A stretch of DNA of 36,964 nucleotides from Bacilli bacterium (lineage in GTDB: Bacteria > Bacillota_I > Bacilli_A > Izemoplasmatales > Hujiaoplasmataceae), in assembly GCA_016935515.1 (NCBI GenBank), contig JAFGQT010000079.1, positions 1 to 36,964 on the forward strand, written 5' to 3'. Both the position numbers and the translations under genes were made by a program. Position 1 is the stretch's first letter, and every line of letters begins with the position of its first letter. Shown piece by piece: positions 1-36,964 of this stretch. The notes beneath the pieces were generated by a model. The model made no database searches and was not told where the DNA came from. It was given only the letters and a program-made list of their open reading frames with translations.

Positions 1-723
1 GCATTCTGCGCCAATATACCTTCAATCAAAGAAAGTCGCGTCCTAACTAATTTCACCGGAGCTTTCGGCGATGTGATCACCATTTCCCATGAACTCGGTC
101 ATGCCTATCACGGCGAAGCAATCTTTTCTGAATCGATTTTGAACGCCGATTACACAATGCCTGTAGCTGAGACTGCGTCTACCTTCTGTGAAACTATCGT
201 GAACAAGGCTGCGCTCAAAGATGCGAAAGATGATGAAGAGAAGATCTATTTGCTTGAATCATCGCTTCAGGATTACACGCAAGTCATCGTTGACATCATG
301 AGCCGCTTCCTGTTTGAAAAATCCGTCTTCGACGGCAGAAGAAAGACAGTTTTTGACGAAAACGAACTCAAAGAGATGATGCTTGATGCACAAAGAAAGA
401 CTTACGGCGACGGACTTGATGAGAAATACCTGCATCCATATATGTGGGCTTGTAAGTCACATTATTATTCAGGCGAACTCAGTTATTACAATTTCCCGTA
501 CGCTTTTGGCTTGCTCTTCGCCAAGGGTCTTTATGCCCAGTATTTGGAAAATAAAACAGAGTTTGTCGAAATGTATGATAAATTGCTCGCGGCCACGGGT
601 AAAAACATGGTCGAGGACGCCGCGATGCTAGCAGGGATCGACGTTACCAAGAAATCATTCTGGCAAGGTTCGCTTGAGTTGTTGAAAGAAGATATCGAAT
701 TGTTCCTGAAATTGACAGAATAG
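1..723 (+). CDS. pepF: M3 family oligoendopeptidase (PepF-like), C-terminal part, truncated at window start
   Basis: Frame 1 is open from base 1 (AFCANIPSIKESRVLTNFTGAFGDVITISHELGHAYHGE...). HELGHAYHG zinc-protease motif; C-terminal sequence typical of M3 peptidases (YYNFPYAFGLLFAKGLY). Stop tag at 721-723. Confidence 0.9.
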   Translation, partial: AFCANIPSIKESRVLTNFTGAFGDVITISHELGHAYHGEAIFSESILNADYTMPVAETASTFCETIVNKAALKDAKDDEEKIYLLESSLQDYTQVIVDIMSRFLFEKSVFDGRRKTVFDENELKEMMLDAQRKTYGDGLDEKYLHPYMWACKSHYYSGELSYYNFPYAFGLLFAKGLYAQYLENKTEFVEMYDKLLAATGKNMVEDAAMLAGIDVTKKSFWQGSLELLKEDIELFLKLTE

Positions 724-787
724 TTTTTAAACGCCAACAAATCCGACCAACCATTTGTTTATATTGGTGAAACGGGAGGTCAACCAT

Positions 788-2782
788 ATGAAAAAAATAG
801 TAATCTTCGCTTTGATATTATTGGGAGCCATCGGACTCATCGGTTGTGATCAAAGGTATGAACCGCTTGATTACAAGTCGATTGACGAAGTCGGCAGTTT
901 CAAGAATTATGCACAACTCAAGGATTACTTGGATTCCTTCTATGAAGATCAAGAACAATATTATTACGGCGGTAATCTTGAATCCGACATGGCATCTACC
1001 GCTGCAATGACCACTACAGTTGCCAATGCGGCTATGGATGGTTCTGAAGACAGATCCTACAGCGAAACCAACAATCAGGTCGATGGCGTGTTTGAGTCAG
1101 ATCGGATCCTGACGGACGGATATTACATCTACGTGCTCGCGGACAATCGTTTTGTCATCATCGATGCGGACAATCTGACGATTGTGGACAGCTATGAACA
1201 CGAAGAAGGATATCTTTATGGTATGTACAAATACAATGATCGTATAGTCCTTTTGGCCAATGAGTACCATTATTGGTATGAGACAGAGCCGGTCAGTGAT
1301 AAATCCGAAGATGATGGCTATCTCTTCGACTATTACTATGTCCGATACTCCTTTGGAACACGTGTGATGGTTTTTGACACAACCATCAAGACAGACATCG
1401 AACTGGAAAAGGAAATGTATTTCGAAGGAAGTTACCTTACCGACAGCAGAATGATCGATGGACACGTCTATCTGGTTCTCAACAATTATGCAGCTAGCTA
1501 CGGCTACGATGATACGACGTATATCCCGCAATATTATGACTCTACGGTAGACGACGAAATCATTCAATTGCCTGCTAGCGACATCTATTACATGCCTAAT
1601 GACTACAATTCATTCGGTTATCTGCTTCTTGTCTCTTTTGCGGTTGAAGGTGATGAGGCAGCTAACGTCAAGGGATACCTTGGCAGCACTTATCAGATAT
1701 TCATGAGTCTTGACAATCTCTATACTATCGTCTATCGCTATTGGTACGACGAAGCAGTGAGTTTCTATCGCAACGAAACATTGATCATCAGATATGAGAT
1801 CGAGGATCACGAATTGGTTTACAAAGCGACCGGATCTGTAGACGGATCACCTTTGAATCAGTTCTCTATGGATGAACATGATGGTTATTTCCGAATTGCG
1901 ACGACAGGATATTCGTATACGGAAGATTCATGGGAGATATCGAACAAGGTTACGATTTTCGATGCGACGACCGAAGGTGTGATCGAACCGGTTTCAGTTC
2001 TTGAAGGCCTTGGCAAACCAAACGAGAGGATCTATGCAGTGAGATTCAGTGGCGATGTCGCTTATGTCGTTACATTCGTCAATACCGATCCTTTATACAA
2101 ACTAGATCTTTCTGATCCTGAAAATCCGGAAATCCTCGGAGAACTTTACGAAGAAGGAGTCAGCGATTATCTACACGAAATAAGCGATGATTTGTTGTTG
2201 GGAGTCGGGCGACAAGCTGAAACCGTCAATGAATTTACCAATTTCACCGGTGTCAAGATTGCCTTATACGACGTTTCTGGAAATGATCCATTGGCCATTG
2301 AGACGTACTTCGTCGAAGGCGAGTACAGCTATACTCCTGTCATCTATGACCACAAGGCTTTTGTCAGTTATGAGCCAGATGAAGCTGATTTTCTATACGT
2401 TGCCATACCAGTTTATGAGTATAATGACTATTACTGGCGTTCAAGTCAGAGCGTATTCGTGTTCAAGGTGCACTATAGCGGTGACTTAGAATACTTGACC
2501 AAACTTACGCACATGCAAGAACAGCCTGCAAGTGATGAATATTATTACTGGTACTGGGATTCAATCGAAAGAACGATCATGATCGAAAATCGTATCTATA
2601 CCGTTTCCTACAACCAGATTCAGATGTACGACATGGATTCTGATTTCGCTTTCCTTGGCAAATTGGAGTTTTCGATTCCTGTAAGCGATGAGCCAGTTGA
2701 TGATGAAACTACGACCACTAGCGGAGCGTACAATCCTGATGAAACAATCACTACTCAAGTTGGCGATGATTCAGACAACTAA
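788..2782 (+). CDS. Secreted lipoprotein with beta-propeller domain (PF09826-like)
   Basis: ORF track starts at 755, but ATG 788 has gggaggt upstream and begins a lipoprotein signal MKKIVIFALILLGAIGLIGC. YSETNNQVDGVFESDRILTDGYYIYVL matches the family signature 'YSxTNxQVxGVDEADxxKTDGxYIYxL'. Confidence 0.85.
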   Translation: MKKIVIFALILLGAIGLIGCDQRYEPLDYKSIDEVGSFKNYAQLKDYLDSFYEDQEQYYYGGNLESDMASTAAMTTTVANAAMDGSEDRSYSETNNQVDGVFESDRILTDGYYIYVLADNRFVIIDADNLTIVDSYEHEEGYLYGMYKYNDRIVLLANEYHYWYETEPVSDKSEDDGYLFDYYYVRYSFGTRVMVFDTTIKTDIELEKEMYFEGSYLTDSRMIDGHVYLVLNNYAASYGYDDTTYIPQYYDSTVDDEIIQLPASDIYYMPNDYNSFGYLLLVSFAVEGDEAANVKGYLGSTYQIFMSLDNLYTIVYRYWYDEAVSFYRNETLIIRYEIEDHELVYKATGSVDGSPLNQFSMDEHDGYFRIATTGYSYTEDSWEISNKVTIFDATTEGVIEPVSVLEGLGKPNERIYAVRFSGDVAYVVTFVNTDPLYKLDLSDPENPEILGELYEEGVSDYLHEISDDLLLGVGRQAETVNEFTNFTGVKIALYDVSGNDPLAIETYFVEGEYSYTPVIYDHKAFVSYEPDEADFLYVAIPVYEYNDYYWRSSQSVFVFKVHYSGDLEYLTKLTHMQEQPASDEYYYWYWDSIERTIMIENRIYTVSYNQIQMYDMDSDFAFLGKLEFSIPVSDEPVDDETTTTSGAYNPDETITTQVGDDSDN

Positions 2783-2802
2783 CATGAAGTTCAATCATTT
2801 TT

Positions 2803-2828
2803 GAGCCGATTATATCGGCTCTTTTTTC
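2803..2828 (+). terminator. Rho-independent terminator after the beta-propeller gene
   Basis: GAGCCGAT-TAT-ATCGGCTC stem followed by TTTTTTC. Confidence 0.85.
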
Positions 2829-2987
2829 GTCTTGCGGATGTTGAATAGACCATTTTATGTAAAATATCATTGATTTTTTACTTGAATGACAAAAAACTCG
2901 GTTACCCATATAGATTTATTGTCAAATTAGTGATATATATTTAAGTGTAGAACAATTGAATAAAACCCATTTTAAGGAGGGGTGCAA

Positions 2988-5900
2988 ATGAAAAGCAGAT
3001 TCATCGCTCTGGTTCTGTTTGTTTTTCTTGGCCTATTTTTGGCTGGTTGTGATTTCTTTGGCGGCGGTACGATTACCATTCCCACAACCTTCACGACCGA
3101 GTCTACGGCAGATACCAGTGCAACTGAAAGTACTGGGACTACGGTAGTAACGACTACCGCAGTGTCTTCAGATTCATCAACGAGTGGTTCCGAAGTAACT
3201 ACTGTTACTACAGTCAGCTCCGGAACAGAAACCACTACAACGAGTGGTTCCGAAGTAACTACAGTTACTACAGTCAGCTCCGGAACAGAAACCACTACAA
3301 CGGCTACAGTTACTCCTACAACAACTGTTAGCTCCGGAGTAGTAACCACTACAACGACTACAGTCGTACCAACAACGACTACAACAACTACAGCTGTTAC
3401 CACTGCTCCTACAACTGCAGTTACTACCACTGAAACAACTACTGAGGAAGTTATCACAGTTGTATTTTTAAATGCAGATGGAACAATCTTGGCAACAGAA
3501 ACCATTTTACCAGGAGAATCTGTAACGCCTCCTGCAGATCCGACAATGGCAGACAGCAGCAATTATCGGTATACTTTCGTCGAATGGGATCATGATATGA
3601 CCGGAATCATGGAAAGCGTCACTATCCGTGCGCTATATGACGTCGAGTACCTTGGTTCTACCGGCACTTACGACCATGCGATGTTGTTGGCCTTGATGCA
3701 AGGCATGACGCCGGATTATACAGAAACGAACGAAGAGATGGAAGAACAGATCGGCTTCATGATGGGATTGTTAGGCATCCCATCCGAAGAGCACTTCTAT
3801 GTTTTGATGAGCCAAGTCCCGACATTGTTGACTCAACTAGAAGGAGTCACAAATGCAACGGACTTCACAGCTTGGTATCAATCTACCAAGACTGCTGGAT
3901 TCACGGAGGAGGTAATTGTCGACGCGGTGATCAATGCGTTGATGTTTGGCCTCAGAGGACAGGTAGAGTACTTTGACATTGATTATATGTATGATGACAT
4001 AGCTTATCAGCAGGGAATCATTGACACGAACACTCCATTGATGGAAGGCATCAGGGCTCAAGTAGTCGATTACTGCAATACTTCGACTCCGGCGGGAACT
4101 GACTGCATCCAGTTGTTCGATTACATGGTTGATGATTACCATGATCATTTCTATTATCAAGAGCAGAGCGAAAACTATCTCAATTCCATAGATTGGAATT
4201 GGGAGATAATGAATAAATATTATGAACTTGAAAATCTGCTTAATGAATACATTGAAGCGATGTATCATGATGAACAACCACTCGTAGCTGCAGAAGTCAT
4301 GGTGTTGTTCGACACTACCTTTGCGGCTCTAAATCCTGAGCTCCAAGCAGAATTGGATCCATTATTGGATGCTTTCCTTGATTGGAAAGAGGACGAAGCC
4401 CAGTTCACACAACCGTTGATGAACGATTTGTGGGAAGTCAATGATACAGAAGGCTATGCGGTTTCTTATACAATCCAAAATCAATATTTCAATGACTATC
4501 TCAATATGTTCTGGTCAATAAATAATGCTGAAAATGAGATTCATTGGATGGAAGAAGAAATCCAAAGACGCCTTCAAGAACATGCACAGATGGAATTGAT
4601 TTACAATTATTTACAGACACCTGAGGGAATGAACAAACTAAAACTCCTCGTAATCTCTATCTACGACGTTGTGGACGCTTTGGCTCTCAATGTCGATCCT
4701 GACTTGTTCGCATTGGTGATGAGCCTGGCCACAGATCCTATGTTCAACCCTGAAAGTCTGTTGACGGCGGAAAACATCGTGCTTTATGTTGACAAAGTCG
4801 TGACGACTTTGCGACTAGTGCAGACAACATTCGGAACTGAGGAGATTGACAATCTCGGGAGTATTGCCGAAGACGTAATCACTTTGTTCATCGATGCACA
4901 GGATATGCCTGAAGCAGAGAAAGAAGCTTTGAAGTTTTTGGTTATTCCTCAGATTGATGCATATCTGACGATGGCAGCCACTTCATTCGACGACATCCTG
5001 ACATTCCTTGATTCGATTGACTTGGTCAAGGCTCAAGCCATTCTTGATGCAGTGACCTATTTCACAGGATACGTTCCGGTTGTTGAGCCGCTTATGGTGG
5101 AAACCGGACCAGCTGTCGAAGACATCGTTTATATTGCAAATCTTGTTGAAGTGATGATTGGCGACGATTCACTTGATCTAGCATCACTTATGGACAATAT
5201 GATCACAGTTTACTTTGACATGACTTATTTCTTCCAGGCTGATAGCCAACTTGAAGCAGATGTGAGAACGAATATCCAAGCTAATTTAGCGCGTTTGCTC
5301 GAAATGGCACCGCTGGTAGGCGCAATTGATCCACTGGCAATGACGATGGCTGATTATGCCCTGCTGGAAGAATTGATTGCCAGGTTGGAAGCTTTTGGCA
5401 TGATGTTCGAGTACGGTTTGGAGAGCATGCTGGAGCCGATTGCGTTCGGTTACGATCATCAGAAGTTCGTCGATCTAGCATATGAAATTGGCGACTGGGA
5501 CATGACATCAGCCGAAGCCGAACAACTTATCCTAGATTTGATGGCCATGCTTGAAGAGACCGATGAAGAGACGGCTTATTACCTGATGATGTCTATAATG
5601 ATGCATGTTGGAAACTTCTATTCTGTCGATTCATTTACAGACCTCAAGAGCTGGATTGATGGATTCTATGGTTTTGGCATGACAAAGCCAGAGATGGCAT
5701 CAACTATTCTGAACTTCCTTGTATTCCAAATGGACCAAGATCTCGGACCTGATGGTTGGCTTGCTCAAGATGTTCTCTACTATACAAGTGAAATTGCCGA
5801 GAACCAAGCGCTCATAGTTACACATCAAGGCTATTTGAATCAAATTGATGCGGACGTTTTGGCCATGTTGGTTGATTATGGAAGTTACACTCAAGCAGAG

Positions 5901-8705
5901 ATCGATGCTTTCATGGCACATTGGGGCAACGAGAAAGAGTACATTATCAGAGATATCGAACTTCACTTTGCCGTCAGTCGTGCAGGCTATGACTGGAACT
6001 TCAGTTACGACACATATTATAATCTTGATGACTTGTTGTGGATGTACTATGAGTATGGCGAAGCCAGTTACCTCGATGATTATAATTCACTTTATGCAAT
6101 GCTATCACCAGAAGAACAAGCCATTTATGGTCCGCTGCTGACGCAATCTGGCGACTTCTATTCTTGGATAAATAATGTCTATTGGCCAGCCTACAATAGT
6201 TTTGATGAAGCCCCGTATGAAGGCAGCGGTGTTGTGGAATTCATGTACGGTTCAGCTGTCTATGATTATGAAGACAATTTCTGGTCTATCAAGGATATTG
6301 AAGATTGGATTTTCTGGGATCAGATAAGGCTTGATGATGTTAATAGGGAAATTGCCAGCAAAACGGCAATGCGCGATTACCTAGCAGATCCGCTCAACGA
6401 AGTCGCACTTGAAACCTTGATGGTTGCGGCGATGGATGAACTTGACAACATGATGAATTTGGCTGACCCTGCTACATTCGACATCTTCACCCGTATGATT
6501 TTTGAAAGAATCGGATATTATTACGTGGCATCGCTAGATTATATACCTGAAGAGCCCATGATTGATATGTCACCTGAAGCCATTCTTGGATATGTCCAAG
6601 ATGTTGCGGTTGTGCTTGACGGATTGTTCACGACAATGGATCCTGCTGAGGACGCTTTGTTGCTTGATTTTATCGCCGACATGATCGAAATGCAATTTGT
6701 GGCTGACGGAATGACTCAAATCGAAATCGATGCTCAGATGCTTCTGATCGAAGGTGCTCTTGCCAAATGGTATCCGAGAGTTGAAGAGGTTCTGGATATT
6801 GTGATAGTGGCTTTGCAAGGACTGGATATTACGGAAGTTGACCAGATCATGAAAGTCATTCCTAAACCAGATCAAGAACCCTCGATGCTGCAGATTGTGA
6901 ACTCGGTGGCAATTCTGGCAAATGTCTTCACCAACGATATAACCCCGACCATCGATGACACACTTGATTACGCAGTATTGCTTGACTACATGATTGAGCT
7001 CTACTATGATGTCAAATATCAACTTGTATATACGAACACAGAAATGCAAGCAATACAGGATGTTGTTGCCAATCATATGACAGACTTGCTGCCTGATCTA
7101 TACTTGATTGCTGCTATTCAACCGGGAACACTCACCGATGCTGACTTGCCGTTGATTTATGAAACCGTAAGATACGGCGAATGGCTCGCACAGAACTTTA
7201 GTGATCTTGAAAACATGGTATATCCGGCACCTTCGTTTACCTATGTCCATCAGGATTTTGTCGATCTCGTTATGAAGATTCACGGAGATTGGTTGGAGCT
7301 TACGGAAGTCGAAGCTTTGATAGTTGACTATATGGCAGTATTTGAAACTACGGACGAAGCTACCGCTTTCTACAAATTGCTGATATTCGGATCAGTTGCA
7401 CACAATTTGGAATATATCGATTCATTCCATAGTCTTGTCGGATTGTATTTCAATATTACTTCACTTGGCTTCAGCAAGGAACAACTCACAACGTATGTGA
7501 TCAATTTCATCGCCATGAAACTTAACGAAGAGGCCACTTACATTCAAGAAAGAATCACAGAGTTGGAAGGTTGGATTGCAGATAGCGAGCAAGGAATTAT
7601 TGATCAAGAAGCTAATATTTCATTGATCATCGCCGATATTGAAACTGAGATCGCTACACTGGCTCTAACATACCCCAGTGAAATGTTGGTTGCTACACAA
7701 ATGCTTGATACTTACATGATTCTTTTTGAGCAACTGGGAGATTACTATGAAGCTATCGTTATTGCCAAAAACCTCGAGGGATTCTATTTTGATTCGTATA
7801 TTTATACTGAGTTGGTCTATGCTCGCTTCGGAGATGAATGGGATGAACCCAATATTGAGTATTATAATGATCTTGTAAGTTGGTTGACTCCGGAAGAGTC
7901 TTCAGTTTACTTGCCTCTACTTGATCTGTACCAAGCTTGGAACTATACTTGGGAATTCGATTATAATCCGTTGTATTATCAAGTTTGGGCATATGAGATC
8001 TATACCTCCAGTTCATGGAATATAGCCGAATACATTGATGATCAATGTTGGCAGGTTACGGAACTTATTTATGATATCAAACAATATAACGAATGGATTC
8101 TTAGTGATCAACATGAACTCGACTCGATATTAAAAGATTCGGTCATGCTGAATACAATGCTCTACTATTTGTCTGATGTGGATATGAGTTCATATTTCCC
8201 ATCTAATCCATATGCAGCAGTTCCCAACACGGAACTTGCGGCGGATGCCTTAGTTGTCCTGATGAACAGGTTTGAGACATTGTTGCCGACCTTGACACCG
8301 AGTGACATGTGGCAACTGGAAGATTTGTTTGGCGGTTATTATGAAGTTTATTCGCCATATGAAGTCGTTGAAGTCGTGAAGATCGCAATGAAGCTTTTCG
8401 GACCGTTGTTGATTGACGCTTCCGGAACTTCTGGTGTTGATTCCGAACTCAACACATTGCTGAATCGTCTGTTTATCGCCTATGCAAACTCTGTAGTGCT
8501 GGAAACTGGTCAAACAGTTGAGGATGTTAGATTCGCGCTCCAGCAAGCCGTCTTCGATGTTATCGATCTGGCTTACCTTGTCAACGAGCTGGATCCATAC
8601 AACCTTACTACGACAGATATCGAACTGGTATATCAATTCTTGTATGCCATCGATGATGTGAAATTCATTCTTGCTCCCGAAGATTACGTAGAACCGGTAA
8701 TGTAA
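2988..8705 (+). CDS. Giant repeat-containing predicted lipoprotein (~1905 aa), function unknown
   Basis: ATG 2988 with aaggagg 7 nt upstream. Signal/lipobox MKSRFIALVLFVFLGLFLAGC. Thr/Ser-rich linker, one InlB/Flg_new-like domain, then three ~595/597/487-aa homologous modules. Continuous ORF. Confidence 0.92.
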   Translation: MKSRFIALVLFVFLGLFLAGCDFFGGGTITIPTTFTTESTADTSATESTGTTVVTTTAVSSDSSTSGSEVTTVTTVSSGTETTTTSGSEVTTVTTVSSGTETTTTATVTPTTTVSSGVVTTTTTTVVPTTTTTTTAVTTAPTTAVTTTETTTEEVITVVFLNADGTILATETILPGESVTPPADPTMADSSNYRYTFVEWDHDMTGIMESVTIRALYDVEYLGSTGTYDHAMLLALMQGMTPDYTETNEEMEEQIGFMMGLLGIPSEEHFYVLMSQVPTLLTQLEGVTNATDFTAWYQSTKTAGFTEEVIVDAVINALMFGLRGQVEYFDIDYMYDDIAYQQGIIDTNTPLMEGIRAQVVDYCNTSTPAGTDCIQLFDYMVDDYHDHFYYQEQSENYLNSIDWNWEIMNKYYELENLLNEYIEAMYHDEQPLVAAEVMVLFDTTFAALNPELQAELDPLLDAFLDWKEDEAQFTQPLMNDLWEVNDTEGYAVSYTIQNQYFNDYLNMFWSINNAENEIHWMEEEIQRRLQEHAQMELIYNYLQTPEGMNKLKLLVISIYDVVDALALNVDPDLFALVMSLATDPMFNPESLLTAENIVLYVDKVVTTLRLVQTTFGTEEIDNLGSIAEDVITLFIDAQDMPEAEKEALKFLVIPQIDAYLTMAATSFDDILTFLDSIDLVKAQAILDAVTYFTGYVPVVEPLMVETGPAVEDIVYIANLVEVMIGDDSLDLASLMDNMITVYFDMTYFFQADSQLEADVRTNIQANLARLLEMAPLVGAIDPLAMTMADYALLEELIARLEAFGMMFEYGLESMLEPIAFGYDHQKFVDLAYEIGDWDMTSAEAEQLILDLMAMLEETDEETAYYLMMSIMMHVGNFYSVDSFTDLKSWIDGFYGFGMTKPEMASTILNFLVFQMDQDLGPDGWLAQDVLYYTSEIAENQALIVTHQGYLNQIDADVLAMLVDYGSYTQAEIDAFMAHWGNEKEYIIRDIELHFAVSRAGYDWNFSYDTYYNLDDLLWMYYEYGEASYLDDYNSLYAMLSPEEQAIYGPLLTQSGDFYSWINNVYWPAYNSFDEAPYEGSGVVEFMYGSAVYDYEDNFWSIKDIEDWIFWDQIRLDDVNREIASKTAMRDYLADPLNEVALETLMVAAMDELDNMMNLADPATFDIFTRMIFERIGYYYVASLDYIPEEPMIDMSPEAILGYVQDVAVVLDGLFTTMDPAEDALLLDFIADMIEMQFVADGMTQIEIDAQMLLIEGALAKWYPRVEEVLDIVIVALQGLDITEVDQIMKVIPKPDQEPSMLQIVNSVAILANVFTNDITPTIDDTLDYAVLLDYMIELYYDVKYQLVYTNTEMQAIQDVVANHMTDLLPDLYLIAAIQPGTLTDADLPLIYETVRYGEWLAQNFSDLENMVYPAPSFTYVHQDFVDLVMKIHGDWLELTEVEALIVDYMAVFETTDEATAFYKLLIFGSVAHNLEYIDSFHSLVGLYFNITSLGFSKEQLTTYVINFIAMKLNEEATYIQERITELEGWIADSEQGIIDQEANISLIIADIETEIATLALTYPSEMLVATQMLDTYMILFEQLGDYYEAIVIAKNLEGFYFDSYIYTELVYARFGDEWDEPNIEYYNDLVSWLTPEESSVYLPLLDLYQAWNYTWEFDYNPLYYQVWAYEIYTSSSWNIAEYIDDQCWQVTELIYDIKQYNEWILSDQHELDSILKDSVMLNTMLYYLSDVDMSSYFPSNPYAAVPNTELAADALVVLMNRFETLLPTLTPSDMWQLEDLFGGYYEVYSPYEVVEVVKIAMKLFGPLLIDASGTSGVDSELNTLLNRLFIAYANSVVLETGQTVEDVRFALQQAVFDVIDLAYLVNELDPYNLTTTDIELVYQFLYAIDDVKFILAPEDYVEPVM
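3181..3300 (+). repeat. Two tandem 60-bp repeats in the Thr-rich linker, plus a degenerate partial third copy
   Basis: 3181-3240 and 3241-3300 match at 59/60 positions (T/A difference at 3203 vs 3263). Each encodes ~20 aa (TSGSEVTTVTTVSSGTETTT). Degenerate continuation at ~3301-3354. Confidence 0.95.
3669..8702 (+). repeat. Three diverged tandem protein modules (3669-5450, 5451-7241, 7242-8702)
   Basis: Modules begin YDHAMLLAL / YDHQKFVDLAYEI / YVHQDFVDLVMKI. Matching internal segments: FTAWYQSTKTAGFTEEVIVDAVINALMF / LKSWIDGFYGFGMTKPEMASTILNFLVF / LVGLYFNITSLGFSKEQLTTYVINFIAM, and LNPELQAELDPLLDAF / LSPEEQAIYGPLLTQS / LTPEESSVYLPLLDLY. Confidence 0.85.
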
Positions 8706-8724
8706 TTGTTTTAGAAGAATCAAG

Positions 8725-8760
8725 TGGAGCCAAAATGCAAAATTTTGGCTCCATTTTTCT
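8725..8760 (+). terminator. Rho-independent terminator after the giant lipoprotein gene
   Basis: TGGAGCCAAAAT-gcaaa-ATTTTGGCTCCA, 12-bp stem, then TTTTTCTTT. Confidence 0.92.
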
Positions 8761-8765
8761 TTATA

Positions 8766-8774
8766 TGCTATAAT
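8766..8774 (+). promoter_or_regulatory. Extended -10 promoter element
   Basis: TGCTATAAT between the terminator and ATG 8790. Confidence 0.6.
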
Positions 8775-8789
8775 ATATTTGGTGATAAT

Positions 8790-9509
8790 ATGCCTATTGC
8801 TTCGCTACAAAACGATACTTTCAAGGAACTTATGAAACTCAAACAGAAAAAATACCGAGAGCGCGAAGCTTTGTTTTTGGTTGAAGGTGAACATCTGGTC
8901 AAGGAAGCCATTCAAACAAACGCTTGTGTCAAGGTAATCGGGACTGTAAGACCTGAATATTGGACTGGCGAGATGATTTTGTTGGAACAAGAATTGCTAG
9001 AGAAACTAACTGATGTCGAAAGTTCCAGTTTGATTTTCGCTGTATGTATGAAGGCCGATGCCGATATCGCCCACGATCAGATTCTCCTCCTCGACGGGAT
9101 TCAGGATCCTGGTAATCTTGGTACACTTCTTAGAAGCGCATGCGCATTTGGCTTTGGCGGTATAGTTTATGAGAACACGGTTGACATGTATAATCCAAAA
9201 GTGCTGAGAGCGACTCAAGGAGCGATCTTCAAATTGACTTTCAAGGAAGATTCATTAACTGACTTCATCAACAGCCATCCTGAGTATAATTATATCGGGA
9301 CAGATGTCACAAGTGGAAAGCCCTTGAAGGATTATAAACCAACTCAAGGGAAATTGGCGCTAATCCTAGGCAACGAAGGAAATGGAGTAAGAGAAGACTT
9401 GCTTCGAAAGACATCAATAAATCTAAAAATAGATATGAAAGATACCGAATCACTGAATGTCGGCGTTGCTGGAAGCATATTGATGCATTATCTCAGAGGT
9501 GAAAAATAA
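8790..9509 (+). CDS. TrmH/SpoU family RNA 2'-O-methyltransferase
   Basis: The track start at 8724 lies in the upstream terminator; ATG 8790 is downstream of the -10. Motifs LLDGIQDPGNLGTLLRSACAFGF, LALILGNEGNGVRED and LNVGVAGSILMHYLR are SPOUT motifs 1-3. Confidence 0.9.
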   Translation: MPIASLQNDTFKELMKLKQKKYREREALFLVEGEHLVKEAIQTNACVKVIGTVRPEYWTGEMILLEQELLEKLTDVESSSLIFAVCMKADADIAHDQILLLDGIQDPGNLGTLLRSACAFGFGGIVYENTVDMYNPKVLRATQGAIFKLTFKEDSLTDFINSHPEYNYIGTDVTSGKPLKDYKPTQGKLALILGNEGNGVREDLLRKTSINLKIDMKDTESLNVGVAGSILMHYLRGEK

Positions 9510-9808
9510 TGGAATTCATATATGAGCAAAATCGGATATTTGCAGAAGATGAAAACAAGAAAGTCTTGGCTGAGATTATTCTTCCGGACCGAGACAAAAA
9601 TCGCATGGATATCAAGCACGTCTATGTAGATGAAGAACTCAGACATCATGGCCTTGCCTCAAAGATGATGATCATGGCCTATGATTATATCAAGAGCCAG
9701 GGTAAACAAATCGTCGCTAAATGTCCATACGCGATCAGCTGGTTCAAAAAGAACCCTGAATATCAAGATATAGTGGTTAACGTCAAGACGAAAAAAATCG
9801 AATCATAG
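9509..9808 (+). CDS. GNAT family N-acetyltransferase (small, NATD1/YjdJ-like)
   Basis: Start overlaps the previous stop (TAATG). DIKHVYVDEELRHHGLASKMMIMAYDYIKSQGKQIVAKCPYAISWFKKNPEY is typical of the family. Confidence 0.85.
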   Translation: MEFIYEQNRIFAEDENKKVLAEIILPDRDKNRMDIKHVYVDEELRHHGLASKMMIMAYDYIKSQGKQIVAKCPYAISWFKKNPEYQDIVVNVKTKKIES

Positions 9809-9850
9809 TCATCTCAATTGAGGACTAGTGATCTTCTTGATATGATGATA

Positions 9851-9892
9851 AAATGGGATTGGTTCCATTAAGGCGCCAATCCCATTTAGTTT
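9851..9892. terminator. Putative terminator hairpin
   Basis: AAATGGGATTGG ... CCAATCCCATTT, 12-bp stem, between the GNAT gene (+) and a minus-strand gene. T-tract is weak. Confidence 0.55.
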
Positions 9893-10022
9893 ATTATCAT
9901 GTAGGAGAAATATATTTCGCTTCACTTGAGCCGTACTCATTATTTAGATAGAGAATTGCACAGAACCTTGCTCACCGATAGTGTCGCTCATCAGAAGATA
10001 AATCTAATTTTCATTTGTCAAT

Positions 10023-10685
10023 TCAGTGTGGCGTTTTCTGAGGATCATCAATAACGCAGAACCCAAAAACGCCAATAATGCCTGTAAATATCACTGCAGA
10101 ATAGGTGCTCAGTCGTTCAACTAAACCGAAGTATGACTGTGATACAATGTTTGATAACATAGCTCCACTGATCATGAACACAAGTGCGGTTACAGCGGAA
10201 AATGAAAGTGCATGGAGTCTCCTCTCAGACCGCCACCCACCAATCGCAATCAGGATCATCGAGATAATTGACAATAACACTACCGAGATGGTCACGACGT
10301 ATAGATGAAAGATATCCGATACCGTTCCTGCGTAGCCACTGGTTGATAGCGGAAAAAGTGCATAGCCAATATTGCTGACGAGATTCATCGATGCAAATAG
10401 ATACACGCCAACGCGAAAGAGTTTGTTCCATTTGTCTTTGACGAGTGCAACCAAAGCCATCGAAGACAGAACGCTTAGAGTGCCGTAGACATTGGATAAA
10501 CCGCCAGCAACAACTCTTGAAGGCGCATCTGAAGCTGTAAGATCACTGACTGCCTGACTCATCCAGTCATATCCGGGATAGAAAGTTCTACCGTACACGT
10601 CATGTAGAACATAGAATGCTACTGCAAATACTCCGCATAAAGCTATGTACTGCAGAAAGGTTTTCTGTTTAAATGATTTTCCCAT
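10023..10685 (-). CDS. DUF998 family multi-pass membrane protein
   Basis: N-terminal YPGYDWMSQAVSDLTASDAPSRVVAGGLSNVYGTLSVL pattern typical of DUF998; several hydrophobic helices. Confidence 0.75.
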   Translation of the reverse strand: MGKSFKQKTFLQYIALCGVFAVAFYVLHDVYGRTFYPGYDWMSQAVSDLTASDAPSRVVAGGLSNVYGTLSVLSSMALVALVKDKWNKLFRVGVYLFASMNLVSNIGYALFPLSTSGYAGTVSDIFHLYVVTISVVLLSIISMILIAIGGWRSERRLHALSFSAVTALVFMISGAMLSNIVSQSYFGLVERLSTYSAVIFTGIIGVFGFCVIDDPQKTPH

Positions 10686-10857
10686 ATTCCTGTCTCCTAT
10701 TTAATTTCGATTGAATAGACAACTAATCATGTTATTCATCACACTTGACGAAGAAGCTAATCCTTTGTATCCTGTTACTATGAACAGCCATTGAATCATG
10801 AGATGCGCGACAGAATTCAAGATCATGAATTCCCGATGAAAAATGCGGTTTCTATGC

Positions 10858-11739
10858 TTACACCGTCGTATTTGGGATTGCTTTTGATATCACACTGCGG
10901 TGGAAGAAGATAATTGTTATATAGCCAGCCGCAACAGTCAAAGCTAGAAAGATCCCGACTTCAGTCATGCGAACGGTTTCGTCTAGAAATCCTTGGACAA
11001 CTGCCATGGTCCCCACGGCAGTAAAAAGTGCAGTTCCTTTAAACAGTAGAACTGAGGTCAAAACATATCCTACAACAGTTCTTTTCGCAAGCTTATAGGC
11101 TGCAAAAAGAGACAGGGGAACAATGATTCCCAAGTCCATCACCTGGATTACAAGAGTGTGATATGTCTCGAGTCCAACTGGTTGCATAGAAGGCGATAGG
11201 GCTGGGATTATCCGTGCCAACCACATTAGGGCCAGCATTGTTCCAACCAAAACAAGAAAGACCACGGTTCGGCGTATTGGGAGTGGCAGCTTGTATATTT
11301 CCCTGATTTTGTCAGTCTTGAGGGTTATTGAAGTTCTGATGATCAAATAGCCGGACAATGACATATTCCACACATAAAGCAGAAACAACTCATTGAAATG
11401 GGATAAGAACGCATATGACATGTAAGCATACAAGGTGTAGCCAAGCAGACCAATGAAGAATAACTTTGACAATTCGCTGTTTTCCTTCAATTTTAACCAG
11501 GCGACGATAAATAGGCTTCCCCAAACAAGAATGGTGACCACATCTTGAGAGATGGCCTGAATAGCAACACTTTGTGTATCAAACCGATAGATTCCACTTC
11601 CGTGAAGCAAGAATGATTCGCCATGAATGCTTGTGACTTCAACCGGGGATCCACCAATTGAAAGAATCCCAATAATGGCGGCACTTACCACCCCTAGAAA
11701 CAATACGATACTCCAAAACTTGATGTGCTTGAAATTCAT
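10858..11739 (-). CDS. Multi-pass membrane protein of unknown function
   Basis: 293-aa ORF with several hydrophobic segments. aaggag RBS upstream of ATG. Minus-strand promoter-like TTGATG-17-TATAAT upstream. Confidence 0.8.
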   Translation of the reverse strand: MNFKHIKFWSIVLFLGVVSAAIIGILSIGGSPVEVTSIHGESFLLHGSGIYRFDTQSVAIQAISQDVVTILVWGSLFIVAWLKLKENSELSKLFFIGLLGYTLYAYMSYAFLSHFNELFLLYVWNMSLSGYLIIRTSITLKTDKIREIYKLPLPIRRTVVFLVLVGTMLALMWLARIIPALSPSMQPVGLETYHTLVIQVMDLGIIVPLSLFAAYKLAKRTVVGYVLTSVLLFKGTALFTAVGTMAVVQGFLDETVRMTEVGIFLALTVAAGYITIIFFHRSVISKAIPNTTV

Positions 11740-12001
11740 GTGTAGTAATCTCCTTCATTTCGAGTTTTATAAATGTACTTTTTTCATTATACATCAAGTT
11801 ATAGACATCATCAAGCATGAATTGATAGTGGTTCATAACCAACTGTCTTTGAAGTGTCGTACATTACTTTATATCTATTCTATCATAGACAATGAATGAG
11901 CATAATTGTTGAAGAAATAGACTAAATCCCTTTGGTCAATTAGTGATATTGGAAGAGAAATCTATGGGGAGAGTGGCAAAATTAAAAATCGATTATTTGG
12001 C

Positions 12002-12030
12002 TTGTATACTGACCCTTGTTATGGTATAAT
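12002..12030 (+). promoter_or_regulatory. Sigma-A type promoter of the rimP-infB operon
   Basis: TTGTAT (12002-12007), 17-nt spacer, TATAAT (12025-12030). Confidence 0.65.
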
Positions 12031-12054
12031 CATAGTAGCATAATGTACTATTGG

Positions 12055-12076
12055 GAGGGTCGGACCCTCTCATTTT
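12055..12076 (+). promoter_or_regulatory. Leader hairpin upstream of rimP
   Basis: GAGGGT-CGG-ACCCTC stem then TCATTTTT, between the predicted promoter and the rimP start. Confidence 0.45.
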
Positions 12077-12097
12077 TAATGAAAACGGAGGCAAACA

Positions 12098-12535
12098 GTG
12101 AAACTTGACGTTTTGAGACAACATCTGCAAGAAGTCGTCAACCGTTTGGGCTACGATCTGTATGATGTTGAATATGTTACCGAAAGAAAGCAAAACATCT
12201 TGCGTGTTCTGATCGACAATGATGCGGGTGTATCCATTGATGACTGCGTAGAGGTATCGCATGCGCTTGACCCAGTCCTTGACGAACTAGATCCGATTCC
12301 CAACGAATACAGTCTTGAGGTTGCTTCACCTGGAGCAGAAAGAAAGCTCAGAAACCCAGATGAAATCAAGAAAGCTGTCGGCAAATACGTTCATTTGGAG
12401 ACTTATGAACAGAAGATCGAGGGCGAACTGATTCGTTTTGATGGCCAGACCATCATCATTAATGACAAACATAATAAACAGGTGAGTTTTGATTACATTG
12501 AAGTTAATCATATCCGCCTGGCAATCAAATTTTAG
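12098..12535 (+). CDS. rimP: Ribosome maturation factor RimP (GTG start)
   Basis: EVVNRLGYDLYDVEYV...DDCVEVSHALDPVLDELDPIPNEYSLEVASPGAERKLRNP; upstream of nusA. Confidence 0.95.
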   Translation: MKLDVLRQHLQEVVNRLGYDLYDVEYVTERKQNILRVLIDNDAGVSIDDCVEVSHALDPVLDELDPIPNEYSLEVASPGAERKLRNPDEIKKAVGKYVHLETYEQKIEGELIRFDGQTIIINDKHNKQVSFDYIEVNHIRLAIKF

Positions 12536-12546
12536 GAGATAGAGAC

Positions 12547-13611
12547 ATGATCAGCAAAGAATTTTTCAAGGCTCTTGAGCAAGTAGCCGAAGACAGGGAC
12601 ATTTCCAAAGAGAAGATACTTGATATTTTCGGTAAAGGATTGCTCAACGCCTACAAAAAAGATTACAACGGCCAACAGAACGCGAAAGTCGTGTTTAACG
12701 AAGAAAAGGCTGAAATCCTGATTGTGGCCACATACCTTGTGGTCGACACAATTGACCCTGAAGCGGAAAAAGGCACGCAAATCACTGTCGATGAAGCCCA
12801 GGAACTGAAAAAAAACGCTAGAGTCGGCGACATCATTGAAGTCAAGATAACCCCGAAGGATTTCGGACGTTTGGCTGCTTCCAGCGCGAAACAGATCCTT
12901 ACCCAAGGTCTCAAACAACTTGAACGCGAAAGAAACTATGAGATATTCACCGAAAAAACCGGAGAAATGGTGATTGCGGAAATCGTCGCGGTCAACGAAG
13001 AATTCGTAACTTTGTATCTTGGATATGATACGGAAACATCCATTCCGGCACATGAACTTGTCGGTTCCGACTTGACTGTTGGTAATCAGATTCGGGTCTA
13101 CATCACCAAAGTTGAACAAACTACCAAAGGGCCAAAGGTCTACGTGTCACGTACCGACAGGAACTTGGTCAAGCGTTTGATGGAACAAGCCATCCCCGAG
13201 TTGCAAGAAGGCGTCATCGAAATCATGGGGCTTGCAAGGGATCCTGGAGATCGCTGCAAAGTCTGCGTCGCATCCAACAATCCCAAGGTCGATCCACTCG
13301 GAGCTTGCTTGGGTCGTAATGGCGTCCGGATCAAGGAAGTAATCGACTCTCTCGATGGGGAAAAGATCGATGTCTACAAATACAGCGAAGATCCTCAAGA
13401 ACTCGTGTCAAATGCCATCCAACCAGCAAAATCCACTGCAGTAATCGTTGACGTCAAAGAAAAAAGTGCGATTGCCATCGTTCCCGACGGCCAACTTTCG
13501 CTTGCGATCGGCAAGCGTGGACAAAATGCCAGGTTGGCGGTTCAATCCAGTGGCTGGAAGATCGACATCAAGTCCGAGTCAGATGCCATGATCCAAGGAT
13601 TAAAATTCTAA
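12547..13611 (+). CDS. nusA: Transcription termination/antitermination factor NusA
   Basis: S1 and KH domain sequence including RDPGDRCKVCVASNNPKVDPLGACLGRNGVRIKEV and LAIGKRGQNARLA. Confidence 0.97.
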   Translation: MISKEFFKALEQVAEDRDISKEKILDIFGKGLLNAYKKDYNGQQNAKVVFNEEKAEILIVATYLVVDTIDPEAEKGTQITVDEAQELKKNARVGDIIEVKITPKDFGRLAASSAKQILTQGLKQLERERNYEIFTEKTGEMVIAEIVAVNEEFVTLYLGYDTETSIPAHELVGSDLTVGNQIRVYITKVEQTTKGPKVYVSRTDRNLVKRLMEQAIPELQEGVIEIMGLARDPGDRCKVCVASNNPKVDPLGACLGRNGVRIKEVIDSLDGEKIDVYKYSEDPQELVSNAIQPAKSTAVIVDVKEKSAIAIVPDGQLSLAIGKRGQNARLAVQSSGWKIDIKSESDAMIQGLKF

Positions 13612-13627
13612 AGCGGAGGTTGCGTCA

Positions 13628-13900
13628 ATGCAAAAACCGAAGAAAATCCCATTGCGCAAATGCGTAGTGACGGGTGAAAGACTGGAAAAGAAACAACTTC
13701 TGCGCGTGGTCCGAACACCTGAAGGAGTAGTAATCTATGATCCTACAGGAAAAGCCAACGGACGCGGGGCATATGTCTCAAAAGACACAAAAGTAATCGA
13801 AAAAGCCAAGAAGACGAATATCTTGGCAAGGCATTTGGAAGTACAAATACCGGATTCACTATATGAAGAGTTGATCAGACTGGTGCAAAATGACAAATAA
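13628..13900 (+). CDS. ylxR: YlxR/RnpM family RNA-binding protein (DUF448)
   Basis: KIPLRKCVVTGERLEKKQLLRVVRTPEGVVIYDPTGKANGRGAYVSKD; syntenic position between nusA and infB. Confidence 0.93.
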   Translation: MQKPKKIPLRKCVVTGERLEKKQLLRVVRTPEGVVIYDPTGKANGRGAYVSKDTKVIEKAKKTNILARHLEVQIPDSLYEELIRLVQNDK

Positions 13901-14195
13901 TCGCTGTTTGATGACTTTGGGTCTTGCTCAGCGCGCAAGAATGACTGTTTCAGGAGAAACCGAAGTTCTTGATACAATCAAAAAGGACAAGGCAAAACTC
14001 ATTTTCTTGGCGCATGATGCTGGAGTCAACACTTCGAAACGGTTTCGCGACAAAGCTTCATTTCATGGTATTCCGATGATAGAAACTTTCGATTCGATGA
14101 CCATCAGTAAAGCTATTGGCAAGGAAAACCGCAAAGTCATCGCCGTTTTAAGCCCAGAATTTGCCAAATTGATCTTGTCTCAGCATAACGAATAG
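13890..14195 (+). CDS. ylxQ: YlxQ, L7Ae-like RNA-binding protein
   Basis: 101-aa L7Ae-like ORF overlapping the end of ylxR by 11 nt; conserved position upstream of infB. Confidence 0.88.
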   Translation: MTNNRCLMTLGLAQRARMTVSGETEVLDTIKKDKAKLIFLAHDAGVNTSKRFRDKASFHGIPMIETFDSMTISKAIGKENRKVIAVLSPEFAKLILSQHNE

Positions 14196-14213
14196 ACAGA
14201 AAGAGGTGGAAAT

Positions 14214-16088
14214 ATGGTAACCAAAAAACCTATTCCCAGGAAGAAACAAAATTTCAAGAGCAACAAACCATCAGGTAACAATTCCCAGAATCGTCCAGGT
14301 TACAAAAAGCCCACTCCAAGAGTGGAGAAACAGGCTGAAGTCATCGACAAGACTATATACTATCGCAATTCCTTGACTGTTGGCGAACTGGCGGAACAAT
14401 TGCATCGCTCAGCATCTGAAGTCATTAAAAAGCTGATGTTCATGCGTATAATGGCCTCACAGACACAAGCAGTCGATCGCGAAACGGCTGAACTTTTAGC
14501 GATGGAATATGGTTTCGAGATCAAAGACGAAGTCATAACCGACATGACCAAATATGATGAACTCCAAATTGAGGATGACCCCAAGGATCTTGTGGAAAGA
14601 CCGCCCATAGTAACCATTATGGGTCACGTTGACCATGGAAAGACGACTTTGCTTGATACGATCAGACATTCACGCGTCGTTCAGTCCGAAGCTGGCGGCA
14701 TCACGCAACATATTGGTGCTTACCAAGTAATCAGAAACAACAAAGCGATCACTTTTATCGACACTCCCGGACACGCTGCATTTACAGAGATGCGTGCTAG
14801 AGGCGCAAAAGTAACAGATATCGTTGTATTGGTTGTGGCAGCTGATGACGGTGTAATGCCGCAAACCAGAGAAGCTATCGACCATGCCAAAGCATCTAAA
14901 TGCTCGATCATCGTCGCAGTCAACAAGATGGACAAAGTAGGAGCCAATCCGGAAAGAGTCAAGCAAGAACTTGCAGATTTGGAATTGCTTCCCGATGATT
15001 GGGGCGGTGAAACACCTTTCTGCTATATATCCGCACTGAAAAACACCGGAGTTGACGAATTGTTGGACACGATCCAACTTGTTTCGGAAATGTTGGAATT
15101 GAAAGCAAATCCCAAACGCAACGCTTTAGGCACAGTCATTGAAGCCAAACTCGACAAGGGCAAAGGCCCAGTGGCAACAATACTCGTTAATAACGGCACG
15201 TTGAAAATCGGTGATACTTTCGTTGTAGGCAATACTTTCGGTAAGATTCGGGCTATGAACGACGATCTTGGCCGAACCATCCAAAAAGCAAAACCGGGTG
15301 CGGCAGTGGAAATCAACGGTTTGAACGATGTTCCGCAGGCCGGTGATCCCCTCATGGTATTTGACGATGAAAAGCTAACGCGCGACATTGCCCAAAAACG
15401 TCAAGATCGCCAGTTCAAGGAAGATCATAGTGCCCGTAAGACGGTCACTCTTGAGGAGTTTTTCCAAAAAGCCGACGGAAATATCAAGGAACTGAGACTG
15501 ATCATCAAAGCAGATACCCAAGGCTCAATTGAGGCATTTAAGGGCTCGATAGAAAAACTTAACATTGAAGGCACAGTCATTAACATCATCCGTACCGGCG
15601 TCGGAGCTATCACCGATACGGACGTGTCCCTGGCTGAAGCCAGCAATGCGATCATCATCGGATTCGATGTTCAAGCTCCGGCCAATGTTCGTGATACCGC
15701 TTCTCAAAAAGGCGTTGAAATCCGCGACTATCGTGTCATCTACGAAGCAATGAATGACATCGAGGCGGCTGCCAAAGGCTTGTTGGAACCGGTTTTCGAG
15801 AAACAGGTGATCGGCGAAGCGCAAGTGAGGGATGTTTTCCCGATCTCAAAGATTGGTACAGTGGCAGGATGCATGGTCATATCCGGCAGCATCAAGCGCG
15901 ATGCTTCAGTCAAATTGATGCGTAACGGCAAGGTTATCTATGAAGGCAAAATTGCCTCGCTCAAGCGTTTCAAAGACGATGTAAAAGAAGTCAAGCAAGG
16001 CTATGATTGCGGCATCATGATCGAGAACTACAACGACGTCAAGATTGACGACGTAATCGAAGCTTCAGTCCTGAAAGAGGTTGAGTAA
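14214..16088 (+). CDS. infB: Translation initiation factor IF-2
   Basis: G1-G4 motifs [32 protein letters not shown]2_N domain. Confidence 0.98.
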
Positions 16089-16089
16089 A

Positions 16090-16419
16090 ATGGCGAAAAC
16101 CGATCGTTTGGAAACGCTCGTTCAGCGCGTTACTGCCGACATTATTGCCAACGAAGTCAAGGACGACCTTGGATTCATCACCATCACAGGTGTAAAGATC
16201 ACCAACGAGCTTTCCTACATGTACGTCTTCTATTCATTGCTTGGCGATGAAGCCCGGATCGCAAAGACCCAGGTAGCCTTAGATCGTGCTAAAGGTTTTA
16301 TCAAGAACCAGATAGCGCTCAGGGTAAAGATGCGAAAAGTTCCGGAACTTGTCTTCAAATATGACAAAAGTTTCACTGACGGAATGAAAGTTGACGACAT
16401 CATCAGAAACATCAAATAG
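16090..16419 (+). CDS. rbfA: 30S ribosome-binding factor RbfA
   Basis: DRLETLVQRVTADIIANEVKDDLGFITITGVKITNELSYMYVFYS; directly after infB. Confidence 0.92.
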   Translation: MAKTDRLETLVQRVTADIIANEVKDDLGFITITGVKITNELSYMYVFYSLLGDEARIAKTQVALDRAKGFIKNQIALRVKMRKVPELVFKYDKSFTDGMKVDDIIRNIK

Positions 16420-16421
16420 CG

Positions 16422-16450
16422 AACCTTGGCTTCGGCCAAGGTTTTTCTTA
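16422..16450 (+). terminator. Rho-independent terminator ending the rimP-rbfA operon
   Basis: AACCTTGGC-TTCG-GCCAAGGTT stem with UUCG tetraloop, then T-rich tail. Confidence 0.92.
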
Positions 16451-16505
16451 TGTTGTCGATTGAAAGGGAGTGATCACTTTGATATAATGGTACAGGGTGT
16501 TAACC

Positions 16506-18272
16506 ATGAACATATCGATCAAGAACAAACTTGAAACCCTCCCTGAAGCACCTGGAAGTTATCAGATGCTCGATTCGGGCAACAATATCATCTACGTCGG
16601 GAAAGCCAAGAATCTCCGCAATCGGGTGAAAAGTTACTTCACCGGCAGCCACGACCTCAAGACCCAAACGTTGGTTTCAAACATTGTCGATTTCAATTAC
16701 ATCGTGACTTCATCCGAATTGGAGGCTTTCCTTCTGGAGCTTGCCTTAATCAAGGAACACCAACCTCGGTTCAACATCATGTTGACGGATGATAAAACAT
16801 ATCCTTATATCGAGATAACGAACGAGAAATATCCTCGATTGGTCATTACCAGAAAAATATCAAAAAAAAGCAAAAATGTCTTTGGTCCGTTTCCGGACGC
16901 CTTCTCCGCAAGAGAAACATTACAGCTTCTGAATCGGATCTTTCCATTTCGCAAATGTGTCAAGATGCCGAAGAAAGTTTGCCTTTACTATCATATTGGG
17001 CAATGCCTAGGTCCTTGTGAATACGCCGTTGAACCGCAAATATATGAAGATATGATTCAGAAGGTCAAGAAATTCATGACCGGACACAACCAAGATTTGA
17101 TCCGTGAACTTGAAATGAAGATGCAGCATCATTCCCAAAACCTTGAATATGAGAAAGCCAAGGAGTATAAAGATTTGCTCAACGCCGTTGACCGGACCAC
17201 ACAAAAACAGAAGATCATCTTCAACGACCTCCGCAATCGCGATATCATCAACTATCATGTCTATGACAATTATATGTGCATTGCCATCCTGTTCATGCGA
17301 CAGGGGAAGATCATTTTTTCCGAAGCAGACATCGTAACTTTTTATTCGACGCAAGAAGAGGCGTTCATCGATTATCTTGCCCAGTTTTATGACCGGCATC
17401 TTGTACCCGAGGAAGTTGTCTTGCCTGATGCGATGGATTATTCTTTATTGAATCAAGTTCTCAACAACAGGCAATTCGTTCCACAACGTGGCAAGAAACT
17501 CCAGCTTCTAGAGATGGCAAGGCAAAACGCCGAGATCCAATTGCAGAATAACCTGCAGACCTATTTGCGCAAGCATGAAAAAACGATTGGCGCATTGGAA
17601 AAACTTGGCGACTTGATCGGTATTGACACTCCTACCAGAATCGAAGCTTTCGACAACTCCAATACTATGGGCGCGAATCCAGTATCGGCACTGGTAGTAT
17701 TCACCAACGGACTAGCGGATCGGAAGAACTACCGAAAATTCAAGGTTAAAAGCGTCAGCCAACCCGATGACTACAACACGATGAAAGAAATCATTTATCG
17801 GCGTTATCAGCGGTTGTTGATGGAAGCCGGTAAAATGCCGGATCTGATCGTGATGGATGGAGGTCTGATCCAAGTTCGGGCTGCTAGAGAGGTTTTGGCA
17901 TCGCTCAGTTTGAGTGTGCCTGTCATTGGCCTTAAAAAAGACTCCAAACACAAAACTGATGTTCTGATTGGTTTGGACGATCAAGAGTACAAACTTGATC
18001 GGCATGATCCGCTTTACATCCTCTTAAATAAGATTCAAGAGGAAGCTCACAGGTTTGCGATCACTTTCCATCGTGACAAGCAACAAAAACAGATTTATGC
18101 TTCGATACTTGACGCGATACCGAAAATCGGTTCTGTCACAAAAACGAAGCTTTTGCAAAAATATAAGACATTGGACAATATCAGGAATGCCAAGGATGAT
18201 GCTTTGCGCAGCGATGGCTTGACTCTAGAACAGATTGCCAATTTGCGAATAGCTTTGGGCGAAGCCAAGTGA
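16506..18272 (+). CDS. uvrC: Excinuclease ABC subunit C
   Basis: GIY-YIG start PEAPGSYQMLDSGNNIIYVGKAKNLRNRVKSYF; IEAFDNSNTMGANPVSALVVF; C-terminal HhH. ATG 16506 preferred to track GTG 16497. Confidence 0.96.
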   Translation: MNISIKNKLETLPEAPGSYQMLDSGNNIIYVGKAKNLRNRVKSYFTGSHDLKTQTLVSNIVDFNYIVTSSELEAFLLELALIKEHQPRFNIMLTDDKTYPYIEITNEKYPRLVITRKISKKSKNVFGPFPDAFSARETLQLLNRIFPFRKCVKMPKKVCLYYHIGQCLGPCEYAVEPQIYEDMIQKVKKFMTGHNQDLIRELEMKMQHHSQNLEYEKAKEYKDLLNAVDRTTQKQKIIFNDLRNRDIINYHVYDNYMCIAILFMRQGKIIFSEADIVTFYSTQEEAFIDYLAQFYDRHLVPEEVVLPDAMDYSLLNQVLNNRQFVPQRGKKLQLLEMARQNAEIQLQNNLQTYLRKHEKTIGALEKLGDLIGIDTPTRIEAFDNSNTMGANPVSALVVFTNGLADRKNYRKFKVKSVSQPDDYNTMKEIIYRRYQRLLMEAGKMPDLIVMDGGLIQVRAAREVLASLSLSVPVIGLKKDSKHKTDVLIGLDDQEYKLDRHDPLYILLNKIQEEAHRFAITFHRDKQQKQIYASILDAIPKIGSVTKTKLLQKYKTLDNIRNAKDDALRSDGLTLEQIANLRIALGEAK

Positions 18273-18296
18273 TATCAGGAAGAGACGAGGTTTAAT

Positions 18297-19217
18297 ATGA
18301 CACAATTTATTTGCGGACTGCTTCACGGAGTCGATGAATCAAAACGGGTACTGGCTATCAAGACAAAACATCGAGTTCGTTTTTTCTATATGGCAAAGAG
18401 CATCTTCTCGACCTTCATGAATTATTTTGGACCCGGAATTTACGTATTTATGACTGTAACAAAGGAATCAAGAACGTACAAAGGCTACCGTGTACAGAAT
18501 GTCATCAATGTCGACAAGGTCATGGAACCCAATCGTCAGAAGCCGAAACTGTTTTATGATCTTTCGATAATCAGGAGCGGCATTCGAACGATCGTCAATA
18601 CGGACAAGCCGAAGTTGTTTCTTGATCTGGAAATGTCTATGCCGCCATACAGGAACTACCAGACTTTTGTTTCTGAAGTGATTCAAGCAGGAATGGTCCT
18701 CTCTGATGATCAAGACAAACTCTTGATTGAACACGCTTTTTTCATCAAACCAAAGTTATTTCCAGATATCAGCGAACGTACGCGCAAGTTTCTCAAGATC
18801 CAACAGAATGAAGTCGATGCAGGCAAGGATTATCATGAATTTCATCGGATATTCATGGACATTCTGAGAAAATACAGGCCGACAATCTATGTTTGGGGAA
18901 AAAACGACAAACTAGAACTTAAGAAGATGAACTCTATCCATCAACTTGAGGATTTCACCGTCAAGGCTCAATTTGTGGATTTATTGCAGCTGCACAAGAT
19001 CTACTTCAACCTTAAAAACGATTTGGGCTTGTTCGCGGCTTACAACATGTATTCCACCGAAGCTCTTGATCAGCAGCGACATGATGCGTTCCAAGATGCC
19101 TCGATAACGAGAAATGTTTTTTTCTGGTTCCGTGAAGTCGCCAATGGCAGACTCGCCGTTGAACTAGGCAAGGATCTTAGCGACAAGAAGGAGAACGAGA
19201 ATGAAAACAAGAGCTGA
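18297..19217 (+). CDS. DEDDh-type 3'-5' exonuclease-like protein with an additional N-terminal domain
   Basis: Exo I-like LFLDLEMSMP, Exo II-like YVWGKNDKLELKKM, Exo III-like RHDAFQDASIT. Confidence 0.6.
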   Translation: MTQFICGLLHGVDESKRVLAIKTKHRVRFFYMAKSIFSTFMNYFGPGIYVFMTVTKESRTYKGYRVQNVINVDKVMEPNRQKPKLFYDLSIIRSGIRTIVNTDKPKLFLDLEMSMPPYRNYQTFVSEVIQAGMVLSDDQDKLLIEHAFFIKPKLFPDISERTRKFLKIQQNEVDAGKDYHEFHRIFMDILRKYRPTIYVWGKNDKLELKKMNSIHQLEDFTVKAQFVDLLQLHKIYFNLKNDLGLFAAYNMYSTEALDQQRHDAFQDASITRNVFFWFREVANGRLAVELGKDLSDKKENENENKS

Positions 19218-20727
19218 CGGGACTGTACCCGTATTGTCGAAAGTTGCCTATGGTTCCGGTGACATGTCATTCACGTTTGGAACCGCGATCACAGGTTTTT
19301 ATCTCCTTATTTTCCTTACTAACGTCGTTGGGTTAAAAGGCTATATGGCTTCCTTGATCATTTTCATCGGCTTCTTGTGGGATGCGATAACCGATCCTAT
19401 CGTTGGTTATTACTCCGATCAGATTAATTCCCGGATCGGCAGAAGAAGGACTTTGATTTTGTGGGCGATCGTTCCGCTCGGATTGTCATTTTTTGCCATA
19501 TTCGGCATATCGACCCTTATCGCCAAACTTTCACCGGAAATGATGGGACTGATGAACGCCCAGATCAACATTGTCTTGTGGCTCAAGACAGCATTGGTAC
19601 TCGTAGTATACCTGCTCTTTTATTTATGCTACACCTTAGCATACATTCCTTATATATCGTTGATCAACGATATGACGAAGAAGTACCATGAACGAACGAA
19701 ACTGACGGGATACAGGATGGTTTTCACAATCGTTGCGACAATCGTCGCCGTTGCCGTACCTGATTTGATCATGGGCGACGTTACGTTGACTCATTCTGGA
19801 GACCAGTTCGTGCTTATATCTGCCATATTCGGTGTATTGATGGTCTTGATCCTTGTTTTTTCTGTCGCATTTACGTATGAACTTCCGACGAAAGAAAAAG
19901 TTGAAAAGGCGAAGTTCAGGTTTTACAAGGATTTTGTCGCCTGTTTCAAAGAACCAGATTTTCGTCGGACTGCATTTGCTTTCATGTTTTCCTTGGCGGC
20001 GATCTTTGTGCTACAGGATACGATCCAGTACTATGTAAACTACTGGTTATTGTCGCCTGAGTTGTTTCTCCCGCTTGCAGGTTCGGTTTTGGTTCTGGGA
20101 TTCTTGAGCGTCATCTTCTGGGTATATGTATCCAATCGCATTGGCAAGAAGTACACGCTTTATATCGGCAGTCTATGCTGGGTAGTGGCGTTCTTGATGC
20201 TGATGGGATTACCACAACTTGAGTTTGCGGAAGTAGCGCTTGAATTCGAGAATGAGACATATATATTGCCACTTGGCATGGCTGACGCAATCAAGTCATT
20301 TCCTTGGTGGGGCTGGATCGCAGTGTTTATCTTAGGTCTGGGTATGGGGAATATCCATCTTAGCGCATATGGAATGTATCCCGATTCGATCAGCTTGATT
20401 GCGAAAGACAATCCGGATAAAGAAGGCAGTTTCTTTGGTTCTGTTTCATTTTTGCAGAAAGTCGGCATCGGGTTAGCGACCTTGGTGATCGGACCGATAC
20501 TTGATTTGTTCGGATATACTGCCAAACCAGATGCCTCATGGTTCGAGAACTTGGCAGAGGCATCTTTGTCAATAGACAACACTTGGCTGTATTTGCAGGC
20601 AGATTCAGCTGCTCCAATGGCAATCAAACTGACTTTCTGTCTGCTTCCGATAGTCCTGATGCTTTTTGCCGCTTGGTCGGTAAGAGAATACAAAGGCGAT
20701 GAAATATTGAAACAAGAAAAAAGATGA
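19201..20727 (+). CDS. MFS transporter, GPH (MelB-like) family
   Basis: KVAYGSGDMSFTFG..., WDAITDPIVGYYSDQINSRIGRRRTLILWAIVPLG signature; ~12 hydrophobic segments. Confidence 0.88.
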   Translation: MKTRADGTVPVLSKVAYGSGDMSFTFGTAITGFYLLIFLTNVVGLKGYMASLIIFIGFLWDAITDPIVGYYSDQINSRIGRRRTLILWAIVPLGLSFFAIFGISTLIAKLSPEMMGLMNAQINIVLWLKTALVLVVYLLFYLCYTLAYIPYISLINDMTKKYHERTKLTGYRMVFTIVATIVAVAVPDLIMGDVTLTHSGDQFVLISAIFGVLMVLILVFSVAFTYELPTKEKVEKAKFRFYKDFVACFKEPDFRRTAFAFMFSLAAIFVLQDTIQYYVNYWLLSPELFLPLAGSVLVLGFLSVIFWVYVSNRIGKKYTLYIGSLCWVVAFLMLMGLPQLEFAEVALEFENETYILPLGMADAIKSFPWWGWIAVFILGLGMGNIHLSAYGMYPDSISLIAKDNPDKEGSFFGSVSFLQKVGIGLATLVIGPILDLFGYTAKPDASWFENLAEASLSIDNTWLYLQADSAAPMAIKLTFCLLPIVLMLFAAWSVREYKGDEILKQEKR

Positions 20728-20750
20728 ACCGGCTGGGTTCATCTTTTTTA
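20721..20750. terminator. Bidirectional terminator between the MFS gene (+) and RNase J (-)
   Basis: AAGATGAACC-ggctg-GGTTCATCTT flanked by A and T runs; both stop codons lie in or at its edge. Confidence 0.9.
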
Positions 20751-22427
20751 TAGAATCATTATTACTGGCATGATCATTGGTTGTCTGCCTGTCTTTTGAT
20801 CTACATATCTTGCAAATGTTTTAGTCAGATCGTTTTTCATGCCGCTGATATTCAGTTTTTTTCCTTGAACCAGATATTTGTCGGTCACGTTCAAAGCTAG
20901 TTCCTGAAGATCACGAAGCATTGCGACATTGTCTTTCATGAAAATGAAGCCTTTTGAGACGATTGATGGCGTGCAGATCACTTCCAAACGTTCTTGGTTG
21001 ATTGTCATAACGACGGACAGGAGACCATCTTCGGAAAGTTCGCGTCTGTCCTTGATGACTTGTGAACCTACTTCGCCAATTGCGGAACCGTCGACATAAA
21101 CATCCGAAGTTTGGATTTTTCCGGCGATGCGAGCTCCTTCTTTAGATACAGCAAGCACATCGCCGTTATCCATGATAAAGGCGTTTTCCGGCTTAACTCC
21201 TGTGTCAATCGCATGTTCGGCATGTCTTTTTAGCATTCTGTACTCGCCGTGAATCGGAACGAAATATTTCGGCTTCATCAGTTTAAGCATCAATTTTTGT
21301 TCGTGTTGGCCACCGTGTCCGGAAGCATGGACGTCCGCAAACGGTGATTGCGCGATGACGTGGGCACCGTTCTTGTAAAGCAGGTTGATCGTTTTGTTTA
21401 TACTTTCTTGGTTTCCGGGAATCGGCGATGAAGACAATATTACGGTATCGCCCGGAATTAGGGTGATTTGCTTATGGGTTCCGGAAGCTATTCTGGTCAA
21501 TGCGGCCAATGGTTCGCCTTGTGATCCAGTGCAAAGAATAGTGATGTTGTTTTGTTTCAAGCCGTGGATATTGCGACTGAAAAGAAAGGTCCCGTAAGGA
21601 GCCTTGATATATCCTAGTTTCAAGCCGACATCGATGTTTTTCTCCATGGATCGACCAAACACAGCGATTTTTCGGTCTGTAAGGACAGAGGCTTCGACGA
21701 TTTGTTGGACGCGATGGACATTTGAAGCGAAAGTGGAGATAATGACTCGACCGGGTATTTTCTTGAACAACTCCTTGATTGTTTCGCTGACGACTTTCTC
21801 AGAAGTGGTGAAATCATCAAGTTCCGAGTTTGTCGAGTCGGACATTAGGCATAGGACACCTTCCTCACCAATACGGGCCATCTTATGATAATTGGAATCG
21901 TTGCCTGTGGGTGAGAAGTCGAATTTGAAGTCTCCGGTATGGACGATATTGCCTTCTGGAGTGCCAATCTTAATGCCGAAAGAATCCGGAATCGAATGAT
22001 TGGTCCGGAAAAAGCTGACTGACAGGTTTTTGAAACGAATTACGTCTGATTCATGGTACTCTTGCAGATTGAGCGACAAGTTGGAGTGTTCCTCCATCTT
22101 GACGCGGATAAGTCCCAGAGACAAACCGGAAGCGTAGACCACAGGTACTCTTACCATTTTCAATAAAAATGGTATTCCGCCAATGTGGTCTTCATGGCCG
22201 TGGCCAATGAAAAGTGCCCGAATCTTGTTCTGGTTTTCGATCAAATATGTATAATCGGGAATAACGTAATCGATGCCCATCAGATGTTCGTCAGGGAATA
22301 AAAGCCCTGAATCGATGATGATGAGTTCATCACGATATTCCACGCAGTACATATTTTTTCCGACTTCTCCCAATCCTCCGAGTGCAAAAATCCCGACTTC
22401 GTTGTTCTTCAAGATTTGATTTTGCAT
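20748..22427 (-). CDS. rnj: Ribonuclease J
   Basis: GHGHEDHIGGIPFLL metallo-beta-lactamase motif, HTGDFKFD, ASGHGGQHEQKLMLKLMKPKYFVPIHGEYRML. Start MQNQILKNNEVGIFALGGLGEVGKNMY at 22427; the track start at 22607 runs through the predicted promoter. Confidence 0.95.
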   Translation of the reverse strand: MQNQILKNNEVGIFALGGLGEVGKNMYCVEYRDELIIIDSGLLFPDEHLMGIDYVIPDYTYLIENQNKIRALFIGHGHEDHIGGIPFLLKMVRVPVVYASGLSLGLIRVKMEEHSNLSLNLQEYHESDVIRFKNLSVSFFRTNHSIPDSFGIKIGTPEGNIVHTGDFKFDFSPTGNDSNYHKMARIGEEGVLCLMSDSTNSELDDFTTSEKVVSETIKELFKKIPGRVIISTFASNVHRVQQIVEASVLTDRKIAVFGRSMEKNIDVGLKLGYIKAPYGTFLFSRNIHGLKQNNITILCTGSQGEPLAALTRIASGTHKQITLIPGDTVILSSSPIPGNQESINKTINLLYKNGAHVIAQSPFADVHASGHGGQHEQKLMLKLMKPKYFVPIHGEYRMLKRHAEHAIDTGVKPENAFIMDNGDVLAVSKEGARIAGKIQTSDVYVDGSAIGEVGSQVIKDRRELSEDGLLSVVMTINQERLEVICTPSIVSKGFIFMKDNVAMLRDLQELALNVTDKYLVQGKKLNISGMKNDLTKTFARYVDQKTGRQPMIMPVIMIL

Positions 22428-22473
22428 CGTGAGATAAATCCTTTCGTGGCTAGAAGCGATTTGCGTTAACATA

Positions 22474-22502
22474 ATTATACAGGAAAACTGTGACTTTTGC
22501 AA
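22474..22502 (-). promoter_or_regulatory. Promoter for RNase J gene
   Basis: Minus strand TTGCAA-17 nt-TATAAT. Confidence 0.7.
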
Positions 22503-22654
22503 ACGTATAATCCGATTTATTTCGCTCTGTTCCTTGATTTTTACATTGTTAGGGCTTACAATTGAATCGAGGCTTGCGGATGCTTTAAGTTCGCAGGACA
22601 AAAGCACTAAACCCAGAATTTTAGTGTTTTTTTTCTCAGAATCGAGGCTAGTTA

Positions 22655-23350
22655 ATGGGACCAGATGTAATTCTCATCGCTTTATTCGCCATCGTTATCG
22701 GATTGGTGAGTGTTGTAATCGCTTCTGTAATTGCAAAGATCAACCGAGCAAGGGCAGTTTATATTGAAAACCACAAAGAAAAATCAACTGTAGTCGAGGT
22801 CGGCAAGGAAAGTCATGGAGCTAATAATTACTATGCTGTTTTCGCTAAACTCGGAGGAGAAAGAGTCAGAATTGCTATTGACAAAAAGCTTTATGATTCG
22901 CTCTATCATCAAGAAGTTGGGTTTCTTGCGGAAAGAAAGGGGAAACTACTATTTTGGGAACCTTTCGAGAGCAAACCAGATCTTAAATCTTTCTTCGATC
23001 CAACGAAGCAAAGGGGTAATTTGCTTAAGATAAGACTCCAAGCACCCAAATTTCATTTCAGCGTTGCACTTTCGGATGGCATCACTTCAGATTTGGAAGA
23101 AGCCAGAAGTTATGTCGATGTAATGCTTGAAAACAAAACCGATCACTTCATTGCTTTCGATTCGGACATGGCCGTACTTGAAATATCCGGAAACGGTAAA
23201 GATGATAAATTTGAAGTACGCTATGTGCTTGAAAACAAGGAATACTTGTTGACAACTGACAAACACGAAGTCGTCAAAGAAATCCTGGACCTTCATTTTG
23301 CGAATGATTCTCCAATTGGGATGTTTCCATTTCATGAGAGTTTGAGATAA
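22655..23350 (+). CDS. Membrane-anchored protein; N-terminal part DUF2500-like, C-terminal half unknown
   Basis: One N-terminal TM (VILIALFAIVIGLVSVVIASVIA), then a YYAVFAKLGGERVRIAIDKKLYDSLYHQEVGFLAERKGKLLFWEPFE pattern. Confidence 0.6.
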   Translation: MGPDVILIALFAIVIGLVSVVIASVIAKINRARAVYIENHKEKSTVVEVGKESHGANNYYAVFAKLGGERVRIAIDKKLYDSLYHQEVGFLAERKGKLLFWEPFESKPDLKSFFDPTKQRGNLLKIRLQAPKFHFSVALSDGITSDLEEARSYVDVMLENKTDHFIAFDSDMAVLEISGNGKDDKFEVRYVLENKEYLLTTDKHEVVKEILDLHFANDSPIGMFPFHESLR

Positions 23351-23416
23351 GTCCTTCGCTTAAGGGAATTATTGTCTTTATAGATGTGATATAATGTTTT
23401 TTGAGGAGGTGAGAAC

Positions 23417-25768
23417 GTGATCGCTAGAGTATTAGTTGATGTACCGGTAAAAGCCGTTGACAGACTTTTTGACTACGAGGTGCCTGATTTTCTTCGTGAA
23501 GTAATCGAACTGGGCATGCGCGTCAGTGTCAATTTCGGAAATCGAGTCCTGATGGGATATGTACTTGAACTTGCGGAAAAAAGCGACTATCAAGATGAGA
23601 TAAAGCCCTTGAGATCAGTTCTCGACCTCGAAAGCTATCTGACAGAAGAACTGATTGACTTGGCGTGGAAGCTTCACTCAGAGACAGCTACAGTCATGAT
23701 CAAGGTCATCGAGACAATCTTACCTGCCGCCTTGAGAGCTACATACAAGACAAGGCTGGAAGTCGTTGATCCAGGGTTGTTACCTGATAGTTTAAAACCT
23801 TCTTTTTTGACTGCGAAAACTGTGTATCTAGGCAACGAACTTGACAATGTGATGAAAGAGGTCAAGAACGCATTGTCACAAGGCGCGATTAGACAAAAAA
23901 TCGAGATCAAATCAAAATCCGGAGCTCGCAACGTGAGAGTTGTCAAGCTCCTTTCTTCGGTATCGGAAGCGAAAACCGCAAGACAAAACGAAGTGCTCGA
24001 GTATTTGCGAAATACCGAAAAACAATCTGAAAGCATGGTGCAACTCACAAAGAGGCTCAAAGTTTCACCGTCTGTAATTGAAGCGCTAGAGAAAAATGGT
24101 TTAGTAAAAATCGAATCTCAAGAAGAGTATCGCGAGTTGTTTTCGCTTATAGATATGCCGGATAAAACTATCGTGCTAAATCAAGAGCAACAGGAAGCAT
24201 ACATGAGTATTAACGCAAAACTCAACGAGAACGTAACTTTCTTGATCCATGGAGTTACAGGCTCTGGCAAGACAGAGATCTACCTCAAGGCGATTGCGGA
24301 TGTAATCGCCTCCGGCAAAGAGGCTATTCTTCTCGTTCCTGAGATTTCCTTGACGCCAATGATGGTTTCCAGATTCAAAAACAGGTTTGGCGACAATGTA
24401 GCAGTTCTGCATTCCGGACTGTCAATCGGTGAGAAATTCGACGAGTGGCGAAAGATAATTCGTCACGAAGTCAAGATAGCCATTGGGGCGAGAAGCGCCT
24501 GTTTTGCGCCGTTTACCAATCTTGGTCTGCTAGTTGTGGACGAATGTCATGAATCTAGCTACAAGCAAGACGAGATGCCCAAATACTATGCGCTCGACGT
24601 ATTGGAAGAAAGATCGAAATATTATCACATACCGATTATTCTCGGTTCAGCCACGCCGAACATTGAATCGTATGCTCGCCACAAACGTGGATATTATGAG
24701 TTGCTGGAATTGAAAAACAGAGCTTTGAATGCGAGGCTTCCCGATCTGGAAATAGTCGATATGAAAACTGAATTCAAACAAGGTAACTCACGCTTGATAT
24801 CCGAACTGCTTCGCAATGAGATTAATCTGCGTTTGGATAGAAACGAACAAACGATCCTGCTCTTGAATCGACGCGGCTACTCTACATTCGTCATATGCAG
24901 GAATTGTGGGCATGTATTCACCTGTCCCAATTGTGACATTTCGCTTACCTATCATGAAGCTGACCACACTTTGAAATGCCATTACTGCAATCACAAAGAG
25001 CCGGTACCTAAGATATGTCCCAAATGCGACTCTACTGACTTGAGATATTTCGGATCCGGAACCCAGAAAATCGAAACTGAATTACAGGAACTGTTTCCTG
25101 AGGCCAAGATTGTTAGAATGGACAGCGATACGACCAAAACGAAAAACGCTCATGAAAAACTGCTCTACAAGTTCGAGAACGAAGGCGACATCTTGCTGGG
25201 AACACAAATGATCGCCAAGGGATTGGATTTTCCCCGAGTGACACTGGTGGGTATCATCCAAGCTGATGGCAATCTTTATTCCCCAGATTTTCGAGCTCCG
25301 GAAAGAACATTTCAGTTGATTACCCAAGTGGCTGGACGAGCCGGGCGACGGGACGTTGCCGGGAAAGTCATAATTCAAGCTTTCAATCCGAATCATTATG
25401 CGATCAAGTATGCATTTGAGCACGATTACAAAGGTTTCTATGAGTATGAGATGCAACTTAGAAAACTGGCAAAATATGTCCCGTTCTATTATCTAACGCA
25501 AATAGTGTTCGCAGGCGAAAAGATGCGCGATCTATTCATAGCCGCAAAAGCGGCAGTCAAACAAATCAAGGAACTTCTGTCTCTTGAGGCGATTGTACTC
25601 GGTCCTTCGTTGCCATTAGTACCGAAGATCCGTAACCTCTACAGCTGCCAGATCATCATAAAATATCGTCACGAACCAAATTTGAATCAAGTTCTTGCCA
25701 AAATCAAGTCGGATTATGAGAATGAACTGATTCGCGTCACAATTGATAAAAGTCCAAGTTTGAGTTAG
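23417..25768 (+). CDS. priA: Primosomal protein N' (replication restart helicase PriA)
   Basis: HGVTGSGKTEIYL Walker A, VVDECHESSYKQ, zinc-binding CRNCGHVFTCPNCDISLTYH...CHYCNHKEPVPKICPKC, GTQMIAKGLDFPRVTLVG. Confidence 0.97.
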   Translation: MIARVLVDVPVKAVDRLFDYEVPDFLREVIELGMRVSVNFGNRVLMGYVLELAEKSDYQDEIKPLRSVLDLESYLTEELIDLAWKLHSETATVMIKVIETILPAALRATYKTRLEVVDPGLLPDSLKPSFLTAKTVYLGNELDNVMKEVKNALSQGAIRQKIEIKSKSGARNVRVVKLLSSVSEAKTARQNEVLEYLRNTEKQSESMVQLTKRLKVSPSVIEALEKNGLVKIESQEEYRELFSLIDMPDKTIVLNQEQQEAYMSINAKLNENVTFLIHGVTGSGKTEIYLKAIADVIASGKEAILLVPEISLTPMMVSRFKNRFGDNVAVLHSGLSIGEKFDEWRKIIRHEVKIAIGARSACFAPFTNLGLLVVDECHESSYKQDEMPKYYALDVLEERSKYYHIPIILGSATPNIESYARHKRGYYELLELKNRALNARLPDLEIVDMKTEFKQGNSRLISELLRNEINLRLDRNEQTILLLNRRGYSTFVICRNCGHVFTCPNCDISLTYHEADHTLKCHYCNHKEPVPKICPKCDSTDLRYFGSGTQKIETELQELFPEAKIVRMDSDTTKTKNAHEKLLYKFENEGDILLGTQMIAKGLDFPRVTLVGIIQADGNLYSPDFRAPERTFQLITQVAGRAGRRDVAGKVIIQAFNPNHYAIKYAFEHDYKGFYEYEMQLRKLAKYVPFYYLTQIVFAGEKMRDLFIAAKAAVKQIKELLSLEAIVLGPSLPLVPKIRNLYSCQIIIKYRHEPNLNQVLAKIKSDYENELIRVTIDKSPSLS

Positions 25769-25777
25769 GTGGTTATT

Positions 25778-26713
25778 ATGAAAATCGTTTTTATAGGAAC
25801 AATGCAGTTCGCGAGAATAGTCCTTGAGCGATTGCACGGCAAGTATCCGGTCAGTTTGGTTGTCACACAGCCGGATCGACCATATGGGAGAAAACAGGAT
25901 CTGAAATCTAGCGAAGTTAAAAATCTGGCATTGGAACTCGGAATACCGGTATTTCAGCCTGAGAAAATAAGCAAGGATTATCAAACGATCATAAATATTG
26001 AGCCCGATTTGATCATCGTTGCCGCATACGGACAAATGATTCCCCAAGTGATCCTTGATCTTCCAAAATACAGACCGATCAACGTGCACGCATCACTGCT
26101 GCCAGTTTATCGAGGCGGTGCACCAATGCAAAGGGCGATCATGAACGGTGACCAAACAACCGGCGTGACAATCATGAACATGGAAATGAAGATGGATTCC
26201 GGACCAATCTTAAGACAAGTTGAGGTTCCCATTTATTCTGATGATGATGTCTCGACTTTGGAAACACGCCTAGGGAAAGTTGGGGCAGAGCTATTGGTTG
26301 ATACTTTGCCCTTGGTTTTGGATGGTATGATCGATCCTCTCGAGCAAGACTTGTCCAAAGTGACGTTTGCTTACAACTTGAAACCGGAAGAGGAAAGATT
26401 GAATTTTCATCAATCTGCAAAGCAGATACGTGATCATGTCAGGGCTTTTCATCCTTCGCCATTGACATATTCCGTGATTGATGGGAAGATTCTGAAAATA
26501 CTCGATGTTGAGATCGTGTCTTCATCGGAATATACTCAACGAGCTGACGGAGAAATCGTCCATGTGGACAAGAACAATGTCTATGTTAAAACCGCAGACG
26601 ACCTCATTGCGCTACAAAGGGTGCAACTTCAAGGCAAGAATCCGCTTCCAATCAAGGATTTCCTGAACGGAAGTGGCAGAAAGCTGATGATTGTCGGCAA
26701 GATTTTCGAATAG
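25778..26713 (+). CDS. fmt: Methionyl-tRNA formyltransferase
   Basis: KIVFIGTMQFARIVLERL, NVHASLLPVYRGGAPMQRAIMNGDQTTGVTIMNMEMKMDSGPIL; downstream of priA. Confidence 0.97.
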   Translation: MKIVFIGTMQFARIVLERLHGKYPVSLVVTQPDRPYGRKQDLKSSEVKNLALELGIPVFQPEKISKDYQTIINIEPDLIIVAAYGQMIPQVILDLPKYRPINVHASLLPVYRGGAPMQRAIMNGDQTTGVTIMNMEMKMDSGPILRQVEVPIYSDDDVSTLETRLGKVGAELLVDTLPLVLDGMIDPLEQDLSKVTFAYNLKPEEERLNFHQSAKQIRDHVRAFHPSPLTYSVIDGKILKILDVEIVSSSEYTQRADGEIVHVDKNNVYVKTADDLIALQRVQLQGKNPLPIKDFLNGSGRKLMIVGKIFE

Positions 26714-26781
26714 TCTTTATGTATCTTGACGAAAATATGTTATAATATTAAGTTAGTATAGATTCATGCGGGGGTGACTAT

Positions 26782-27342
26782 ATGAATCGGCAAAAAACCT
26801 TGTTTTCACGCGAAGAGATGTACATGATGAATGTAGAAAAATTACATGAGCGGGGAGTAAGCATCGAGCAGATTGCGGAAATTGCTTACAAGCAACAGTC
26901 GAAGTGGAAACCCGACATCTCGTACAACGAGTGTCTTGAGTCGGTTGAAAAAATCCTTTCGTTGCGCGATGTTTTCCATTTGTTGCAACTTGGTGCGGAG
27001 ATTGACCGCTTGACTGAAGCGGGAGCTTTCAATGGACCGATCCAGGAAATCATGGCAACTGATCTTGGCATGTTTGGTATCGACGAGTTGTTTGGCCTTG
27101 AGCTTGCAGGACTATACGGAACAATCGGCAAAACGAATTTTGGCGATATCGACGTCAACAAACCCGGAATCGTAAACAAACTCAATGATGCCGGTAAAAA
27201 GAACAAAGCCGCTTGCCATACCTTTCTTGACGATATAGTCGGAGCGATCGCTGCTGCGGCGTCGACCAGGGTTGCCCAAATCGAGAATGAAATCGAAGCA
27301 AGAAAGGATCCGTCAATAATCGAGCAACCGAAGTTGTTCTGA
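26782..27342 (+). CDS. PgpA/YutG family phosphatidylglycerophosphatase A-like protein, no TM segment
   Basis: ERGVSIEQIAEIAYKQQSKWKPDISYNECLESVEKIL...YGTIGKTNFGDIDVNKPGIV...CHTFLDDIVGAIAAAASTRVAQ matches the PF04608 pattern. Confidence 0.8.
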   Translation: MNRQKTLFSREEMYMMNVEKLHERGVSIEQIAEIAYKQQSKWKPDISYNECLESVEKILSLRDVFHLLQLGAEIDRLTEAGAFNGPIQEIMATDLGMFGIDELFGLELAGLYGTIGKTNFGDIDVNKPGIVNKLNDAGKKNKAACHTFLDDIVGAIAAAASTRVAQIENEIEARKDPSIIEQPKLF

Positions 27343-27375
27343 CATTCAGTTATTTGAAATAAGGGAGGTGATGTG

Positions 27376-28977
27376 ATGGATAATCGGGAAAAAGCCCTTG
27401 ACGAGTTTTTTCGAAAGAACGAAACTGGAAGAAAAAAGAATATCAACAAGATGTCAACGCCCGAAACTGAACAAAAGATCGATCAGTATATGGCATCCGT
27501 CGCACCGGAAAAACCACCCAAAAAGAGAACTAGATTGGATAAATTCGTAGACTTTTTTCGCATCACGTCCTTCAAGAATCGTTTTGATGAAAAAAAAGTC
27601 GGCGCAAATATAAAACAATACGAGGTTGAAGGAAAAGGCAAACTGGCAATCCTGATGTCCAACATCAGGCAGTTCTTCATCAACCGATTCAGTTTCGAAG
27701 CAGGTGTCGACATCCTTGACGAGACTTCAGTTCTTTATCGAAAAAACCTCGTAATTCGAAACATTCTTTGGGTTACCAATATCGTGTTTTTGCTTTTCAC
27801 CTTGATTGGTTCAGAAGGCGTGAAGTTGAACGTCAATCTGATTGTGAGTTTCGCCATCTTCTTGATCATGTTCTTTTCAAGCCAGACAGTCAGACAGATT
27901 ATCTCCCAAGAACCTAAAACTCTCCACAAGCAACAGCTTGGGGAATACATTTCTGGTATTTACATCTTTTTGATGGCACTCGCAGTATATATCAAATTGC
28001 GTTTGACGCTTGGCAGCAATGCCGCGGAAGGTTTCTTCAGCATAACCCAAGCTGGATATTCACTGATCTATTTTGCTTTGGTGGTGCTTGCTTTATACCA
28101 GGATCCAAAGCTTTTGAATCTCGTCTTCAAAGTTGCCATTGTCGCTATGACCATCATCCATTTGACGATTTTGTATCCCGTCTATGAGCATGCGTCTGAT
28201 ATTGTGACTCTATGGAATTACCTAAAAGGACCGATTTTGACCGACATTGTCCTCAGAACCCTTGTCTTGGCGGTATTCATGATCGCTTTATATTCCACAG
28301 CCAAGATATCCGAAGACATGAACAACAAGCGCAAAGAAGAGCTGATCAAGCGCAGGGCAATGGAAAAAGACTTCAAAGCGGTCGTCTCAGATGTTTTCGA
28401 CGTCATCAGTGTTTACAAACAGCGTGATGATGACAACAAGGAGAAAATGCTGGAAGCCTCCGGCAAGCGTGTCGCTGAAATGGCAGCCAAATTGGGTAAT
28501 TTCTTAGGCTATTCTCCCAAGTTGTGTCAGGAGATATTCGATTTCTCAAAAATCCATATCGACAAACGCGATTATTTGAGCCTCGCCGATTATGATGACA
28601 AAGAAGTTTTGGAAGATGCGGACATTCGGAAAATCAGAGAAAAAACGATAATTGGATCAATCATAATCAAGCGTCTGCAACTTGAAAAAAAAGGCGAGGA
28701 CATCGTCCGCGCTCATTTTGAAAAAACTGCAGACAAGAACTTCATCAAGGAAATGAACCAAATCCAAAACAATCGCGAATCGCAAGTGATTTTGCTTTGC
28801 GAATTGTACGAGATATTAAGACAACCGCGCAATTACAAACGTGAAATGAAACATTCCAGAGCGCTGGACTTGTTGCAACTGGAGTTCTTTCCATATTTCG
28901 ACCCACAGATTCTCGACCGATTCGTCAAGTATAGTGACGATTTCGAGTCGATTTATTACCGGCTTTCACAAGGATAG
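27376..28977 (+). CDS. Multi-pass membrane protein with C-terminal degenerate HD-GYP-like domain
   Basis: Several TM helices (~aa 130-310). C-terminal [19 protein letters not shown]... and [51 protein letters not shown] resemble the HD-GYP scaffold without the catalytic His/Asp motifs. Confidence 0.65.
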
Positions 28978-28988
28978 GAGAATATCAA

Positions 28989-30152
28989 ATGTATCGATTT
29001 TTCACTTCAGAATCGGTGACCGAAGGTCATCCGGACAAAATATGCGACCAAATCAGCGACTCAATATTGGATGAAATCCTTAAGGATGATCCAGATGCAA
29101 GAGTGGCCGTTGAAACCTTGGTCACCACCGGATTGGTGCTTGTTGCCGGTGAGATTACTACAAAAACATATGTTGATATCCAAGACATAGTCAGAAAGAC
29201 GGTTGCGGATATTGGATATGATCGAGGGAAATATGGTTTCGACGCCGAGAATTTGGCTGTGCTGGTTTCGATCAATAATCAATCGGAAGATATCGCCATT
29301 GGTGTGAATGAGGATTTGCAGCATGAACAAGGCGCAGGTGACCAAGGGATGATGTTTGGGTACGCCACTGACCAAACACCAGAATACATGCCTATAGCCC
29401 ACGTTTATGCTTCAAAACTTGCTCTGCGCCTCGCACAGGTAAGAAAATCCGGACTGTTGCCATACTTGCGTCCAGATGGCAAGACGCAAGTCACTTGTGA
29501 ATTCAACGATGATGGCAGTTTGAAGAGATTTGACACGTTGTTGGTGTCTACTCAGCACGCTCCGGAAATATCCCAATCGACTATTAGAAATGACATCACC
29601 GAACATGTCATCAGGAATGTCATTCCTGAAAGATACATCGATGAAAATACAATAATTCATGTAAACCCCACCGGCAGATTTGTCATCGGAGGTCCTTCAG
29701 GCGATTCAGGGTTGACCGGAAGAAAGATCATTGTTGATACATATGGCGGAGCGGTCCATCATGGTGGTGGTGCTTTTTCCGGAAAGGATCCATCCAAGGT
29801 TGATCGCAGCGCTGCGTACGCATGTCGTTATGTAGCTAAGAATGTTGTCGCTGCTGGCCTTGCCAAAGAGATTGAGATTCAAGTTTCATATGCGATTGGC
29901 ATCGCTAAGCCAACAAGTATTGGCGTCAACACCTTTGGCACTGGAATTGTATCTGACGATGAGATTGCCAAAATAATAACCCGTAGTTTTGATTTCCGTC
30001 CCAAATCCATAATCAGTTATTTCGATCTTAAACGGCCGATATATAGACAAACGGCTTCTTACGGTCACTTTGGCCGTAATGATCTCGATCTGCCTTGGGA
30101 GCAATTGAACTTGGTCGAGACATTGAAACAGCAGACAGAAGAAGGTAGATAA
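28989..30152 (+). CDS. metK: S-adenosylmethionine synthetase
   Basis: [55 protein letters not shown]. Confidence 0.98.
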
Positions 30153-30154
30153 TC

Positions 30155-30643
30155 ATGATATTGACAGAATGGGGAAAAATCATTGAGATTTCCCTAATAG
30201 TGATATTTCTGATTGGCGTTATCGTCGTCGGAAGCATTTTTGTGGTTCGTTCAATCCAATCGAGTTACCGAGAAGTGTATAAGTTTCAGTCCAAGTTCGA
30301 TATCGAACTTCGCAAGATGATCAATCTGCTTTCCAAGATCAACGGCAATGCGCATGGAAGATTCAAGGATTATGTCAATATCGTCGTCAAGGACCTTCCT
30401 CATGATGATAAATCCAAACTCCTGATGTTGATTGAGACCGCCTACGACGAACTGGACAAAGAGGAAGAGACGAACAAGTATTTGATAGAGACTTATGAGA
30501 ATCTTCAAGAAGTTCGACGCATTCGCGACAGCAAAGCAATAATCTTTAATCATAAGATTATCATGTTTCCGTTCAATATATATGCTGGGATCATGAAGCT
30601 TGAACAATGGGACCTGTTCTTGCACCAAAAGCAGGAATCCTGA
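30155..30643 (+). CDS. Single-TM protein, divergent LemA-like
   Basis: N-terminal TM, helical body, and YENLQEVRRIRDSKAIIFNHKIIMFPFNIYAGIMKLEQWDLF resembling the LemA C-terminal 'ARxxYNxxVxxYNxxIxxFPxNxIAxxFGFxxxxxF' pattern. Confidence 0.5.
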   Translation: MILTEWGKIIEISLIVIFLIGVIVVGSIFVVRSIQSSYREVYKFQSKFDIELRKMINLLSKINGNAHGRFKDYVNIVVKDLPHDDKSKLLMLIETAYDELDKEEETNKYLIETYENLQEVRRIRDSKAIIFNHKIIMFPFNIYAGIMKLEQWDLFLHQKQES

Positions 30644-30709
30644 TGCGTTTATCTCCCGATAGGATCTTATTGGCAGTTTATAGTGTAGCATAATGATTAG
30701 TTTTGCGCG

Positions 30710-30742
30710 GATGATTCTCTTGCCCGAGGATCATCTTTTTGT
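30710..30742 (+). terminator. Rho-independent terminator upstream of the TetR operon
   Basis: GATGATTCTC-ttgccc-GAGGATCATC followed by TTTTTGTTTTTTT. Confidence 0.88.
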
Positions 30743-30779
30743 TTTTTTGATGATTTTAAAAAAAATGTGAAAAATAATC

Positions 30780-30827
30780 TTGACAGACTAACGGTCGTTA
30801 GTTATAATATAGCTAACAATCGTTAGT
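30780..30827 (+). promoter_or_regulatory. Consensus promoter with two palindromic TetR-type operators
   Basis: TTGACA (30780-30785)-17-TATAAT (30803-30808). Operator 1 ACTAACGGTCGTTAGT fills the spacer (30787-30802 of 30786-30802). Operator 2 GCTAACAATCGTTAGT at 30812-30827, 13/16 identical to operator 1. Confidence 0.85.
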
Positions 30828-30848
30828 TTGGAGGAGAAGAAGATTATT

Positions 30849-31256
30849 ATGTTCACATTTATTACTGGTTTTGAATGGTCAGCTTACGTATTGCTTACAG
30901 TTGTGCTTGCAGTGATTCTCATTACATGGATGAATCGCAGAAAAGTAAAGAGTTGGGGCAGAAGATTGACTTTGCTCTGGATATTGGGCCTGGTGCTTTG
31001 CATCGTTGTTGCTTATAGAGACAGCTATCATCTTTCCGTCATGGCAATGACAGATCCTAGTTTACAGGGCGGTGTGTTCGCTGCCAATAGTTTTCAGTCC
31101 ACACTTTGCATGATTCTTGGAGCGGTCAATATGTTGACGGTCTTGAGTGCAGTTATCATTCGTAAGGCTAGTTATCGAGAGTGGATGTTCTATGTCTTGG
31201 CTGCCGCAATCATCATCAAAGTTCTAGTTATCGAGTCTTCACTATTATTATTGTAA
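30849..31256 (+). CDS. Small multi-pass membrane protein, unknown function
   Basis: ~135 aa, about 4 hydrophobic helices. ATG 30849 (track start TTG 30828), first gene after the operator-containing promoter. Confidence 0.75.
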   Translation: MFTFITGFEWSAYVLLTVVLAVILITWMNRRKVKSWGRRLTLLWILGLVLCIVVAYRDSYHLSVMAMTDPSLQGGVFAANSFQSTLCMILGAVNMLTVLSAVIIRKASYREWMFYVLAAAIIIKVLVIESSLLLL

Positions 31257-31270
31257 AGGGAAATACTTAT

Positions 31271-31978
31271 ATGGAAATTACAGTCATCCACGGTCAAATA
31301 CATCGTGGGAGCACCTATCATGTCAGTGAAGCACTTATCAATTCTTTGAAGCAAAGTCCGGATGATCAAGTAAATTCATTCATGTTGCCACTTGATGGTC
31401 CAACGTATTGTGTCGGATGTGTCAGTTGTATATACAAGGGAGAATCATATTGCCCACATAAAGACAAGGTCAAACCGATCGCAGAGGCAATTCTCCGATC
31501 GGATGTAATTATCATTGATTCACCGACATATTGTTTGGACATGTCAGGTCAATTGAAGACATTGTTCGATCACTTAGGATATATTTATATGACGCATCGG
31601 CCCAATGGCGAGATGTTCACAAAGATTGGCGTGGCAGTCTCAACTGCAGCTGGTGCTGGTGCAAAGAGCGTGACAAAATCAATAGCCAAACAGATGTTCT
31701 GGTGGGGAGTCGGAAAAACATATAGATTACCATTTCTTGTCAAAGCAAAGAATTATCAAGAAGTCCCGGAACTTATCAAGGCCAAGATTGCAGAAAAGAC
31801 AAAGAAACTTGGATGCAAAATCCAAACTAAGATCGGTCACGTCAAACCCGGATTGAAATCGAAAGCCCTATTCAAAATCATGTCTATGATGCATCGTGGG
31901 AACACATGGAATCCGATTGACAAAAATCACTGGGAATCAAGGAGTTGGCTGAATAAAGCAACACCATGGAGGGGATAA
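31271..31978 (+). CDS. Flavodoxin-like fold NAD(P)H-dependent oxidoreductase
   Basis: ITVIHGQIHRGSTYHVSEALINSL...CVGCVSCIYKGESYCPHKDKVKPIAEAILRSDVIIIDSPTYCLDMSGQLKTLFDHL. ATG 31271 preferred to track 31181. Confidence 0.85.
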   Translation: MEITVIHGQIHRGSTYHVSEALINSLKQSPDDQVNSFMLPLDGPTYCVGCVSCIYKGESYCPHKDKVKPIAEAILRSDVIIIDSPTYCLDMSGQLKTLFDHLGYIYMTHRPNGEMFTKIGVAVSTAAGAGAKSVTKSIAKQMFWWGVGKTYRLPFLVKAKNYQEVPELIKAKIAEKTKKLGCKIQTKIGHVKPGLKSKALFKIMSMMHRGNTWNPIDKNHWESRSWLNKATPWRG

Positions 31979-31982
31979 GTAA

Positions 31983-32624
31983 ATGGAAAAGACACGTGAA
32001 GCGATCATCAATCATGCGTTGGAGTTGTTTTCCGAGCGTGGATACGAAGGCGTGTCAATGCGCGACATCGCGTATTCGGTTGGTATCAAAGCGCCATCCA
32101 TCTATAATCACTTTGTTTCCAAGGAAGATATTTTCAACAGCATCATCGATGAAATGGCAAAGCGCTATCGAGAGATGGCAATGAGCAGTCAGATCCCTCA
32201 AGGAACAATGGAAGACATTGTTGACACGTATGTGCAGGTGACTACTGAAGCTTTAGTGGCCATCGCCCAGAAGATGCTGCTGTTCATGATCAAAGACAAT
32301 TTTGCCAAGCAGTATCGAAGGTTGTTGACAATCGAACAATACCGTAGCGAGAAGGCTGGAAGCGCCTACCGTTCATTCTTCATCGATGGCGCAATCGCAT
32401 TTGAATCGGAATTGTTTCAACAAATGATGGATCGTGGTGTATTCATCAAATGCGATCCGAAGATCATGGCTTACCATTTTTATGCACCTATTTTCTTGAT
32501 GATCAACCAATTTGGGAATATGAGCGATGCTGAATCTATGGCACTGGAAACTGTCAAAAAGCATGTAGAACAATTTTCGAGAATTTATGTCAAAAATCTC
32601 GTCAAGAGCGAGAATCAAACTTAG
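31983..32624 (+). CDS. TetR/AcrR family transcriptional regulator
   Basis: AIINHALELFSERGYEGVSMRDIAYSVGIKAPSIYNHFVSKEDIFNSII, canonical TetR HTH. Confidence 0.95.
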   Translation: MEKTREAIINHALELFSERGYEGVSMRDIAYSVGIKAPSIYNHFVSKEDIFNSIIDEMAKRYREMAMSSQIPQGTMEDIVDTYVQVTTEALVAIAQKMLLFMIKDNFAKQYRRLLTIEQYRSEKAGSAYRSFFIDGAIAFESELFQQMMDRGVFIKCDPKIMAYHFYAPIFLMINQFGNMSDAESMALETVKKHVEQFSRIYVKNLVKSENQT

Positions 32625-32695
32625 AAACTTGATTACGTTTACCATACCTTAGAGCGATACATTGATCTGGAAATCAGAACAATCAGGAGCGAGCG

Positions 32696-33529
32696 ATGAA
32701 AATAATACTAATTGAAGGTCTTCCCGGCAGCGGGAAAACCACCTTTGCTAAAAGAATTTCACAATATTTGGATGCCAACCACATTGACAACAAGTTTTTT
32801 TCCGAGGGCGATCTACATCCAGTGGATCTTGCTTGGACGTCGATCCTTTCCGAGACTGATCTGGAAAGAATGATAACCGAATACCCACAACTTGCAGATA
32901 AGATTGCATGTCATGTCAAACAGACAGATGATGGTTATTTATTGGCATATACAAATATAGAGATTGATGAAAGATCTAAAGGATTTTACGATTATTGCCA
33001 GCATTTTGAAATCTACAACACAGATGATCTAGACTATTTTTTTCGTGAGCATGTCAAATTATGGGAAAGCTTTGTCAAAGAGAACGCTGATACTGACAAA
33101 ACTTACATTTTCGAGTGCGTTTTTTTACAGAATCATATCAACGAGATCATGCTAAAATATGATTTGAACATCGAACAGACCATCAATTACTTTCGCCGTT
33201 TCAGCGAGGTATTCTCTGAAGTTGAAGTCAAGTTATTCTACATTGACCAGATAGACGTCAAGACAATTTTTGACAAGACGATCAATGAACGCAGAAGCAG
33301 AAACAAGGCACTGTATAAAGATTGGATCGATCACGTGATTGAATACTTCGAGGGTTCAAAGAACGCACATCTCAAGAATTATCTCGGTTATGATGGTGCT
33401 CTGAGATTCTTTCAAGAGCGGAAAGAATTGGAACATAGAATTCTCCAGGGTCTTGATTTTGAAGTAGTGATCGCTGAATTGGATAAGGATTATGACTCGG
33501 TTTTTGATATAATGAAATCCAACTTATAA
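32696..33529 (+). CDS. P-loop NTPase/kinase-like protein of unknown substrate
   Basis: N-terminal Walker A GLPGSGKTT; no other specific family recognised. Confidence 0.75.
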   Translation: MKIILIEGLPGSGKTTFAKRISQYLDANHIDNKFFSEGDLHPVDLAWTSILSETDLERMITEYPQLADKIACHVKQTDDGYLLAYTNIEIDERSKGFYDYCQHFEIYNTDDLDYFFREHVKLWESFVKENADTDKTYIFECVFLQNHINEIMLKYDLNIEQTINYFRRFSEVFSEVEVKLFYIDQIDVKTIFDKTINERRSRNKALYKDWIDHVIEYFEGSKNAHLKNYLGYDGALRFFQERKELEHRILQGLDFEVVIAELDKDYDSVFDIMKSNL

Positions 33530-33578
33530 AAAAATACTCTGTATCTACCGACTAACGCGGCTTGATACAGAGTTTTTC
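33528..33578. terminator. Bidirectional terminator between the P-loop gene (+) and ytqB-like gene (-)
   Basis: ACTCTGTATC ... GATACAGAGT, 10-bp stem, flanked by A-tract and T-tract. Confidence 0.85.
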
Positions 33579-34113
33579 ATGCAGTTTTTGTGATCTTGAT
33601 AATATATGGGGCAAGTTCCTTGTTCAAAACGGAATATTTCATCACATCGAAGTGTCTACTGGGCAGTCGTTCAACGAAGTGTAAAAGCCTCATGCTTTCA
33701 TTGCCGGTATGTTTTTGATATACAACTAGAACGACAATGCCTTCGATTTCAAGTAGTTCAAGCAGTTTTTTCAAGGAGTTGATCGTAGAATCGGATTCGG
33801 TCCGGATTTCCTTGGAACCTCCGGGAAGGTAACCGAGATTGTAAATGGCTCCGGCAATCGGCTTTTTGACGTGATCAGACACGAATTGATGATCGCTGTT
33901 GATCAGCGTAACGTTGGTTACATTATTTTGCTCAAGCAATGAGCGAGTCATCTCAATGGCTTCGACCTGAATGTCAAAGGCATAAACCTTATTGGCGATG
34001 CCAGCCAAGAACAAAGTATCCCTGCCACTTCCACACGTCATGTCGATAAGGATCTTGTCATGAAAATCTCTTTGAAGGAACAACTCATGCGACCATTCAG
34101 CGACTTTGATCAT
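33577..34113 (-). CDS. ytqB: Class I SAM-dependent methyltransferase (YtqB/PF06962-like)
   Basis: IDMTCGSGRDTLFLAG, AIYNLGYLPGGSKEIRTESDSTINSLKKLLELL; overlaps the radical SAM gene. Confidence 0.88.
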   Translation of the reverse strand: MIKVAEWSHELFLQRDFHDKILIDMTCGSGRDTLFLAGIANKVYAFDIQVEAIEMTRSLLEQNNVTNVTLINSDHQFVSDHVKKPIAGAIYNLGYLPGGSKEIRTESDSTINSLKKLLELLEIEGIVVLVVYQKHTGNESMRLLHFVERLPSRHFDVMKYSVLNKELAPYIIKITKTA

Positions 34114-35041
34114 TTTGATATCTCACCCCTTGATATGTTTTTCTCCTTCTCAGCAGTTTGTCGATTTCGTTTGTCACAACGAATTTGCGTAAGGACCACA
34201 TTGGCGCGATCAAATCTTCTTTTGGTGCATCTCCGGTCAATCGGTAGAGGATTATGTCGGGTCTCAACAATTCGATTTGATCGGCTACGATTTCCACATA
34301 CTCACCAAGTGTCAGCAACTTGAAATTGGTTTTTTCTAGATACTTGGCAATAGCGGTATCGCGGGTGATGTAAAGCATATGGATTTTAAGCCCTTGGATA
34401 TCAAGTTTGTTCAGGTGGGCAACGGTTTCAAGCATCATGTCTTTGGTTTCATGCGGCAAGCCATTGATGATATGGGCTACGACATGAATATTTCCTTTGC
34501 GCAGACGACTGACGGCCTGATCGAAAGTCTCGAGATCGTGCTGACGGTTGATCAGTTTTGCAGTTTCAGGATGAATCGTCTGCAATCCCAACTCAACTGT
34601 CAAAAATGTTTTTTTGTTCAGTTCGAAAAGATATTTCAAAACATCATCTTTGAGGCAATCAGGTCTCGTGGCGATACTGATACCGACGATATTCGGATCA
34701 AGATTCAAGGCAGCGTCATATATCTGCCTCAGTTTGTCGACTGGGGCATAAGTGTTTGTGTTCGCCTGGAAATAGACAATCGTTTTTCCTGAAGACCATT
34801 TTTTGGTCATCATGGCCTTGATTTCTATGTATTGCTCTTCGAGCGTCATGGAAACATCGCCAGCGAAATCTCCCGAACCTTTTTCGGAACAATAGATACA
34901 TCCCGCATAGGACAGGGTCCCGTCACGATTAGGACATGTAAATCCAGCATTCAAGGGTATCCGGAAGACTTTCTCGCCGAATTTCTCGCGATAAAAATCA
35001 TTGACCGTCAGATACGGTCTTTCCTTCGTCTGATAATTCAT
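34097..35041 (-). CDS. ytqA: TIGR01212 family radical SAM protein (YtqA-like)
   Basis: RIPLNAGFTCPNRDGTLSYAGCIYCSEKGSGDF Cys cluster; YFQANTNTYAPVDKLRQIYDAAL. Start MNYQTKERPYLTVNDFYREKFG at 35041, not 35197. Confidence 0.92.
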   Translation of the reverse strand: MNYQTKERPYLTVNDFYREKFGEKVFRIPLNAGFTCPNRDGTLSYAGCIYCSEKGSGDFAGDVSMTLEEQYIEIKAMMTKKWSSGKTIVYFQANTNTYAPVDKLRQIYDAALNLDPNIVGISIATRPDCLKDDVLKYLFELNKKTFLTVELGLQTIHPETAKLINRQHDLETFDQAVSRLRKGNIHVVAHIINGLPHETKDMMLETVAHLNKLDIQGLKIHMLYITRDTAIAKYLEKTNFKLLTLGEYVEIVADQIELLRPDIILYRLTGDAPKEDLIAPMWSLRKFVVTNEIDKLLRRRKTYQGVRYQNDQSR

Positions 35042-35135
35042 CCTATCACCATGATCAATTATAGCACAATACCGATGCGATTTTGGTTCGTATAATAGGC
35101 AAATGTGATATAATGTAATAAGTTGGGTGATAATA

Positions 35136-35960
35136 GTGTATAACATTGCAAAAGACAGTATTTTCCAGCCTCGAAATCTGATAACATACAGAAACAAGTC
35201 AGGCTGGTTCGCATTTTTCTATTTGATGATATTGACGCTTTTCATGTCCATAGGAGCTATCGTTTTTTATGCAGGCTACCAGAACAACGACGTGATCACA
35301 ACTGAGATCACGGGCTGTGTATTGAACTCTGGAACTGTTGTGTGTGAAGATCCAAGTCATGAAGATTCCGACAAGTACACTTTATACGGGTACACTTTGT
35401 TTTTCCTAAATGAAGACACAGACATTTCGGAAATTAGTGCGTTGATGGACGCATCGACAATCATCGTTCAAGGCGATCGGCTCGACTTCTATATGGATGG
35501 TCAGCGTTTTACGTCAATGAGCATTTTTACTGGATCAGACGAAATAGGTTTTGACGACTTTTTTGCGTCAATGAAAGTGGCCATTCTGATCGGTAGTCTG
35601 GTCGTAGGTTTCGCGGGTAACTTGTTTTTGCTTTTGTTCATTTCCTTAGTATCTACTATTCCCTTTATCAGGCTCAGGAAGTTTATCAAGTTTGGCAAGA
35701 TTTACAAACTGGTGATCTTTGCGATTACACCGATAGCTTTTTTGATGACTTTTTACAATCTGCTCGATCTTCACCAGATGTTGTTCTTCGTTCTCATGTT
35801 CATTGGTTACCGTTCCATCTACCTTCTGCAACGCGAACTGTATTATCAGACTATGATGCATTTGCAGTCTCATGGTTCCAATACAGTTGATAGCGAATAT
35901 TCGCTTATTGAAGATGATGAATCTGAAGAGTCTGAAAACTCGGAAGACGACGATTCATAG
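35136..35960 (+). CDS. Multi-pass membrane protein, DUF1189-like
   Basis: N-terminal FQPRNLITYRNKSGWFAFFYLMILTLFM, extracytoplasmic loop, C-terminal TMs, acidic tail. GTG start at 35136 (or 35127). Confidence 0.55.
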   Translation: MYNIAKDSIFQPRNLITYRNKSGWFAFFYLMILTLFMSIGAIVFYAGYQNNDVITTEITGCVLNSGTVVCEDPSHEDSDKYTLYGYTLFFLNEDTDISEISALMDASTIIVQGDRLDFYMDGQRFTSMSIFTGSDEIGFDDFFASMKVAILIGSLVVGFAGNLFLLLFISLVSTIPFIRLRKFIKFGKIYKLVIFAITPIAFLMTFYNLLDLHQMLFFVLMFIGYRSIYLLQRELYYQTMMHLQSHGSNTVDSEYSLIEDDESEESENSEDDDS

Positions 35961-36009
35961 GATTACAACTTGCAAAAAAATCTGACTCATGATATGATAT
36001 GTAAAAATG

Positions 36010-36225
36010 CAATGACAAGGAAGCATAGGTATTGACATTCCGATAAGAGAGCCGGTGGTTGGTGAAAACCGGAACGGAAACAATTCCTTCTCGTCCTTTG
36101 AGCTTTCAGGATGAACCCAAGTAGTCTTGAACGTCTGTCCGCGTTAAGGATCTGAGTGCCGGCTCGTCCGGAATTAAGGTGGTACCGCGATCATGATCGT
36201 CCTTTTGCAGGGGCGATCTTTTTAT
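36010..36225 (+). promoter_or_regulatory. T-box leader upstream of leuS
   Basis: T-box sequence AAGGTGGTACCGCG (36176-36189), Stem I AGAGAGCCGGTGGTTGGTGAAAACCGG, terminator GATCGTCC-ttttgcag-GGGCGATC-TTTTT (36195-36223). Preceded by TTGCAA-17-TATGAT. Confidence 0.93.
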
Positions 36226-36239
36226 TAGGAGGTTTGAAT

Positions 36240-36964
36240 ATGAGTGAGTTTGTACCAGGATTCAATCACAAGGAAATCGAACGTAAATGGCAGGAGAGGT
36301 GGTATGGCTCCGGTTGTTTTCATGCAAAGGATTTTTCAGATAAACCGAAATATTACTCGTTGGTAGAATATCCATATCCTTCGGGGCACGGGATGCATGT
36401 CGGACACATCCGAGCCTACATGTCATTGGAAGTAGTCTCACGCAAGCGGCGCATGGAAGGTTACAATGTTATGTTTCCAATCGGATTCGATGCCTTCGGT
36501 TTGCCCACCGAGAACTACGCGATTCAAAACAATATCCATCCTCGGATCATCACTGACGAGAACATAAAAACCTTCACGGAGCAAATCAAAGCTACCGGGT
36601 TTTCCTTTGATTTCAGCCGCGTTGTTGATACCACAGATCCGGAGTATTACAAGTTCACGCAATGGATATTTCTGAAGATGTATGAACACGGTCTTGTCTA
36701 CAAAAGCAAAACTTACGTCAATTTCTGCCCCAGTTGCAAGGTAGTCCTTTCAAACGAAGAATCTCAAGGTGGAGTCTGCGATAGATGCGGACACGAAGTT
36801 GAGCAACTTGAAAAAGATGTCTGGTTTCTGAAAATTACAGAATATGCCGATAAATTGCTCAAAGGACTAAAAGAATTGGATGCTCCGGAAAGAATCAAGA
36901 CCGAACAAGAGAAGTGGATCGGAAAATCCGAAGGTGCATACATCGAGTTTGCGGTGGCGAACAC
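36240..36964 (+). CDS. leuS: Leucyl-tRNA synthetase, N-terminal part, truncated at window end
   Basis: YPYPSGHGMHVGHIRAYMSLEV (HIGH motif), FPIGFDAFGLPTENYAI, T-box upstream. Confidence 0.92.
   Translation, partial: MSEFVPGFNHKEIERKWQERWYGSGCFHAKDFSDKPKYYSLVEYPYPSGHGMHVGHIRAYMSLEVVSRKRRMEGYNVMFPIGFDAFGLPTENYAIQNNIHPRIITDENIKTFTEQIKATGFSFDFSRVVDTTDPEYYKFTQWIFLKMYEHGLVYKSKTYVNFCPSCKVVLSNEESQGGVCDRCGHEVEQLEKDVWFLKITEYADKLLKGLKELDAPERIKTEQEKWIGKSEGAYIEFAVAN

Follow-up and report, generated by a model that had tools for sequence, protein, structure and literature searches.

Free-living bacteria without a cell wall face their surroundings through membrane-anchored proteins. Among known systems, those closest to the giant protein described here include the proteins with Flg_new/Listeria-Bacteroides repeats (PF09479, the InlB B-repeat), which are exported and carry tandem beta repeats of ~60-65 aa. 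The FN3-type helical lipoproteins (family A10 of our analysis) share with it a lipoprotein anchor, a beta domain and an acidic helical ectodomain. Repeat surface lipoproteins of Mollicutes, such as the palindromic amphipathic repeat proteins (PMC2996958), are likewise repeat-built surface proteins of wall-less bacteria. Loss of peptidoglycan has been reported for the Izemoplasmatales at the level of the order (PMC10868615), and a cultured strain of the order has no visible wall (PMC8397711). Two papers on the Izemoplasmatales that were searched for lipoproteins make no mention of them.

The window, by which we mean the whole stretch of 36,964 nucleotides that was analysed, is one contig of a 1.4-Mb assembly, 78% complete, of a sediment bacterium of the Izemoplasmatales. 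It contains a gene for a giant lipoprotein, whose parts and surroundings are as follows.

755..2782, + strand: conserved upstream neighbour, PF09826 beta-propeller probable lipoprotein, lipobox LIGC
2803..2821, + strand: terminator-like hairpin between the beta-propeller gene and the giant gene
2974..2983, + strand: Shine-Dalgarno-like aaggaggggt, 4 nt 5' of the ATG (sequence)
2988-8705, + strand: giant lipoprotein gene, 1905 aa
2988..3050, + strand: lipoprotein signal peptide, lipobox LAGC, Cys21 (translation; layout repeated in complete relatives)
3051..3452, + strand: Thr/Ser-rich linker, aa 22-155, with no K/R and no Tyr/Trp
3456..3614, + strand: single Flg_new/InlB-B-repeat-like unit, aa 157-209, ~60 aa (profile of relatives' repeats)
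3669..5450, + strand: helical module 1, 594 aa, from codon 228, YDHAM (BLASTP, profile; AlphaFold all helix)
4074..4106, + strand: Cys363...Cys373 pair, CX9C, candidate disulfide in module 1
5451..7241, + strand: helical module 2, 597 aa, from codon 822, YDHQK (BLASTP, profile; two-module model)
7242..8702, + strand: helical module 3, 487 aa, from codon 1419, YVHQD (BLASTP, profile)
8722..8756, + strand: strong terminator-like hairpin, 15-bp stem and T tract, 3' of the giant gene
8724..9509, + strand: conserved downstream neighbour, SpoU rRNA methylase

The start codon is likely the ATG at 2988, which is preceded by the Shine-Dalgarno sequence aaggagggg at 2974-2982, rather than the GTG at 2982. 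With a terminator-like hairpin on either side (2803-2821 and 8722-8756), the gene is probably monocistronic. The listed start of the SpoU ORF, GTG 8724, falls within the terminator hairpin of the giant gene, and a promoter-like site overlaps at 8745-8774 (all inside 8722-8790 of the window), so that the true SpoU start probably lies further downstream. Two other ORFs of the window, 27373-28977 (534 aa) and 10858-11739 (293 aa), have no Pfam match.

The signal peptide of the window protein ends in the lipobox pattern [LVI][ASTVI][GAS]C (MKSRFIALVLFVFLGLFLAGC), as do those of complete relatives. The initial annotation had described a linker followed by the modules; the linker is present, but the pre-module region additionally carries one Flg_new-like unit, which matches a profile built from the repeats of relatives with E=1.7e-19. 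The window protein has this one repeat-like unit, no Pfam match to it and no tandem B-repeats above the PF09479 gathering score, while PF09479 matches the pre-module region of one relative (L029).

Beyond this region, the protein consists of three consecutive modules, and the starts proposed earlier (YDHAM at 3669, YDHQK at 5451 and YVHQD at 7242, spaced by 594 and 597 codons) are exact. The proposed module length of ~595 aa applies to modules 1 and 2 but not to module 3, which is 487 aa long and shows an internal loss of ~110 aa within profile columns ~361-517. Despite this deletion the end of module 3 aligns with the module end of the profile, so that the stop codon does fall at a module boundary, as had been claimed. 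The periodicity of ~595 aa, on which the annotation had made its case depend, is strong in self-comparison. BLASTP without SEG gave 25% identity over 624 columns for modules 1 and 2 (E=3.8e-27), 25% over 333 columns for modules 2 and 3 (E=1.6e-17) and E=0.009 for modules 1 and 3; against 200 shuffles, the z-values of the global scores were 36, 17 and 7, respectively. The relatives' profile matches modules 1, 2 and 3 with E=1e-164, 3e-148 and 2e-46. Sub-repeats inside one module were rejected (HHalign between module parts, probability <=21%).

Each module contains 17-20% Y+W+F+M and only 3% K+R, and the net charges of modules 1, 2 and 3 are -89, -90 and -68. Charge, composition and an all-helix AlphaFold model thus agree with the earlier impression of helical, acidic modules rich in Tyr/Trp/Met. 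The acidity is family-wide, with a mean net charge of -0.144 per residue and 3% K+R over 45 modules. The adjacent beta-propeller lipoprotein is acidic as well (-0.127 per residue), and it is therefore possible that the acidity of the modules is partly a general trait of exported proteins in this genome.

The AlphaFold model of module 1 (16 rows, taken from the window and related loci) is all-helical, with about 22 helices (pLDDT 85.8, pTM 0.66). In the two-module model (pLDDT 79.7, pTM 0.47), module 2 repeats the helix order after a junction of ~8 residues. Foldseek at E <= 0.001 returned no PDB match for the single- and two-module models and no BFVD match for the single module; the best E values were 0.27 (PDB) and 0.11 (BFVD), with TM about 0.1. 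Judged against PDB and BFVD only, the predicted fold of the module is likely new. Searches of Pfam, NCBIfam and PHROGs with the modules gave nothing above curated cut-offs, and PDB sequences gave no match covering the module. A match of module 1 to the radical-SAM-associated DUF2344/TIGR03936 (E=2e-4 in Pfam, 0.0012 in NCBIfam) was treated as chance because it is under both cut-offs and only 1 of 45 modules shows it. DnaD and other PDB sequence matches (best E=0.0018 over 61 columns) were likewise set aside as chance short helical matches. A phage or plasmid origin was rejected, the modules having no PHROG match and no plasmid match. Only two Asp residues are near-invariant across the 45 modules, and these form no catalytic-looking pattern. 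The suggestion of an undescribed surface-protein repeat family is supported by the lack of a strong profile match and of any Foldseek match, and the module is a real, well-defined, hitherto uncurated domain family within a giant surface lipoprotein.

With a profile of 45 modules (A2) and a full module defined by E < 1e-50, full modules are present in 22 of the 34 genomes from this Candidatus Izemoplasmatales family, and none of the 56 genomes from its two sister families has one; because of the incompleteness of some genomes, the absence counts are upper bounds. A 23rd genome of the family (G007) has an eroded module at the same site. Beyond the family, 296 sampled genomes from the class and 392 from the phylum yielded short weak matches only and no full-length module. 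Named contigs encoding the protein were detected with a 5-row module alignment, whereas a scan with the three window modules as query matched none; they come from MAGs labelled Candidatus Izemoplasmatales (JAQVKB010000203), Tenericutes HGW-Tenericutes-1, Bacillales UBA5603 and two Bacillota.

The number of modules in relatives, complete or partial, is 1, 2, 3 or about 4, and one profile counts 0-9 Flg_new-like repeats in them; the order of lipobox, Thr-rich linker, repeats and modules is invariant. The protein of L023 extends to 2844 aa. Immediately 3' of the main giant gene, L024 and L030 each carry an additional gene (L024:7793-10339, 848 aa; L030:5401-7983, 860 aa) whose single module is strongly diverged. 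L032 is a further single-module gene, located apart from the three-module gene of its genome. In the genome of the window itself (G000), several long ORFs of up to 2379 aa (contigs C82:57817-62112, C97, C90, C128 and C23) together contain 34 matches to Flg_new repeats, which makes this genome rich in large repeat surface proteins.

In a tree of the 45 modules, all 19 first-position modules and the paralog L032 form one clade (100/100), most last modules form a separate one (96/86, 15 rows) and middle modules form two further clades. Position labels change 3 times on the tree versus 17 in shuffles. This grouping by position indicates that the duplications are older than the genus split, and two-module lineages mostly retain one first and one last module. 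The cysteine pair (CX9C in the window) is found in 18 of the 19 first modules and in none of the 23 later ones, suggesting a candidate disulfide peculiar to the first module. Giant orthologs of the window and two other genera are only 30-32% identical, compared with 48-57% for the beta-propeller protein, SpoU and RimP and 74-85% for PepF, IF-2 and NusA (55-85% for the beta-propeller protein, NusA, IF-2 and PepF together), making the giant the fastest-evolving protein of its neighbourhood. A counting method puts dN/dS within genera at 0.09-0.35, with dS approaching saturation in some pairs. These sequence comparisons describe a functional protein that changes fast while under purifying selection; the gene-wide dN/dS does not support positive selection as the reason for its divergence.

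Where enough flanking sequence is available, nearly all relatives share one chromosomal site. On its 5' side lie an M3 oligopeptidase gene and then the PF09826 beta-propeller gene, and on its 3' side the SpoU methylase gene followed by rimP-nusA-ylxR-L7Ae-infB-rbfA-uvrC; the exceptions are L023, which deviates on the SpoU side, and L035, where an unrelated ORF separates the giant from the M3 gene. The giant is missing from this site in seven genomes of the family (G020, G026, G021, G008, G016, G013 and G029). In six of them the beta-propeller gene adjoins SpoU, leaving the site empty, while G026 lacks both. None of the five sister-family genomes examined has a giant here, with the flanking order still recognisable, and some have a small lipoprotein gene 5' of SpoU. 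A fixed site that is empty in several genomes suggests that the gene was either acquired or retained at a single location and was probably lost repeatedly; its absence from several genomes of the same family also makes it dispensable.

The last ~200 columns of the module, i.e. its C-terminal third, are homologous by profile comparison to the FN3-type family: columns 366-568 align with it at an HHalign probability of 97.9% (E=5e-13), and 97.3% was obtained in a second run, in which reversed controls stayed at <=18%. Members of this uncurated family are lipoproteins of 720-900 aa with a helical ectodomain and, at the N-terminus, an FN3-like domain that was identified by eye and has no Pfam match. 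Full-length members occur in the genome of the window (L119:4848-7109) and across several families of the class; many of the matches listed there cover the FN3 part only. The FN3-type gene lies directly 3' of an FtsX-domain permease gene in L119, L048, L050 and L076, and L073 has a weak, sub-cut-off FtsX match upstream of it; in the genome of the window, L119:4848-8794 (G000:C54) comprises both genes. From this gene order, the lipoprotein, which is without a curated name, and the FtsX permease are probably a conserved pair, one that spans several families of the class. An 1880-aa fusion, L047:3366-9008 (G020), combines a lipobox, an FN3-like domain, the helical ectodomain, SBP_bac_8, a beta-rich domain and Peripla_BP_6, and L053 has an eroded helical module followed by two repeats of a beta-rich domain apparently shared, by eye, with L047. 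In place of an N-terminal FN3-like domain, the giant carries a Thr linker and a Flg_new-like repeat, and no FtsX-permease homolog lies beside it in the loci examined.

Together, sequence and predicted models incline us towards a membrane-anchored surface stalk/adhesin or ligand-capture protein. As its lipobox suggests, cleavage by signal peptidase II and lipidation at Cys21 would anchor the protein in the outer leaflet, and because the host lineage is without a wall (PMC10868615, PMC8397711), it would face the outside. The Thr-rich linker and the Flg_new-like repeat or repeats would serve as an adjustable spacer, beyond which tandem self-contained, highly acidic, all-helical modules with short linkers between them would form a long projecting stalk or head. 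This array, probably non-enzymatic, may contact or capture something extracellular, as in adhesion or in particle or polymer binding. We thus infer lipidation, surface exposure, an extended shape and an adhesive or ligand-capture role. The binding domains on the cousins (SBP_bac_8 and Peripla_BP_6 in L047) speak for ligand capture, while the dispensability of the gene and a pTM of only 0.66 (module) and 0.47 (two modules) count against a stalk or adhesin. The same cousins, by their fusion to two solute-binding domains in L047 and their position beside an FtsX-domain permease in L119, L048, L050 and L076, could point to an extracellular partner of a membrane machine (an FtsX-like permease or a substrate-binding system), of which the giant would be an enlarged version. 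However, no permease is found at the conserved site of the giant, where the neighbours are the beta-propeller lipoprotein and the SpoU/nusA genes; the gene is bounded by its own terminator-like hairpins, and homology to the cousins is limited to the C-terminal third. Such a partnership seems unlikely to us, as does the coupling of a permease to an extracellular process that the helical ectodomain would then provide. Still more doubtful is the broader proposal in which the module would represent a new all-alpha fold and the large founder of a superfamily of helical lipoprotein ectodomains that spans the class and partners FtsX-like permeases or solute-binding systems.

The extreme and uniform acidity of the 45 modules, the quick divergence with the architecture retained and the wall-less lineage of the host would also suit a structural coat, in which acidic modules substitute for the cell wall like a glycocalyx or S-layer and helix and charge matter most. 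However, position-specific orthology and the Cys pair imply distinct module roles, and close relatives that are wall-less by lineage, single-contig genomes included, do without the gene, so that a coat appears improbable. The fast evolution of the protein, its repeated losses and a module number that varies between and within genera might instead reflect a host- or phage-contact protein under diversifying pressure, such as an arms-race receptor or adhesin. With dN/dS well below 1 gene-wide and no match of the modules to a phage family (PHROG), we give this explanation only a slim chance. A stalk/adhesin or ligand-capture protein is therefore preferred over a permease partner, a coat and an arms-race protein, in this order.

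A domain family with an alignment, boundaries, a predicted structure and a fixed genomic address can be named (as a Pfam-type entry), expressed and solved. The relatives with an empty site provide a natural presence/absence comparison, and the FN3-type/FtsX link offers a way to test what a wider, uncharacterised ectodomain family does. Compared with Flg_new/InlB proteins, the giant uses the repeats as a spacer only, and its bulk is an all-helical module of ~590 aa unknown there. The FN3-type lipoproteins differ in their length of 720-900 aa, in occupying other sites, often next to FtsX, and in their class-wide range. The repeats of the Mollicutes proteins are described as short, similar and horizontally shared, whereas the giant has few modules of ~590 aa that are ~25% identical and vertically inherited. 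The modular repeat surface lipoprotein is thus known as a kind; new are the module, its likely fold and the position-specialised array.
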